Source: Candidatus Thiodiazotropha endoloripes (GTDB lineage Bacteria > Pseudomonadota > Gammaproteobacteria > Chromatiales > Chromatiaceae). From it: a stretch of 64,000 nt of DNA. Positions 1 through 64,000 of this stretch are shown here, piece after piece. Numbering within the stretch: position 1 is the first letter of the stretch; every line of letters begins with the position of its first letter. A model generated the notes under the pieces. That model was not told the DNA's origin, did no database searches, and saw only the letters and a list, made by a program, of their open reading frames with translations. The position numbers were made by a program, and so were the translations under genes. The stretch covers positions 1,529,970 to 1,593,969 of the forward strand of contig NZ_LVJW01000006.1 in NCBI RefSeq assembly GCF_001708965.1. Direction: 5' to 3'.

Positions 1-310
1 TAACTGCTTGTTGGGCAGTAGACAGACTCTCTCTTCCTCCTGATCTTGCTCGATGCATTCCCTCTTCCGCGAGGGGATAGAGGACGCTCGTAATTGAGAG
101 CATCGATAACTGCTTGTTGGGCAGTGGACAGACTCTCTCTCACTCCTGATCTTGCTCGATGCATTCTCTCTACCGCGAGGTGAGAGGGGATGCTCTTAAT
201 TGAGAGCATCGATAACTGCTTGTTGGGCAGTAGACAGACTCTCTCTTCCTCCTGATCTTGCTCGATGCATTCCCTCTTCCGCGAGGGGACGTTCTTAATT
301 GCATGCATCC
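1..310. repeat. 106-bp non-coding tandem repeat, about 2.9 copies
   Basis: Three consecutive units begin with TAACTGCTTGTTGGGCAG at positions 1, 107 and 213. Units 1 and 2 are exactly 106 bp, and unit 3 decays after about 305. Copies differ by scattered substitutions, and unit 3 lacks a few bases after GAGGGGA. Each unit carries an inverted repeat; in unit 2 the arms GATGCTCT and AGAGCATC (189-210) are perfect around a 6-nt loop. No ORF spans the repeats. The array probably continues beyond the left edge of the window. Function is unknown; a hairpin-forming intergenic repeat is the simplest reading. Confidence 0.85.
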
Positions 311-370
311 TTGACAGTTAGTCGGGTGGTAATCAGGCTGCCAGTTCACGCCTGCACTTGTTTAATGAAT

Positions 371-408
371 CCCCTCTCCCCTTGAGGGAGAGGGCCAGGG
401 AGAGGGGG
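371..408. repeat. REP-like palindromic CT/GA element
   Basis: The arms CCCCTCTCCC (371-380) and GGGAGAGGGG (398-407) are perfect inverted copies, with a further GGGAGAGGG at 386-394 between them. Elements of this composition are common intergenic repeats in proteobacteria. It lies just past the 3' end of the GntR gene on the minus strand and may serve as its transcription stop, although no U-tract is visible. Confidence 0.55.
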
Positions 409-444
409 CTCAAAAAACATCGATTCAAACCTGAAAACGCCCGC

Positions 445-1158
445 TCATAGTTTCTCCAGAAACACCGCCTCCACATTCCTGCGGGAGGAACGGATGTGCT
501 GCCGCATCAGCAGCTCAGCCATCTCGGGATCCCGTGCGGAGATGGCGTTGATCAGGTACTGATGCTCCTCATAGGCCTGCTGGGATCTTTTACTGCGCAT
601 GCCGAACTGATAGCGGTACATGCGCAGCAGGTGATAGAGGTCGTTGCAGAGCAGTTCGATCAGCTGTTTGTTCTTGCTGCCCTGGACAATGCGATAGTGG
701 AAATCGAGATCACCCTGCTTCTGGAAGTAGGCCTGGCCGTGTTGTTCGGCAATCTGCTCGCCATGCTGATTCAACAGACTTTGCAGCTCTTCAATCTCCT
801 TCTCGGACATGTTCTGCGCCGCCAGTCTGGCCGCCATTCCCTCCAGTGCCTCACGCAGTTGAAAGATCTCGATCAGCTGCTCGTAGGAGAGGGTAACCAC
901 CCGGGCCCCCAGATTCGGCTTGCGCTCAACCAGTTTGCGCGCCTCCAGGCGGGCCATCGCCTCCCGCAGGGAGCCTCGGCTTACCCCGTGTTGACGGGCC
1001 AGCTCCGGTTCACTGATCTTGCTGCCCTGGGGAAGCTCTCCCTCGACAATAGCCCGCTGCAGAGCATCAAAAAGGCGCTCAGTGAGTGGGATATTGGCAG
1101 TATCAAGGGCGGTTGCCGTTGCTTGGTTTTGCATGTCAGAATCTTGAATTGTCGACAT
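445..1158 (-). CDS. GntR-family transcriptional regulator, FCD subfamily
   Basis: This 237-aa protein has a GntR winged helix-turn-helix at about residues 25-90 (ending in GSLREAMARLEARKLV and the wing) and an all-helical FCD effector domain at about 100-225 with the usual metal-site histidines (DFHYRIV, QHIRSSRR). FCD regulators usually respond to small carboxylic acids. The gene lies directly downstream of the propionyl-CoA synthetase gene on the same strand, 135 bp after its stop. That gap holds two TGTCGACA motifs, one overlapping the start codon (ATG TCG ACA), so autoregulation is likely. I infer that it controls the prpE-like gene; the inducer cannot be read from sequence. Confidence 0.9.
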   Translation of the reverse strand: MSTIQDSDMQNQATATALDTANIPLTERLFDALQRAIVEGELPQGSKISEPELARQHGVSRGSLREAMARLEARKLVERKPNLGARVVTLSYEQLIEIFQLREALEGMAARLAAQNMSEKEIEELQSLLNQHGEQIAEQHGQAYFQKQGDLDFHYRIVQGSKNKQLIELLCNDLYHLLRMYRYQFGMRSKRSQQAYEEHQYLINAISARDPEMAELLMRQHIRSSRRNVEAVFLEKL

Positions 1159-1224
1159 AATTAGTCTTTATCCGTGATATATGGGTTATTTTATAGTCTA
1201 TATTTTTCAAAGTGTCGACACTTT
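1150..1224. promoter_or_regulatory. Putative GntR operators (two TGTCGACA sites) in the gntR leader
   Basis: TGTCGACA occurs at 1150-1157, overlapping the gntR start codon, and inside a perfect 16-bp palindrome AAAGTGTCGACACTTT at 1209-1224. The same octamer occurs twice upstream of the prpE-like gene. Palindromes of this size are typical operators for dimeric GntR regulators. The assignment is by position and recurrence only. Confidence 0.6.
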
Positions 1225-1293
1225 TATAAAAAATAGTCTTTAATTTCCTTATTGGGAACTGTGAAGAATCCGCTTTCACAGTTCCCGTCTGGG

Positions 1294-3186
1294 CTATTTT
1301 CCATATCCCATTTGCTGCAGGGAGGTGGAAATTTCGTCAAGGATGGCCGGATCATCGATGGTGGCCGGCATGTTCCACTCAGTGCCGTCGGCGATCTTCA
1401 CCATGGTGCCTCGCAGGATCTTGCCGGAACGGGTCTTCGGCAGCCGTTTGACGATCGAGATGTGTTTGAAGGCGGCAACCGGCCCGATCTGGTTGCGCAC
1501 CAGTTTGACCAGCTCCGCACCGAGCTCCTCGGCAGGGCGGTCGACGCCGCTTTTCAGCACCACCAGACCCAGCGGCAACTGCCCCTTGAGGGCATCGGCC
1601 ACCCCGATCACGGCACATTCGGCCACATCCGCATGACCGGCCAGGACCTCTTCCATCTGACCGGTGGAGAGACGGTGGCCGGCGACATTGATCACATCGT
1701 CGGTACGGCTCATGATCCACAGATAACCATCTTCGTCCTTGTAACCCGCATCACCGGTCAGGTAGTAGCCGGAATAGGCGCGCAGATAGGAGTCGACAAA
1801 ACGTGCCTCGTTGTTCCACAGGGTGGGCAGGCAGGAGGGTGGCAGAGGCTGTTTGATGACGATGTCGCCCATCTCGCCATCCGGTTTCTCGTTACCCTGC
1901 TCGTCGAGGATTCTGACGTCATAGCCAACCATGGCGACGGTTGGTGAACCGGCCTTCACCGGCATCGGCTCAACACCCATTGGATTGGCCGCGATGGCCC
2001 AGCCGGTCTCGGTCTGCCACCAATGGTCGATGACCGGTTTTTCGAGCATCGTCTCTGCCCAGTGGAGGGTGTCAGGGTCGCAGCGTTCACCGGCCAGATA
2101 GAGGGTCTGCATGCAACTGAGATCATACTTGGACATGTAGGCGCCCTGGGGGTCCTCTTTCTTGATCGCGCGAAAGGCGGTGGGGGCGGTAAACAGGACT
2201 TTCACCTGATATTCGCTGATCACCCGCCAGAAGGCGCCCGGATCGGGTGTGCCGACCGGTTTGCCTTCATAGATCACCGTGGTGCAGCCGGCCAGCAGCG
2301 GGCCGTAGACGATGTAGCTGTGGCCTACCACCCAGCCGACATCGGAGGCGGCCCAGTAGACATCCCCGGGTTCCACGTTGTAGATGTTTTTCATCGACCA
2401 GAGCAGTGCTGCAGCGTGGCCGCCATTGTCCCTGACCACCCCTTTCGGTTGGCCGGTGGTGCCGGAGGTATAGAGGATGTAGAGGGGATCGGTCGCCTCA
2501 ACCGGAACACATTCGGCCGGGGCTGAATCGCTCATCGCCTGATCCCAGTCCAGATCCCGGCCGTCGATCATATCCGCCGCCAGCTGGGGGCGCTGTTTGA
2601 TGATGCAGCTCTGGGGTTTGTGGGTGGAGAGTTCGATCGCCTCATCCAGCAGCGGCTTGTAGGCCACTACCCGGCTCGGTTCGATGCCACAGGAGGCGGA
2701 GAGCACCATCTTCGGTTTTGAGTCATCGATCCGGGTTGCCAGCTCTTTCGCGGCGAAACCACCGAAAACCACCGAGTGGATTGCGCCGATTCGGGCGCAG
2801 GCCAGCATGGAGATGGCTGCTTCGGGAATCATCGGCATGTAGACGATCACCCGGTCACCCTTGGAGACTCCCTGGGCTGACAGTGCTCCGGCGAGTCTGG
2901 CGACCTCGTCCCGCAGTTCCGTGTAGGTGTAGCTTCGCTTGCTGTCGGTCACTGGGCTGTCGTAGATCAGCGCCAGGCGATCCCCGTTTCCGGCATCGAT
3001 GTGTCGATCCAGAGCGTTGAAGCAGGTGTTGAGCTGCCCGCCAACGAACCAGCGTGGCGAGGGCTGGGCGGATTCATCCAAGACCTGGTCCCATGGTTTG
3101 TCCCAATGCAGTCCCTTCGCAACATCGCCCCAAAAGGCCTGTGGGTCATCCAAGGAGTGGTTGTAGATCTCAGCATATTTGGACAT
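1294..3186 (-). CDS. Propionyl-CoA synthetase (PrpE-like, ACSS3 type)
   Basis: An AMP-forming acyl-CoA synthetase of 630 aa that activates propionate (or a similar short acid) through an acyl-adenylate. Visible motifs are the P-loop-like YTSGTTGQPKGV (about residue 235), WWQTETGW, the YLTGDAGY/SRTDD hinge and the C-terminal lysine region PKTRSGKILRG whose Lys is the usual acetylation target. The stretch GHRLSTGQMEE is typical of PrpE/ACSS3; acetyl-CoA synthetases usually read GHRLGTAE here. I place the start at 3186 (MSKYAEIYNHSLDD) because AGAGGA precedes it; the frame opens 15 codons earlier without a ribosome site. Length matches E. coli PrpE (628 aa). No prpBCD genes are in the window. 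A GntR regulator follows on the same strand. Confidence 0.88.
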   Translation of the reverse strand: MSKYAEIYNHSLDDPQAFWGDVAKGLHWDKPWDQVLDESAQPSPRWFVGGQLNTCFNALDRHIDAGNGDRLALIYDSPVTDSKRSYTYTELRDEVARLAGALSAQGVSKGDRVIVYMPMIPEAAISMLACARIGAIHSVVFGGFAAKELATRIDDSKPKMVLSASCGIEPSRVVAYKPLLDEAIELSTHKPQSCIIKQRPQLAADMIDGRDLDWDQAMSDSAPAECVPVEATDPLYILYTSGTTGQPKGVVRDNGGHAAALLWSMKNIYNVEPGDVYWAASDVGWVVGHSYIVYGPLLAGCTTVIYEGKPVGTPDPGAFWRVISEYQVKVLFTAPTAFRAIKKEDPQGAYMSKYDLSCMQTLYLAGERCDPDTLHWAETMLEKPVIDHWWQTETGWAIAANPMGVEPMPVKAGSPTVAMVGYDVRILDEQGNEKPDGEMGDIVIKQPLPPSCLPTLWNNEARFVDSYLRAYSGYYLTGDAGYKDEDGYLWIMSRTDDVINVAGHRLSTGQMEEVLAGHADVAECAVIGVADALKGQLPLGLVVLKSGVDRPAEELGAELVKLVRNQIGPVAAFKHISIVKRLPKTRSGKILRGTMVKIADGTEWNMPATIDDPAILDEISTSLQQMGYGK

Positions 3187-3222
3187 TTCTCTGGTTCCTC
3201 TGGTTGCTAGTTGCCGATTATG

Positions 3223-3293
3223 TGTCGACATATTTTAGTAATAATAGCTTTATCGTCCCTATTTTATAGACAATAAATTCAAATATGTCGACA
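3223..3293. promoter_or_regulatory. Putative GntR operators upstream of the prpE-like gene
   Basis: TGTCGACA occurs at 3223-3230 and 3286-3293, 63 bp apart (six helical turns), in the AT-rich promoter region just upstream of the preferred start at 3186. Two sites on the same face of the helix could allow cooperative or looping repression. They match the two sites in front of the gntR gene. Confidence 0.6.
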
Positions 3294-3426
3294 CTTTGTT
3301 ATTTTTTTCTGATTTTATCGGATTGCGCCGCATGGATTGCGGCCCATCGGAGGCTGCGGGTGGTCAACCGAGTTTAGTGGCTACATTCATCTGGGTAGGG
3401 TTTTTAGGTGGGATTGCTGAGGTGGC

Positions 3427-3455
3427 AATCTGACCGGTGGAAAACCGGCCAGATT
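3427..3455 (-). terminator. Hairpin downstream of the chemoreceptor gene
   Basis: The arms AATCTG.CCGGT (3427-3438) and ACCGG.CAGATT (3444-3455) pair with one mismatch and a 5-nt loop, 12 bp after the chemoreceptor stop. No clear U-tract follows on the minus strand, so termination is only probable. Confidence 0.4.
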
Positions 3456-3466
3456 TCAGATTGGCG

Positions 3467-5125
3467 CTAGACTTTGAAGCGCTCCACAAGGGATTTCAGC
3501 TGTTCTGCCAGTTTTGCCACATCCGCACTGGCCTGGGTGGTCTGTTGAGCTCCGGTGGCGGACTGTTCCGAGACTTCATTGATACTGACAATACTGCGAT
3601 TGATCTCTTCGGTTACCGAGCTCTGCTCTTCCGCTGCATTGGCGATCTGAGTATTCATTTCGGTAATTTCGCTCATGGCGGTATTGATCTTCTCCAGAGC
3701 CTGGCCGGCTGAGGCGGCCTGTTCAACCCCGGATTGGGTCATCTCATTGCCCCGCGCCATCACCTTTACCGCATTGTCGGCACCCTCCTGAAGTTTGCTG
3801 ATCATCTCCTCGATCTCCTGGGTCGAATCCTGGGTACGGCCAGCCAGGGTACGAACTTCATCGGCAACCACTGCGAATCCACGACCCTGCTCACCGGCGC
3901 GGGCCGCCTCGATTGCGGCATTCAGGGCCAGCAGATTGGTCTGTTCCGCAATGCTTTTGATCACATCCAGAACCGAGCCGATATTGCGGCTCTCAGTTTC
4001 AAGCTCCTGGATGACCGCAGCGGCCTGCTCCACTTCACCGGCCAGGCTGTTGATCCCCTTGATGACCTGATCGATGACTCTCTTACCCTCGATGAATGTG
4101 GTATCCGCATCCCGGGCCGCGTGAGCGGCATCGACGGCGTTTCTGGCCACCTCCTGAACCGTGGTGCTCATCTGATTGATGGCCGTGGCAACCTGGCTGG
4201 TCTCGCTCAATTGCTGATTGATACCGACGGTGGTCTGGTTGGTGACCACCGAGGTCTCTTCTGCGGCCGAGGCGAGTTGGACCACGGAGTCTTTGACCTG
4301 GTTTATCGCATCGTGAAACTGTTGCGCCATGCGATTGAAGGCCAAGGCGATATTGCCGATTTCGTCTTTGCTGTTGTAGTCGACCCGGGTGAGCAGTAGA
4401 CCGTCTGCGAGCTGATGGGCGCTCTCTTCAATCTGGCTCACACCTTTGCTGATTTCACTGATGATCAGGTAGGCCAGCAGGATACCGAACAGGGCCCCAA
4501 CCACCAGGCTGCCAATCACGAGCGAGAGCATGCTTTTATAGGCGGCGTGGGTCTCCTCAAAGGCATGGGCGGCCTTGTTCTCTTGAATCTTCAACAGCTC
4601 GGCAGTGGACTCCTGGATCTTCTGCAGTACCGGATTGATGAGACTGAGTAACAGTTGGTTAGCCTCATAGAATTGACCATCCACCAGCAGCTTGTCGACT
4701 GGTATCAGTCCATCATATTCCAAATGTTTGAGGTCTTTGCTGAATATCTCGACCAGTCGCTGCTCCTCACTGTCCAGTTGGGATTTGGTGAACGCCTCCC
4801 AGCGGCTGTCGATGATCTTGATGTTCTCTTCGATCTGATGGATATGCTTATCCAGTTTATGGTCATGCATTGCAGCAAAGGCTGAGCCTGGATCGTGCTG
4901 AAGCGCCAGCAGTATCTGCACCCGGCTGTCCTCCAGCTTCTCAATCACCGTTGAGAGACCAACCATATGGGCCATCTCAACGTTATAAAGCTCGTCGATG
5001 GCATGGTCAGCCTGCTGCATGCCACGCAGTCCAAGCAGGCCGACGAATATGGTATTAAGCAGTAAAATACCAACCAGGAGTGAGAGGCGTAATTTGATCG
5101 AGAGATTATTCAGGAATGACATCAT
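3467..5125 (-). CDS. Methyl-accepting chemotaxis protein with 4-helix-bundle sensor
   Basis: A 552-aa transmembrane chemoreceptor. Order: TM1 (about 12-32), periplasmic four-helix-bundle sensor domain (about 35-190, no recognised ligand motif), TM2 (about 197-218), HAMP (about 219-270, ending near [14 protein letters not shown]) and the cytoplasmic signalling coiled coil (290-550). The kinase-contact tip is canonical: [20 protein letters not shown] followed by [18 protein letters not shown]. There is no NWETF-type CheR tether at the C-terminus. The first two codons are both ATG, so the start could be one residue later. A sigma-28-type promoter lies about 130 bp upstream. No che genes are adjacent, so it probably works with a chemotaxis system encoded elsewhere. 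Confidence 0.93.
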
Positions 5126-5258
5126 TCTGACCTTAGCGAGTTTAGTTACAGAAAAAGCGATTTGATTGCTCTGCTGAAGCTCATATCCGGCTGGTGATCA
5201 AAAATCCGTATTACAGAGCGGGAATCAGCCTCTAAGGGCTGGAATACTGCAAATGAAT

Positions 5259-5285
5259 ATATCGGCGTTTAGTTAAACTGCTTTA
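5259..5285 (-). promoter_or_regulatory. Sigma-28 (FliA)-type promoter for the chemoreceptor gene
   Basis: Read on the minus strand: -35 TAAAGCAG (5285-5278), an 11-nt spacer, -10 GCCGATAT (5266-5259). The consensus is TAAAGTTT-N11-GCCGATAA; 12 of 16 positions match with exact spacing. The predicted start gives a leader of about 125 nt before 5125. A chemoreceptor is a classic target of this sigma factor. Confidence 0.7.
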
Positions 5286-5382
5286 ATTCGACCTGTTCGA
5301 AATCTGGTGATTTCCACGTTCATCATGGAATATGTCGTGCTTATGGGCAGGAGGGACATTCTCTGCGGGAGTGGGTTAAGGG

Positions 5383-5416
5383 TAGTTATTCCCACCGGGT
5401 TGGGTGGGAATAACTA
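5383..5416. other. 14-bp perfect hairpin in the 5126-5466 gap
   Basis: TAGTTATTCCCACC (5383-5396) and its exact reverse complement (5403-5416) flank a 6-nt loop. It lies 50 bp past the stop of the hydrolase gene on the minus strand. No U-tract follows, so it may be an mRNA-stabilising or weak terminator hairpin. Apart from this and the sigma-28 promoter, I see nothing in the 340-bp gap. Confidence 0.5.
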
Positions 5417-5466
5417 GCGTTTGGTCTGTGGAGTTTGCAGTTCAGCCAGGTGGCTGTTTCTGCAGA

Positions 5467-6045
5467 TCAGCGGATCAGCTGGGAAATCTCTTTGAATTTC
5501 GGGTGGCTGGCATCGCCCATCCACTCAAATATCACAGACTCCATGTTGGTGATATTGATACCGCCGCGACGCATCCGCATCAGGGCGTTTTCCCGGTGCA
5601 TGGCTTTTCGGGAGGCGATGGCGTCTTCCACCACAAATACCTGATATCCCCATTGCTGCAGCCCGGCGGCAGTCTGCAGAATGCAGATGTGGGCTTCCAG
5701 GCCGACCATCACGATCTGCTTTCGCGAACCGTGTTCGGCCAACTCTTCTTCAAACCCCGGTGCGGTACAACAGGAGAAGGTCAGTTTGTCCTTGGCTTTG
5801 GTGTGGTGGGGCAGGTGTTCGGTGATTTCTGACAGGGTATTGCCCAAACCCTGTCCATAGTGCTCCGACAGGGTGATCGGAATGTCCAGCAGACTGGCGG
5901 CCTTACTCAATTGGATGACGCTTGGGACCATCTTTTGCAGGTCCTGTTCCGGCATCGCTTTGGTCAGCCTCTCCTGGGCGTTGACGATCAATAATTGACT
6001 GGTTGCTGCATGGGTCAGCGGTAGTGTGCTTTTGTTGATGCTCAT
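5467..6045 (-). CDS. Isochorismatase-like (ISOC1-type) hydrolase, catalytic Asp replaced by Asn
   Basis: A 192-aa protein of the cysteine hydrolase (isochorismatase-like) superfamily, closest in style to ISOC1/YcaC proteins. The nucleophile region is GLEAHICILQTA and the catalytic Lys region is DKLTFSC. The strand that normally ends in the catalytic Asp (D-x-Q) reads LLIVNAQERL: the codon is AAC, so Asp is Asn. The enzyme may therefore be altered or inactive. The start at 6045 (MSINKSTLPL) is chosen because AGGGAG precedes it by 3-4 nt; the frame is open 24 codons further upstream without such a site. It lies downstream of pcm on the same strand with a 202-bp gap. Substrate unknown. Confidence 0.85.
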   Translation of the reverse strand: MSINKSTLPLTHAATSQLLIVNAQERLTKAMPEQDLQKMVPSVIQLSKAASLLDIPITLSEHYGQGLGNTLSEITEHLPHHTKAKDKLTFSCCTAPGFEEELAEHGSRKQIVMVGLEAHICILQTAAGLQQWGYQVFVVEDAIASRKAMHRENALMRMRRGGINITNMESVIFEWMGDASHPKFKEISQLIR

Positions 6046-6151
6046 GATCTCCCTCTGCTCTTCATAATAATCAATGGCCGTTATCAACCGGCGTTGTTGT
6101 CGCTGCAGTCCATCCATCTGCAGGCTGAATTATTATTTTTATGTATGGTGC

Positions 6152-6169
6152 CGGGTCAAATCTGACCCG
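6152..6169. terminator. Short hairpin downstream of pcm
   Basis: CGGGTCA (6152-6158) and TGACCCG (6163-6169) pair around AATC in the 202-bp gap between pcm and the ISOC-like gene. No U-tract follows, so its role is uncertain. Confidence 0.3.
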
Positions 6170-6247
6170 CAAAGCAAACTTCAATCAGTCTTATGTTTAT
6201 TCTTTTGTGTTGCTGCAGGCCCAGGTCAGTGCAGCAACATCTGTGGT

Positions 6248-6916
6248 TTAAAAATTGAATTCAACCGGGGCCGGTGCGTTCTCCAGGGGAGAGACCTCGG
6301 TTTCGAAAATGCTCTCTTCCTGGAATATTTTCTCATCGTGTCGCGTGATCAGCTGGCAGATCATCACTGGAGCCTGGCCGATGATGACGAACATCCGCCC
6401 GCCCGGCGCCAACTGTTGGCGAAATATCTCTGCCTGCTGGCTGGTGGGCAGGGATCCGGTTATCGCAATGGCATTGAATGGGGCTCCCTGTACAGGCCCC
6501 GCCAGTGCATCGCCGGTCAGCAGCATCACATTGTTCACCCCCTGCTGCTCAAGCTTGCTTGCCGCGGCATCGGAAAACTCCCGATGGATGTCGATGCTGA
6601 CCACCTTGTTGGCCAGGCCTGCCAGGCAGGCTGTGAGGTAGCCGCTACCGGTACCTACCTCCAGGACCTTATCCCCGGGTTGCACGTCGAGCGCCTGCAT
6701 CAACCGGCCTTCGATTCGTGGGAACATCATGCTCTGTCCCTGGCCGATGGGAATTTCGATATCCGCATAGGCAAGATCCTGGTAGGTGTCCGGAACAAAG
6801 GCCTCTCTCGGCAGGGTCTCCATGAGTGTCAGAACTCTTGGGTTGATCACTTCCCATGGACGAATCTGCTGTTCCACCATGTTGAATCGGGCTTTTTCAA
6901 ACTGGTTTGCCATCAT
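6248..6916 (-). CDS. pcm: Protein-L-isoaspartate O-methyltransferase
   Basis: A 222-aa SAM-dependent methyltransferase of the Pcm family, which repairs isoaspartyl residues in aged proteins. SAM-binding motif I is VLEVGTGSGYLTACLAG (about residues 80-96), preceded by the substrate region with GQSMMFPRIEGRLM. In typical Pcm proteins this loop reads TIS-P.; the M-F-P variant here is common in the shorter proteobacterial paralogues. Two consecutive ATG codons (6916, 6913) are possible starts; AGGA lies about 8 nt upstream. Cytoplasmic. It could be a paralogue rather than the main stationary-phase Pcm, since the usual surE and rpoS neighbours are absent. Confidence 0.85.
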   Translation of the reverse strand: MMANQFEKARFNMVEQQIRPWEVINPRVLTLMETLPREAFVPDTYQDLAYADIEIPIGQGQSMMFPRIEGRLMQALDVQPGDKVLEVGTGSGYLTACLAGLANKVVSIDIHREFSDAAASKLEQQGVNNVMLLTGDALAGPVQGAPFNAIAITGSLPTSQQAEIFRQQLAPGGRMFVIIGQAPVMICQLITRHDEKIFQEESIFETEVSPLENAPAPVEFNF

Positions 6917-7246
6917 ACGAAATATCCTGAATTTTTTTATGGTTTAGTCTGGCAGAGGCATTAGCCTACGTTTTTTAAACCGCTTGGGCAAGATTTCCAA
7001 GGGGGTAGTTCGTTGTATGGGTGACCCTGCCTAATCAACAGTTTATGGGAATAATTCCTTGAATTTTATGGGTCTGGGTTATTCTCAATAATCCCTCAAA
7101 TTAGTATTTAAATTGACCCAAGTGGCTGTAAAGTAAAGGTTTTGGTGATTTGCTCCTTTTTGAGGCAAACGATCGGCAGCTCTAACCCTATCCACTCCCC
7201 GGACTGGATCAGTTTGTGCAGGTGCGCGAAGCGAGCTGTTTCGGGT

Positions 7247-7252
7247 TATACT
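7247..7252 (+). promoter_or_regulatory. Possible -10 element of the thiC promoter
   Basis: TATACT lies 14 bp before the riboswitch start, which would place transcription initiation just upstream of the aptamer. No good -35 is visible 17 bp upstream. Confidence 0.35.
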
Positions 7253-7265
7253 CCTGCGAATCAAA

Positions 7266-9974
<2,709 letters not shown>

Positions 9975-10039
9975 AAATGCAGATGGCTTGGGTGCTTGTG
10001 CGATTAGTTTGTTAATTTCCGTTAAATCAAGCTGATTGT

Positions 10040-10066
10040 TAAAGTTCTTTCGCAAATCGCCGAACT
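10040..10066 (+). promoter_or_regulatory. Sigma-28-like promoter upstream of the PAS-GGDEF-EAL gene
   Basis: TAAAGTTC (10040-10047), an 11-nt spacer and GCCGAACT (10059-10066) match the FliA consensus at 7/8 and 5/8 positions with exact spacing. The leader to the GTG at 10355 would be about 280 nt. The remainder of the 9975-10354 gap shows nothing convincing. Confidence 0.45.
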
Positions 10067-10354
10067 ATTATCTAACTGGCCACTAGGATATTTTTGAAGT
10101 TTTCGCATTTGGATTGCAGGCAGCAAGCCTGTGTCTGAGTGCGAGCTATTCAGTCGCCAGATAAATGTCGGTGCTGGGCAAGCTGGATCGCGCGTGCACT
10201 AAAACTATTTGCAGGCCTAATGTTATCCAAGGTGGATGAGCGGCTGAGTAGAGCTGTCATCATGGAAGAGAGGGTTGGGTGTTTCAGCAGACAGACCATT
10301 GAAAGGTCTGCAGGCTCATAATCACTATCTTGGGGCGATTTTAGGGTACTTATT

Positions 10355-12490
10355 GTGCAGGGGAAGGTCTCAGCGGCGACTGATCCATGGTCCGGGCTTA
10401 CCGAAGATGAAATATTGCATCTGCGGGAAGTGATCGATGCCTGCGATGTGGGCCTCTGCCTGGTCGACCGCAACAAGCGAGCACTGATCTGGAACCCCTG
10501 GCTGGCAGATTATCTTGGTAATCCGCCACAGTTCGCTGAACACTCAACCATCGAAACCCTGATTCCGGCACTGTCGGGACCGAGATTCGATTATATGGTC
10601 CACCTGGCAGTCGCCCTGTCGCAGAAGCAGAGCGTGGAGGCGAGCAAAAAACAGGCGCAAATGTCGCGTCATCTTTTCAGTCTCGAGAATGGTCAGTTTT
10701 TAAGGGTCAGTGTGCGGCCCATGATGATGCATCCGGGCTTCTGCCTGGTACAGATCAATGAACTGGCGGCCGAGCAGAAAGCACCCGGTTCGTCAGGCTT
10801 GCGCGGACTCACGGAAAATCGCACCCAGGCGATACTCTCCTCGGTTGAGGATGCGGTCATTCTGGTCAATGCCGATGGAATGGTGGAGTTTGTCAATCTG
10901 GCCGCCGAGAGTATGACCGGCTTCCAGAGTCAACGCATATCCGGCCGTCCTCTGGCTGAGGTCTATCAGGTCTACGATGAAATGACTCAGTCGGCACCGT
11001 TGCTGACCCTCGAGCAGATCCTCGCCGATGACAGTCGGCAGCTGGTACTGGTTCATCGTGAGGGATTGACGATACCCATCCAGCAGACGATCACCCGCCT
11101 GAAGGGGGATGATGGTCAACTGGAAGGGTTTGTACTGGTTTTCAAGGATACCAGCCAGTCCCGCAAGTTGGCGGCCCAGCTGAATTGGCAGTCGACCCAT
11201 GATCCGGTCACCCGACTCTATAACCGGGTCGAATTCGATCGTCGACTCTCGCTGCTGCTGGATGAGACCCAGTTTGAAGATGAGCGGCACTGTCTGCTCT
11301 ATCTGGACATCGACCGCTTTATCATCGTCAACGATAACTGCGGTTACGCGGCGGGTGACGAGTTGCTGAGGCAGCTCGCCGCTCTGATCAAGCGTTCAAT
11401 CCGCAACAGTGATTTGATTGCCCGTCTGGGCGGGGATGAGTTCGGTATTCTGCTCAGTCAGTGCACACTGGAAGTGGCTGAGCGCATTGCCGAGACGATC
11501 CGCCAGGAGGTTCAGGCATTCCGCTTTGCCTGGGAGGGCAAGACCTTTTCCCAGAGTCTCAGCATCGGCATGGTGCCGATCGACAGACATAGCGAGAGTG
11601 TTGAGCAGATTCTCGGCTATGCGGATATCGCCTGCCTCACGGCGAAAGAGGAGGGGCGTAACAAAATCCATATCTACGATTCGGTGGACAGCTCCGCAGC
11701 CAGACGTCATGGCGAGACCCAGTGGGTGACCCGGATTCGGACCGCCCTGGAAGAGGACCGTTTTACACTCTATGTGCAGCCGATTTCATCCCTCAGTGGT
11801 GAGGATGGGGTGCAGGAGCATGTGGAGGTGCTGATCCGCCTGCTCGATGAGGATGAAAATCTGATACCGCCAGGGGCCTTCATTCCCGCTGCAGAACGAT
11901 TCGGTCTGATGCCTGCGGTCGATCATTGGGTGGTGGACCAGGTGGCTCGCTTCATCACCCAAAATCGCCACTCCTGTCTGACGGCCGGACGTCGCTTTTT
12001 CGTCAATCTCTCCGGTCATTCAGTCTGTGATGATGAGTTTCTGCAGTGGATTCTGCTGACCATCAGGGAGCGGGATATACCCGCTGGCATGCTCTGTTTC
12101 GAAGTCACCGAAACCGCCGCCATCTCCAATCTCACCTCGGCGGAACATTTCATGCGCACCCTGCAGCGTTATGGCTGTGAATTCGCCCTGGACGATTTTG
12201 GCAGCGGCCTCTCCTCCTTCGGTTATCTGAAGCATCTGCCGGTAGAGTATCTGAAAATCGACGGCGCTTTCGTTCACGACATGCTTGAGAATGCGATCGA
12301 CGAATCGATGGTGGAGGCGATCAATCGCATCGGCCACATCATGGGGCTGGAGACCATCGCTGAGTTTGTCGAAACCGGGGAGATTCTGCAGCGACTCGAG
12401 GCGATCGGGGTCGACTTTGTCCAGGGATATGGGGTTTGCCGGCCCTTCCCCATCAAGCGCCTGTTGGAAGCCACTCAGGCAGCCGAATAG
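10355..12490 (+). CDS. PAS-PAS-GGDEF-EAL c-di-GMP enzyme
   Basis: A 711-aa cytoplasmic protein with no membrane segment. Order: PAS-7-like N-terminal sensor (about 20-110, VIDACDVGLCLVDRNKRALIWN), second PAS (about 155-270, ILSSVEDAVILVNADGMVEFVN), GGDEF domain (about 285-445) and EAL domain (about 460-705). The cyclase site RLGGDEF is intact, as is the product-inhibition motif RNSD five residues before it. In the EAL domain the signature reads EVL instead of EAL, but the metal-binding Glu is kept and DDFGSG is present, so phosphodiesterase activity is possible. Start is a GTG with AGGG about 9 nt upstream. Possibly under sigma-28 control. Net activity cannot be predicted. Confidence 0.92.
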   Translation: MQGKVSAATDPWSGLTEDEILHLREVIDACDVGLCLVDRNKRALIWNPWLADYLGNPPQFAEHSTIETLIPALSGPRFDYMVHLAVALSQKQSVEASKKQAQMSRHLFSLENGQFLRVSVRPMMMHPGFCLVQINELAAEQKAPGSSGLRGLTENRTQAILSSVEDAVILVNADGMVEFVNLAAESMTGFQSQRISGRPLAEVYQVYDEMTQSAPLLTLEQILADDSRQLVLVHREGLTIPIQQTITRLKGDDGQLEGFVLVFKDTSQSRKLAAQLNWQSTHDPVTRLYNRVEFDRRLSLLLDETQFEDERHCLLYLDIDRFIIVNDNCGYAAGDELLRQLAALIKRSIRNSDLIARLGGDEFGILLSQCTLEVAERIAETIRQEVQAFRFAWEGKTFSQSLSIGMVPIDRHSESVEQILGYADIACLTAKEEGRNKIHIYDSVDSSAARRHGETQWVTRIRTALEEDRFTLYVQPISSLSGEDGVQEHVEVLIRLLDEDENLIPPGAFIPAAERFGLMPAVDHWVVDQVARFITQNRHSCLTAGRRFFVNLSGHSVCDDEFLQWILLTIRERDIPAGMLCFEVTETAAISNLTSAEHFMRTLQRYGCEFALDDFGSGLSSFGYLKHLPVEYLKIDGAFVHDMLENAIDESMVEAINRIGHIMGLETIAEFVETGEILQRLEAIGVDFVQGYGVCRPFPIKRLLEATQAAE

Positions 12491-12528
12491 TTCACTTTCA
12501 AGCTGCTAACCTGGCTGCTTAACAGGCC

Positions 12529-15408
12529 CTAGAGCGTAACCACCAGTCGTACTGCATCCAGGCGCAGGCGTGTTGACTGCAACTGTTGATGCAGCGCCAT
12601 CCCCTGCTGTTGCAGCATCTCGATCTCTTCACCGCGCACCGAAGGGTTGTGTTTTTTCAATGCCTGCATGCGCTGAATCTCGGTTGTGTAGTATTTCATC
12701 ATTTTTGCCGCTGACTGTTTCACCTGCTCATCCACCAGATTGGCCGCGGCCTCTTCCGCCGCCGCGATCAGCGAACGCAACTGTGACCGATAGCTGTTGA
12801 TCACTGGCAGCAGGGCTTTGCGATCCAGCTCCTCGGCATGTTCGAGCAGTGTGTCGCAGTCTGCCAGATGGTCGAGTCGTCGGCCTTCGGCATCGATCAG
12901 GATGCGGTTTGAAGTGGTTGGCAGAAAGCGGCCTACCTGGAGCTTTCTGGGCGCCGGACACTCCACCACAAACAGGCACTCCAGCAGCAGCTGTGCTTTT
13001 TTGAGTTTCGGGTGTTTGCAGGCCATTGCCGTGCTGTTACCGGTCTGGATACTGACTACCTGATCCATGGCGTTACGCACCAGCGGGTGTTCCCAGGTAA
13101 GAAAGTGGCGCTCTTCATGGCTCAGGGCGTCACGCCGACTGTAGGTGGCAGTCAGACCGTCGGCGGGCAGACCGGGTAACGAACCGGCAATCACCTGCTC
13201 GCCGGGACGCAGGATCAGGCCCGCCTCTCCCAGCTCTTCCGTTTCGATGTTGTAACAGTCAAACAGCCGTTGGAGATAGTCTGGCAGCCGCTTCGAGTCG
13301 TCCTGTTCGGACAACTGCTCGACCAGCTGGCTGGCAATGGGTTGCCGGCAGGCGCCAAGCTCAAGCAGGTGGTCGCGCCCCTGCTGCAGGCGCAGCTGTA
13401 TCTGCTGTTTCAACTCACGGGTGCGTTGAATCAGATCCGCCAGAGGGGCTGGCTCCGGCTTCTCTTCGATCAGTTGCCAGAGTTCGCCGCCGAGCTGCTC
13501 GCTGATCTGTTGAGCGCCGGGCACATGCTGACGAAAGGCGTCCAGGCCATCCCGGTACCAGTGCAGCATCACCGACTGGGGGCCAGGCTCCATGTAGGGC
13601 TGATGGATGGTGACGGTCTGTTGCTGACCGATCCGGTCGAGACGGCCGATGCGCTGTTCCAGCAGATCGGGATCCGCTGGCAGGTCGAACAGAATCAGGT
13701 GGTGGGCAAATTGAAAATTACGTCCTTCGCTGCCGATTTCCGAACAGATCAGCAGCCGGGCTCCTTGCGGGTCGGCAAACCAGGCGGCCGCCCGGTCCCG
13801 CTCCACAATCGTCATATCCTGATGGAAAACCCCGACGGAGATACCGGACAGGTTACGAACCGCCTGCTGCAGCTCCACAGCGCTCTGATCATGGCTGCAG
13901 ATCAACAGGAACTTGTTGTCGGTCTGCTTGCGTAGCAGCTCGATCAGCCAGGATACCCTGGGGTCCAGCTGCCACCAGTCAGGGTGGCCCTGCTCGCTGT
14001 AGAGGCGTTCCGGGGTGAGTCGCAGGTTGGCCGATGGGATTCCGCTCTGCTGCAGTGCGACCCCGTACTCTTCGGGCATCGGCAGCGGGTAGGCGATCAG
14101 CTCTCTGGTTGGAAAACCGCTGATACGGGCGCGGGTATTGCGGAACAGTACCCGTCCGGTGCCATGTCGGTCGAGCAGGCTGTTGATCAGGCTCTCTCTC
14201 GCTTCGTTTCGTTCAGCCGGATCCCGGGTCGGATCGTTGAGCAGACCCAGCAGTGGCATGCTTTCGGACTCATCCAGTTTACTCAACAGCGCCTGAGTGG
14301 CTTTCTCGGGCAGTGGCTCCTCCCGCAACAGATGCTCCACGGCTTCCGCAACCGGCTGATAGTGCTGCTCTTCCTGGAGGAAGCTCTGTAGATCGTAGTA
14401 GCGATCCGGGTCGAGCAGGCGCAACCGGGCAAAATGGCCGGCCTGACCGAGCTGTTCCGGGGTGGCGGTCAACAGCAGTACCCCGGGTGTGCGCAATGAG
14501 AGTGCTTCGACCAGCAGATACTCTGCACTGGGATCCTCTTCCGACCAGGTCAGGTGGTGTGCCTCATCGACGATCAGCAGATCCCACTCCCCATCCAGTG
14601 CCTGGGTGAGACGGGCCGGGTTGTGGTGAAAAAGATTCAGACTGCAGAGCACCAGCTGTTCCGCATGGAACGGGTTGTCCGCCTGCCCCGAGTCCTGAAT
14701 GGCCTGGCAGGTCTCTTCATCGAGAATGCGGAATTTCAGATTGAAGCGTCGCAACAGCTCAACCAGCCACTGATGGACCAGAGGGTCCGGCACCAGGATC
14801 AATACCCTGCTGGCCCGTCCGGTCAGCAGTTGCTGGTGGAGAATCAGGCAGGCCTCGATGGTTTTTCCCAGGCCCACTTCGTCAGCCAGCAGCACCCTGG
14901 GTACCGGTCGTCCAGCCACCTCATGGGCGATATAGAGCTGATGAGGGATCAGATCGATACGCGGGCCGACCAGGCCGAGCAGCGAGGATTGCTGCTGTTT
15001 ACCCAGGTGGCTGAGGGTCTGCTGGCGCAGGTTGAACCAGTGGGGGGGGTCGATCTGACCGGTGAGCAGCCGCTGTTTGGGCTGATCGATGCGCAGGGTG
15101 TCACTCAACTCCAGCTCTTCAAGACGTACCTGACTGCCATCGGGTCGTTCACCCAGATAGGTGATCAGGCCGTCATTGAGCAGGGTCTGACGGATGCTCA
15201 TCTGCCAGCCTTCACGACTCTCGATCTGGTCGCCGGCGGTAAACGCCACCCGGGTCAGAGGGGCCCCCTCAATGGCGTAGACCCGGCTCTCGTCGATGGC
15301 CGGGAAGTGGATGGTGACCCGGCGGCCTTCGCAGCCGGTAATTACCCCCAGACCGAGTTCCGATTCCGTGTCACTGATCCAGCGCTGACCCGGCAGAAAA
15401 GATGGCAT
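12529..15408 (-). CDS. rapA: RNA polymerase-associated ATPase RapA
   Basis: A 959-aa Snf2-type ATPase that recycles stalled RNA polymerase. It begins MPSFLPGQRWISDTESELGL, nearly the E. coli RapA N-terminus (two Tudor-like domains). The helicase motifs are ADEVGLGKTIEA (Walker A, about residue 180), VDEAHH (Walker B), LLLTATPEQLG and, in the second RecA lobe, CSEIGSEGRNFQFA and EQRIGRLDRIGQ. The C-terminal helical region ends in RLDAVRLVV like E. coli (968 aa). The frame is open 78 codons further upstream, but GCAGGA lies 8 nt before the ATG at 15408, so that start is preferred. It is convergent with the GGDEF-EAL gene, leaving 38 bp between stops. Confidence 0.96.
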   Translation of the reverse strand: MPSFLPGQRWISDTESELGLGVITGCEGRRVTIHFPAIDESRVYAIEGAPLTRVAFTAGDQIESREGWQMSIRQTLLNDGLITYLGERPDGSQVRLEELELSDTLRIDQPKQRLLTGQIDPPHWFNLRQQTLSHLGKQQQSSLLGLVGPRIDLIPHQLYIAHEVAGRPVPRVLLADEVGLGKTIEACLILHQQLLTGRASRVLILVPDPLVHQWLVELLRRFNLKFRILDEETCQAIQDSGQADNPFHAEQLVLCSLNLFHHNPARLTQALDGEWDLLIVDEAHHLTWSEEDPSAEYLLVEALSLRTPGVLLLTATPEQLGQAGHFARLRLLDPDRYYDLQSFLQEEQHYQPVAEAVEHLLREEPLPEKATQALLSKLDESESMPLLGLLNDPTRDPAERNEARESLINSLLDRHGTGRVLFRNTRARISGFPTRELIAYPLPMPEEYGVALQQSGIPSANLRLTPERLYSEQGHPDWWQLDPRVSWLIELLRKQTDNKFLLICSHDQSAVELQQAVRNLSGISVGVFHQDMTIVERDRAAAWFADPQGARLLICSEIGSEGRNFQFAHHLILFDLPADPDLLEQRIGRLDRIGQQQTVTIHQPYMEPGPQSVMLHWYRDGLDAFRQHVPGAQQISEQLGGELWQLIEEKPEPAPLADLIQRTRELKQQIQLRLQQGRDHLLELGACRQPIASQLVEQLSEQDDSKRLPDYLQRLFDCYNIETEELGEAGLILRPGEQVIAGSLPGLPADGLTATYSRRDALSHEERHFLTWEHPLVRNAMDQVVSIQTGNSTAMACKHPKLKKAQLLLECLFVVECPAPRKLQVGRFLPTTSNRILIDAEGRRLDHLADCDTLLEHAEELDRKALLPVINSYRSQLRSLIAAAEEAAANLVDEQVKQSAAKMMKYYTTEIQRMQALKKHNPSVRGEEIEMLQQQGMALHQQLQSTRLRLDAVRLVVTL

Positions 15409-15553
15409 AGTCATGGTCCTGCAAAAAAGGGGCTGATGATAATGGCTATCGGTATGCTTTAACACCCTGGTGTTAATGGTAACCCGGTTGTCAGGCCTCA
15501 GTTTGGTCTTCTCTGATATGATTGCCTCACCCTGAATAACGAGAATAGATGTT

Positions 15554-16078
15554 GTGGAAGCGATATTTGAAAAATTACTCTGGAACAGCCGGCTGATTGT
15601 CCTGGCCGCTGTGGTTGCCAGCCTGGCAGCAGCCGTTGCCATGTTCTATATGGCCTCTGTGGATGCCTTCTACATGATCAGCCATTTAGGTCACTACGCC
15701 TCGCCGGCCCTGACGGGCGAGGAGCGGGTGGCGCTGCGTTCAACCACGGTGACCCATGTGGTGGAGATTGTGGATGGCTATCTGTTGGCGACTGTGCTGT
15801 TGATCTTCTCATTGGGTCTGTATGAGCTGTTCATCAGCAAGATCGATCATGCCGAGGGTTCGGACAGCGCCTCAAACGTGTTGATGATCACCAGCCTGGA
15901 TGACCTGAAGAGCCGCCTGGCCAAAGTGGTGATGATGATCCTGGTGGTACGTTATTTCGAATTCGCCCTCAGTATGGAGTTCACCACCCCGCTGGACCTG
16001 CTGCAGTTCGCTGGCGGAATCGCTCTGCTCGGGCTCGCCCTCTATCTGTCCCACATGGCGGATAAGAGTGGTCACTGA
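15554..16078 (+). CDS. UPF0114 (YqhA-like) inner membrane protein
   Basis: A 174-aa protein with four hydrophobic segments (about 14-34, 68-92, 118-140 and 145-165) and the YqhA-family features FYMASVDAF, VEIVDGYLLATVLLIFSLGLYELFIS and DLKSRLAKVVMMILVV. The function of UPF0114 is unknown. The start is a GTG; a weak GAG-rich ribosome site precedes it. It is divergent from rapA with 145 bp between starts, and it is followed almost without gap by the DUF123 reading frame. Confidence 0.85.
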   Translation: MEAIFEKLLWNSRLIVLAAVVASLAAAVAMFYMASVDAFYMISHLGHYASPALTGEERVALRSTTVTHVVEIVDGYLLATVLLIFSLGLYELFISKIDHAEGSDSASNVLMITSLDDLKSRLAKVVMMILVVRYFEFALSMEFTTPLDLLQFAGGIALLGLALYLSHMADKSGH

Positions 16079-16182
16079 GCGATCTCTCAGCTGAGGCTCT
16101 GGCGATCATCGGGATCTCCCCCAAGCCGCCTGGCAGGGCTTCACGCTGTGGACTTGCCCAGGCAAAGTCCCCCGGGACCTAT

Positions 16183-16608
16183 GTGTTGCTTTTGCATAAT
16201 CCCAGGCGCCATCAGATCCAGGTGGGTCGTCTGGGGCTGTGCGATTTCATCCGCGGCTGGTATCTCTACGTCGGCAGCGCTTTCGGCCCCGGCGGGGTGG
16301 CTGCGCGCTGCGCTCACCACCGGCGGATCAGCCCGCGCCCCCGCTGGCATATCGACTATTTACGGGCGGTGACCAATCTGCGCCAGATCTGGTATAGCAA
16401 TGATCCCAGGCAGCGGGAACATCAATGGGCAGCCCTGCTCGGCGAACCGCTCGGATTTGCCCAGCCGATGGGTGGATTCGGCTCATCTGACTGTGACTGC
16501 GGGAGTCACCTCTTTATTTCTGCGGTCAAACCCGATTGGAAGAGATTTGCGGTACTTGCTGGTGAACGTTTGAGCGATCAACAGGTGATTAATTGTGAAA
16601 TTGTTTAA
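16183..16608 (+). CDS. DUF123 / GIY-YIG-like nuclease family protein
   Basis: A protein of at least 141 aa with the DUF123 pattern: VGRLGLCDFIRGWYLYVGSA, FGPGGVAARCAHH and WHIDYLRAV, followed by a CDCGSHLF cysteine motif. DUF123 is related to GIY-YIG nucleases and is sometimes fused to endonuclease III. The only standard start is the GTG at 16183, but the family's conserved beginning (PGTYVLLL) extends three residues before it, and the frame is open from 16066. The true start may therefore be a non-standard codon upstream, possibly coupled to the UPF0114 gene that ends at 16078. Function unproven. Confidence 0.7.
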   Translation: MLLLHNPRRHQIQVGRLGLCDFIRGWYLYVGSAFGPGGVAARCAHHRRISPRPRWHIDYLRAVTNLRQIWYSNDPRQREHQWAALLGEPLGFAQPMGGFGSSDCDCGSHLFISAVKPDWKRFAVLAGERLSDQQVINCEIV

Positions 16609-16655
16609 TTGACAATTATCCTTTATAGGCAATTTACTTATGTTTAACGTATAAT
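16609..16655 (+). promoter_or_regulatory. AT-rich promoter region of the cytochrome gene
   Basis: TTGACA (16609-16614) and a perfect TATAAT (16650-16655) lie upstream of the cytochrome gene, but they are 35 bp apart and therefore cannot form one sigma-70 promoter. TATAAT is the better candidate -10. Confidence 0.3.
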
Positions 16656-16738
16656 CCAGCATTTTTGTGGGAACGGACTCTGTGAAATCAACCCCGCAGC
16701 TGTATTTATCTAACCGAACTATTGAGGATAAACTCCTG

Positions 16739-17062
16739 ATGAATAAGATGAAATCATATTTGCTGGCTACCAGCGCTTCTGTTCTTGCTCTTGGTGCTGT
16801 TGCGACTGCATCTGCCGATCCTGTTGCTCTGGCAACCCAGCGTGGCTGCATGGCATGCCACCAGATTGAAACCAAGGTTGTTGGTCCTGCCTACAAAGAA
16901 GTGGCTGCAAAGTACAAAGGCCAGGCTGATGCTGTAGCGGCACTCTCTGCCAAGGTCAAAGCCGGCGGTTCCGGTGTCTGGGGCCCAGTACCCATGCCAC
17001 CTAACGCCCATGTCAGCGACGAAGACATCAAAGTCATCGTAGAGTGGGTCATGAGCCTCTGA
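16739..17062 (+). CDS. Periplasmic class I cytochrome c (c-551/c5-like)
   Basis: A 107-aa precursor. Residues 1-25 are a signal peptide (positive MNKMKSY then hydrophobic, cleavage after ASA). The mature part of about 82 aa has one heme site CMACH and a distal axial Met in PVPMPPN, the layout of cytochrome c-551/c-8 electron carriers that donate to cytochrome oxidases or cd1 nitrite reductase. The frame opens 24 codons upstream, but the signal peptide fixes the start near 16739. A strong terminator follows, so it is transcribed alone. Confidence 0.93.
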   Translation: MNKMKSYLLATSASVLALGAVATASADPVALATQRGCMACHQIETKVVGPAYKEVAAKYKGQADAVAALSAKVKAGGSGVWGPVPMPPNAHVSDEDIKVIVEWVMSL

Positions 17063-17072
17063 TTCGAGCTGC

Positions 17073-17132
17073 TTAACGGCCCTCCCGGCCGTTAAGAGAA
17101 AAAGCGCCTGGCAGATGCCGGCGCTTTTTTTT
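17073..17132 (+). terminator. Tandem hairpins ending in a T-run after the cytochrome gene
   Basis: A first hairpin, TTAACGGCC-ctccc-GGCCGTTAA (17073-17095), is followed by AAGCGCC...GGCGCTT (17102-17126) and eight Ts to 17132. The second is a canonical Rho-independent terminator. Confidence 0.9.
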
Positions 17133-17234
17133 GCCTGTTGTTCGGTTCAATTGACCCCTCAGCTGGCCCCGATAGCAGGGTCATATGCCCTGAATGGGCC
17201 ATTTGACACACTTTTTTTCAATTTTTCTTGTGGA

Positions 17235-17261
17235 TTGATTGCGCGGGATTGCCTTTATAAT
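17235..17261 (+). promoter_or_regulatory. Possible promoter for the copper chaperone gene
   Basis: TTGATT (17235-17240) and TATAAT (17256-17261) with a 15-bp spacer, about 120 bp before the start at 17385. The short spacer makes this tentative. Nothing else is visible in the 17133-17384 gap. Confidence 0.3.
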
Positions 17262-17384
17262 CTCTTTAATGCCATGCTCCCGGGCCACGAGAATATAATC
17301 TTGTTGAATAATTCGGTGGTTGACCCTGTCAGCAATCTGGCTGTCAGCCTCCCTGATAAAAAACTGTGTTCACTGGAGAAAGAG

Positions 17385-17861
17385 ATGAGCTTGCAACGTT
17401 TGCTTCCGATCCTTGGCTTTTGCCTGTTTTTCATGAGTCAGCAGCTGATGGCCGGTTCCGCCGTGATGGCTGACGATCCCTATGTCCGCGCTGTACCACC
17501 CGGCCAGCCGAATTCCGCCTCATTCATGACCCTGCATAACATGGGTAAAAAGGATCTTGCTCTGGTTAGCGCCAGCAGCAGTGCCGCTGAGGTTGTCGAG
17601 CTGCATACCCACACCATGGAAGATGGCATGATGCGGATGCGTAAAGTGGAAAAGATCGATCTGCCTGCCGACCAGAAAATCAGCCTGAAGCCGGGTGGCC
17701 TGCATGTCATGCTGATCGGCTTGAAGCAGAAACTTGTGCCGGGTGAGAAGATCGGCCTGACGCTCAACTTTGACGATGGATCGGAGCTCAAATTGGATGC
17801 CCCGGTGCGCAAGTTGCGTATGAAGATGAAGCATTCCGACCATGGCAGTCACAACCACTGA
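17385..17861 (+). CDS. PCu(A)C periplasmic copper chaperone
   Basis: A 158-aa protein with a signal peptide (MSLQRLLPILGFCLFFMSQQLMA) and the PCu(A)C fold that delivers Cu(I) to the CuA site of cytochrome oxidase. The family metal motif H-(x)n-M-(x)n-HxM is visible as HTHTMEDGMM ... GLHVMLIGL, and SASFMTLHN is the typical first strand. The C-terminus is His-rich (MKHSDHGSHNH), a possible extra copper site. GGAGAAAGAG precedes the ATG. Neighbouring a cytochrome c gene fits a role in oxidase biogenesis. Confidence 0.9.
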   Translation: MSLQRLLPILGFCLFFMSQQLMAGSAVMADDPYVRAVPPGQPNSASFMTLHNMGKKDLALVSASSSAAEVVELHTHTMEDGMMRMRKVEKIDLPADQKISLKPGGLHVMLIGLKQKLVPGEKIGLTLNFDDGSELKLDAPVRKLRMKMKHSDHGSHNH

Positions 17862-17928
17862 GCTGCAGTGGGTTGATCTGGTTAGAGTTTGTTGCGGGTT
17901 TAGATCCCAAAGTGAAGGTGAATTCAGC

Positions 17929-17964
17929 AGGGCCTATTGGATTCGTGTTAACAGGCCCTAGCCA
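17929..17964. repeat. Interspersed repeat copy A (GTTCGTGTTAACAGGCC family)
   Basis: AGGGCCT (17929-17935) and AGGCCCT (17953-17959) are inverted arms around TTGGATTCGTGTTAAC. A closely similar sequence occurs at 27176-27210, and a partial copy (GCTTAACAGGCCCTAG) lies at about 12518-12533. All copies are intergenic at the 3' ends of genes. Confidence 0.5.
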
Positions 17965-18051
17965 CGGCGTCAGCTGTCCGGGTGTGGCCATCTGGCCCAG
18001 GTCACCCTATGACGGCAGAGTCTCAATGGGGTCTGACCGGGGGTTGTTTGG

Positions 18052-19083
18052 ATGAAACAGTCTCCCATGGAATCCCGCGCCGCTATGCAGCAGGCATTTG
18101 CTTCCGGTCTCGAACGTCTGCTTCAACAGCCTGGGCTCGGCAGCTATATCCTGGTACATGCCAATGCCAGTTTCGATGCTGAGATCTATCAATCCCTGAA
18201 AAGCCAGCTTGGTCGTCGCTTTGATCAACACGCAGAATATTGCCGCCTGACCCTGAGTGAGGGACGGGAGTTGGTCGGGGCTGCCGATGACAATCTGGTG
18301 TTTCTGAAATTGATGGCTATCGGGTTCGAGGGCGTGCATGCGGCTGAATTCCGCAATGAGGCGGATTGGGAGCTGCAGTTCAACCATATCCGCGCCTTTC
18401 GTCCCTCACGAATGACCAGTGAGCCTGCGCTCGGTATCAGCCGTCCTTTCGATCCCAACGGATTTCATTTCAATAAACCCTTTCTGCGCAGAGAGGCCTT
18501 CTGGAGAGGCGATCTGCACGGTGTGGAAGTGGAGCTTATGTATAACAAGTTCCCCTTTGTGCCGATGCACTGCCTGCTGGTTCCGGATCGCACCCGGCGC
18601 CTCCCCCAGCTGTTGACCCGCAAATACCACGACTATGTCTGGGAACTGGCTGAACGGTTGTGGAGCGGCCTGCCTGGTGTCGGTATCGCCTACAACAGTT
18701 TTGCCGCCTTTGCCTCGGTCAATCATCTTCACTTTCAGCTCTTCATCAGGCCCCAGCCGCTGCCGCTGATGGGCGATCACTGGCGGCACAATGGCGGAGA
18801 ACGGGACTACCCGCTGAATTGCGAAATCTATGAATCTGCCGCTGAGGCTTGGCAGCGGATTGAGTCACTGCACCGCTCGGAGATCAGCTATAACCTGATC
18901 TACCAGCCCGGCCGGCTCTACTGCATACCCAGGAAACGTCAGGGGAGTTATCAGCACCAGCCCTGGACCAGAGGATTTGCCTGGTATGAGCTGGCCGGGG
19001 GGTTCACGACCTTCAGTCGGTCTGATTTCGATACCCTGGACGCCGATGCAATCATCCATGAGCTTGTCAAGCTGCGGCCGTAA
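18052..19083 (+). CDS. HIT-superfamily phosphorylase/nucleotidyltransferase (GDP-hexose phosphorylase-like)
   Basis: A 343-aa protein. The catalytic histidine triad variant is VNHLHFQLFI (about residues 222-231), i.e. H-x-H-x-Q as in the GalT/Apa branch of the HIT superfamily, where the second His forms a covalent nucleotidyl intermediate. The context (NSFAAFASVNHLHFQ, preceded by YNKFPFVPMHCLLVPD) resembles plant VTC2/animal GDPGP1 GDP-hexose phosphorylases and Ap4A phosphorylases. The substrate cannot be decided. The start at 18052 has a G-run 8 nt upstream; a second ATG is at 18067. It is a single gene with no obvious pathway partners nearby. Confidence 0.8.
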   Translation: MKQSPMESRAAMQQAFASGLERLLQQPGLGSYILVHANASFDAEIYQSLKSQLGRRFDQHAEYCRLTLSEGRELVGAADDNLVFLKLMAIGFEGVHAAEFRNEADWELQFNHIRAFRPSRMTSEPALGISRPFDPNGFHFNKPFLRREAFWRGDLHGVEVELMYNKFPFVPMHCLLVPDRTRRLPQLLTRKYHDYVWELAERLWSGLPGVGIAYNSFAAFASVNHLHFQLFIRPQPLPLMGDHWRHNGGERDYPLNCEIYESAAEAWQRIESLHRSEISYNLIYQPGRLYCIPRKRQGSYQHQPWTRGFAWYELAGGFTTFSRSDFDTLDADAIIHELVKLRP

Positions 19084-19092
19084 TCTGTCGGT

Positions 19093-19323
19093 TCAGGTCA
19101 GCCAGTGGACCAGATAGTAGAGACGAAACCCCTCGGATGAGCGGGATGGGCCGTTGACCTGTGCCGCGTGGAGGTTCTGCTGTTCACCGGCCTTCTGGAT
19201 CGCCTCTTCCGCCGATGAGGCGAGGGTGACGCAATTCTCCGGAAAACGGTCCCGGCGTCGGCTGGGGGTGTAGATGACCGCATAACTGGTGCGCACGATC
19301 GAGTGGTCCGGATCTTTCTGCAT
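19093..19323 (-). CDS. Small hypothetical protein
   Basis: A 76-aa protein, convergent with the HIT-like gene (stops 10 bp apart). Protein-like composition: TSYAVIYTPSRRRDRFPENC, SSAEEAIQKAGEQQ and GFRLYYLVHWLT suggest a small alpha/beta fold with an amphipathic helix. No domain recognised. An AGG lies about 10 nt before the ATG. Its frame has the best coding character in this stretch; a longer overlapping minus-strand frame looks spurious. Confidence 0.6.
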   Translation of the reverse strand: MQKDPDHSIVRTSYAVIYTPSRRRDRFPENCVTLASSAEEAIQKAGEQQNLHAAQVNGPSRSSEGFRLYYLVHWLT

Positions 19324-19716
19324 CTTGATGGGCCTGAGCGGATAGGAACCTGGAGTTTATCGGTAACCCGCTGTGCAGACAAACTGACCCACCGTTGGGT
19401 GATCGGAGAGGTTGATGGTGGCAATCCCGGATTGGCGGGATGGTCATGTTCTGGAACCCTGGGCATGGCTGGTGATCGAAGGCTGATGTGTGGCATGCCT
19501 TGCGGGAGGATGTTCCTCTCCGGTATGTTACAGACCAGGCGGGTTTTAGGCGTCGACCGGCCGCAGCTGAGGCGATGGATTTTGACCTTTATTAGGAAAT
19601 TCTGGTATAGTTCCGCAGCTTTTTTAGGGTCTTTGGGTGGGCAGACAATGCTCTGGCTGTCACCGGAAGATCCGGGATTTTTAACATATCCAGCATAATT
19701 CAGAGCAGGATTGATT
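19324..19716. other. 393-bp gap before cytochrome c4
   Basis: Two long open frames cross this stretch but have no recognisable domain or good start. No clear promoter or hairpin was found. Confidence 0.5.
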
Positions 19717-20328
19717 ATGAATAAATGGCTCGTAACCGCAACCCTAGCCCTCTCTTTCACTGTCGGCCTGGCACAGGCTGCCGGCAATGCAGAAGATGGT
19801 AAAAACAAATCCGCTGTCTGCGCCGGTTGTCATGGCGCTGAAGGCAATAGCCCTCTCAATCCGGTCTGGCCAAAGATTGCCGGACAGCATCCAGCGTATA
19901 TCGAGAAGCAGATCAAGGATTTCAAAGCGAACAAGCGCAGTGATCCGATGATGTCACCAATGGCTGCTCCTCTGAGCGACCAGGATATCGCCGATCTTGC
20001 TGCCTACTACTCCAGTCAGACCATCAAGACCGGTGTGGCTGCCGCAGACAAGGTTGAAGCGGGTGAGCGTCTCTACCGGGCCGGAAACGCCGATACCGGT
20101 GTGGCCGCCTGCATGGCCTGTCACGGACCATCCGGTGCGGGTAACCCCCAGGCTAACTTCCCGGCCATCGCCGGTCAGCACGCCACCTATGTGGAAAAGG
20201 CACTGAAGGATTTTCGTGCCGGCACCCGGACCAATGACGCCAGCAAGATGATGCAGGGTGTGGTCGAGAGAATGACCGATGAAGAGATGGCCGAGGTGGC
20301 CCAGTACATACAGGGGCTCAGTCGTTAA
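19717..20328 (+). CDS. Diheme cytochrome c4
   Basis: A 203-aa periplasmic precursor. Signal peptide 1-21 (MNKWLVTATLALSFTVGLAQA), then two homologous cytochrome domains with heme sites CAGCH (about residue 34) and CMACH (about 129). The axial Met residues lie in MMSPMA and KMMQGV. Domain spacing and the repeated blocks (WPKIAGQHPAYIEKQIKDFKAN and FPAIAGQHATYVEKALKDFRAG) are typical of cytochrome c4, an electron donor to cbb3 or aa3 oxidases. AGGA lies 6 nt before the ATG at 19717. A strong terminator follows. Confidence 0.96.
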   Translation: MNKWLVTATLALSFTVGLAQAAGNAEDGKNKSAVCAGCHGAEGNSPLNPVWPKIAGQHPAYIEKQIKDFKANKRSDPMMSPMAAPLSDQDIADLAAYYSSQTIKTGVAAADKVEAGERLYRAGNADTGVAACMACHGPSGAGNPQANFPAIAGQHATYVEKALKDFRAGTRTNDASKMMQGVVERMTDEEMAEVAQYIQGLSR

Positions 20329-20352
20329 GCAGCCCGGCTGTTCCGATCGAAA

Positions 20353-20384
20353 AAGGCGGTACCAGGCGTACCGCCTTTTTTTTT
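20353..20384 (+). terminator. Rho-independent terminator after cytochrome c4
   Basis: AAGGCGGTAC-caggc-GTACCGCCTT followed by a run of nine Ts. Confidence 0.93.
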
Positions 20385-20607
20385 CGGGAAATCATCAAGC
20401 TGGTGAGGGTGTCCTACCCGGCTGGTCCGGACGGTCGTGGGCCCGGGGTCTGGAAACAGTTGCCGGGTCACACTATTATTCCGAGATTGAACCTGGTTCC
20501 TGAACAGTTTTTGCTTTTTGTCTAAAGTGACGGTTGTAACTTAAGTTTTTTTGTCTTTATCCGCCATACAAAGTGATATCAGAAAAGAAAAAAGCGTCGC
20601 AGAACGA

Positions 20608-21411
20608 ATGAATAAGCAAATCATAGAGAATCAAGCCACGCTGGATGATAACCACCGGTTGCGCCTGCTCAGTTACAACATTCAGGCCGGTGCAGACACC
20701 CGTCGTTACCGGGAGTATGTCACCCGCGGCTGGAAACAGGTTCTTCCCCACAAAGACAAACGACACAATCTGAATCGTATCTCCCATCTGTTGAAGGACT
20801 TCGACGTGGTGGGGCTTCAGGAGGTCGACTCAGGCAGCTTTCGCAGCGGTTTCATCGATCAGACCGCCTATCTCGCGGAGTTGGCAGGATTTCCCTACTG
20901 GTATCGCCAGGTCAACCGTAAACTGGGTAAGCTGGCGCAGTACAGCAACGGGGTGCTGAGCCGGGTACAACCGAGCATGATTGCCGAACATCGGCTGCCT
21001 GGTCTGCCAGGCCGGGGAGCGGTGCTGATGGAGTTTCAGACCACTGAGAAACCCCTGGGAATCTGCATGATGCATCTTGCCCTGGGCCGGCGTGCCAGAC
21101 TGCGTCAGTTCTCCTACATCAGCGAGCTGGTCTCCCACTACTCCCATCTGGTTCTGATGGGGGATTTCAATTGTGGTTGCAGCTCCACAGAGTTCCAGTA
21201 TCTGATGGAGAATACCAATCTGCAGGGCAGTACCTGTGACATGATGACCTTCCCCAGCTGGCGCCCCAGCAAGAAGCTGGACCATATTCTGGCCTCACCC
21301 AGTTTGAGAGTGTCAAAATCGGAGGTCCTCAACTATGCCCACTCTGATCACCTGCCGATCAGTCTGGAGATTGAGTTGCCTGAAAATGTGGTTTTGCCAG
21401 CTGCCGCCTGA
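20608..21411 (+). CDS. Endonuclease/exonuclease/phosphatase (EEP) family hydrolase
   Basis: A 267-aa protein with the metal-dependent EEP fold shared with exonuclease III and inositol phosphatases. Catalytic residues are visible in order: LLSYNIQ (Asn), VGLQEVD (Glu), MHLALG (His position), LMGDFNC (Asp, Asn), LDHILAS (Asp) and AHSDHLPI (Asp, His). No signal peptide. The ATG at 20608 is preferred; an in-frame TTG opens the frame 19 codons earlier, and neither has a strong ribosome site. It lies 30 bp upstream of the diguanylate cyclase gene, so the two are probably co-transcribed. A DNA repair, phosphodiesterase or lipid role is all possible. Confidence 0.85.
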   Translation: MNKQIIENQATLDDNHRLRLLSYNIQAGADTRRYREYVTRGWKQVLPHKDKRHNLNRISHLLKDFDVVGLQEVDSGSFRSGFIDQTAYLAELAGFPYWYRQVNRKLGKLAQYSNGVLSRVQPSMIAEHRLPGLPGRGAVLMEFQTTEKPLGICMMHLALGRRARLRQFSYISELVSHYSHLVLMGDFNCGCSSTEFQYLMENTNLQGSTCDMMTFPSWRPSKKLDHILASPSLRVSKSEVLNYAHSDHLPISLEIELPENVVLPAAA

Positions 21412-21441
21412 TAGTCCGGCTACCGATCCGAGACGGGACCT

Positions 21442-22980
21442 ATGAACGATACCGACTGGAAAAAACGTTACGATGATCTGCTGCGTCAATCCGAATCTGA
21501 AGACGAGGCTAACAAGGCTCTGGAGGAGCTGCTGACGAGGACCGTCATCCGTTTGACCATTGCCGCCAGTGGCCTGGATAGCCGGCTTGAGCCCCACCTG
21601 AAGTCGGTACGCGATGCGGTCCGTGGTGGGGGTGGTTCGATCTCCCAGGATAAACTGAATGAGATCACCGAGGGACTGCTCCATTTTGCCGAACAGCAGG
21701 ATAGTGCGGCTGCGGATGAGGGTGATCTCTATCAAAAGCTGCTCAGCCCGTTCAAACTCTCCAAGAAGGCCCTGGCCGAAACCACAGATCTGCTTGAACA
21801 GCTGGTAAGTGATCCATCGGAGATGGAGGAGAAAGCCTTCGCCCGGCTGGTTCGTCTGCTGGGGCAGGGTAACGAGGCCGCCGGTGAAAAAAAAACCTCG
21901 GGCCTGTTCGGACGGCTGCTGGGGCATAGCGAAGAGTCGGGACCCAAACCGAATCAGATCCTGCTGAATCTGCTTGAACAGGCCTCCTGGCCCGGTCATT
22001 GGGGTGAACCGATCAGCAGTTTCAAGCATCGTCTTCTGAAGGACGCGGCGGCGGATGCCTGGGTCGGTGTATTGGATGACCTGCTCGATTTGTCGGCCAA
22101 GTCGTTTGGTGAGATCCAGTCGGAGATACAGGAGGCCGAGGATTTTCTTGAAGAGCTGACCCAGCGCCTGCAGGACCTGGGTCTGCATCTGCAGACGGCC
22201 CATGAAGGTCGGGATAAGATCGCACAGCATGGGCGCACCCTGAGTGAACAGGTACACGGTCAGGTTGGGGATATTGGTACTCACGTTGCCCAGGCCACCG
22301 ATCTGCAGCAGTTGAAAGATGCGGTCAGTCAGCGGATCACTCTGATACAACAGAGTATCGACACCTATCTGGAAGAGGAGCAAAGTTTTCATCAGCAGGC
22401 CGAGGAAGGGGAGCAGGCACTACGCGAACGCCTCACCCAGCTGGAAAAGGAGTCCACCGAACTGCGATCCCGCATGGTTGAGGCGCACCACATGGCTTTG
22501 TTGGATGCTGTCACCGGCCTGCCCAACCGGCTGGCCTACGAAGAGCGGATCGAGCAGGAGGTGGCCCGCTGGAAGCGCTTTGACAGTCCACTGACCATGT
22601 TGGTCTGGGATGTGGATGATTTCAAGAAGATCAATGATCGCTATGGACACCAGGCCGGTGACAAGGCGCTCAGGGTGATCGCTCAGAGTCTCAGAGCCCG
22701 CTTACGGGAAACCGATTTCATCGCCCGCTTCGGTGGCGAAGAGTTTGTCTGTCTGCTCTGCGGGGCCGAGGGCGAGGAGGCGCTGAGTGTCGCTGAAGAG
22801 ATGCGTCAATCGGTCGAGAGTAATGGTTTCCATTCCCACGGTAAGCCGGTCGTCGTCACCATCTCCTGTGGACTGACAAGCTTCACTAAGGGGGATGGGG
22901 TTGACCAGGTGTTCTCGCGGGCCGACAAGGCCCTCTACCAGGCAAAGCGCAAAGGCAAGAATCGCTGCGAACTGGTCTGA
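21442..22980 (+). CDS. Diguanylate cyclase with long helical N-terminal region
   Basis: A 512-aa soluble protein. Residues 1-345 are mostly helical, with coiled-coil character near 215-345 (ending in LREKESTEL-like heptads), and have no recognised sensor domain. Residues 350-510 form a GGDEF domain with the active-site variant FGGEEF and an intact RETD inhibitory motif five residues before it. The substrate loop DDFKKINDRYGHQAGD is canonical. An unusual trait is the large uncharacterised helical module, which may mediate dimerisation or a protein partner. The gene follows the EEP hydrolase after 30 bp. Confidence 0.93.
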   Translation: MNDTDWKKRYDDLLRQSESEDEANKALEELLTRTVIRLTIAASGLDSRLEPHLKSVRDAVRGGGGSISQDKLNEITEGLLHFAEQQDSAAADEGDLYQKLLSPFKLSKKALAETTDLLEQLVSDPSEMEEKAFARLVRLLGQGNEAAGEKKTSGLFGRLLGHSEESGPKPNQILLNLLEQASWPGHWGEPISSFKHRLLKDAAADAWVGVLDDLLDLSAKSFGEIQSEIQEAEDFLEELTQRLQDLGLHLQTAHEGRDKIAQHGRTLSEQVHGQVGDIGTHVAQATDLQQLKDAVSQRITLIQQSIDTYLEEEQSFHQQAEEGEQALRERLTQLEKESTELRSRMVEAHHMALLDAVTGLPNRLAYEERIEQEVARWKRFDSPLTMLVWDVDDFKKINDRYGHQAGDKALRVIAQSLRARLRETDFIARFGGEEFVCLLCGAEGEEALSVAEEMRQSVESNGFHSHGKPVVVTISCGLTSFTKGDGVDQVFSRADKALYQAKRKGKNRCELV

Positions 22981-23101
22981 CCTCCGGCCCGTTTATTAAA
23001 AGTCCGCAAATCAATGCGAATAGACGCACATGTTGTGGATTATCCCGGCAGTAGTAACTGAATCATCATATTCTGATGGGATGCTGCAAGACGTAATGTC
23101 C

Positions 23102-23164
23102 TGGTGGGGCATGGCCCCACCCTACCTTAAAATTCGGGACCTAGGGTGGGGCCATGCCCCACCA
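23102..23164. repeat. 23-bp perfect inverted repeat
   Basis: The arm at 23102-23124 (starting TGGTGGGGCATGGCC) is the exact reverse complement of 23142-23164, separated by 17 nt. Each arm is itself partly palindromic (GGGGCATGGCCCC). It sits between the convergent cyclase (+) and zinc-ribbon (-) genes, consistent with a REP/BIME-like element or bidirectional terminator. Nothing else was seen in the 22981-23287 gap. Confidence 0.8.
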
Positions 23165-23287
23165 AATGCTGCTTAAGTCAGCGCCACTCCAATCTGGGCA
23201 GGATAGGGTGTAATTCAGCCACACAGCACCATTTGTGTGATTTGCCGACTTAACCAGAGGATCAGTCTGCTCGCACCGCAATGCCAA

Positions 23288-23839
23288 TCAATCCTGTTGA
23301 TAGAAATGGTGCCATGGTGCGCCGTTACTGGCCTGTTGCAGGAACTCGAGCAGGCGTGGCGAGGGGATCGCCTCCTGAGGGAAGATATTCTCGATCTTAA
23401 GTAGAAACCGGCCAAACCCCGCACTCTGTTTAAAGTCATAGCTGGCCGGGTCCTGCCGGTGTCCGCAGTGGGGGCATTCAGCCAGTTGTTGAGGCTCGCT
23501 CTGCCAGTCGCTGATGCGCTTTCGGCAGGCCTTACAGCGGGGTGGGAGACTGTTTTTACCGGTCAGCAGTATCGGTTCCGAATGAGGGCCATCCACCCGC
23601 AGATGGCAAAAGGGTTCTCCGCTCTGATCCGGTTCAAGTCGGATGAAGGGTGAGCAGCCCATGAAGGTAATCAGCTGCATGAACGCCTCACCCAGCAGAT
23701 AGCCTTGCTCCGCTTCGAGGGGTGAAGTGATCAGGCCGATATCCCTCAATGCATCAAACAGGCTGGCAGGATCTTCCGGCACAAGATAGGGGTCCTGGGG
23801 TGTCAGCACCAGCCGCCCGGTATGCAGTCGCTGGCTCAC
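23288..23839 (-). CDS. Zinc-ribbon hypothetical protein
   Basis: A 183-aa protein of unknown function. A zinc ribbon with two CxxC pairs (RCKACRK ... ECPHCGH) lies at about residues 101-127, between an N-terminal alpha/beta region and a C-terminal helical tail. The start is a GTG that overlaps the creA stop (GTGA), so it is translationally coupled to creA. No signal peptide. Confidence 0.8.
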
Positions 23840-24336
23840 TGCTCTTTGGGGCCGGGAAGTTGCGGGCTCTGGGGCCGGAACAGGGGTACTGCGGTAATAC
23901 TGTTTTTCGGTGATCCATCCACCAGTTTATCGCTGTAGGTCATATACACCAGGGTGTTGCGCTTGGCATCGTAGAAGCGTACCACCTGCATGGTCTTGAA
24001 CAGAATCGATGTGCGCTGTTTAAAGACCTCCTCCCCATCCCTCGACTGATTCAGAATGTCACCGGGAAGGTTCACCAATCCGGTCTGTCGGCAGGCGATC
24101 GAGGCATCGGAAGTGTCCTCGGCAATTCCCATGGCACCGCCCATGCCGCCGGTCTTGGCCCGACTCAAATAACAGGTGACGCCTGGAACCGCCGGGTCGT
24201 CAAAGGCTTCGATGACCACCTTGTCATTCGGGCCGAGCATGCGGAATTTGGTGCTGACCTCGCCCAGCTGTTCTGCCTGCAGTGGATTCAGACAGAATAG
24301 GATCAATCCTAGAGTCCATAGAAATTTCGAGTTCAT
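23836..24336 (-). CDS. creA: CreA family protein
   Basis: A 166-aa secreted protein with signal peptide [21 protein letters not shown]. The body matches the CreA family: [48 protein letters not shown] and [22 protein letters not shown]. coli CreA has 157 aa and an unknown role, periplasmic by its signal. First gene of a two-gene unit with the zinc-ribbon protein. Confidence 0.9.
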
Positions 24337-24652
24337 GGTGCTGTTACTGATGAATTGACTGCTAGCCGATGCTTTTCAACCGCAGCCGTTCTGTTATTCG
24401 GTTGCCGATATGATACGCATTTTTCAACAGACTGTTTGGAGGTTTTTATTATCCGCTGCGCAAATAGACGCAAACACTGTTTATCTATTTGGGGACTTTA
24501 TGGCTGACAGGCCGCTGGTAATGGCAGGGTTTCAGCTTGATGAACTTTGGCAGGGAAGTGGTTTGAAAAAAGTGACGTGCCTACCGGGATCATAGGATAG
24601 GCACGTGATAGATACCCCATCAAATCGTGATCTTAGTGAGTTTTTATCCCCC
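24337..24652. other. 316-bp gap between creA and the DsrC-like gene
   Basis: A 61-codon open frame on the plus strand (24410-24595) has no recognisable features and is probably not a gene. An isolated GCCGATAT at 24404 has no matching -35. Confidence 0.4.
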
Positions 24653-25042
24653 TTACAGGCAGCTGCGCCCTACCGGTCTGCTGAGTCCGGCATAGCGGCA
24701 GGCCATCTTGGCGCCACCCGGAAACAGGCCTTCGATATAACGCTTGTTCCAGCGGCAATCATCTTTATCCTTGCACAGATTTCTGGCCAGGATAGGCATT
24801 TCAGGAGCAATGCCATACTCTGCATAGAAGCGATGCAGAAAATCGATCAGCAACCAGTGTTCTTCTGTCAGGGTTACGCCATCGGCATCTGCGAGTGCCT
24901 CTGCAACGGCCGGGGTCCAATCATCAAGCGTTTGCAGATAGCCTTCATCATCGATTGCGATCAGACGTCCTTCCACTTCAATAGGACGGGTAGCTCTCAG
25001 ATTTTCAGGAGAGGTGCGGGACGCTGAGTGTTCTAACCTCAT
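24653..25042 (-). CDS. DsrC/TusE-family sulfur-carrier protein with atypical C-terminus
   Basis: A 129-aa protein of the DsrC/TusE/DsvC family. Family signatures are EGRLIAIDDEGYLQTLDDW, LTEEHWLLIDFLHRFYAEYGIAP and NKRYIEGLFPGG. These proteins carry persulfide or trisulfide on two C-terminal cysteines normally spaced C-x10-C with the last Cys penultimate. Here the end reads ACRYAGLSRPVGRSCL: both Cys are present and the last is still penultimate, but two extra residues give C-x12-C. An extra pair occurs in LCKDKDDC. The start at 25042 follows AAAGGAGA by 7 nt; the upstream extension of the frame is not coding-like. No dsrEFH or dsrAB is adjacent. Confidence 0.88.
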   Translation of the reverse strand: MRLEHSASRTSPENLRATRPIEVEGRLIAIDDEGYLQTLDDWTPAVAEALADADGVTLTEEHWLLIDFLHRFYAEYGIAPEMPILARNLCKDKDDCRWNKRYIEGLFPGGAKMACRYAGLSRPVGRSCL

Positions 25043-25305
25043 AGTGGATCTCCTTTGGTGAATGCAGGTAGTTTTAATCTGTTTTAACCAGAATCCGTGA
25101 TTTGGTGACGGTCGCAAAGCGTAAGCTATTGGTTTTCCAGTGGAATAAGCGAACCTTAGCTTCGCCCATGAGTCGAGCGGGCTTGATACTAACCGCCGGG
25201 GAAGCAATAGCTTGCGGTCTGTGCCGTCATAAACCCATGGATTCGGGTTTTTAGGTACTGCTTACTAAACAATAGCAGCAGATAATTCATGGTTTCGCAT
25301 ATCGG

Positions 25306-25319
25306 TTGATCTGGATCAA
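25306..25319 (+). promoter_or_regulatory. FNR/Anr-type box
   Basis: TTGATCTGGATCAA is a perfect TTGAT-N4-ATCAA FNR site, centred at 25312.5. A TATTGA at 25339-25344 would put it near -41.5 of a class II promoter for the phosphorylase gene. It also lies 264 bp upstream of the divergent DsrC-like gene. The remaining part of the 25043-25424 gap is AT-rich without other signals. Confidence 0.65.
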
Positions 25320-25424
25320 CTCTTTTATACTTAAGAGATATTGAATATAGTCATATTTTATTAACTTCTACCGATCAATTTGGGTAAATTATTTGGCCCT
25401 GGAGTCATTGATGAGAGAGTTTTC

Positions 25425-27161
25425 ATGAGCGTCGATGAATTGGATACCAGGCTGCTGGGCCATTTGAGTCAATTGTATGGGGAGCAGCAGGCTGCGACGC
25501 TGTTGCCAAAAGTGCATGAGTTGATCGGTCGGCATATCGAGGTGCGGCAGGGCAAGCGCCTCGAAATACCCCGTTGGGATGAGAAGGACAGTGTGCTGAT
25601 CTGCTATGGGGACAGTATTCAGTATCCGGGGATGACCCCGCTGGCCTCCCTGAAACAGTTTTTGGACAAACGCCTGAATGGTGTCTTCAGCATGGTGCAT
25701 CTCCTGCCCTTCTTCCCCTACAGTTCAGACGACGGTTTTTCGGTCTCCGACTTCCGTGCCGTCAATCCCCAGCTCGGGGATTGGCAGGATATTCGAGAGC
25801 TGGGTGAGAACTTCTCCCTGCTGTTCGACCTGGTGCTCAACCACATGTCCCGGGAGCACCTCTGGTTCGTCAACTTTGTGCATGACGAGGAACCCGGGCG
25901 CGACTATGTGATCCAGGTGTCGCCGGATGAGAATCTCTCCATGGTGGTGCGGCCTCGCAGTACCCCCCTGTTGAGCCGGGTTCGTACGCCCCGTGGAATG
26001 CTCGATGTGTGGGCGACATTCAGCAATGATCAGATCGACCTCAACTACGCCAATCCGCAAGTGCTGCTCGAGTTCATCGATATCCTGCTCGACTATATCC
26101 GGCGTGGCGCACGGGCAGTGCGACTGGATGCCGTTGCCTTTCTGTGGAAGGAGATCGGTAGCAGCTGTATCCATCTGCCGCAGACCCATGAAGTGATCAA
26201 ACTCTTCAGGACACTGCTTGATGTGCTTGAACCCGGGGCGATTCTGTTGACGGAGACCAATGTCCCCCATCAGGAGAATATCAGCTACTTCGATCAGGGC
26301 GATGAGGCCAACATGGTCTATCAGTTCAGTCTGCCGCCGCTGATCCTGCACGCCATCATGTGTCAGACCACCGAGTTCCTGGTGCCCTGGGCCCGCTCTC
26401 TGGAGCAGGAGACGCTGCCTGAAGGGTGTACTTATCTGAATTTCACCGCCTCCCACGATGGGGTGGGACTGCGACCGCTTGAGGGTCTGGTGCCGGATGA
26501 AGATCTGGATGAGTTGCTCGATATGATGCGCAGACGGGGCGGCTATGTCTCGATGCGTGCCACTACCGAGGGGCGGGACCGGCCCTATGAATTGAATATC
26601 AGCTATTTCGATGCCTTTGCGGCCGAGGATGATGATGTGGATCCCTGGCACATCGCCCGCTACATGCTCTCCCAGACGCTGCCGCTCTCGTTTCGGGGTA
26701 TACCGGCGGTCTACATCAACGCTCTGGGAGCAACGCCGAATGATCCATTGGGGGTGGAACGTACTGGCATGACCCGCAGTATCAATCGGCGCAAGTGGGA
26801 CGGTGCCGAGCTCGAACGGTTGATCGATCTGCCGTTGACCGATGCGGGGCAGGTATTCCCAGAATACATTCGTCGGCTGCGCATCCGCAGTGGGATCAAG
26901 GCGTTTCATCCCGATGCGCCACAGCGGGTGTTGGATATGCCGGACGGGGTTCTCGGTCTGGAGCGGATCAGTCTGGATGGGGAACAGCGGGTCTACGCCA
27001 TCCATAACATGACCGGTGATTTGAGATCGGTGGATATATCCGCACTGGGCGGAACGAACCATCGCTGGTTCGATGCCCTGCATCAGGTGGTGCCGGACAT
27101 GGATGGTGACGAGGTGCGATTTCGACCCTATCAGACCGTCTGGCTGATGGCCAAGGGGTGA
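25425..27161 (+). CDS. GH13_18 phosphorylase, probably glucosylglycerate phosphorylase
   Basis: A 578-aa alpha-amylase-family enzyme of the sucrose-phosphorylase subfamily. GH13 regions: LVLNH (region I), AVRLDAVAFLWKE (region II, nucleophile Asp), LLTETNVPH (region III, acid/base Glu) and NFTASHDGVGLRP (region IV, with Asp). Subfamily 18 comprises sucrose, sucrose-6-phosphate and glucosylglycerate phosphorylases. The neighbouring convergent gpgS and gpgP genes favour reversible phosphorolysis of glucosylglycerate to glucose 1-phosphate and D-glycerate. The ATG at 25425 (MSVDELDTR) is chosen over an in-frame TTG at 25380. An FNR box lies upstream. Confidence 0.88.
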   Translation: MSVDELDTRLLGHLSQLYGEQQAATLLPKVHELIGRHIEVRQGKRLEIPRWDEKDSVLICYGDSIQYPGMTPLASLKQFLDKRLNGVFSMVHLLPFFPYSSDDGFSVSDFRAVNPQLGDWQDIRELGENFSLLFDLVLNHMSREHLWFVNFVHDEEPGRDYVIQVSPDENLSMVVRPRSTPLLSRVRTPRGMLDVWATFSNDQIDLNYANPQVLLEFIDILLDYIRRGARAVRLDAVAFLWKEIGSSCIHLPQTHEVIKLFRTLLDVLEPGAILLTETNVPHQENISYFDQGDEANMVYQFSLPPLILHAIMCQTTEFLVPWARSLEQETLPEGCTYLNFTASHDGVGLRPLEGLVPDEDLDELLDMMRRRGGYVSMRATTEGRDRPYELNISYFDAFAAEDDDVDPWHIARYMLSQTLPLSFRGIPAVYINALGATPNDPLGVERTGMTRSINRRKWDGAELERLIDLPLTDAGQVFPEYIRRLRIRSGIKAFHPDAPQRVLDMPDGVLGLERISLDGEQRVYAIHNMTGDLRSVDISALGGTNHRWFDALHQVVPDMDGDEVRFRPYQTVWLMAKG

Positions 27162-27175
27162 TAATCACCGCCTCT

Positions 27176-27210
27176 CTAGGGGCTGTTGGGTTCGTGTTAA
27201 CAGGCCTTGG
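27176..27210. repeat. Interspersed repeat copy B (GTTCGTGTTAACAGGCC family)
   Basis: GGGTTCGTGTTAACAGGCC flanked by imperfect inverted arms, matching copy A at 17929-17964. It lies directly after the phosphorylase stop. Confidence 0.5.
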
Positions 27211-27280
27211 TCTTTTAGCGGTGACATTGTGGCGTTATCAGCCTTACCCTTAAACGGTTCTATTTGCGACGTAACCTTTT

Positions 27281-28492
27281 TCAACGGTTATCCTCAGCCA
27301 CGGCCTGGGAGAGCCGGTCGGTGAAGTCGGGCATTGCTGAGAGTACCCGCTTCCAGTTGGGGATGAACGGGGCCTCCAGCGGGTTGTCGAGAAACGCCTG
27401 GCCCGCTTCGACGATGCTCTGCTGAAACACCTCGATCGCTTCCTCTTCCGCATGGCGGTTGAAGGCCAGGGCATTGATCTTCGCATCGTGGTAGTACATC
27501 TCCACCATATCCAGAGCTTTACGCAGATAGGCGGCCTTCAGGCTGCGAAAGAAGGCCTGGTTCATCTGAATGCCTTCGGTGGCGAGTTTGCGGTAGAAGG
27601 ATTTGGCGATGTCCCGGCTCATCTTCGCCAGTCCGCCGGTGCGATCCTCGGCGGAGAGATCCTGATGCTTGTGGTCGTATTGGTCGGCGATATCGACCTG
27701 GCAGATCTGATGGTGGGAGATATTGCGGTAGACCTCCGATAACAGGCCCACTTCCAATCCCCAGTCGCTGGGTATTCGAACCTGGGAGGCGAGATCCCGA
27801 CTCATGGCGAACTCACCTGAAAGTGGATAACGAAAACTGTCCATATACTCCAGATAGTCGAGTGGACCGACCATCAGTCTCAGAGCCCTTAACATCGGTG
27901 TGACAAACAGGCGGGTGACCCGTCCACTGAGTTTGTTCTCATTGACCCGGGCGTAGTAGCCCTTGGCATATTCAAAACTGAAGTTGGGGTGGGCCAGGGG
28001 ATAGAGCAGTCGGGCCGGCAGCTCCCTCGAGTAGGTGACGATATCGCAATCATGCAGTCCAATCGCCTGCAGCTCTTCGATTGCCAGGGCATAGCCCATG
28101 CAGAACCAGACATTGCGTCCCTTGCCCGGCTCTGGCGGGGAGAGATCCCGCTCCTGAAGTTCTGCATCCAGGCTTCTCAATCTTGGTCCATCCTGCCACA
28201 GCAGGTGGGTACTTTGGGGTAGCCGGGCAAAAAAATCCTGGGCCTGTTTGAATTCACTTTCAGTGGCCCGGTCAAGTCCGATGATGATGTGGGAGATGTA
28301 GCTGGCATGCTGCAGCTCATCGATGATATGGCTGAGAGCGGGGCCGGTGAGTTCCGAATAGAGACTGGGAAGAATCAGTCCGATCGGCTTCTTACTGGCA
28401 AAGCTGGAGAGCTCCTGCTCCATCTCTTCGAGGGGGCGCTCAGTGAGTTTGTGTAGCGTTGTGATATCCCCATGCTGGAAAAAGTCGGCCAT
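27281..28492 (-). CDS. gpgS: Glucosyl-3-phosphoglycerate synthase
   Basis: A 403-aa retaining glycosyltransferase (GT81/GT78-like) that would join glucose from NDP-glucose to 3-phosphoglycerate, the first step of glucosylglycerate synthesis. The GT-A core shows LILPSLYSELTG, HIIIGLDRATE, NVWFCMGYAL and DCDIVTYSRELP (nucleotide/metal strand), then RLFVTPMLRAL, DWGLEVGLLSEVYRN and a helical C-terminus. The start ATG overlaps the gpgP stop (TAATG), with GGAG just upstream, so the two are coupled. Mannosyl-3-phosphoglycerate synthase activity cannot be excluded. Confidence 0.85.
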   Translation of the reverse strand: MADFFQHGDITTLHKLTERPLEEMEQELSSFASKKPIGLILPSLYSELTGPALSHIIDELQHASYISHIIIGLDRATESEFKQAQDFFARLPQSTHLLWQDGPRLRSLDAELQERDLSPPEPGKGRNVWFCMGYALAIEELQAIGLHDCDIVTYSRELPARLLYPLAHPNFSFEYAKGYYARVNENKLSGRVTRLFVTPMLRALRLMVGPLDYLEYMDSFRYPLSGEFAMSRDLASQVRIPSDWGLEVGLLSEVYRNISHHQICQVDIADQYDHKHQDLSAEDRTGGLAKMSRDIAKSFYRKLATEGIQMNQAFFRSLKAAYLRKALDMVEMYYHDAKINALAFNRHAEEEAIEVFQQSIVEAGQAFLDNPLEAPFIPNWKRVLSAMPDFTDRLSQAVAEDNR

Positions 28493-29316
28493 TATCGCTC
28501 CTCAAATTGTTGTATCAGGTCCAGAAGCGCCTGGTTCCATCCGGCGGGTCCAGGTTCTTCGGTCACTTTGGTATCGGGTCGTTCCGGCAGCGTCATATGG
28601 CTGCCATCATGCTTGCGCACAATGATTGGGGTGTCTGCCACCAATAACATTGCTCGATCGTTATCACTGTCCCCCAAGGCGATGGTTCGGTTGATCTGCT
28701 TACCCCTGCTGCGCAGATGGTTGACGATATGGGTGACTGCCTGGCCTTTGTCGGTATCGCTCAACAGATGCAGAAAACGTCCACCCTGCAGAAGTTTCAT
28801 GCCGGCAGATTCAGCCTTGCGTTGAAAGCGTTTCAGGCTCTCCCGGTCGCCGCGCCAGAGCAGAGGTTCCGTTGCCAGTCGTTGTCGAGCCAGTTGCGCA
28901 GAGTCTCGATCCAGGCCGGTTTCATCCATCACCTGCTGGTCGCTCATGTCACCGAAACCGATGAAGTCAAAGTCAGGGTCGGTGCGGCATTCGACTAAAA
29001 AGTCGCGCTTCATCAGATAGCCGGGGGGGGCAATCTGGGGTTCCTCATTCGGGTAGATGATGACGCTACCGTTCTCCGCCACCATCGGTCCATCCAGCTC
29101 AAGTTGCGCTTTATAGACGTTCAACTCCGCATGGGTTTTGCTTGAGACCGGGATCACCGGGATCCGGTTCTCTTTCAGTAACCTGAGGGCAGGCAGCGCC
29201 GGACTGAAGTCGTAGCTGTGGTGATCGAGCAGGGTACCGTCGAGATCGGTGAAGACCAGCCATCCGTCGATTGGACTCTGTGCTCTTTTATGGCCTGATA
29301 TGGGTATGATCGACAC
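28492..29316 (-). CDS. gpgP: Glucosyl/mannosyl-3-phosphoglycerate phosphatase (HAD-IIB)
   Basis: A 274-aa HAD-superfamily phosphatase of the MPGP/YedP type. HAD motifs: FTDLDGTLLD (I), VIPVSSKTHAEL (II), TDKGQA with catalytic Lys (III) and LGDSDNDRAML (IV). It would remove the phosphate from the GpgS product to give the compatible solute glucosylglycerate. It is the first gene of the gpgP-gpgS unit, and it overlaps gpgS by one base. Confidence 0.88.
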   Translation of the reverse strand: MSIIPISGHKRAQSPIDGWLVFTDLDGTLLDHHSYDFSPALPALRLLKENRIPVIPVSSKTHAELNVYKAQLELDGPMVAENGSVIIYPNEEPQIAPPGYLMKRDFLVECRTDPDFDFIGFGDMSDQQVMDETGLDRDSAQLARQRLATEPLLWRGDRESLKRFQRKAESAGMKLLQGGRFLHLLSDTDKGQAVTHIVNHLRSRGKQINRTIALGDSDNDRAMLLVADTPIIVRKHDGSHMTLPERPDTKVTEEPGPAGWNQALLDLIQQFEER

Positions 29317-29848
29317 TTGATATTCCAGCTCTATTGGTCTGATGGCTCAGCATAGCGCTGCAGGGTCAAAACAGAATGACCTGAGACAGGTCGTATCATG
29401 ATTTTGCAAGTTGAATTTCCGTTCATGGCGTGGGCAACGGCGGTTGTCGATGTTCGGGATTTGATCTGCCTCTCCTGAAAAGGTCTGTTTTCTTCATGGC
29501 ACCAAAGAACTGGCATGCTCTGTAAACGTTGCATTTCAAGAGCAGGTTCTGTGCCAAATCCAGGCTGCTGGCAAGGTTGAAGCGCTCTGCAGGCTGGGCA
29601 TCCGGTTCGGTTTACCAGGACCAATCGGGTCAGGATTGACAGCATCGGCGGAGTTTGAGGTAGAGAGTGGATCTCACGCTTGGATCCAGCGACACCTGGT
29701 CGGGCTGATTTTCTCTCAGCGGCAGGTAATGCTCCAAAATGGTGCGTGTTGCTGGTCGTCTAACCTTTGCTGCGTCATGATAGGGCTGACAGAAAACAGC
29801 TTCGTCTGTTGTTCCGGCTGGTCACTGCCCTGTTTGCCCCATCGCCCG
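29317..29848. other. 532-bp gap without a supported gene
   Basis: A 104-codon minus-strand frame (29331-29645) and several shorter frames cross the stretch. None has recognisable domains or good starts. It may be degraded sequence. No hairpin or promoter stands out. Confidence 0.45.
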
Positions 29849-32461
29849 CTAGGCTTGCGATTGTGACGGATTGTTGGCCCGGTTGGCGTTGTCACCCAGT
29901 GGCAGGTCGGAGATATCCATGGCATGGGCCAGGTAGTGTCCCTGCACATAATCCACACCAATCTGGTGCAGAAAACTGAGTATCTCAGCATCCTCCACAT
30001 ACTCAGCCACCGTCATCTTACCCAGCGAATGGGCGATATCGTTGATCGACTGGACGATGGCCCTGTCCCCTGTATCCGCGGCAACGCCCCTGACAAACAG
30101 GCCGTCGATCTTGACGTAATCCACCGGTAGATTCTTTAAATGGGAGAAGGAGGAGAAGCCGCTGCCGAAATCGTCCAGCGCAAAGCGACAGCCCAGAGCG
30201 CTGAGTCTGGTAATCAGCTGATTGGCGGAGATGAGATTGGAGACGGCTGAGGTCTCGGTAATCTCAAGAATCATTTTACTGGGGTCGATCCCCAGGGAGA
30301 TCACCAGCTCCTCTATGGTCTCGATCAGCGCCATATTGGTGATTGTCTGTCCCGACAGATTGATGGTGAATGTGCCGGTATATCCGTGCTGCTGCAACTG
30401 GGCGAGTTGTCTGAGGGCGGCGTTCACGACCCAACCATCGATCTTGTCCATCATGTTGAAGCGTTCTGCGGTTGGCAGAAAGGCGCCGGGAAGCACCATG
30501 CCCCAGGAGGGATCATCCAAGCGCAGTAATGCCTCGTTGATCATCGATGACTCAGGCACCATGGGAAGCAGTTGCTTGTAGATCGGCCCGTCACTGCCGG
30601 ACATCAGTGAGGTCGGGATATATTCGACCGGAATAATCGGCTGGTAGTGGAGGATCAGGTGGCCTGACTCCAGCGCCTTGTGCAGCCGCGACGACCAGCC
30701 AAGATCTTTGTCCATCGCCTGTTTGTTATCGTTCTCCTGGACGAACAGGTGAGTGCGATTGCGCCCCTCGCCTTTCGCGATATGACAGGCGATATCCGCA
30801 TTCGCTAACACTTCGCTGGAAGATACCGACGCTTTGTCGATCAGGGCAATACCGATGGTACCGTTGATCTTGTACTGATTGTCCTTATAGACAAACATGT
30901 AGTGGTCGAGCATTTCACGATAGTCTTCAGCGACGTGCACAACGCTCTTCTTGGTAACGTTCCTCAGAATCACCGCGAACTCGTCGCCACCCAGGCGGGC
31001 GAGCAAGTCCGATTTACGCAGACGCTGGTTCATCTGCTGAGCGATCTCCACCAGCAGACGGTCTCCTGCAGCATGCCCTGCCGTGTCGTTGATGTACTTA
31101 AATCGGTCGAGATCGAGGTAGAGCAGCGCACTGATCTCATTGCTGCGCTTCAGCCGATCAACCTCCAGGTTCAACTGCTCTTCGAAATAGCGCCGGTTGT
31201 GCAGCTTGGTCAATGCGTCATGGCCTGCCTGCCAACGTAGCTCTGCTTCAAGCAGTTTGTGCTCAGAGATGTCACGAAATGCGACAACCGAACCCTCTCG
31301 CTTATCCTCAATGGTGAGTGGGTAGACAGTGCACTCCACCGGGATGGGCTTGCCCGATCTGTGCCAGAAGATGGTCTCCCTGGCCTGGACCTTGTCGCCA
31401 TTGGCATAGCTCTCCTGCAGAAAGCAGGCTTGCTGTAAAACGTGATTGCCCTCACCATCGGCGAAGTGGAAGAGTTGATGTGCCGACTTTCCGATCAATC
31501 GCGCATCGGAGTCATAGCCCAATATCTGGCGACAGGCTGGATTGACGAATGAGATATGGCCATTGGGATCGACCCCGTAGACACCATCCCCCACCGACCT
31601 GAGAATCCCACCAAGCCTTTTGCGCTCCTTCTCAATCGCCTGATGGGCTCGAATGTGGCGACTCATCGCATCGATACGGGTAAGAAAAAGGTCATCACTT
31701 TCGTTCTTGAACATACACTCGACGGCACCGGCTTCAAGGGATTCCTTGATCGCCTTGTCGAGGTAGGAGCCGGTAATGATGGCAGAGGTTATTGATGCGG
31801 TGGTCTCGTTTTCACGCAGTTTCTGACACAACACGTCGCCAGTGGCATCCGGCATGAAGTAATCGATGATGGCAATGTCGTAGGGCGAGGCCAGGGCCTT
31901 TTCAAAGCCTTCGCCAACATTGCCGGCAACCTCAGTCGCATAGCCATTGGCATTCAAGAGGCGCTTATACTTAACCCTGACAGTTCTGGAGTCATCAACA
32001 AACAATACCCGTATCGGTTGTACCGATGCCAGGTTCTCGGCCTGGTTTGCCGTCCTCTTACTGGTATCTGCCAACATTTGCGAAAGCAGATTGGTGCTCC
32101 GTTTGTAGTCTGCCCAAAACAGGAATGCCGTGTTGGGTCTTGTTTTGGACCAGTCGGCAACCGCATCATTTTCTTCATGGGCAAACACCAAAATCACCTG
32201 TGAGGCATAAGCCTGCCGCTCCAGCATCTTGCAGAACGAAGCGGTCTCGATTGTGGTATCGGCGGGCCAGCCCAGCATAACCGCATCATAGTTCACGCCA
32301 TCATCGGCGCTGGAGCGAATACGTGGAATCGCGGATTTATGGTCGCTATCGATCTCGACCTCATAACCCGCCTTGATCAAGAGATTTCTCTGGATATGAC
32401 GGATGGTTGGGGAGTGCTCAATCAGTAAAACTCTCGGCAAAACCGCTACCTCGAAGACCAT
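29849..32461 (-). CDS. REC-REC-PAS-GGDEF-EAL response regulator
   Basis: An 870-aa cytoplasmic protein. First receiver domain (about 8-125) is degenerate: the phosphoacceptor position reads VMLGW with Gly in place of Asp. The second receiver (about 148-265) is intact (FVDDSRTVR, DIAIIDYFMPD, Lys in CMFKNE). A PAS domain follows (about 285-400), then GGDEF with RLGGDEF and an intact RKSD inhibitory site, then EAL with NEALLRLDD and DDFGSGFSS. Both catalytic domains look competent. ATG at 32461 is used; TTG at 32440 (LPRVLLIEHS) has GAGGT 7 nt upstream and is an equally good start. A sigma-28-type promoter lies just upstream. Confidence 0.92.
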   Translation of the reverse strand: MVFEVAVLPRVLLIEHSPTIRHIQRNLLIKAGYEVEIDSDHKSAIPRIRSSADDGVNYDAVMLGWPADTTIETASFCKMLERQAYASQVILVFAHEENDAVADWSKTRPNTAFLFWADYKRSTNLLSQMLADTSKRTANQAENLASVQPIRVLFVDDSRTVRVKYKRLLNANGYATEVAGNVGEGFEKALASPYDIAIIDYFMPDATGDVLCQKLRENETTASITSAIITGSYLDKAIKESLEAGAVECMFKNESDDLFLTRIDAMSRHIRAHQAIEKERKRLGGILRSVGDGVYGVDPNGHISFVNPACRQILGYDSDARLIGKSAHQLFHFADGEGNHVLQQACFLQESYANGDKVQARETIFWHRSGKPIPVECTVYPLTIEDKREGSVVAFRDISEHKLLEAELRWQAGHDALTKLHNRRYFEEQLNLEVDRLKRSNEISALLYLDLDRFKYINDTAGHAAGDRLLVEIAQQMNQRLRKSDLLARLGGDEFAVILRNVTKKSVVHVAEDYREMLDHYMFVYKDNQYKINGTIGIALIDKASVSSSEVLANADIACHIAKGEGRNRTHLFVQENDNKQAMDKDLGWSSRLHKALESGHLILHYQPIIPVEYIPTSLMSGSDGPIYKQLLPMVPESSMINEALLRLDDPSWGMVLPGAFLPTAERFNMMDKIDGWVVNAALRQLAQLQQHGYTGTFTINLSGQTITNMALIETIEELVISLGIDPSKMILEITETSAVSNLISANQLITRLSALGCRFALDDFGSGFSSFSHLKNLPVDYVKIDGLFVRGVAADTGDRAIVQSINDIAHSLGKMTVAEYVEDAEILSFLHQIGVDYVQGHYLAHAMDISDLPLGDNANRANNPSQSQA

Positions 32462-32492
32462 CAATCAGTCAATAACCATAATTATTGTAGTG

Positions 32493-32519
32493 TTATCGGG
32501 AGGGTGGGCTGTAACTTTA
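32493..32519 (-). promoter_or_regulatory. Sigma-28 (FliA)-type promoter of the REC-REC-GGDEF-EAL gene
   Basis: Minus strand: -35 TAAAGTTA (32519-32512), 11-nt spacer, -10 CCCGATAA (32500-32493). Each half matches the consensus at 7/8 with exact spacing. The predicted leader is about 20-45 nt. Confidence 0.72.
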
Positions 32520-33176
32520 AACATTTTGGAAATTCAGTAACATATAGGACTTTTGTTCTTTATTTGGGGGTGTGGGAATCGCTAAAAGAGCCCTCATGGC
32601 AGGAGGGTATGGATTCAGTTAAATAACAAGAAGCATCCTGCAGAAGGGCAGGTGTCGCTCTTCGGATAGCCTCGGTGGTCGAGTCGGAACCTGCTGAGGA
32701 TTGGCGATAGTCATCCGGCTAGGCTGCCCATTGGTCGTTCGACGCCAGCCAAACTATGACCAGAATCTCAGCTGGGCCAGATATTAAAAGTAGGGTGACT
32801 GGATCCATCTGCACTCTGGTGTGCATTTATTGCACAACTGATAAAGCGTATCGTTCGCTCCCAGAGGGGAAGTCGATCCAAGATACTTGATCAACCGGGC
32901 TGAACCGGAACGGTTTCTTTCTATGGATAATGGTGTAGTATCTGCAACCTAGGATAGGTTCATAAAAATGTAATAAATATCCCTATCCCCGATTTTCCGA
33001 TCCTGGGCTTTCGTCGAATCAGAAATAGTCGATACAGTCCGGCGAATCATCCTCAGCAGTCGTTAGTGAGGATATAAAAAATTTCACGTAGGGCAGTCGC
33101 CATATCGGCAATAAAACAACTCAGCACTAAAAAACCATAACAGCTGAATTCAATTGATACTGTGGAGAATCACACG
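32520..33176. other. 657-bp gap upstream of the porin gene
   Basis: No supported gene. The right half is AT-rich (e.g. around 32960-32990 and 33075-33135) and presumably holds the porin promoter, but no clear -35/-10 pair was picked. No long hairpin or repeat was seen. Confidence 0.4.
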
Positions 33177-34340
33177 ATGAATCAAATGAAACAGAAGCTG
33201 CCAGGGATTGCTCTATTCGGTGCCTGCATGATGCTGCCAGCTACCGCATCCGCCTACAATTTCAGTGATGTTTTCGGTGGTGACGTGGATGTCAGCATTG
33301 GTGGCTACGCAAAATTGAGTGCCATGTGGACCGATACCGACAGCGGAACCATCGCTGGTGGAGCCGGTGGTGCAGGCAGGACTTTCTATCTGCCCTCTTC
33401 CATCCCGACGGGTGGTGATGACGGTGATGCGGTTTATGACATGACTGCGCGGGAGTCCCGCATCAATTTCAAGGCCAAGACAAAGGCTGGTGATCATACG
33501 CTTGGCGTGGTGATGGAGATGGATTTCTTGACCACCGGTTTCGGTAATGAGGCGGTGAGTAACAGTTACTCACCTCGCTTGAGACACTACCTCTTCACCT
33601 TCGACAACTGGTTGTTCGGCCAAACCTGGTCGACCTTCATGGATACCGGCGCGCTGCCCGATGCCTTGGACTTTCTGGGGGCACCGGAAGGTACGGTATT
33701 TGTCCGACAGCCGATGATTCGCTATAGCCTGGGCAATGTCCAACTGGCTCTGGAGAATCCGGAAACTTTTACCGATGCCGGCATCAGTGACGATAATGCT
33801 CTGCCTGATCTGGCGGCCAACTACAGTATGAAAATGGGCTGGGGACACCTGCGGGTCAACGGTCTGTTGCGTCAACTGAAAGTTGAGGATGGTGGCTCGG
33901 AAGAGACCACCACCGGCTGGGGTCTTGGCGTCAGCGGCAAGATCAAAATCCTCGATACGGATGATATCCGCTTTGCGGTCAACTACGGCGACGGCATGGG
34001 CCGCTACACCAGTCTGGGTGTGGTCAGGGATGCGGTGGTCGATCCGGGTGATGGCAGTCTCGAGGCGGTGGAATCTCTCGCCGGCTTTGTCGCCTATCGG
34101 CATATGTGGAACAGCAAGTGGCGTTCGAATGTGATTCTAAGTCTGGTTGAGGTGGATAACCCTTCTTCCGCTCCGGGCAGTCTCAATGAGAGCGCCAACA
34201 GCATCCAGGTCAACCTGATGTACAACCCGATCAAACCGGTTACCCTCGGTGTCATGTATCTGCATGGCCAGCTGGAGAAAGAGAGTGGTGACGAGGGTGA
34301 GTTGGACCGGCTGCAATTTGCCGCCAAATACGCCTTCTGA
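33177..34340 (+). CDS. DcaP-like outer membrane porin
   Basis: A 387-aa outer-membrane protein. Signal peptide 1-26 (MNQMKQKLPGIALFGACMMLPATASA), then YNFSDVFGGDVDVSIGGYAKLSAMW, the start typical of DcaP-like porins that pass small dicarboxylates and aromatic acids. Many alternating strands follow with GQTWSTFMD, a short conserved porin segment, and the C-terminal residue is Phe (AAKYAF) as recognised by the BAM machinery. GGAG lies 9 nt before the ATG. A strong terminator follows. The transported substrate is unknown. Confidence 0.88.
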   Translation: MNQMKQKLPGIALFGACMMLPATASAYNFSDVFGGDVDVSIGGYAKLSAMWTDTDSGTIAGGAGGAGRTFYLPSSIPTGGDDGDAVYDMTARESRINFKAKTKAGDHTLGVVMEMDFLTTGFGNEAVSNSYSPRLRHYLFTFDNWLFGQTWSTFMDTGALPDALDFLGAPEGTVFVRQPMIRYSLGNVQLALENPETFTDAGISDDNALPDLAANYSMKMGWGHLRVNGLLRQLKVEDGGSEETTTGWGLGVSGKIKILDTDDIRFAVNYGDGMGRYTSLGVVRDAVVDPGDGSLEAVESLAGFVAYRHMWNSKWRSNVILSLVEVDNPSSAPGSLNESANSIQVNLMYNPIKPVTLGVMYLHGQLEKESGDEGELDRLQFAAKYAF

Positions 34341-34360
34341 TCAGAAACTTCCCACAATTG

Positions 34361-34397
34361 ACAGACCTTGCAGCGGACGCTGCAAGGTCTGTTTTTA
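34361..34397 (+). terminator. Rho-independent terminator after the porin gene
   Basis: The 15-nt arms ACAGACCTTGCAGCG (34361-34375) and its reverse complement (34378-34392) end in TTTTT. Confidence 0.93.
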
Positions 34398-34445
34398 TGT
34401 AATGGGTCAGTTGAGTTTCAATCGGCCCTGACAGGAGATGATGTG

Positions 34446-35021
34446 ATGGCGAAGTTTTATGCAAAGCTGTCGATCAGTGGAGTGCTGCTGGTCTGGCTGA
34501 GTCTGAGCGGCTGCTCCGTACAGGCGGCACGAATTACCATTCCTGACAGTTTCGAGTTTCTGGCTCTGGATGGTCAGGCAGTGAGCGGTTCGCTGCTCTC
34601 TCATCAAGCGCAGCTCGAACTGCCGGAAGGGGAGCGTGAAATCACCCTTCGATACAAGGATGTGATCATCGATCCGGATCTGGGTTACGAAGCGGTCATC
34701 AATTCAAGGCCCTTTGTGATCAGCCTGAATGCCAAATCCGGTGTCCACTATCGACTGGTCCCGGAGCCTGCAGCGTTTAAGAATAAACAGGCGTTTGCAA
34801 AAAATCCCCAGGTTACGATCAGCAGTGAGCTGGAGCCCTTGCCTAAGCCTGTTGAGGCTGCTGGGGTGAATGCGAAACCCCGAAAGGAGCCGCTGGCCCT
34901 CACGAAGATTGTGCAAGCGGACGAGTTGCCTGAGGATGCAGGGAAGCAGTTACGCTACTGGTGGCTCAAAGCGGATCAGGATACCCGTCAATCCTTCATG
35001 AGCTGGATCGTCAGCCAATAG
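34446..35021 (+). CDS. DUF2057 (YccT/CsgI-like) probable lipoprotein
   Basis: A 191-aa exported protein. The N-terminus has a signal with lipobox LSGC (residue about 23), suggesting a lipoprotein. The DUF2057 domain shows ITIPDSFEFLALDGQ, LPEGEREITLRYKDVI and RPFVISLNAKSG. E. coli YccT (CsgI) inhibits curli assembly, but the function of this distant homologue is unknown. AGGAG lies 8 nt before the ATG at 34446. The C-terminal third contains a Pro/Lys linker and a helical WWLKADQDTRQSFMSWI segment seen in longer family members. Confidence 0.83.
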   Translation: MAKFYAKLSISGVLLVWLSLSGCSVQAARITIPDSFEFLALDGQAVSGSLLSHQAQLELPEGEREITLRYKDVIIDPDLGYEAVINSRPFVISLNAKSGVHYRLVPEPAAFKNKQAFAKNPQVTISSELEPLPKPVEAAGVNAKPRKEPLALTKIVQADELPEDAGKQLRYWWLKADQDTRQSFMSWIVSQ

Positions 35022-35037
35022 GGCCTGCAACAGGCCC
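35021..35037. terminator. Short hairpin between convergent genes
   Basis: GGGCCTG-caa-CAGGCCC lies at the DUF2057 stop codon, 17 bp from the aldolase stop. No T-run follows. Confidence 0.35.
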
Positions 35038-35053
35038 CGTCGGCAATGACGTT

Positions 35054-36013
35054 TTAAGCGTTGAGCTGGGTCTGTTCGATGAAGAAGTCGTAACAGAGGT
35101 CACGAATCTCTTTATCCGAACGGCACTTCATGGCAGCGCGGGGGTGATGGTTGAGGTGGCCGCTGATACCGTAGATATCGTTGAAACCCCATTCGATCTC
35201 TTCACGCAGTGGTACGAATTGTTCCTGGATCGCCTTGTAGATGGGACGAACATCGAACTTGGGGTTTTTCAGGAAGTTGAGTAGCAGCTCCAGATTGCAG
35301 TTGCCGGCACCCCGGCCGATGCCGTTGATGGTGGCGTCGAGCAGGTTGACGCCGTCGATGATCGCCTGCTGGGTATTGGCAAAGGCAAGCTGCTGATTGT
35401 TGTGCGCATGGAAGCCCAGCTCCTTGCTCGGTGCATACTTCTTGTAGAGCTCCAGATAGTCGGTAACCTGCTCCGAGTAGAAGGCGCCATAGCTGTCCAC
35501 CAGGTAGAGGTAATCGAGCTCCGCAGTCTCTTCAACCTGATTCAGGGCCTCGATCAGATCGGTGCGGATGGCGGCGGAGCAGGCCATGATGTTGATGGTG
35601 GTTTCATAACCCAGGTCCTTGGAGCGTTTCACCAGATCCAGGCCCTTGTCGATGTCCGGTACGTAGCAGGCAACCCGGGCCATGTCGAAGGGGCTTTGAT
35701 CCCGTGGCTGCAGACTGTTGATGTCGACCCGGCCGATATCGAACATCACCGCCACCAGTGGCCGATTCTCACACTCATGGGAGTCGATGATCATCTTCAG
35801 ATCGTCGTCATCACAGAAGTTCCATTTGCCATAGGCCTCGCGGGTATACTCTTCGCTGACCATCAGCTTCTTACCCAGTTCGATGACATCCACGCCGGAT
35901 TCGCAAGCCGCCCGATAGACTGACTTCACGAAATCATCGGTGAAATGGTAGTTGTTGATCAATCCACCATCGCGAATGGTGCAGTCCAGGACTTTCAGCT
36001 CTTTGCGAAACAC
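35054..36013 (-). CDS. DRE-TIM metallolyase (HMGL-like aldolase)
   Basis: A 319-aa TIM-barrel enzyme of the HMG-CoA lyase/isopropylmalate synthase superfamily. The metal- and substrate-binding motif is LDCTIRDGG (D-x-T-x-RDG, residues 9-17). The later metal histidines are in GFHAHNNQQLAFANT, with GIGRGAGNCNLE, the usual flexible loop. It resembles 4-hydroxy-2-oxovalerate aldolases but lacks the acylating dehydrogenase partner. Start is a GTG with GAGG 9 nt upstream. Such stand-alone aldolases also occur in sugar-modification clusters, so the substrate is open. Confidence 0.8.
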   Translation of the reverse strand: MFRKELKVLDCTIRDGGLINNYHFTDDFVKSVYRAACESGVDVIELGKKLMVSEEYTREAYGKWNFCDDDDLKMIIDSHECENRPLVAVMFDIGRVDINSLQPRDQSPFDMARVACYVPDIDKGLDLVKRSKDLGYETTINIMACSAAIRTDLIEALNQVEETAELDYLYLVDSYGAFYSEQVTDYLELYKKYAPSKELGFHAHNNQQLAFANTQQAIIDGVNLLDATINGIGRGAGNCNLELLLNFLKNPKFDVRPIYKAIQEQFVPLREEIEWGFNDIYGISGHLNHHPRAAMKCRSDKEIRDLCYDFFIEQTQLNA

Positions 36014-36029
36014 GTCGGATTTCCTCGTA

Positions 36030-36046
36030 GGCGGGTTAAACCCGCC
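36030..36046. other. Short palindrome upstream of the aldolase gene
   Basis: GGCGGGTTAAACCCGCC is a perfect palindrome in the 229-bp gap, 17 bp before the aldolase GTG on the minus strand. It could be an operator or a small hairpin. Confidence 0.35.
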
Positions 36047-36178
36047 ATTTTAGCGGATAGCCTCTGGGTGAACTATGGCTTGCATGGGTATTTAAGTATG
36101 AATTTATCTATAGTTTGTATTTGTCATCTCGCGATCTGAGTTTTGGCGAGGCCCCGGATCCGGTTGGGTTCCAGTTAC

Positions 36179-36215
36179 GATTCGGCGGCAAGAGAGTTTG
36201 CCCTGCCGCTGAATC
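36179..36215 (-). terminator. Hairpin downstream of metE
   Basis: GATTCGGCGGCA (36179-36190) pairs with TGCCGCTGAATC (36204-36215) with one mismatch, 28 bp past the metE stop. There is no U-tract. Confidence 0.4.
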
Positions 36216-36242
36216 GGTCTGATTTCATCTGTCAGGCGTATC

Positions 36243-38540
36243 CTATCCGGCATTTGAGGTTCGTTGGCTGTCGAGTCTCGCAGCCTCACGTAGCTGCCGT
36301 GCCGCCTGCTGCATGTTCTTCAGGGCCGGAATGACCTCCTGCCATTGGCGGGTCTTCAGGCCACAATCCGGATTGATCCACAATCGTTCCGCGGGTATGC
36401 GCTGTTGGGCCAGCTGAATCAGCTTAACCATACTCCCTATGCTCGGTATGTTGGGGGTGTGGATGTCATACACCCCCGGGCCGATCGCATTGGGGTATTC
36501 ATACGACTCGAATACATCGAGCAGCTCCATGTCGGAACGGGAGGTCTCGATGGTGATGACATCCGCATCCATGGCGGCGATCGATTCGATGATGTCGTTG
36601 AACTCGGAGTAGCACATGTGGGTATGGATCTGGGTATCGTCCTGTACACCGTTGGCGGTCAGACGGAAGGCGCTGAGTGCCCAGTCGAGATAGTCGGGCC
36701 ACTGTTTGCGTCGTAGTGGCAGACCTTCACGCAGCGCCGCCTCATCGATCTGGATAATGGCGGTACCCGCCCGTTCCAGTGCCAATACCTCGTCACGCAG
36801 GGCGAGCGCCAGTTGATTGCAGGTCAGGGCAAGCGGTTGGTCGTTCCGCACGAATGACCAGTTGAGCATGGTGACCGGGCCGGTCAACATCCCCTTTACC
36901 GGTTTGCTGGTGAGTGACTGGGCATAACTGGTCCAGTGTGTGGTGATGTCAGATTGCCGTTGAATGTCACCATAGATGATCGGCGGTTTGACGCAGCGTG
37001 ATCCATACGACTGAACCCAACCGAAGCGGGTGAAGGCAAAACCGCTGAGAAATTCAGCGAAGTACTCAACCATGTCATTGCGCTCCGCCTCACCGTGTAC
37101 CAGTACATCCAGGCCGACATCCTCCTGCTGGCGGATCGCCTGTGCGATCTCCTTCTCCATCGCGGCACGATAGTCGGCTCCGCAGAGCTGGCCTTCCCGG
37201 TAGGCTTTTCTACTCTGGCGTATGGTATTGGTTTGCGGAAACGAGCCGATGGTTGTGGTCGGATAGAGGGGTAGATTCAGGCTCCGCTGCTGAATGGTGC
37301 GACGGGTGGTAAAGCTGTTTTTGCGCTGCCCCATCTCTGCTGTGATCTCGGCCGTCCGTTGAATGACGGCCGGGATATGAATCTGTTGTGATCCCGAGCG
37401 TCGCCGGATGGCTTCGGCGTTATCATTCAATTGCCGGGCTACCGATTGACGTCCGTTGTTCAGCGCTTTGGCCAGAGTCTTTAACTCTGACAGCTTCTGC
37501 AGTGCAAAACTGAGCCAGGATTTCAGCGCTCCATCGAGATCGGTTTCACTCTCGATATCCACCGGCACGTGAAGCAGTGAGCAGGAGGGGGCCAGCCAGA
37601 GCCTTTCACCAAGTCGCTGGTGGATCGGTTCCAGCCAATCCAGCTGTGAGTTGAGATCACACTTCCAGATATTCCGTCCGTCGATTACCCCAAGTGAGAG
37701 TATCTTATGCTGCGGCAGCCAGTCGATGATCCGATCAATCTCATCCCTGGCCCGGGTGGCATCGATATGCAGACCGGCAACCGGCAGTTCACAGGCCAGT
37801 TGCAGGTTCTCTTTCAGACTGCCGAAGTAGGTTGTCAGCAGCAGCTTGATGGCTTTTGTCTGCAGCCGGAAGTAGGTGTTTCTCAAGGCGTGACGCCAGC
37901 TCTGATCCAGTTCAGTGACCAGAATGGGTTCATCGATCTGCAGCCATTCGATCCCAGCCTCAGCCAGTTGCTGCAGCAGTTGCTGATAGACCGGCAGCAG
38001 CGGTTCCAGCAGATCAAGCGGATTGCTTTCGTCCTTGCTTTTGCCCAGCCAGAGATAGGTGACCGGGCCGATGATCACCGGTTTGAGGTTTTTCGACTGG
38101 CACTCTTCAATCTGCCTCAACAGCTGCTGAGGATGCAGCTCGAAGCGGGTCTCCCGGTCAAATTCAGGCACCAGGTAGTGGTAGTTGGTATCGAACCACT
38201 TGGTCATTTCAGCTGCGGCCAGTGGCGTACTGACATCTGTCGAACGTCCGCGGGCTACCTGAAAGTAGCGGTCCAGGGGCGTGAGCTGCTGCTGTGCAAA
38301 GCGGCGCGGCAGATTTCCCAACAGGATGCTGGTATCGAGAACATGATCGTAGAGGGAGAAGTCCCCGACGCTGATCCAATCCAGAAGCTGTTGGTGCTGG
38401 TGGTTTTGCGCACGAATCCGCTCTCCGGCAGTCATCAATTGATGGGCATCGATTTCACCACGCCAATAGGCTTCCAGGCTGAATTTGAGTTGACGTTTGC
38501 TGCCGATGCGCGGCAGACCGAGATTGTGAGTTGTGACCAT
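36243..38540 (-). CDS. metE: Cobalamin-independent methionine synthase MetE
   Basis: A 765-aa enzyme transferring the methyl group of 5-methyltetrahydropteroyl-triglutamate to homocysteine. The N-terminus [15 protein letters not shown] and the double-barrel layout are typical. In the C-terminal barrel the zinc/substrate residues are in [11 protein letters not shown] (His, Cys), [10 protein letters not shown] and the late [13 protein letters not shown] (Cys). [12 protein letters not shown] opens the second domain. The start at 38540 is set by homology and AGGG upstream. It is divergent from metR with 103 bp between starts, so MetR activation by homocysteine is expected. Confidence 0.97.
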
Positions 38541-38591
38541 GATCCCTGACCTTGTTCCTGTGACTCTGATGGCGAAATTGTAGGATTTTAT

Positions 38592-38607
38592 ATTATGAAT
38601 ATATAAT
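38592..38607. promoter_or_regulatory. Candidate MetR binding site in the metE-metR intergenic region
   Basis: ATTAT-GAATAT-ATAAT is an AT-rich dyad in the only region between the divergent genes. It contains one TGAA half of the MetR motif but not the TTCA half. Confidence 0.35.
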
Positions 38608-38643
38608 GATATTTGTATCCATATACATGAGAAAATTACATAG

Positions 38644-39540
38644 ATGATTGAGCTTACCCATCTGCGGATCGTTGCCGCGTTACAACAACATGGAACCCTG
38701 ACCAAGGCGGCCAATGCACTCTGCTTGAGTCAATCGGCGCTCTCTCATCAGATACGCTATCTGGAACAGAAACTGGGTGTTGAGATCTGGGTAAAAGAGG
38801 GGCGCAGATTGCGTCTGACCCGTGCAGGCAACCTGTTATTGGAGACGGCGGAAAAGGTTCTACCCTTAGTGCAGCAGAGTCAACGTACCTTGAAGGCCTA
38901 TGCGGATGGTCAAAAGGGTGTGTTGCGTCTCGGGGTGGAGTGTTATCCCTGTTATGAGTGGCTGACCGGGGTCATGGCCGCCTATCTGAAGTCCAATCCG
39001 CAAGTGGATGTGGACATATTTCAGCGATTCCGCTTCAGCGGTTTTGAGGGTGTGCTGAACTTTCATATCGATATGCTGATAACCCCCGACCGTGTCGATC
39101 ATCCAGGATTGCATTATGAGGCGCTGTTTGAGTATGAACTGAAATTGCTGGTACCTCAGACCCATCCACTGGCTGAAAAGGATTGGGTAACCCCGGAGCA
39201 GCTGGCTAAGGAAGTATTGATCACCTTCCCGGTCGATGAAGAGAGACTGGATGTGCTTAACGGTTTTCTCTGGCCTGCCGGAGTCAGGCCACAGCAGCAC
39301 AAACAGATCGAATCGATCGAGATCATGTTGCAACTGGTGGCTCTGTCGCGCGGGGTAACCGTGATTCCGGACTGGTTGATCGAGCGGGCCTGTGGCTCAT
39401 TGCCATTGAAGAGTTTGCGCTTGGGGCGCCAGGGCATGCAGCGCAAGCTCTATGCTGCCTATCGAACCGAGGATCAGCAGTTGAGTTATCAGCAGGCTTT
39501 CATAACTGTGGCGGGGAGTATGTCTCACATGGTGGTGTGA
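38644..39540 (+). CDS. metR: LysR-family regulator MetR
   Basis: A 298-aa LysR-type activator. The N-terminal helix-turn-helix (residues 1-60) reads [20 protein letters not shown] and [18 protein letters not shown]. The effector domain keeps MetR-type segments [15 protein letters not shown] and [15 protein letters not shown] and the RFRFSG region. E. coli MetR has 317 aa. It is divergent from metE, the usual arrangement, and should activate metE with homocysteine as co-inducer. Confidence 0.92.
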
Positions 39541-39717
39541 CATTGGCGTGATTGGTATCGCTTAGAAGGAGATCGTTGCCTTAAACAAGTAAGGATATGA
39601 GTCCTTATATTTAGACAATATTCTTTTTTTTGATAATTAAGAACATCGATTTGTAAAGGCCTTTGAGAGACAGAAAGAGGGTTGCTCAACGAAGACTATC
39701 TACTGTGGATCAGTCAT

Positions 39718-39753
39718 AAAAAAACACCAGGAGAGTCTCAATCCCCTGGTGTT
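39718..39753 (-). terminator. Rho-independent terminator of the PEP-CTERM gene
   Basis: On the minus strand AACACCAGG...CCTGGTGTT is followed by seven Ts (39724-39718), 19 bp beyond the stop at 39772. Confidence 0.85.
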
Positions 39754-39771
39754 AATCAAATGGCACAGTTA

Positions 39772-40299
39772 TCAGGTTTTTTGCTTGGCGCGCCGGGCAA
39801 AACCCATGCCTACCAAACCAAGGCCAAGCAGCGAGAGTGTGGCAGGTTCCGGGACATTGCTGAATCTGACATTGGCATCCGATGCGATTCTGATGCTGTA
39901 GTCACCATAGCCGGACTGATCGCCGCCTCTGTTCACACCCCTGACAGCTTCACCGCGGGTCAGGTCGTAAGCGGAAATGGCTACGATATAGCTCCCTGCC
40001 TGTAATACCCGGTTGATCAATGAATTCAGATTGATCGGAAAGTTACGGTCGTCATTGTGGGCAATCCGGTCATTTCTGTTCAATGTACCGTCATTCTCGA
40101 AGAGAAAGATCTCTGTGTCGAAATCATCCGAGTTGACGGCAATTCTGGTTCTTGCAGCGGCATCCTGATCGAACAGTACATAAGAGACAGATCCAGGTCC
40201 CCCGTCCGTGATGGAGCCAGTGGTTCTGATCACATTTGCCTGACTATTCAAGGGCAGAAGTATCACTAAACAAGCCAGAAAAAAGAGTGATTTCTTCAT
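39772..40299 (-). CDS. PEP-CTERM sorting-domain protein
   Basis: A 175-aa secreted protein. Signal peptide 1-21 (MKKSLFFLACLVILLPLNSQA), a beta-rich body with Asp/Asn-rich turns (SDDFDTEIFLFENDG, NRNDRIAHNDDRN) like pre-peptidase C-terminal folds, then the sorting tail VPEPATLSLLGLGLVG with the hydrophobic helix and the basic end RRAKQK. Such tails are cleaved by exosortase on the way to the cell surface or biofilm matrix. AGGA lies 8 nt before the ATG. No exosortase is in the window; a PEP-CTERM-associated acyltransferase lies at 57.7-58.5 kb. Confidence 0.92.
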   Translation of the reverse strand: MKKSLFFLACLVILLPLNSQANVIRTTGSITDGGPGSVSYVLFDQDAAARTRIAVNSDDFDTEIFLFENDGTLNRNDRIAHNDDRNFPINLNSLINRVLQAGSYIVAISAYDLTRGEAVRGVNRGGDQSGYGDYSIRIASDANVRFSNVPEPATLSLLGLGLVGMGFARRAKQKT

Positions 40300-40636
40300 C
40301 GTTATATCCTTATGGATAGTTGTTAAATAAGCGCATTTAAATTAAGTGTTTCAGGATCAACTCCTGTACGGATTTGATTAGTGCATGATTGATGCCAGAA
40401 ATTTTTTTGTTTCGGAATAACAACCGGTTATGTATTTTGATCTGGGATGGCAAGGTAAAATTACCAATGGTCTGTAAAAAAATTCGACACTGTTGTAATA
40501 ATCGGCATGGGGATCGCCGGGTGCTCAACAGGCCTGAGATGATTGTTATGAAGGATGTCGAAGAGGTGCTGTCCAGTTTCTTGCCGCTGGTTGTAATGGA
40601 TTGATGTTATTTTTTCTGGCTTGCTGGGCTCGACCG
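40300..40636. other. 337-bp gap
   Basis: AT-rich sequence with a 71-codon plus-strand frame (40389-40604) of doubtful coding value (basic, Cys-containing, no domain). It presumably carries the PEP-CTERM promoter on the minus strand near 40310-40350. Confidence 0.4.
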
Positions 40637-41440
40637 CTACTTCAATGAGTAGTAGTTGAAATTGTCCTTGCCTACCTGATGATAGCCGCTGCGTCGCTGG
40701 ATCTTTCCCGCCAGAAGATTACCGTCTATGGTATTCAGCCGTGGTGTGAATGGGTTGCCAGGGTCGACCTTTTCGATGAGGAAATGGTGCTGGCGGGTGG
40801 CGACGGCGCCGATGTCTGCCAGTTTGATCGCCTGGACGAACTGTGTGCTCCAGCTGTTCAAACCAATGTTACCGACCGGGGCACCGATATTCAGGTTCCA
40901 CCTGACGGTTGTTATGCCCGCTTTTCGATAACAGTAGACACAGAAAATCCCACACCAGCTCTTTTTCTGACCACTGATAAAAGGCTGTGGACTCCATACC
41001 TTACTGAAAGGATCTTTGAAGTTATCATCCTGCAGGGTGACATTCGCGGCTTCCTTAAAGATGGTTTTAACAATATCGATACCTTTCGGTCTGCCACCGA
41101 TAAGCTGTGTAAAGTCGACTGTGCCGACAAGTTTTCCCGCTTCCATCAGGACCCTTTTGCGAATCTCCTTGTGCTTGTCTTTATCGGTTGGCGGTGTATC
41201 GACGATGTTTTTCAGGAAGGCAATCAGCTTTTCCCAGGTCTTTGGACCGATAATGCCGTCAGCAGCCAGTTGATTGCTACGTTGGAATTGTTCGGCTCTG
41301 GCGGTTGATTTGGCGCCAAAGATTCCATCAGGGATCAATTCCGGCTTGGTTGAAACAGCGCGATTCAGGCTTTGCTGAACCTGCACCACATCATCGCCCC
41401 TCGAGCCATACTTGATCAGCCTTTTCAGTGTGGGTTCCAT
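40637..41440 (-). CDS. Peptidoglycan-binding protein with CHAP-like amidase domain
   Basis: A 267-aa protein without signal peptide. Residues 1-75 are a PG_binding_1 domain (LIKYGSRGDDVVQVQQSLN ... PDGIFGAKSTARAEQFQRSN ... DGIIGPKTWEKL). Residues 110-265 resemble a papain-like NlpC/CHAP hydrolase: nucleophile in SWCGIFCVYCYRKAG and the His in RQHHFLIEKV, with a later Asn/Asp (LNTIDGN). GGAG lies 6 nt before ATG 41440; the frame's upstream extension lacks a ribosome site. A cell-wall hydrolase without a secretion signal suggests export by another route, such as a type VI effector, or a phage remnant, but no such neighbours are seen. Confidence 0.8.
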   Translation of the reverse strand: MEPTLKRLIKYGSRGDDVVQVQQSLNRAVSTKPELIPDGIFGAKSTARAEQFQRSNQLAADGIIGPKTWEKLIAFLKNIVDTPPTDKDKHKEIRKRVLMEAGKLVGTVDFTQLIGGRPKGIDIVKTIFKEAANVTLQDDNFKDPFSKVWSPQPFISGQKKSWCGIFCVYCYRKAGITTVRWNLNIGAPVGNIGLNSWSTQFVQAIKLADIGAVATRQHHFLIEKVDPGNPFTPRLNTIDGNLLAGKIQRRSGYHQVGKDNFNYYSLK

Positions 41441-41663
41441 CAGTCTCTCCGAGGCAACAAATAGGGATATTTCGAAAGTATAGAAGGGGGTTGCTGTGTT
41501 TGCAGTAACATTATTTTGTGGGTGGTTTTTTAAGTCACCAAGGAAGCGGTCGATCAACATTGACAAAGTGAAACTTAGTTAACTTACCCAGAGCGGTGTT
41601 AATTATCGAAGAAGAGTCGCTTATGCTGCCTGTTCCAAAGCGTATGCAGAGAGAGGAGTAGAG

Positions 41664-42074
41664 ATGTTTCATCCAATAGAAATTCCATTTGGTTGTGTCA
41701 TGTTATTCAATGTGGTTGATCTCAAGCCCGGCGTCACTGTTGAGGATGTGGAACTGCTGCTTGGGGAGATGTGCAATGTGGTAAAAAATAACTATGGCGA
41801 TGATAACGGTGGATTCATAGGTGGCCAGGTCTATCGCAATGCCGGTTTTATCTCTGAAGAGGGAAGTGTCGGTTCGGATGACAGCCATAAGAACAAACGG
41901 GTCAATCAGAACATGGGTGATATTGTGATTGTCACTTTCTGGCAATCTTTCGAACAGCACGAACGCTCCCATGCTGATCAATTGTTCAAAGAGAAGTTCT
42001 CTGCCCTGGCCGATTTTTGTGACGATACCTATGAAGTGGGTTATGAGATGTTGTGGCAGGGCGTACCGGAGTGA
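41664..42074 (+). CDS. Hypothetical protein (possible dimeric alpha/beta barrel)
   Basis: A 136-aa acidic protein with a good ribosome site (GAGAGGAGTAGAG before the ATG). The order strand (FGCVMLFNVVDL), helix (VEDVELLLGEMCNVVKNN), strand (FIGGQVYRN), strand (GDIVIVTFWQSFEQHERSH) and final helix (KFSALADFCDD) resembles ABM/Dabb-type dimeric alpha-beta barrels, but no family signature was recognised. It is not secreted. It precedes the Pro/Gly-repeat gene by 70 bp. Confidence 0.7.
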   Translation: MFHPIEIPFGCVMLFNVVDLKPGVTVEDVELLLGEMCNVVKNNYGDDNGGFIGGQVYRNAGFISEEGSVGSDDSHKNKRVNQNMGDIVIVTFWQSFEQHERSHADQLFKEKFSALADFCDDTYEVGYEMLWQGVPE

Positions 42075-42144
42075 ATACGAGTGCCTGAGAAACTATCGTC
42101 TATGCTTTGACTTGGAAAAGCTATTTAAGGATAGGGGATATAGA

Positions 42145-42516
42145 GTGATCAGGTATGACAAAACGTTTGCAGTGGCGGTTGTGTTTGTCTTTTCAGCCTC
42201 CTCGGGTTTGGCAAAGGATTTGGATAATAATCCCCCTGGCCCGGTAGGTGGGCCAGGCACCAATTGGGAGAATCCTCCGGGTCCAGAGGGTGGGCCGGGT
42301 GCCTCTCCTGATCGCCGTTACCCCTATCGATCGAACCCACCTGGACCGATAGGCGGCCCCGGATCCAACTGGTACTACAAACGTGCCTATCCCCGCTATC
42401 GTTACGATCGTGACAACAATCCTCCCGGGCCCAGGGGTGGGTCAGGCACCAATTGGGAGAATCCACCCGGTCCACGGGGAGGTCCCGGGGCATCGCCAAA
42501 CCGTCGATACCGTTAA
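42145..42516 (+). CDS. Secreted Pro/Gly-rich repeat protein (NPPGPxGGPG repeats)
   Basis: A 123-aa protein starting at a GTG with AGGGGA upstream. Residues 1-22 form a signal peptide (MIRYDKTFAVAVVFVFSASSGLA). The rest consists of five NPPGPxGGxG motifs, with spacers such as TNWE, ASPDRRYPYRS and SNWYYKRAYPRYRYDRDN. The 42220-42320 block (two motifs) is duplicated at 42410-42505. The protein is rich in Pro, Gly, Arg and Tyr, lacks Cys and is predicted disordered. Function unknown; a surface or matrix polymer or polyproline-type ligand are possible. Confidence 0.72.
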   Translation: MIRYDKTFAVAVVFVFSASSGLAKDLDNNPPGPVGGPGTNWENPPGPEGGPGASPDRRYPYRSNPPGPIGGPGSNWYYKRAYPRYRYDRDNNPPGPRGGSGTNWENPPGPRGGPGASPNRRYR

Positions 42517-42771
42517 GACCACGTAGTCGACAGGTTTTCAGTCGAAGCCGTGGTAGCTTCCTGTCTTGATGGTTGGGACATTGATAATCTATTTTTTGTT
42601 TTATTTTTGACCTTTGATTGCCAGCCGTTGGTTTCATAAAGGCAAGCTCCGTTTTTGCTGTCATGAATCGGATTGGAGTTTGATTGATAAATAACAATGC
42701 TCAGGAGTTTTTTAGAGGATAGTGTTGATAGGCGATAGCTTTACTTCTGTATTGTTTATGAGAGGGAATCA

Positions 42772-43212
42772 ATGAGAAAAATTACTGTTTTGTTACTGGT
42801 CGTTCTGCTTTTTACAGTCTCTGGCGTAACGGCTGAAACCATGGGTGGTAAAGGTCAGTTCATGAAATATATGGCACATGTCAACCCCGTGCCCAACTAT
42901 GTCTCTTTTATTAGTAAAAACTCCCAGGAGCTGAAACTCAGTGATGTTCAGATGGCGCAGGTCATGGAGTGGAAGGAGCAAAACCGTACAAAGATGCATG
43001 GTATGGTGATGTCAATCATCGAAGGCGAAAAGAAGATGGCCCAGGCATCGCTGGATGGGGTCAGTGCGGATGAGATCAACAGTATGGCCGAAACGGTAAG
43101 TAAAGCCCGTATGCAGATCATTGTCGGTAAAACCCGTTGCCGTGATCGGATGATGGAAATCCTCGATGATGCGCAGTGGGATAAGTTGACCGCCATGGTG
43201 GCCGCGAAATAA
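42772..43212 (+). CDS. Spy/CpxP-like periplasmic protein
   Basis: A 146-aa exported helical protein: signal peptide MRKITVLLLVVLLFTVSGVTA, then a four-helix-like body with LKLSDVQMAQVMEWKEQNRTKMH, a variant of the LTxxQ motif of Spy/CpxP, and ILDDAQWDKLTAM near the end. Methionine-rich (MGGKGQFMKYM, MHGMVMS), which may point to metal contact. Members act as chaperones or metal-stress sensors. A strong terminator follows. Confidence 0.75.
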   Translation: MRKITVLLLVVLLFTVSGVTAETMGGKGQFMKYMAHVNPVPNYVSFISKNSQELKLSDVQMAQVMEWKEQNRTKMHGMVMSIIEGEKKMAQASLDGVSADEINSMAETVSKARMQIIVGKTRCRDRMMEILDDAQWDKLTAMVAAK

Positions 43213-43232
43213 GACCTTTAACAATGAGATTG

Positions 43233-43261
43233 AAAAGGCAGCCAAAGCGCTGCCTTTTTTA
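43233..43261 (+). terminator. Rho-independent terminator
   Basis: AAAAGGCAGC-caaagc-GCTGCCTTTT with a T-run to 43260. Confidence 0.93.
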
Positions 43262-43407
43262 TTGCGGGTGTATGGAAACGAACAGGCGGGCCACTATTCT
43301 CAGGAATGGATTGAAATGAAGTCGTATGCGTTTTCGTCGTTGTATACGGTGAGTAGTATTGGTCGCGAATAGATGCCATACATCCCATAGGTTCGAAAAT
43401 ATTAATA

Positions 43408-44103
43408 TCAGATTTCAGGAGAGATCATTTTCAGCAGTTCCCGAATATGCCCAATACGACCTTTGGACCCTTTCCCTCTTCTATTGAGCTCCTGGGTATC
43501 GCTCGCATCGAGAAAATAGGTCACCAGCAGGCTGTCGATGTTACAGGCTTCGGCGCCCATGTGTTCCTCGCTGCTGCCATCGCCGATGAACAGTGCCGCA
43601 TCGGCCGAGATTGTCATTTCGGCCAAGGCCATACAATAGATTTCCGGGTCCGGTTTCTGCACTCCCTGCTGACAGCTGAAGTGGACGCTGGTGAACAGGG
43701 GTGCAAGGGGGGACTCAGGCCAGGCTCTTACCTCACCAGTGGATGCATTCGAGATCAGCCCCAGAATGAATCCCTGTTGCTTCAAGTTCTGCAGAATCGA
43801 CAGGATCCCGGGTTCGATTTCGAGCAAGGCGGTATCGAAACGTAACTGTCGCGCCTCGGCAGCCTGACGGACTTTGTGGAGTGGGATTGATGGATCGAGA
43901 CTGTGGGCAATGCGTCTGACGGTCTCCAGATGATCGGTTCGAGTGACAATGTCATGGTGCTTCCCGAAACAGGCCTGATTCCAGGCTTTGCGATCCAATC
44001 CGAGTATGTCTGCGGTATATTGCCCTTGCCCCTTTGCCGCCTTGGAGACGCTCAGCAGTGTGCCGAACAGGTCAAACAGGATTGCTTTGTAGGTGGTTTT
44101 CAT
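43408..44103 (-). CDS. HAD-superfamily hydrolase
   Basis: A 231-aa haloacid-dehalogenase-like hydrolase. Motif I is FDLFGTLL (nucleophile Asp, but the second Asp of DxD is Phe-Gly: D-L-F, as in some dehalogenase-type members), motif II is LISNAS, motif III is QKPDPEIY with Lys, motif IV is FIGDGSSEEHMGA. An alpha-helical cap lies between about residues 20 and 90. The D-x-F variant suggests altered acid/base chemistry relative to phosphatases. Stand-alone gene, convergent with the Spy-like gene. Confidence 0.83.
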   Translation of the reverse strand: MKTTYKAILFDLFGTLLSVSKAAKGQGQYTADILGLDRKAWNQACFGKHHDIVTRTDHLETVRRIAHSLDPSIPLHKVRQAAEARQLRFDTALLEIEPGILSILQNLKQQGFILGLISNASTGEVRAWPESPLAPLFTSVHFSCQQGVQKPDPEIYCMALAEMTISADAALFIGDGSSEEHMGAEACNIDSLLVTYFLDASDTQELNRRGKGSKGRIGHIRELLKMISPEI

Positions 44104-44366
44104 ATTCAGGGCACAGAATTGTGAAGGATCTTTGGCGAGTGGTCTATTTTACCTACAAGCGATGATGGAAAACATGGATTGTGCCGAATCTGTCGGTGAT
44201 TGAGTAGTCACTCCAAGACTTGCTGATTGTCAGATTGAAGAGGTTTAAAGCCTGTCGCTGGTAACTCATGGCGAGTGGGGGAGAGTGCCAAACTGCGTAC
44301 AGTGTAGGTATATTGTCGGTGCTGGTTGTGAGATCTTATCGACTCTAGAAGTGAAAGGAGAATGAT

Positions 44367-45743
44367 ATGTCGGTCAGTGTGTTCGATCTTTTCAAAATCG
44401 GCATCGGACCATCGAGTTCCCATACGGTAGGACCGATGCTGGCCGCAAAACGCTTTATCGAGCAGCTCGATGAGGCCGGTCTGTTGGCCGGCACAAGCAG
44501 GCTTAAGATCGAGCTCTACGGTTCACTCGGTGCAACCGGTAAGGGGCATGGTACGGATAAGGCGGTGATCCTCGGGTTACAGGGTGAGACACCTGAAGAG
44601 GTTGAAGTGGACGCGATCTCGTTGCGCATGGATCGGGTACGGGTGGAGCGGCAGATCAAGCTCCATGGAGGGCAGGTGATCGAGCTGGACCCCGATCGGG
44701 ATATGGTCTTCTATCGCCGCAAACAGCTGGGTCTGCATCCCAACGGGATGCTGTTCACTGCATTGGATGAGGCGGGAGAACCTGTGAAGCGTGGTGAGTT
44801 CTACTCGGTTGGTGGCGGATTCGTGGTACAGACCGATGAGCAGGGCGAACCGCAGATTGTCGAGCAGCAGACTGAACTGAAATATCCTTTCAAAAGCGGA
44901 AGGGAGTTACTCGATCAGTGTGAGGCCAACGGCCTCTCCATCAGTCAGTTGATGCTTGAAAATGAGTTGGCCTGGCGGGATAAAACAGAGATCAACCAGC
45001 AGCTTTTGAGAATCTGGCATGTGATGCAGCGTTGTGTCGAGAAGGGGTGTGAAACGGAGGGTCTCTTGCCGGGCGGCCTTAAGGTCAAGCGCAGAGCACC
45101 AAGACTTTTCCGGCAACTGAGCAACGATGCCGAGCTGAGTACCGTACCCCTGGGCACCATGGACTGGGTCAACCTGTTCGCGCTGGCGGTGAATGAAGAG
45201 AATGCCGCCGGTGGCCGAGTCGTCACCGCGCCAACCAATGGGGCGGCTGGAATCATCCCATCGGTACTGCACTACTACTGGCGATACTCTCCGGGTGCCA
45301 ATGAAGAGGGTGTTGTGCGTTTTCTGTTATGTGCCGGCGCGATCGGCATTCTCTACAAGGAGAACGCCTCGATATCCGGTGCCGAGGTGGGTTGTCAGGG
45401 AGAAGTGGGCTCGGCCTGCTCAATGGCGGCCGGGGCGTTGACCGAAGTTCTGGGAGGCACCCCCCAGCAGGTTGAGAATGCAGCCGAGATCGGAATGGAA
45501 CACAATCTGGGCCTGACCTGTGATCCGGTGGGCGGATTGGTGCAGGTGCCGTGTATCGAACGTAATGCCATGGGTGCAGTGAAAGCGATCAATGCAGCCC
45601 GTATGGCATTGAGAGGGGATGGTTCCCATTTCGTCTCCCTCGACAAGGTGATCAAGACCATGCAGGAGACCGGTGCCGATATGCAGACCAAATATAAAGA
45701 GACCTCACGTGGAGGTCTGGCGGTGAATCTGGTTGAGTGTTGA
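44367..45743 (+). CDS. sdaA: L-serine ammonia-lyase
   Basis: A 458-aa single-chain iron-sulfur L-serine dehydratase, converting serine to pyruvate and ammonia. The N-terminal beta domain starts [19 protein letters not shown], the signature of the family. In the alpha domain the 4Fe-4S ligands lie in [13 protein letters not shown] and LTCDPVGG, with [10 protein letters not shown] following. Length matches E. coli SdaA (454 aa). AAAGGAGAATGAT precedes the ATG. No regulatory signal seen in the 263-bp upstream gap. Confidence 0.96.
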
Positions 45744-45875
45744 TCGGCATGGAGAGACAACAGTCGGATGGTGCAACAGGGGTTGGTTGAAATCTGATTT
45801 TGCTTGGTACAGCTAAGGGATTAGAATCAATGGTCATGCTGCCGGGGCCGCAGATGTTTAGGAGAAGGATGCACC

Positions 45876-46631
45876 ATGACCATTGCCAATGATGATGAAA
45901 CATTTTTATCCTGGGAGGATGCCTGCCGTTTTGTTGGTGATGAAAAAATTCTGCGTGAGATCGAGGAACTCTATCTTCATTTTGCCGGGTTTGCCTCGGT
46001 CGAGGTAGAGGAGCGTTCTTACGAGAGGGTCTATGTGGATGGCCATCTCAGACTCTATCCAACGGATGTCAATGAACTGAAACGGGGCTTGCCGGTGACC
46101 TGCAGCAGCGCACTGATCGATCACCACATGAGTATCAACGGGGTTGTCAGAGAAGAGCTGTTTCAGAAATTTTTGGTATTTGATGATGAGTTGCTCATCG
46201 GCCTTTCTGTCAACAAGGGTAGTAGTGCCTACAATTACCCTTCGGATATCAGTTTTTATCATGAAGATCTGCACCAAATATGCGACAGGTTCGGCATCAA
46301 GCCAGGTGTTCCGGTCGATCCGTCACCAGACACTCAATCGCTGACTCCTCCCTCCGAAAGTCAACCGCTGATTCCATCCTCTGACAGTCTACCTTTGGAA
46401 ACCTCCGAAAACTCCCTCGATGAGTTGAATCTGATTGGCGCACTGGCCTGCATGCTGGCGATGAACAGTGATCTTGAAGAGTCACTGCGTGATGGTCAGC
46501 ATATCTCCGAAATCATCATTGACGATCTGTTTACCATGCTGGATGGTCTGGGCGTCGATGTGGACGGCAAAAAGAAATTTCTCTATGAGCGCCTGATATC
46601 AAAGGGTGTCAAATCGATCCTGGAAGAGTAG
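45876..46631 (+). CDS. Hypothetical protein with linker-separated domains
   Basis: A 251-aa protein with no recognised family. N-terminal part (1-145) is acidic alpha/beta (SWEDACRFVGDEKILREIEELY, YERVYVDGHLRLYPTDVNELKRG); a Ser/Pro-rich linker follows (about 150-185, PSPDTQSLTPPSESQPLIPS); the C-terminal part (188-250) is helical. No signal peptide. AGGAGAAGGA precedes the ATG. Followed by a weak terminator hairpin. Confidence 0.75.
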   Translation: MTIANDDETFLSWEDACRFVGDEKILREIEELYLHFAGFASVEVEERSYERVYVDGHLRLYPTDVNELKRGLPVTCSSALIDHHMSINGVVREELFQKFLVFDDELLIGLSVNKGSSAYNYPSDISFYHEDLHQICDRFGIKPGVPVDPSPDTQSLTPPSESQPLIPSSDSLPLETSENSLDELNLIGALACMLAMNSDLEESLRDGQHISEIIIDDLFTMLDGLGVDVDGKKKFLYERLISKGVKSILEE

Positions 46632-46679
46632 CTCGATTCATCGCTTGAGCCTGCAGCCCCGGCGCTTGTGTAACCCTTA

Positions 46680-46703
46680 ACCTATTAGGGTATAGGCTTT
46701 TTT
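46680..46703 (+). terminator. Probable terminator before the suf region
   Basis: CCTAT-tagggt-ATAGG followed by C and six Ts (46698-46703). Confidence 0.5.
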
Positions 46704-46819
46704 ATCGACTGGCTTAGGTCGTTCTATGCTGTTGATAATTAAGTGAATATCTAGACTTATATGTAACTGGTCCCACTATTCCCCTGAAATTGGATTGTGT
46801 TTTGCACTTGCAAACCATA

Positions 46820-46844
46820 ATACCTGACTATATTACTAAGTTAT
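46820..46844 (+). promoter_or_regulatory. IscR type-1-like binding site upstream of suf
   Basis: The 25-bp stretch starting ATACCTGACTATATTACT matches the published IscR type-1 consensus (ATASYYGACTRWWWYAGTCRRSTAT) at 22 of 25 positions by hand alignment. It sits 43 bp before the small membrane ORF and about 280 bp before sufB, in the only large non-coding region upstream of suf. It implies that an IscR-like 2Fe-2S repressor encoded elsewhere regulates the operon. Confidence 0.6.
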
Positions 46845-46886
46845 TACTTTGATCGCCTTGTTTTTGAAAGGCTGGGATGTGTTTGG

Positions 46887-47114
46887 ATGGTTACTCTCTT
46901 ACCTCTCTTTTCTGTCCGCTGTTGTGGTGGGCCGGTGGTTTTCTTAACCCTTCTCAGTATCGGCTTCGGCCTGCTGTTTCTGCTGCTTTCCGCTACAGAG
47001 TTGGCAGTGGTTTTCATGCTGGCCGGTAGCGTTGCGACTCTATCCTGTCTCTACCTCGGCAGCAGGCGCTGTGGAGCTATCTGTACCACCCGTTCTCTTC
47101 ACAGTCAGCATTAA
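46887..47114 (+). CDS. Small hydrophobic ORF upstream of sufB
   Basis: A 75-aa frame with two hydrophobic segments (VVFLTLLSIGFGLLFLLLSA, VVFMLAGSVATLSCLYL) and Cys pairs (RCCGG, RRCGAIC). It ends 13 bp before sufB. A GGGATG-like site is about 9 nt upstream. It might be a membrane peptide of the suf transcript or a non-coding leader; another frame opens at ATG 46877. Confidence 0.4.
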   Translation: MVTLLPLFSVRCCGGPVVFLTLLSIGFGLLFLLLSATELAVVFMLAGSVATLSCLYLGSRRCGAICTTRSLHSQH

Positions 47115-47126
47115 AGGAGTCGATAA

Positions 47127-48572
47127 ATGGGCCAGACAAACAGCGAAATGGAGGCATTGATTGCGGGTGAATATGCCCAGGGTTTCGTCACTCAGATTGA
47201 TTCGGACACCTTTCCACCTGGTCTGAATGAAGCGGTGGTAGGTGCCATTTCAGAGCGTAAGGGGGAGCCCGATTGGATGTTGCAAAAACGTCTCGAAGCC
47301 TACCGGCACTGGTTGACAATGGATCAACCCGATTGGGCAGTGATCAACCATCCGCCAATCGATTTTCAGCAGATCTCATACTACTCCTCGCCGAAGCAGT
47401 CTCCGAAGCTTGAGAGTCTGGATCAAGTCGATCCGGAAATTCTTGCCACCTATGAAAAGCTCGGAATCTCGATCGACGAGCAAAAGGCGTTGGCCGGCGT
47501 AGCTGTGGATGCGGTGTTCGACAGTGTCTCCGTGGCTACCACCTTTCGAGAGACGCTCGCTGAAGCGGGTGTGATTTTCTGCGCAATCTCCGAAGCGTTA
47601 CGGGATTATCCGGAACTGGTGCGTCAATATATGGGCTCTGTCGTGCCCCATAAGGATAACTTTTTCGCCGCACTCAATAGCGCCGTGTTCAGTGATGGAA
47701 CCTTTGTCTATGTACCAAAAGGGGTGAAATGCCCGATGGAGCTCTCCACCTATTTTCGCATCAATGAAGCGAAAACCGGTCAGTTCGAACGTACCCTGAT
47801 CATTGCAGAAGCGGGTAGTGAGGTGAGTTATCTGGAGGGCTGTACTGCGCCGATGCGGGATGAGAACCAACTCCATGCTGCGGTCGTTGAACTGGTGGCG
47901 ATGGAGGATGCAAAGATCAAGTATTCAACCGTGCAGAACTGGTACCCGGGGGATCTGGAGGGCAAGGGGGGAATCTACAACTTTGTCACCAAACGGGGAG
48001 ATTGCCGCGGGGATCGGTCGCACATCTCCTGGACACAGGTTGAGACAGGATCCGCGGTCACCTGGAAATATCCCAGTTGCATTCTGCGTGGCCGGGATAG
48101 CGTGGGTGAGTTTTACTCGGTTGCTGTAACCAAGGGTTATCAACAGGCCGATACCGGCACCAAGATGATTCATATCGGTGAAAACAGCCGTAGCACGATT
48201 GTCTCCAAGGGTATCTCCGCGATGCAGGGCAGTAACGCCTATCGAGGTCTGGTGAGAGTTGCCGGTAAAGCGGAGAACGCGCGTAACCACACCCGTTGTG
48301 ACTCTCTGTTGATCGGTGACCGCTGCGCCGCCCACACCTTTCCCTATATCGAGGTGAAGAATCCAACCGCCAAGGTGGAACATGAAGCCACCACCTCCAA
48401 GGTCAGTGAGGACCAGCTCTTCTATTGTCGGCAAAGAGGACTCACGGAAGAGGATGCGGTGTCGATGATCATCAACGGATTCTGTAAAGAGGTCTTCCAG
48501 GAATTGCCGATGGAGTTTGCAGTCGAGGCTCAGAAACTGCTCGCCGTGAGTCTCGAAGGGGCGGTCGGTTAG
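47127..48572 (+). CDS. sufB: Fe-S cluster scaffold SufB
   Basis: A 481-aa subunit of the SufBC2D scaffold that builds Fe-S clusters. Family segments: [50 protein letters not shown] and the C-terminal [25 protein letters not shown], which includes the conserved Cys used in cluster assembly. First clear gene of the operon; AAAGGAG precedes the ATG. Spaced 65 bp from sufC. Confidence 0.97.
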
Positions 48573-48637
48573 CTTGGTAACGGAATCATCAGAGCTGTGG
48601 ATGATGCGATTCTCTACAGTATTTATGAGGTAATGAG

Positions 48638-49390
48638 ATGTTAGCCATTAAGAATTTAACAGCCAGCGTGGACGGGAAAGCGATCCTCAGAGGTGTGGAC
48701 CTTCAGGTGGAGCCTGGAGAGTTGCATGCCATCATGGGACCGAACGGTTCAGGCAAGAGTACGTTGGCGCACATTCTGGCCGGTCGTGACGGTTATTCTG
48801 TAACCGGCGGTGAGGTCCGCTATCTGGGTGAAGACCTGTTGCAACTGGAAGTGGAAGAGCGGGCCCAGCAAGGTCTGTTTCTGGCAATGCAGTATCCGGT
48901 GGAGTTGCCCGGAGTGAATAATATGAGTTTTCTGCGCGAATCCATGAATGCATTGCGTAGAGCACGGGGTGAACCTGAGATCGATACCCTGAGTTTCATG
49001 AAGCAGGTGAAAGAGAAGGCCAAACAGGTGAAGCTCGATGAAAAATTGTTGAAACGATCCGTCAATGCAGGTTTCTCCGGAGGTGAGAAGAAACGCAACG
49101 AAATTCTGCAGATGGCGATGCTCGAACCAAAACTGGCGATCCTCGATGAGACCGACTCAGGGCTCGATATCGATGCCTTAAGGACGGTGGCGGACGGCGT
49201 CAATCGGTTGCGTACAGCGGAGCGGGGCATGATTGTGGTGACCCACTATCAACGGCTGCTCGACTATATTCAACCGGACAAGGTGCATGTGTTGGCGAAT
49301 GGTCGGATTGTACGCAGTGGTGGTAAGGATCTGGCCTTAGAGCTTGAAGCCAGAGGCTATGGCTGGTTACTCGAGGAGGCCGCGGCATGA
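48638..49390 (+). CDS. sufC: Suf ABC-type ATPase SufC
   Basis: A 250-aa ATPase that drives structural change in SufBC2D. Walker A GPNGSGKST, signature FSGGEKKRNE, Walker B LAILDETDSGLD and H-loop VVTHY are all intact. The Glu-Thr after the Walker-B Asp is the SufC-specific spelling. It overlaps sufD by four bases (ATGA). Confidence 0.97.
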   Translation: MLAIKNLTASVDGKAILRGVDLQVEPGELHAIMGPNGSGKSTLAHILAGRDGYSVTGGEVRYLGEDLLQLEVEERAQQGLFLAMQYPVELPGVNNMSFLRESMNALRRARGEPEIDTLSFMKQVKEKAKQVKLDEKLLKRSVNAGFSGGEKKRNEILQMAMLEPKLAILDETDSGLDIDALRTVADGVNRLRTAERGMIVVTHYQRLLDYIQPDKVHVLANGRIVRSGGKDLALELEARGYGWLLEEAAA

Positions 49391-50724
49391 CCCCCTCCCT
49401 GAGTGACTACAAGAGTGGGACACTGCAGGGTATCGAAACTCTGCCCATGAGTTCCGGTGATTGGATGATAGACCGGCGTCTGGCCGCCCTGGAACGGTTT
49501 GAAACGCTGGGCTTTCCCGATCGACGCTCGGAAGCCTGGCGTTACACCAGTGTGGAGGGGCTGCTAAAGCAGGGCTTTATTGCTCCGGCCAAGGTTTCGC
49601 AAAGGGATCGGGACGATGGGATTCAAAGCCATCTGTTACCACTTGCCACGCTGGGGCGGTTGGTGTTTATCGATGGCCAGTTCATTGACGAACACTCTGT
49701 TTATCCCTCGCAAGGGGTCAGGGTGACCAGCCTCAAAGCGGCCATGGCTAAAGGTGATCGCCAGGTGTTGGAGGCGGTGGGCAGTCTGTCAGGCTTGGGT
49801 GATGATGGATTTGCCGCGTTGAATCTGGCCGGTTTTCAAGATGGGGTAGTGATACAGATCGCCCAGGATGTCAGGCTGGATGGGCCAATGGAGTTGCTTC
49901 ACTTGAGCACGGCCAGTGCAGAAGGGCGTAAATTATCTACCCGTCATCTGATCCTGATGGAGCGGGGCAGCCAGGCTGAGTTGATCGAACGCTTTGTCTC
50001 AGAGGATCAACAGAGTAGCTACTTTAACCATCAGGTGGTTGAGATCAGCCTGGCTGAACAGGCCAGCCTGAATCACAAGCGCATTCAGATGGAGAGTGGT
50101 CAGGCCTATCATCTGAGTGATCTGCATATCGCACTGCAGCGCCAGGCGGCCTACTACGGAGTAATGGCAGCGATTGGTGGCTGCTGGTCACGCACCTTTA
50201 TATCAAATCGTTTTCAACAACCCGATGCCCATTGTGAACTGGATGGTCTCTATTGTGTGGATGATGGGCAGTTGGCCGATTTTCATCTCGATATAGACCA
50301 CCAGTTGGCAAACTGCAGCAGCCGGGAGAACTTCAAAGGGATCTTGCGTGGTTCCGGCAGAGCGGTATTCGATGGTTTGATACAGGTCGGTAAGGGGGCG
50401 CAGAAAAGTGAAGCCCATCTGCATAATGCCAATCTGATGTTGTCGAGACAGGCAGAGGTGGATACCAAACCCCAGTTGATGATTTTGGCTGATGATGTGG
50501 TCTGCAGTCATGGCACCTCCGTCGGGCAGCTGGATGATCAGGCGATCTTCTATCTGCGCTCCCGGGGGCTCGATGAGGAGCAGGCCCGGGCTCTGTTGTG
50601 TCAGGGATTCCTGGCGGAAGTCGTCGACAAGTTTGAACACCAGGCTTTGATCGAGCTGCTCAACAGACGCATGAACTTTGTCGGTTTTACGGAGCCGGAG
50701 ACGAGTCATGAGTCGCTTGGTTGA
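49387..50724 (+). CDS. sufD: Fe-S assembly protein SufD
   Basis: A 445-aa beta-helix partner of SufB. Characteristic features: FPDRRSEAWRYTSVEGLL near the N-terminus and DVVCSHGTSVGQLDDQAIFYLRSRGLDEEQARALLCQGF near the C-terminus, the latter with the conserved His used in iron acquisition. The ATG overlaps the sufC stop. No cysteine desulfurase gene follows, in contrast to typical sufABCDSE operons. Confidence 0.96.
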   Translation: MTPSLSDYKSGTLQGIETLPMSSGDWMIDRRLAALERFETLGFPDRRSEAWRYTSVEGLLKQGFIAPAKVSQRDRDDGIQSHLLPLATLGRLVFIDGQFIDEHSVYPSQGVRVTSLKAAMAKGDRQVLEAVGSLSGLGDDGFAALNLAGFQDGVVIQIAQDVRLDGPMELLHLSTASAEGRKLSTRHLILMERGSQAELIERFVSEDQQSSYFNHQVVEISLAEQASLNHKRIQMESGQAYHLSDLHIALQRQAAYYGVMAAIGGCWSRTFISNRFQQPDAHCELDGLYCVDDGQLADFHLDIDHQLANCSSRENFKGILRGSGRAVFDGLIQVGKGAQKSEAHLHNANLMLSRQAEVDTKPQLMILADDVVCSHGTSVGQLDDQAIFYLRSRGLDEEQARALLCQGFLAEVVDKFEHQALIELLNRRMNFVGFTEPETSHESLG

Positions 50725-51067
50725 GGTTGTAAAGTCACTGCTGCCTGGTCAGGGGAAGCGCCGTGCTCCGAGCAGGGATCAATTGATTGAAGCTCTGCGC
50801 ACGGTTCATGACCCGGAGATTCCTGTCAATATTTATGATCTGGGTTTGATCTATCGACTGGAGGTTGACGATCAGGGTCGGGTGGAGATCGATATGACCT
50901 TGACCGCACCAGCCTGTCCTGTGGCTGGAACCCTACCCCATGAGGTGGGGCGTGTGATCGATGCGGTACCTGGTGTTGAGGATGCGGTCATTCATCTGGT
51001 CTGGAGTCCACCCTGGAGCAAGGAGCGGATGAGTGAAGAGGCACAGATGAAGCTCGGGCTGCTGTAG
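50708..51067 (+). CDS. SufT-like MIP18/DUF59 protein
   Basis: A 119-aa protein with one DUF59 domain: HDPEIPVNIYDLGLIY and MTLTAPACPVAG with the conserved Cys. Such proteins assist Fe-S maturation. ATG at 50708 overlaps sufD by 17 bp, with GGAGACGAG upstream. Confidence 0.92.
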   Translation: MSRLVEVVKSLLPGQGKRRAPSRDQLIEALRTVHDPEIPVNIYDLGLIYRLEVDDQGRVEIDMTLTAPACPVAGTLPHEVGRVIDAVPGVEDAVIHLVWSPPWSKERMSEEAQMKLGLL

Positions 51068-51136
51068 TGTTTGTAATAATTTGATTCCTGGCAGGCAGTA
51101 TGGCTATTGCATGACCGGGATCGAAGAGGTGTCGAA

Positions 51137-51463
51137 ATGTCCATACAGTTGACTGACAGAGCGGCTGAACATGTCAGCAAGATGTTATCCAGCCACGGCT
51201 CGGGCATCGGGCTGCGCCTGGCAACGAAAAAGAGCGGCTGTTCCGGTTTTGCCTATGTGGTGGATTATGCGGAGCAGGTCGATACGGATGACCATGTATT
51301 TGAAAGTCATGGAGTGAAGATTGTGGTGAATCATCAGAGTCTGCCCATGCTGGATGGGATGACCATCGATTTTGTCAAAGAGAATATGCTCAACGAGGGC
51401 TTTGAGTTTATCAACCCCAATGTGAAACAGAGTTGTGGTTGTGGTGAATCATTCAGCGTGTGA
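51137..51463 (+). CDS. A-type Fe-S carrier (SufA/IscA family)
   Basis: A 108-aa A-type carrier that delivers clusters to target proteins. The three conserved Cys are in KKSGCSGFAY and the C-terminal QSCGCGESF. The start at 51137 (MSIQLTDRAAEHV) follows AGAGGT by about 7 nt; the frame's ten extra codons upstream are not family-like. Confidence 0.93.
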   Translation: MSIQLTDRAAEHVSKMLSSHGSGIGLRLATKKSGCSGFAYVVDYAEQVDTDDHVFESHGVKIVVNHQSLPMLDGMTIDFVKENMLNEGFEFINPNVKQSCGCGESFSV

Positions 51464-51567
51464 AATATTCAATCCTGACAGTTCCGCCTTGATCAGCAGC
51501 ATGGTTAAAAATCTGGATGCAACCGATTCGGGCGTCGGCTCTATATTGTGCATGGAGAGGAGCGGAT

Positions 51568-52008
51568 ATGGCCACTCTGTCTGAAGCAGAAAGCATTGAG
51601 CAAATCGTCGAAACCTTCGAGTTTCTTGATGATTGGGATACCCGATATCAATACCTGATCGAGTTGGGTGAAAACCTGCCGCCGATGCCGGCTGCCCTTA
51701 AGACTGAGGAGAATTGGGTTAAGCCCTGCATGAGTACCGTGCACGTGGCGGCTCAGCTGGATCCCGGTCAGTCGGGTTTGATCCGTTTTCAGGGGGACTG
51801 TGATACCGCTATCATCAAAGGTGTGTTGGCGGTACTGATCGATCTGCTCTCCTATCGCAGTCTGGAGGAGATCAGCAATATGGATGTGGATAGTCTGTTT
51901 AAACGTCTGCGGCTGGAAGAGCATCTCAGTCCCAGCAGGCATGTGGGAATCTACGCCATCGTCGATAAAATGGTTGAACGCGCCACAGCTCTGGTTGATG
52001 GTCAGTAA
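51568..52008 (+). CDS. sufE: Sulfur acceptor SufE
   Basis: A 146-aa protein that accepts persulfide sulfur from a cysteine desulfurase and passes it to SufB. The active Cys lies in ENWVKPCMSTVHV, and DWDTRYQYLIELGENLP is the family start. GGAGAGGAG precedes ATG 51568. Last gene of the operon. Its desulfurase partner (SufS) is not in the window. Confidence 0.95.
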   Translation: MATLSEAESIEQIVETFEFLDDWDTRYQYLIELGENLPPMPAALKTEENWVKPCMSTVHVAAQLDPGQSGLIRFQGDCDTAIIKGVLAVLIDLLSYRSLEEISNMDVDSLFKRLRLEEHLSPSRHVGIYAIVDKMVERATALVDGQ

Positions 52009-52029
52009 TAATGTGTTGTAATTGAGACC

Positions 52030-52092
52030 AACCCACTGACCACTCGGGTCAGCGGGTTATTGGTTATCCAGCCGATTCTGTTGAGAATCGGC
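52030..52092. terminator. Two hairpins between convergent sufE and chemoreceptor genes
   Basis: AACCC.CTGACC...GGTCAG.GGGTT (52030-52058) and GCCGATTCT-gttg-AGAATCGGC (52071-52092) stand between the stops. Neither has a T-run. Confidence 0.5.
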
Positions 52093-52106
52093 AGTCGATG
52101 AGGCGC

Positions 52107-53234
52107 TTAATGGTCGCTGGTGCAGAGGATGCTGGAATTGCTCTCACCGGCGCGGGCCAGATCTTCCAGACTTGACAGTACCAGCAGGCTGGCCTCTTCC
52201 ATCTTGGATATCGCGCCGAGGCCATTTTTGTGGTCACCAGCCTTGACATATTCCATCGCCAACTTGCCATTCTTGTGCACATCAAGGTGGGGTGCCTCGA
52301 TCTCGCGGTAACCACTGAGCTGGGAGAAGCAATCCTGACCTTCCCCGTTGTAGTACCAGTTGCCCAGACGACAGTTTCTGTGATCTGTTAACTGATTGGG
52401 TTCCGGCTCTGTGAGTCCCATGAATGATTTATAGATGCCGAACTTAAAGATCAGATGGTCGAGTTTGGCCAACTCGACAAAAGTTCGCAGTGACGTCGAG
52501 GCGATGGCACTCTCCATCTCCTTGGATAGCTCGAACTGCTTCTTGATCATCTGTATGGATTCGGTCACCTGACTCTGGAAACTTTCTGTGACATCCATTA
52601 CCGATGACATGGTCTCGACAGATTTTTTTGTCTCCTGGGTGATGGTATCTACCAGCGCGGCAATTTCTGTGGTTGCCTCTCGGGTTCTGCCAGCCAGATT
52701 GCGTACCTCATCGGCTACCACCGCAAAACCCCGTCCCATCTCACCGGCTCTGGCCGCTTCAATCGCAGCGTTGAGTGCCAACAGATTGGTCTGTTCGGAA
52801 ATTCCCTGAATGATACTGACAAAGTTGCTGATACTGTCCGCGATGGTGCTGAGTTTCACCACGCTGTCGGAGCTTTCCCGGGAGATGGTGGTTACGTTAT
52901 CGATTTCGCTGCTCATCACCTCAACTCCGGAGATGGCCTGGGAGGAGATCTCTGAACCTTTGATGGCGCTCTGCTTCTCTTCCTTCATCGAGTTTGCGGT
53001 GTGGTTCAGGGAGTGTTGCAGTTGGCTGAATGACTCACCAAAGCTGGATAAATTTGCAAACAGTTGTTGATCGAGTTCTCCTTTACTCTGCAGTTTCTCC
53101 TTTTCCTGCCGGAGTGTGTCGTTGTCCCCTTTGACAGCGGCCAGTTCATGTTCCAGTGCCTGAATCCTAGCGTCCTGCTGAGAGATTTGTTCTGCTTGAA
53201 GGGTGAGGGTCTTTTTATTACTTAAGCCAAACAT
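52107..53234 (-). CDS. Soluble chemoreceptor with C-terminal CZB zinc domain
   Basis: A 375-aa cytoplasmic receptor with no membrane segments. N-terminal coiled coil (residues 1-55, [20 protein letters not shown]), MCP signalling domain (60-240) with tip [20 protein letters not shown] and [18 protein letters not shown], then a CZB domain (255-345). CZB ligands: His in LDHLIFKFG, Cys in NCRLGNWYY (the CxLGxWY hallmark), then [11 protein letters not shown] with two His. This matches the TlpD type, which responds to zinc, oxidants or HOCl. GAGGA precedes the ATG. A -10 GCCGATAT suggests sigma-28 control. Confidence 0.93.
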
Positions 53235-53285
53235 GATGTGATCCTCGCAGGGAACTGCAGGAGTTATTGATTACAGGTAAATAGG

Positions 53286-53293
53286 ATATCGGC
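53286..53293 (-). promoter_or_regulatory. Sigma-28-like -10 of the CZB chemoreceptor gene
   Basis: Minus-strand GCCGATAT (7/8 to GCCGATAA) about 52 bp before the start. The -35 region is only TTAAAAAA at the expected distance, so this call is weaker than the sites at 5259 and 32493. Confidence 0.4.
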
Positions 53294-53386
53294 GGGAGTT
53301 ACTTTTTTTTAAGTAATATAATGATTAACTAATAAAACTGAATTCCTTTCAGAGTCGATTCCATGGAGAGGCTGGTGCAGCTCGGA

Positions 53387-55741
53387 TTAATTCAAGGTTT
53401 TCATAGGCTTGTCAATGGGTTGATCGGTTTGATCCAATGGCAATTGAAGCAGGAAAGTCGTACCGACGCCGGCTTCTGTGTTGAAGTTCAGCTTCCCTTT
53501 GTGTTTTCGTACCACGATATCGTGGCTTAGTGTGAGCCCCTGCCCGGTTCCTTCACCCACATCCCTTGTCGTGAAGAATGGATTGAAGATCTGATCCTGC
53601 GCTGATTCGGGAATACCGTCACCGTTATCCGAGATGGCAAGTTGGGCAAACCGGCCCTGCTGGCGGCTGGAGATGGTGATCTTCCCGGTTTGCTGTTTTG
53701 CATTCTCTTCCAATGCCTGGACCGCATTCATCAGGATATTGATCAGGGCCTGATGCATCTCGCTGGGTGAACAGGTCACCAGTGGCAGGGATTCATCCAG
53801 GTCTGTCTCCAGCTCAGCAATCTGTTCCCACTGATAGCGGCTGATCCCTACGATATCCTTGATCAGTTTATTCAGGTCGGTAGGCTCATGGACGGCGTTG
53901 TCGGAGGTAAAAATACGCATTGAGCGAACAATTCTGGAGACCTGCTCAGTGCCCTGGTGGCACTGGCGGATGGTGGTTGCGACCTCTTCATTGAGATACT
54001 CCAGGTCGATCTCCTCCCGCTTCTCATTGCAGGCCTCCAGCTTCGTCGAGAGATCGGATTTGTTCTCGATAGCCGCAATCAGCGCCAGGTAGGTCGATAT
54101 CAGGTCATGGGTATCCTGATGGGCCTCTTCAATGAAACTCAGATTGTTGTTGATAGTCTGTATGGGGGTATTGATCTCATGGGCGATGCCATCCGCCAGT
54201 TGGGCCAAAGCCGACATTTTGTGGTGCTGCGTGCGTTGCAGGGCAAGCTGCTCCCGCTCTGTCTCCATGACCTTTCTTTGGGTAATGTCCCGTATCAAAC
54301 AGATGACATGGCATCCCTTGTCCAGGGTGACTGAAGATATGGCAGCTTCGATTGGAAAGGTCTCGGCGGATTGTCGTATTGCATCGAGTTCCAATAGGGT
54401 GCCGGATAGAGGCTTGTCACACCGGCCGATATGCTCAAGAATCGGATTTGACTGCTGGTCTGTTGATAGCCATTGGTCGATAGTCAGGGTTGCCGCCTGT
54501 TCTGCTGTATAGCCGAATATTTTACTTGCCGCTGGATTCCAGAACTCAATTTTTCCCTGAGGATCGAGCATGATGATTGCATCCAGTGCGGATTCGGCCA
54601 ACTGGGTGAACTTGTTTTCACTCTCTTGTAGCTGGGAAAGATTGTGTTTCAGTTTCGCCTCGGTTGACTGTAACTTGCCGATCGTGTCGGAGAGCCGGCG
54701 TTGGGTACTCCGCAGCCGACGGTTATTTTCAGTGAGCAGCACCAATGAGATTACGATCAACAGCAAAGACGCCACTGTCATGATTGTTGCAATTGGATGG
54801 TGATCGGTCCATTCAATCAACGTGGGAGGGAGACGCTTGTGCGGTGGAATGTTCAAACTTTTGTAGAGTTCATGCACAGACTCATAGTTTGCCGGTACCG
54901 TCCAGCCAAAAGTACCGCTGCTCACGGCTGCAGGATGATCCTTTGGCATATTCAGCAGGGCAATGGAGACCTTCTCGCCAATCGTTTTGGGTGTATGAGG
55001 TAGGGCTGCTATCGGCCATTCCGGATAGAGCTGGCTACTGAGCAGATAGGGGAAGCCCTGGTTTGTCTGTAAGTTGAGTACCTTGATCTCATGTAATTTA
55101 ACCATTCCACTGGCTGACATCTTTTCCAGGGTATCACTGCGTACCGTTCCAGCATCTACCTTACCGTTTATCACGGCATCGACCACGGCGTCATGGGTAT
55201 TGAAGAAGTGCAGTGTTGTCTGCTTGTCCAAGTCGATATTATGGCGTTGCAGTTCTCGTTTGGCCATTAAAAAACCGCCAAGCGAGGTCGGATTGACTGC
55301 GCCGAATGTTATGCCATTCAGATCAGATAAAGCCTGGATTGTCTGGTTGTCCTTGCGGGTGAAAATGACACCGCCAAAACGCTCCTCGGCATGACCGCCG
55401 ACTTTGTTGATCAGGGTGGCAATGCGGAAGGCTCGGAAATCATGTTCGGCTTTGATGTAGATTCCGGAGTTGGCGAGTAAAAAATCGATCTGTTTGGATT
55501 GGATTGCCGGTTCGATCTCTTCAAACGGCAGAGGCACGATTCGAAACCGGGCATCGGTTATCTTCTGTGTCAGGTAGTCTGCGGTTTCTGACCAGCGCTG
55601 CAGGGTGATCGACTCCCCCCGTTTGGCCAGAACACCGATAGCGTATGTTGACCCCTCTTCTGCAGTGCCAGCAGTCAATTGACCGCTTAAGACCAAGATC
55701 AGCAGTACTGATAGCATCCTTGCCCTGGATTGGATACCCAT
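53387..55741 (-). CDS. Sensor histidine kinase with PhnD-like periplasmic domain (TtrS-like)
   Basis: A 784-aa protein. Signal segment 1-24, then a PhnD/SsuA-type binding domain (about 30-300: IGVLAKRGESITLQRWSETADYL, VNPTSLGGFLMAKREL, DAVVDAVINGKVDAGTV), TM at about 318-338, coiled coil, PAS (about 375-490, LAESALDAIIMLDPQGKIEFWNP), HisKA-type H-box LADGIAHEINTPIQT (phosphoacceptor His), N-box ILMNAVQAL and G-boxes DNGDGIP and GTGQGLTLS. The architecture resembles TtrS, the tetrathionate sensor, and similar kinases. No response regulator is adjacent, so it is an orphan in this window. Confidence 0.92.
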   Translation of the reverse strand: MGIQSRARMLSVLLILVLSGQLTAGTAEEGSTYAIGVLAKRGESITLQRWSETADYLTQKITDARFRIVPLPFEEIEPAIQSKQIDFLLANSGIYIKAEHDFRAFRIATLINKVGGHAEERFGGVIFTRKDNQTIQALSDLNGITFGAVNPTSLGGFLMAKRELQRHNIDLDKQTTLHFFNTHDAVVDAVINGKVDAGTVRSDTLEKMSASGMVKLHEIKVLNLQTNQGFPYLLSSQLYPEWPIAALPHTPKTIGEKVSIALLNMPKDHPAAVSSGTFGWTVPANYESVHELYKSLNIPPHKRLPPTLIEWTDHHPIATIMTVASLLLIVISLVLLTENNRRLRSTQRRLSDTIGKLQSTEAKLKHNLSQLQESENKFTQLAESALDAIIMLDPQGKIEFWNPAASKIFGYTAEQAATLTIDQWLSTDQQSNPILEHIGRCDKPLSGTLLELDAIRQSAETFPIEAAISSVTLDKGCHVICLIRDITQRKVMETEREQLALQRTQHHKMSALAQLADGIAHEINTPIQTINNNLSFIEEAHQDTHDLISTYLALIAAIENKSDLSTKLEACNEKREEIDLEYLNEEVATTIRQCHQGTEQVSRIVRSMRIFTSDNAVHEPTDLNKLIKDIVGISRYQWEQIAELETDLDESLPLVTCSPSEMHQALINILMNAVQALEENAKQQTGKITISSRQQGRFAQLAISDNGDGIPESAQDQIFNPFFTTRDVGEGTGQGLTLSHDIVVRKHKGKLNFNTEAGVGTTFLLQLPLDQTDQPIDKPMKTLN

Positions 55742-56057
55742 AGGCTCTTCAAGAGTTTAAATCTGTGTTTGTATCACGTAATTAATATCTGTCATCCACA
55801 AGCAGTCAGCAAAGGGTTCATAGGGAGAACGGCGTTGACAGGATGACTCTTAACTCACGTATATTGCCACTGATAGATAGAGTTTGAACGCTGCTTTGCG
55901 GTGTTGCTAAATAATGTAGCGTCGTCGGTGTGGTTTTTTTTACTGCTCAGGGTGTTCTCTGTGATTGCCATTCCTATTTTTTGAGGCAGTGGGGCTGCCG
56001 GTAACCTCATGTAGGATACAAAGGACTGATTTTTTCCTACCCCTGTTGAGTCGATAG
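55742..56057. other. 316-bp gap
   Basis: No supported gene or site. Sequence is AT-rich near 55770-55800 and 55900-55990; probably holds the kinase promoter (minus strand). Confidence 0.4.
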
Positions 56058-56768
56058 TTACTCCAGTTGTAGTTCGATCTTTCCATTCGCATCCACTCTC
56101 AGAGTCTGGCTGCCTCCTTCGAGAGTGGGGGAGGATGCCCGTCCCTCGATGGCCATCATGTTGGCGCGCATCGGGTAGGGCCCAGGGGAGTGATCAATGG
56201 TTTGAAGCGTCAACTCAACCAGGCGATACCTGCTGCGCCCCATATGCTCAGTGATCTGTTCGGCTCGTTTGCGAAAAGCGCTGATCGCCTGTGCGGTAAG
56301 GGTCTCCTCAGCGGTCTGACGCTGATTTGCAGAGATGGAGTAGCTGAGGGATTCCAGAGCCAATTTGGATTGCAGACTGCCCAACAGATTGCTCATCGCA
56401 TGGTTGTTTTGGCTCTCCAGCCGAATCGATTGGCGAACCCTCCAGCCGATAAGCTGTTGCTGTTGATAGCGGGGGGAGGTTCGATAGCCCAGCGTGCTGA
56501 CCTTGATTTCATTGCGCTGTTTTGCTGTTTTTACAGCTTCCGCGATCAGACGGTTGATCTGGTCAGTAAGCTGCTTCAGGTCGGTACCTTCCCTTTGTGC
56601 GTAGAGGACGGCAGTCTGGGTGTCGTTATCCACCTCCATGGTAGCGTAGGCATTCAACTCTACCAGGTCGTAGTGAAGGGCTGATTCCTCCGCTTTAAGT
56701 GGGCTGATCGAGATCAGCATGACGATCAGGGCTAAGTATAGATTTTGGCGAAAATCTGTATGGTGCAT
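56058..56768 (-). CDS. SIMPL-domain (DUF541) exported protein
   Basis: A 236-aa exported protein with signal peptide ending ISPLKA. The SIMPL/DUF541 fold shows LNAYATMEVDNDTQTAVLYAQREG, KVSTLGYRTSPRYQ, WRVRQSIRLESQN and AQAISAFRKRAEQITEHMGRS. Proteins of this family are periplasmic or outer-membrane-associated with stress-related roles not well defined. GGAGGACTC precedes the ATG, an excellent ribosome site. Downstream of the ThiF gene on the same strand with 85 bp between. Confidence 0.86.
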   Translation of the reverse strand: MHHTDFRQNLYLALIVMLISISPLKAEESALHYDLVELNAYATMEVDNDTQTAVLYAQREGTDLKQLTDQINRLIAEAVKTAKQRNEIKVSTLGYRTSPRYQQQQLIGWRVRQSIRLESQNNHAMSNLLGSLQSKLALESLSYSISANQRQTAEETLTAQAISAFRKRAEQITEHMGRSRYRLVELTLQTIDHSPGPYPMRANMMAIEGRASSPTLEGGSQTLRVDANGKIELQLE

Positions 56769-56853
56769 GAGTCCTCCGGGGATTAACCTTTCAGTATAGT
56801 TATCAATCTCCAGCTTATTGTTACGGCAATTCGAAGATCACTGTTTGCAGGGT

Positions 56854-57741
56854 TTAGGTGGTGCTGGTTTCAGCCTGTTTCGCGGCAGCGATTAATTGGC
56901 GGCTGCCGAACCAGATTGCCAGACGCTGCAGAGGATGACGATTCCCGCCGGGTCTCCAGGTTTTGGCGAGCCGGTTTTGGTAGGCATCGAACTGCAATCC
57001 CCAAGGGGCCGCCGTAACGGCTCCTCGTCCGAGCAGCAGTTTCAATACCTGACTGGCGGCGAATCCAGCGCAGATTTCGCAGCCCATGGCGGTAGAGGGG
57101 CCACGCTTTGCCAGCAGATCGATGCGCTGTGGTTCAACCAGGTAAGCCTGGTGCAATCTCGCCGGGGCCAGGCCGACCAGGAATCGCAGATATTGCTGAT
57201 ACTCATCGACATCCTGAAGCTGGAAGTAGGATTCGAAACTCATCTCGCCGGGCAAGAAGCAGAGCAGAGCCGAACCCATTCCCAATGGTGCTGCTGTTAC
57301 CCCAGGCAGACCCATCTCATAACAGGCGGCAAACACAGCCCGTCTTGCTGTCATGGCAAAGAAATCGAGGCCATCCAGGTAGATGTCACAATCCTGTAAA
57401 AACGCTTCTGCCTGATCCGCTTTCACACCTCGGGGAAAAGGCTTGATATCAAGCTGCGGATTGATTGCCAGGGCAGCATCAATCATGGTGTCGAGCTTAG
57501 GTTTACCAATTGTGTTGAGATTTGCTCCTGATTGGCGATTGAAGTTTTCAACTGCAAAATGATCGAAATCGGCCAGATTGAATTGACCTATTCCAAGTCG
57601 GGTCAGGGTAAGTAGGTGGCTGCCGCCCACACCCCCCAAGCCTGCTATGGCAACACGGGCTTTGCCGAGTTGCTGCTGCTCCGATTCGGTAACCCAGCCG
57701 ATATTCCTTGAAAACGCCAGCTGATAATCAAAGTGTTTCAT
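56854..57741 (-). CDS. ThiF/E1-like adenylyltransferase family protein
   Basis: A 295-aa E1-superfamily protein. Nucleotide-binding motif AGLGGVGGSHLLTLTRLGIG, then LADFDHFAVENFNRQ (the NFNRQ Arg contacts ATP), GKPKLD Lys and LDGLDFFAMTARR. Only one CxxC pair (CEIC) is present, so zinc binding seen in MoeB/ThiF is likely lost. There is no ThiS/MoaD-like partner. The start ATG 57741 overlaps the acyltransferase gene by 14 bp, so the two are coupled. A role in a secreted-product or amino-acyl modification is only inferred. Confidence 0.82.
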   Translation of the reverse strand: MKHFDYQLAFSRNIGWVTESEQQQLGKARVAIAGLGGVGGSHLLTLTRLGIGQFNLADFDHFAVENFNRQSGANLNTIGKPKLDTMIDAALAINPQLDIKPFPRGVKADQAEAFLQDCDIYLDGLDFFAMTARRAVFAACYEMGLPGVTAAPLGMGSALLCFLPGEMSFESYFQLQDVDEYQQYLRFLVGLAPARLHQAYLVEPQRIDLLAKRGPSTAMGCEICAGFAASQVLKLLLGRGAVTAAPWGLQFDAYQNRLAKTWRPGGNRHPLQRLAIWFGSRQLIAAAKQAETSTT

Positions 57742-58513
57742 TCGAGTGTAATTGCAAATTGTTGCCAGGGAATTGCCAGGGTTGTTGCGCAAGATTCTGT
57801 TTGATCAGATCGTAGAGTAGCCTGATGTCGTCAGGCATGTTGCTGGTCAGCTCACTGCTCGGCAGCTCAAATAGTGCCCGTTTGCCATGCAGTTCAAAAT
57901 CGTCACTGATCTTGTGGAACTGAAGTCCGTAACGATTCAGGTGGCGTTGCAGTCTGGGTTCCATGACCACCAGCACCAACTTGAGTCGACATAGATCGAC
58001 CAGGGCGATCGATGACAAATAGAGACCGATGGCAATATTGGGAAAATTTCGTCGCTCCTCTTCAGTATATATTTTGTTTGTGTTGTGACTATCCAGGATA
58101 AACGGTTTGCCAGCTTCGTTGGCCCTGCGCCGAAAATGGAGTGGTACAGCCAGCCGGGATATTTCGCCGATATCCTCAGGGTGGGTTTGCAACAGGCGAT
58201 CGCTCTCTATGTTGGGAATCTGGTGCAACTGATAGGGCAGGTAGCTATCGGATCTGTCCGCGGACGGGACCACCAATCTGACGCAACCCGCAACATCGCC
58301 ACTACGGATATGTTCAAGCAGACAGTGGTGGGAATAGTCATCACAGTGGTCTGTTTCAAGTCGGCTGCTGCTGGACGGTTCCCAGCCTAGCTCTTCTGCA
58401 TAGACTTTGTAGCGGATACTGTAACTGAAACGCTTTTGATGTCGGGAAGCGGCGTAGCGCGGATTGAAAAATTGAAAGAAATTTTGCGCCAGCCTCTCCA
58501 TGTCTCTCTCCAT
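57728..58513 (-). CDS. PEP-CTERM/exosortase-associated acyltransferase (GNAT-like)
   Basis: A 261-aa protein of the exosortase-associated acyltransferase family, related to N-acyl amino acid/homoserine-lactone synthases. Signatures: RYKVYAEELGWEP (entry strand, as in LuxI-like proteins), CDDYSHHCLLEH, GCVRLVVPSA, EISRLAVPLHFRRR and LYLSSIALVDLCRLKLVLVVMEPRLQRHLNRYGL. AGGAAAG precedes the first ATG; a second ATG occurs four codons later. It is translationally coupled to the ThiF-like gene. Confidence 0.88.
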   Translation of the reverse strand: MERDMERLAQNFFQFFNPRYAASRHQKRFSYSIRYKVYAEELGWEPSSSSRLETDHCDDYSHHCLLEHIRSGDVAGCVRLVVPSADRSDSYLPYQLHQIPNIESDRLLQTHPEDIGEISRLAVPLHFRRRANEAGKPFILDSHNTNKIYTEEERRNFPNIAIGLYLSSIALVDLCRLKLVLVVMEPRLQRHLNRYGLQFHKISDDFELHGKRALFELPSSELTSNMPDDIRLLYDLIKQNLAQQPWQFPGNNLQLHSNETL

Positions 58514-59004
58514 AACTTTCCTGGTCTATGCCCTGTCGCTCAATCTACCGACGACCAATCCTGTTGGTCGTTGACCCCTGATCGGCATGGGATCAATGGG
58601 GCAGGGATGTGGCGTTTAAGAGTCTGTTGATACATCAACCTGATGCATAATCAATTATTCTTTCATTCTAATATTCTGTTGCCGCTTTGAGCATTTGACT
58701 TAAACGAACACCCGATGACACAACTCAGTCAATCGATTTAACTGATCTAGCACAATAAATATAGAACAATTTACAGGATTCTTCGCTGATGTAGAGGTAA
58801 AACCATGTAGAATGGCTGGCTTAATTTGTCGTGGTTCTGCGGTTGATGATCGAGTCCTCCCGGTCGGTGGAACCTATCGACTGTGTTTGTGTGGATACAA
58901 TGGATGGGGCTGTTGATCTGGATCACTGATTGCTTGTTTAACGATCAAGTAATTCAGGTGACAGGCGCTATAGTGACGGCCACGATGTTGTGGGATCTAA
59001 CGGA
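58514..59004. other. 491-bp gap between acyltransferase and cyclase
   Basis: Non-coding. Contains the FNR-like box at 58913-58926 and a TATAGT at 58969-58974. Otherwise AT-rich with no hairpin that I could support. Confidence 0.45.
58913..58926 (+). promoter_or_regulatory. FNR-like box upstream of the membrane cyclase
   Basis: TTGATCTGGATCAC matches TTGAT-N4-ATCAA at 9/10. The core is identical to the perfect box at 25306. With TATAGT as -10, it would sit near -61.5, a class I position. Confidence 0.5.
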
Positions 59005-60201
59005 ATGATCAGTTTTGAGAAAATGTATATAACGATCAGTGAATCACTAGGGATATATACCAAAGATCAACTCTACGAGTTGTTCACGACCAAGGAACAT
59101 GGTCTGCCAATCTCCGGACACCGGGCTGCGATTATCCAGAGCCGGGTATTCTTCTTTTGTGTTGTTTTTGCGGTACTGGTACCGGCCTGGTCGATCATCG
59201 ATCTGCTCTTTCTGCCCAGCGCCCTGTGGGGCGGTCTGCTGACGATCAGAGCTGTATCCGGTATTGTTTTCGCCATCCTGGCCTGGTTGTCCCGTCGCCA
59301 ACCGACCATGAAACTGGCGCGCCTGCTATTGGCCGGTATGCTCGCGGTAACCCCGATTTTCTATCTCGCTTCAGGCTATTGGATTGAGGGTTATCCGCTC
59401 ACCAGTCAGGAGCAGATCATTGCCGGGCTTTACGGCTTGCTGCCGTTTGTAATGGTGGCTGGATTAACGCTCTTTCCATTAACATTGTTTGAATTCCTCG
59501 CCTATGCAGTGCCCCTGTTTCTGGTTACCTTGGTTTCAGCGTTTCCCGGTAGTGAAGCTGAAATACCTCAGGCGGTTTCCACCATGTGGCTGCTGATCCT
59601 GATCCTCGGAGTGGCGCTGTTCTCCTCCCTGACCCAGTTGCGCTACATGCTCTCACAGGTCAGTCGCGCCAGTTACGATGTGCTCACCGGTATGCTTACC
59701 CGACGTGCCGGCATAGAAGTTCTTGATCTGCAGTTTCGACTGGCTTCCATGGGGGGCGGGTCGATGTCGATTCTCTACTTCGATCTGGATAACTTCAAAG
59801 CGGTAAACGATACCTACGGGCACGATACCGGTGACAAAGTGCTTAAGACCGCATCTGAACAGATCTGTAACTGTGTGCGTAAAGGGGACAGTGTGATTCG
59901 CTGGGGTGGTGAGGAGTTTGTTGTGGTATTACCTACCGCTGATCCCAGGGAAGCGAATGAGGTTGTGAGTCGAATCATGACGGCAGGTGTTGGGGAGCGT
60001 CCTGAAGGAGGGCCGGTGACGGCCAGTATCGGTGTGGCTGAAGTTCAGGAAGACAACGTCAATGATTGGAAGGCGCAGATTGAGCTGGCCGATCATCGTA
60101 TGTATTCCGCCAAGACCAGTGGCCGTGCCCGATCCATCGGTGTCGATGGCAATGCCATACTCTGGGCTGAGGGGAGTCAGGCCCAGGCAGTCAATAAGTG
60201 A
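59005..60201 (+). CDS. Membrane-bound diguanylate cyclase
   Basis: A 398-aa protein. Residues 1-45 are cytoplasmic, then about six hydrophobic segments (about 50-215: VFFFCVVFAVLVPAWSI, LAGMLAVTPIFYLASGYW, GLYGLLPFVMVAGLTLFPL, LLILILGVALFSSL), then GGDEF (225-390) with WGGEEFV and an intact RKGD inhibitory motif. DLDNFKAVNDTYGHDTGD is canonical. The ATG at 59005 is used; a GTG at 58990 and ATG at 59023 are alternatives. Convergent with the adaptor gene, stops 2 bp apart. Possible FNR control. Confidence 0.92.
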   Translation: MISFEKMYITISESLGIYTKDQLYELFTTKEHGLPISGHRAAIIQSRVFFFCVVFAVLVPAWSIIDLLFLPSALWGGLLTIRAVSGIVFAILAWLSRRQPTMKLARLLLAGMLAVTPIFYLASGYWIEGYPLTSQEQIIAGLYGLLPFVMVAGLTLFPLTLFEFLAYAVPLFLVTLVSAFPGSEAEIPQAVSTMWLLILILGVALFSSLTQLRYMLSQVSRASYDVLTGMLTRRAGIEVLDLQFRLASMGGGSMSILYFDLDNFKAVNDTYGHDTGDKVLKTASEQICNCVRKGDSVIRWGGEEFVVVLPTADPREANEVVSRIMTAGVGERPEGGPVTASIGVAEVQEDNVNDWKAQIELADHRMYSAKTSGRARSIGVDGNAILWAEGSQAQAVNK

Positions 60202-60203
60202 GT

Positions 60204-61418
60204 CTACTCTCTGCCTTCAAGCAGTATACCTTGTTTGATCTTGTCGCTCGGGTGGACAATGATCCGTTCACCCGGGCTTAGCCCTTCAGTCACCTCCGCT
60301 TCAAATCCGGTACGATAGCCGATGGTGATCCGACGCTGTTCTGCCATACCCTGTTGTTCGATGAAGACTGACCAGTGCTTGCCATCCCGAAACAGCGCGG
60401 TGAGCGGTAATTTCAGTACCTGTTTACCACGCCATAGCACAATCCTTACATCCACCTGATAGCCATGAGCGATCCGATTCCATTCCGCATGCGGTGAGGT
60501 GAAATCGATGATCACATTGACCCGCTGCTCTTCAATGCCAAGGGCCGATACCTTAGTGAAGCCGAAAGGTTCAACCCGCCTTACCACACCGTTGAGTGTT
60601 TGGTCACCGCCCCAGTTTTCGATATAGACCTGCTGCCCCGCTTCCACCTTGATTGCATCGGAGGAGAGCAGGTCAGCCACAATCTCAAGTTTGTCCGGGT
60701 CACCAATCTCCAAAAGGGGCTCGCCGGCACTGACCACCCCTTCACTCTTATGTTGGATTTTCAGGATCCGGCCGTTGACGGGTGCACGAATCGGTACACA
60801 TTGGCACGCCTCTGCATTGCTACGAGGTTGCGTGGGAGAGATCAGTTGGGCGTTGGCGCGGTCAAGTTCCGCCTGTCTCGCCTGACGATTGGCGACGGCG
60901 GTCTCCAACGCAGCCTGGCGGGTTTGATAGGTCCGTTGCACGGATTCCAGCTCTCTTGCTGAGATCACCGCCTCGGTATGCAGTCGACGGGATCGGTTGA
61001 GTTCACTGAGTGCGAAATCGAGCTCAACCCGGGCCTCTTTCACCGCAGCTTCCGCCAGAATGCGGTTCGCTTCAGCTGCGCGGATGTCGGCTCTGGCCTG
61101 GGCTTCACTGCGCGGATCGAGCAGGGTTGGATCGATGGGTTCGATCTCCGCCAGCAAAGTCTCATTGGCAATCACTTTGTCGCCGACTTCGGCCTCGATG
61201 CGCATCGCCCGGCCACTGATCGGTGCAGAGAGGGTAAACACATCCCTGACCCGGGTCTCTCCCTCTTCATCGATCGTTACAACAAGCTCCCCCGGTTGCA
61301 GGGTCATCAGGTCAACCGCAATCGGTTTCGGTTGGAAGGCCCAGACCAGTGACGCCAGGACAACCAGACTCACTACGCCCCAAATCAAGATACGTTTCCA
61401 GTGTGCGCTCATATTCAC
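60204..61418 (-). CDS. HlyD-family periplasmic adaptor subunit
   Basis: A 404-aa membrane-fusion protein. An N-terminal membrane anchor (about 9-28, ILIWGVVSLVVLASLVWAF) precedes a lipoyl-like half (ISGRAMRIEAEVGDKVIANETLL), a long alpha-hairpin (about 100-200, EARVELDFALSELNRSRRLHTEA) and a second lipoyl half (IRAPVNGRILKIQHKSEGVV). Overlaps the permease gene by 4 bp (ATGA), so it forms a tripartite exporter with it. Confidence 0.92.
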   Translation of the reverse strand: MNMSAHWKRILIWGVVSLVVLASLVWAFQPKPIAVDLMTLQPGELVVTIDEEGETRVRDVFTLSAPISGRAMRIEAEVGDKVIANETLLAEIEPIDPTLLDPRSEAQARADIRAAEANRILAEAAVKEARVELDFALSELNRSRRLHTEAVISARELESVQRTYQTRQAALETAVANRQARQAELDRANAQLISPTQPRSNAEACQCVPIRAPVNGRILKIQHKSEGVVSAGEPLLEIGDPDKLEIVADLLSSDAIKVEAGQQVYIENWGGDQTLNGVVRRVEPFGFTKVSALGIEEQRVNVIIDFTSPHAEWNRIAHGYQVDVRIVLWRGKQVLKLPLTALFRDGKHWSVFIEQQGMAEQRRITIGYRTGFEAEVTEGLSPGERIIVHPSDKIKQGILLEGRE

Positions 61419-63778
61419 TCACGAGTTTTTAATACGGCAATCAGATCGAGATGGTCAAGCCGCCTTCTGACCACAGCTGCGGAGAAAGCGGTTGCGCCCA
61501 GTGTAACCAGTACGGCGGTGGCATCTGTGGCGGCCTTGATCACCAGTGGTATTCGAAACAGTTCGGTATTCATCGCGTTGGTCATCAGCCATCCGAGACC
61601 ATGGCCCATCAGGCAGCCCAGTGGCAGTCCGACCAGAATCAGCAGCGCTGCCTCACCCAGCAGAATGTAGGAGATTTCACCAGAGTGGAAGCCCAACACC
61701 CGCAGGGTGGCCAGCTCCCGGCCCCGTTCCGAAAGGGCGATCCGGGTACTGTTGTAAACCACGCCGAATCCCAGTGCGCAGGCAAAGGCCGCAAAAAAGG
61801 AGATATAGACCATCAGCATTTCAGCCATGGTGTCGTTGAACTCCTCGACGGCTGCATCCTTGAGGGTCACTGCGGAGACTTTGGGCAGTGATTTCAAGCT
61901 GCGATAGAGCTGGCTCAGCTGGTTCTTGTCCACCAACAGGTTGATCGCCTCGAGACTGGCGCTCTCTCCCATCAATCTGTTGAAGGCCCGGATATGCATG
62001 TAGGCAGGCATCCCCATATAGGTCTCGAACAGACTTATCACCGGTATCAACGCCTTCGGCTGTTTACCTTCCAGTACTTCAACCCAAACGGAATCACCAA
62101 TCTGAACATCCAGCTTCTCTGCCAGCCTGGTCGAGAGAATCAAGCCTTCCGGAGGTATGGTGACGACGGCTCCCTGAGCATCATAGATTCGCTGCAGTCG
62201 CGGATTGTCGGTGACTCCCTCGATGCCGCCACGATGGCTCAGGTGTCCCGCCTTCAGATCAGCGCTCTTGCTTCTCATCGGTTCAGCCGCCAATACCCCG
62301 GGCAGGCGGCGGATCTCACGCAGTGTTTGATCCGACTGGCTTTCGACCAGACCGACAGTCATGTCCTGTCGCTGTGTCTGGTGGAACTGAACCTCGATGA
62401 TCTCTTCGATGGCATCGATCCATTGCAGTGCCATCACCATCACGGATACCGACAGGGCGATGCCGATGCTGGTCAGCAGTGACCTCCACGGGGAGCGCAT
62501 GATCTGTCGCAGTATGATCCGGGTCGGTTGATCGAGCCACAAACCGAAACGGCTTTGAGAGAAGCGGCTGCTGCGATACATCGGGGGTGCCGGTGGGCTC
62601 ATCGCTTCCGCCGGCGGCAGAGTTGCCGCATGTCTGACGGCACCAAGTGAGCCTGCCAGGGCGGCAATCAGACTGACCGCCGCGCCGATCGCGAAGACCC
62701 CTGGATCGGGACGGAAAATCAGTAATGGGAAGCGAAACAGGTCGGCATAGATTTCGGTGTTGACCCGACCCAGCCAGGCACCCAGCAGCCAACCCAGAAC
62801 AATGCCGACACCACACATCGCCATTACCATCTTGGTGTAGTGCCAGGCGACCTGCCAGTTGCTGTAACCGAAGGCCTTCATCAGACCGATTTCGCTCCGG
62901 TCGGTGGCGATCAGGCGGCTCATGACCATATTGCCGAGAAACGCTGCAACTGCAAGAAAGATGGTGGGGAGAATGGTCGACATGGTTTTCAGCTGCTCGA
63001 TCTCATTCATCAGAAACCAGTTTGAAATCTGGTTTTTGCGGGCGATCGCACCATGGCTGCCATAGGCTTCGAGGAGTCGGTCAAGTTTGACGATGATCTG
63101 CTCGGGGCTGCTGTCGTGCAGTAGCCCCAGACTGACTTCATTGAAGGCCCCCTCCAGATCATAAGCGGCAGCCAGGGCCTCCCGGCCCATCCACATCACC
63201 CCGAAACGTTTGTCGTCCGGCATCAAGGCGCCTGGCCCCATGGTATAGATGAATTCAGGGGAGAGGGCGATGCCTACCACGGTGAGGCTGCGTTGGTGGC
63301 CGTTCATCAGGGCTTTGAGCTGATCGCCGAGTTGCAGATCGTGGGCCTCGGCAAACGGTTCGTTCAGCACCACTTCATCCGGATGATCCAGGCTGACCAG
63401 CCGGCCCGATCTCAGTACCAGGTTGTTGAGCAGCGGCTCCCCCTGTTCGGGAATGGAGACCAGTTGACCGATCACCGGCTCTTCGAATCCATCGATGGAG
63501 AGGGTGGCCATCTGTTTGATTCTGTCCTCCACCGAGCGGACCCCGGGGAGTGTGCTGATCTGATTCACCAGTCGGCGCGGGGCGCGCTTCACGTTGGCAA
63601 AGACATCGGCAAAACGCTGCCTCTCGTAATAGGCTGTAGCGGTCTGTTGGAGTGCCTGCAATGCTGACAGGGACATTACCAGAACCGCCACACCGGAAGC
63701 GATTACTACCGCAATTGCCAATACCTGTCCCTTCAGCTTCCACAGGTTGCGTATCAGTTTTAGATTAAGGGCACGCAT
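61415..63778 (-). CDS. FtsX-like ABC transporter permease (MacB-type)
   Basis: A 787-aa permease with two FtsX domains. TM1 (about 16-38) is followed by a large periplasmic MacB-like domain (about 45-245), three TMs (about 265-380, including ILPTIFLAVAAFLGNMVMSRLIATDRSEIGLMKAFGY, the coupling helix), then a second periplasmic module (about 455-645) and a final set of TMs near 660-785 with LSERGRELATLRVLGFHSGEI. MacB-type transporters export substrates taken from the periplasm. The ATPase gene lies upstream, 7 bp away. Cargo unknown. Confidence 0.93.
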   Translation of the reverse strand: MRALNLKLIRNLWKLKGQVLAIAVVIASGVAVLVMSLSALQALQQTATAYYERQRFADVFANVKRAPRRLVNQISTLPGVRSVEDRIKQMATLSIDGFEEPVIGQLVSIPEQGEPLLNNLVLRSGRLVSLDHPDEVVLNEPFAEAHDLQLGDQLKALMNGHQRSLTVVGIALSPEFIYTMGPGALMPDDKRFGVMWMGREALAAAYDLEGAFNEVSLGLLHDSSPEQIIVKLDRLLEAYGSHGAIARKNQISNWFLMNEIEQLKTMSTILPTIFLAVAAFLGNMVMSRLIATDRSEIGLMKAFGYSNWQVAWHYTKMVMAMCGVGIVLGWLLGAWLGRVNTEIYADLFRFPLLIFRPDPGVFAIGAAVSLIAALAGSLGAVRHAATLPPAEAMSPPAPPMYRSSRFSQSRFGLWLDQPTRIILRQIMRSPWRSLLTSIGIALSVSVMVMALQWIDAIEEIIEVQFHQTQRQDMTVGLVESQSDQTLREIRRLPGVLAAEPMRSKSADLKAGHLSHRGGIEGVTDNPRLQRIYDAQGAVVTIPPEGLILSTRLAEKLDVQIGDSVWVEVLEGKQPKALIPVISLFETYMGMPAYMHIRAFNRLMGESASLEAINLLVDKNQLSQLYRSLKSLPKVSAVTLKDAAVEEFNDTMAEMLMVYISFFAAFACALGFGVVYNSTRIALSERGRELATLRVLGFHSGEISYILLGEAALLILVGLPLGCLMGHGLGWLMTNAMNTELFRIPLVIKAATDATAVLVTLGATAFSAAVVRRRLDHLDLIAVLKTRE

Positions 63779-63785
63779 GATTCTG

Positions 63786-64000
63786 TCACCAGCTCAATTC
63801 ATGCGCCCCTTTACGGAGGCTGTTTTCCTGATAATCCGCAACATGTCCGTCGGCAAAGTGCAGCACCCGGTCCGCCATCTCGCCGATGACACTGTTGTGG
63901 GTGATCACTGCGGTGGTGGTTCCCATCTCCTGGTTGACCCGTTCAATCGCCTCCAACACCAGGATGCCGGTCTGGCTGTCGAGAGCGCCTGTGGGTTCGT
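63786..64000 (-). CDS. ABC transporter ATP-binding protein (C-terminal part; runs off the window)
   Basis: The last 71 codons are inside the window: the end of Walker B and D-loop ([11 protein letters not shown]), [19 protein letters not shown] (H-loop His) and a short tail ending [11 protein letters not shown]. The 5' part lies beyond position 64000. It is the ATPase of the downstream FtsX permease and adaptor; LolD/MacB-like by context. Confidence 0.9.

Follow-up and report, generated by a model that had tools for sequence, protein, structure and literature searches.

Two overlapping genes of Candidatus Thiodiazotropha endoloripes, encoding an acyltransferase and a ThiF-like adenylating enzyme, probably constitute a two-enzyme acyl-oxazolone pathway whose product would be a saturated, reactive azlactone. 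The genes lie in the window, the term used here for the whole stretch of 64,000 nucleotides that was analysed (contig NZ_LVJW01000006.1), and their coordinates are given in Table 1. An enzyme pair of the acyl-oxazolone type is known; what is new is such a pair without the usual desaturase (FDO). An earlier note on this DNA had suggested that the two proteins, one activating and one transferring an acyl group, could together make an acyl-amino-acid product, which is probably right. Neither of the outcomes that the note had named as refuting was observed: the genes remain neighbours within the genus, and the adenylate pocket is present. Its further statement that no defined pathway exists for this pair fails, because such an enzyme pair is used by TyzABC, TrzAS and OxzAB (PMC10404671, PMC12856293).

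In the proposed mechanism, the acyltransferase would take a fatty acyl chain from acyl-ACP or acyl-CoA and attach it to an amino acid, probably aromatic, at its amino group, and the ThiF-like protein would adenylate the carboxylate of the resulting N-acyl amino acid. The attack of the amide oxygen would then expel AMP and close a 5(4H)-oxazolone (azlactone). This ring would remain saturated, since the usual desaturase was not found in the genome, and could represent either the end product or an activated N-acyl-aminoacyl donor to be opened by an amine, an alcohol or water. The substrates, the cyclisation, and the saturation and fate of the product are thus what we infer. ATP-dependent cyclisation to oxazolones is described for both TyzB and TrzS (PMC10404671, PMC12856293). 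Moreover, at little O2 or upon the R540A exchange, TrzS is described as accumulating the cyclised, non-oxidised ring, so that a ThiF domain acting without desaturation would be expected to deliver a saturated ring; the D217A exchange abolishes both steps, the ATP-binding Asp217 being needed, and the oxazolones are hydrolysed by acid and opened by alcohols (PMC12856293). If the proposal holds, an oxazolone-pathway cyclase can operate naturally without a desaturase, and a chemosynthetic animal symbiont would contain a small molecule with strong acylating power, the saturated azlactone.

Table 1. Features of the locus, in positions of the window.
Feature	Positions	Strand	Remarks
N-acyl amino acid synthase-like acyltransferase	57728..58513	-	TIGR03694 family, 261 aa
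ThiF-like adenylating enzyme, predicted N-acyl amino acid cyclase	56854..57741	-	295 aa, ATG start
Overlap of acyltransferase stop and ThiF start, 14 bp	57728..57741	-	19/19 Thiodiazotropha loci, in-frame ATG
Gap between pair and GGDEF gene, 476 bp, possible shared regulatory region	58514..58989		position only
Diguanylate cyclase (GGDEF), divergent	58990..60201	+	PF00990, 125.8 bits
PEP-CTERM protein, 175 aa, probably outside the unit	39772..40299	-	PEP-CTERM domain match

The 14-bp overlap reported in the earlier note is right in coordinates and strand, and both the overlap and the vicinity of the two genes are kept in every one of the 19 genus loci examined. The ThiF start that yields this overlap is the ATG at 57741, a longer frame with a TTG start running from 57792; three of the 19 loci (L036, L047 and L049) have additional ATGs upstream of the in-frame one. 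The overlapping genes are probably translationally coupled. Among the genus loci, the median pairwise dN/dS of ThiF is 0.088, calculated from 94 usable pairs of 171 whose median dS of 1.66 approaches saturation; the acyltransferase gives 0.111, with 44 of 171 pairs usable. A conserved overlap together with purifying selection on the pair is not due to chance. Both genes are present in 20 of the 22 genus genomes, with G011 and G014 having neither; the count includes G008, whose ThiF gene is split over two contigs and thus falls under the cut-off. Among the source genome (G000) and its relatives, ThiF exceeds the cut-off in 24 of 56 genomes, and so does the acyltransferase in 24 of 56.

In 19 of 20 genus loci, the next gene upstream of the acyltransferase is the divergent GGDEF gene. 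Within the best 80 of at least 528 ThiF relatives, a GGDEF-motif ORF occurs in ten loci, and since seven of these are Thiodiazotropha this neighbour is an arrangement of the genus; outside it, such an ORF was found in 3 of 71 loci. Genes related to c-di-GMP are also described as adjoining trzAS (PMC12856293). A scan of the gap for consensus promoters and terminators gave matches at chance level only. On the other side of the pair, a SIMPL/DUF541 protein is encoded on the same strand directly downstream of ThiF (56058-56768); of the 18 genus loci with a scored downstream gene, 5 have a relative as the next gene on that strand, so it is not a fixed part of the locus.

The acyltransferase belongs, as had been proposed, to the exosortase-associated family, reaching 196.7 bits against TIGR03694 with a curated cut-off of 111.95. 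NasY-type systems, whose NasY we take to be a TIGR03694 member, share with it this family and an AHL-synthase-like fold. Its score against the LuxI model of Pfam (Autoind_synth) is 21.8 bits, below the cut-off of 24, even though the fold is close; a LuxI-like signalling role was rejected, as it is suggested by fold likeness alone. The fold of FeeM is no closer than that of a plain GNAT, and the top fold match is AclA (9egb), which was not found in the papers searched. Among the relatives listed, the highest identities outside the genus (39-46%) belong to Rheinheimera and its near copies, Motiliproteus and Colwelliaceae, the closest proteins being those of Rheinheimera (46%), Motiliproteus and Pseudocolwellia (44% each) and Thalassotalea (42%). 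The genes for these closest proteins follow the order acyltransferase-ThiF-FDO on one strand.

The ThiF-like protein scores 408.1 bits against NF006077/PRK08223 (curated cut-off 266), PRK14851 and PRK14852 being the next best models. Among the matches listed, the nearest named record is one of Ca. T. endoloripes, with 96% identity in ThiF. Against the Rv1355c-family model, by which its relation to OxzB, TyzB and TrzS was gauged, it reaches 56.3 bits, with a cut-off of 476. The ATP/adenylate motifs attributed to it earlier are indeed kept: R12, G37, G39, D58, D60, N66, R69, Q70, K82 and D126 align with R14, G41, G43, D62, D64, N70, R73, Q74, K86 and D130 of MoeB, so that all ten adenylation positions and the adenylate pocket are present. 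D126, which is replaced by Glu in the distant relative L055, would be the equivalent of the ATP-binding Asp217 of TrzS. The single CxxC of the earlier note also exists (C221-E-I-C224), yet it is neither of the two zinc CxxC pairs of MoeB/ThiF proteins. The position of the first pair is occupied by S171/Q174, there is no second pair, and Cys187 of MoeB aligns with L185, with the zinc-binding and catalytic roles being those that we presume for these MoeB residues. A second E1-like candidate, TcdA, the tRNA ct6A dehydratase, adenylates a carboxylate and then closes a ring; it was ruled out at 51.3 bits against a curated cut-off of 304.

Among the relatives, the best 80 of at least 528 ThiF loci comprise 9 from Thiodiazotropha (including L062 and L065, contigs of G012 and G005, respectively) and 71 from outside the genus. 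In this outer set an FDO is fused to ThiF in 27 loci, lies within 3 kb in 34 and was not found in 10. An acyltransferase was detected with more than 60 bits at up to 3.5 kb in 45 of the 71. For four loci of the 'not found' set (L071, L072, L084 and L101) the sequence stops less than 1.5 kb past ThiF, and in L084 the cut-off frame starts into an FDO, scored at 27 bits and thus below the 60-bit limit. L085, L100, L106 and L109 also have no FDO, over more than 7 kb on either side, so that the FDO-less state is not unique to Thiodiazotropha; for L106, whose contig is the same as in G044, neither was a profile match found in the whole genome.

At the locus studied here no FDO is fused or nearby, and the six frames of window positions 51901-59500 contain no remnant of one (best E 0.3). 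Two profiles, one derived from 4 FDOs and one from 25, both of which detect the FDO of G024, G031, G032 and G055, gave no match in the source genome, which is 99.95% complete, and none in 21 of the 22 genus genomes, this one included. In the other genome, G005, a frame of 366 aa aligns with the first half of each profile (positions 3-174 of 360 and 3-168 of 347). In a quick tree without bootstrap, the Thiodiazotropha ThiF proteins form a single clade (SH-aLRT 100), which groups weakly (SH-aLRT 80) with FDO-bearing proteins of Marinobacterium, Rheinheimera, Motiliproteus and Colwelliaceae. On this tree no fewer than 22 changes are required to account for the three FDO states, and the FDO has therefore been lost, gained or split more than once.

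Some of these relatives show arrangements of their own. Thioalkalivibrio denitrificans (L100:5378-7949) has two consecutive acyltransferase genes before its FDO-less ThiF, while the other strand carries a third, related ORF. The contig of L071, binned as Legionella sp., carries a ThiF that groups with Methylococcaceae, possibly through a binning error. A lone ThiF relative, with 44% identity over 91% of the query, is encoded on the Bdellovibrio plasmid pBdHAGR2 (L156:4977-5852); ABC transporter genes lie nearby, and the annotation of this stretch includes neither a nitroreductase nor an acyltransferase. The Nitratidesulfovibrio plasmid pDsulf-L2-1 (L155:4068-6992) encodes a PRK14852 protein of 974 aa with ThiF and FDO-like parts, matched by PRK08223 at residues 312-588 and by the Rv1355c- and Acg-type models at 566-970 and 620-970, next to two THxN PEP-CTERM genes and within 5 kb of an XrtA/PEP-CTERM glycosyltransferase. 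An acyltransferase-ThiF-FDO fusion was considered for this protein and rejected, as no acyltransferase model matches its first 300 residues at E <= 1e-4.

The co-occurrence with exosortase genes was followed in 276 genomes of the class, at least 90% complete and drawn evenly, with exosortases called at E <= 1e-15. ThiF was found in 29 of them, the acyltransferase in 38 and an exosortase in 86. The acyltransferase accompanies ThiF in 24 of the 29 ThiF genomes, compared with 14 of the 247 others; the 5 ThiF genomes with no TIGR03694 match, and the 14 of 38 TIGR03694 genomes with no ThiF, argue against the pathway reading. The ThiF family follows the exosortase, which is present in 28 of 29 ThiF genomes versus 58 of 247 others (Fisher p 4e-15, with the even sampling as the sole correction for descent). 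The ThiF genomes belong to 22 families, of which 21 have an exosortase; for the acyltransferase genomes the figures are 28 of 38 versus 58 of 238. Considering exosortase matches on the contigs that carry ThiF, 12.5-46 kb separate ThiF from an exosortase in 12 of the 29 genomes, and in two more they share a contig at over 400 kb. A link between acyltransferase and exosortase is already in print (Craig 2011, as cited), the Stieleria maiorica cluster includes a PEP-CTERM gene (PMC7293339), and a Rubrivivax exosortase/EPS locus lists UBA/THIF-type genes (PMC3684757); in the open-licence papers, as far as their passages go, no statement was met that the ThiF cyclase family as such follows the exosortase. 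The exosortase/PEP-CTERM link extends to the ThiF cyclase, and not only to the acyltransferase.

PEP-CTERM genes also accompany the ThiF/FDO clusters directly. By a custom tail pattern, which can miss some, an ORF with a PEP-CTERM tail lies within 3 kb in 40 of the 71 loci outside the genus and in none of the 9 Thiodiazotropha loci (best 80 of at least 528). The 80 loci have 48 ORFs of this kind between them, 30 of which come within 1 kb after ThiF/FDO, as measured to the nearer end. BLAST links 33 of the 40 neighbouring proteins. Their assignment to the THxN family was rejected, since the THxN motif is absent in 39 of 40; when 28 of the 40 were scanned (E <= 1e-3), the THxN, PepA and EDSAP-1 models matched 27, 26 and 24, respectively, and in the one member viewed in full these matches run mostly via the shared tail. 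Across L060-L139, in widely different Proteobacteria, ThiF(-FDO) is immediately followed by a PEP-CTERM gene of the PepA/EDSAP-1-like kind, often near 10.0-11.3 kb.

Even though the ThiF family follows the exosortase across the class, the PEP-CTERM link drawn in the earlier note is not supported for this locus. The PEP-CTERM gene placed 18 kb away is real, its product ending in the tail VPEPATLSLLGLGLVGMGFARR and matching the PEP-CTERM domain (26.5 bits, cut-off 16) and NF038127 of the DVUA0089 family (42.8, cut-off 29), while staying below the cut-offs for EDSAP-1 (49.5 of 100) and PepA (45.7 of 80). It adjoins the pair only in the closest clade, at about 19-20 kb in G007, G012 and G016; in G008 and G010 gene and pair are on different contigs, in G015 and G003 380-395 kb lie between them, and in the remaining genus genomes the gene is far off, on another contig or weakly matched. 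This gene is therefore probably not part of the unit. The exosortase link is likewise loose in Thiodiazotropha: in the source genome the two full-length exosortases are on contig C3 but the pair is on C6, in G021 the pair occurs with no match to an exosortase, in G012 (92% complete) it occurs with only a weak exosortase match in a 180-aa frame, and G011 and G014 have an exosortase and no pair.

Three other readings of the pair have to be weighed against the two-enzyme pathway. Points that count against this pathway are the low Rv1355c-family score, the Glu of L055 in place of D126, the fold of FeeM, the weak tree support for grouping the genus with FDO-bearing proteins, the half profile in G005 and the nitroreductase-family ORFs elsewhere in the source genome. 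It is very improbable that the ThiF-like protein is a sulfur-carrier or ubiquitin-like E1 of the MoeB/ThiF type that merely lies beside an acyltransferase. The absence of both zinc CxxC pairs and of the catalytic cysteine speaks against such a sulfur-carrier E1, which was rejected on these grounds, and to this are added model scores for MoeB, ThiF and TcdA far below the curated cut-offs, an upstream gap of 476 bp in which no small ORF with a Gly-Gly end was found, the linkage to the acyltransferase, fixed in the genus, and the two other ThiF-family frames of the source genome (260 and 261 aa), which are presumably the MoeB/TcdA types. The reading in which three enzymes make an oxazolone or dehydro-amino acid, with the desaturation left to an unlinked and unrecognised oxidase, is rather unlikely. 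TyzC-type FDOs can be separate proteins (PMC10404671, as described there), the frame of G005 carries half of the FDO profile, and contig C7 of the source genome has three nitroreductase-family matches in two ORFs that could in principle replace the FDO, one of them (C7:176223-177455) being a 554-aa frame with two nitroreductase-family stretches. These C7 frames, however, are not matched by the profiles that detect the FDOs of the four reference genomes, and the same profiles have no match in 21 of the 22 genus genomes.

Alternatively, ThiF could activate an N-acyl amino acid as a donor to a surface amine or alcohol on a PEP-CTERM protein, a polysaccharide or a lipid. The class-wide company of ThiF and exosortase, their distances on shared contigs and the PEP-CTERM neighbours outside the genus speak for this reading, as does a Methylomonas LW13 mutant in ExoAT (an acyltransferase), described as having lost the normal polysaccharide band (PMC11072679). 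We consider it rather unlikely for this locus, given that the pair is not near a full-length exosortase in Thiodiazotropha, that G021 and G012 keep the pair without a good exosortase match while G011 and G014 show the reverse, and that the co-occurrence test is corrected for descent by the even sampling alone. The LW13 defect, moreover, need not be specific, because two unrelated mutants are described with the same band defect, and all three failed in gradient growth (PMC11072679). A further idea, which we regard as improbable, would have the module supply an azlactone block that lipid-modifies PepA/EDSAP-type PEP-CTERM proteins or exopolysaccharide, as the missing lipid partner of an exosortase branch; the FDO would then stabilise the ring, and Thiodiazotropha would keep the reactive form.

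The two-enzyme pathway can be set beside several known systems. In TrzAS from Mycobacterium and Rhodococcus and OxzAB from Pseudoalteromonas rubra, as in the window, an N-acyl amino acid synthase gene adjoins that of a ThiF-like, ATP-dependent cyclase; the comparison with OxzAB rests on the descriptions in PMC10404671 and PMC12856293. In both, one polypeptide combines the ThiF domain with a flavin desaturase, TrzS being described as a ThiF-FDO fusion in which cyclisation precedes desaturation (PMC12856293), whereas for the window pair an FDO is neither fused, adjacent nor matched in the genome. In TyzABC, as described in PMC10404671, TyzA acylates amino acids, TyzB (ThiF) cyclises them with ATP and TyzC (FDO) desaturates. 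Acyltransferase and ThiF cyclase are separate proteins there, as they are here, but TyzC is present and tyzA lies on the opposite strand, whereas the window genes overlap; tyzA has few homologs, mostly mycobacterial (PMC10404671).

Genes for NAS, ThiF and a nitroreductase, overlapping or separated by short gaps, are found in the producers of thalassotalic acid, kyonggic acid and stieleriacine, and N-acyl dehydrotyrosines are made by a Thalassotalea strain and by M. kyonggiensis with such gene sets (PMC12479983). These clusters differ from the window in having a desaturase and products with a 2,3-dehydrotyrosine core, and the role of their ThiF is unsettled, because an oxazolone is described as never seen from these producers (PMC12479983). 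For the NasY-type system, the citing passages mention no ThiF partner (Craig 2011, as cited). A parallel to the proposed ring closure outside oxazolone pathways is found in E1-like enzymes: in the MccB-like RiPP enzymes, a carboxylate is adenylated and then attacked by a neighbouring group to yield a succinimide (PMC12250964). TcdA is a second enzyme of this kind, and both types act on substrates other than those proposed for the ThiF-like protein of the window.
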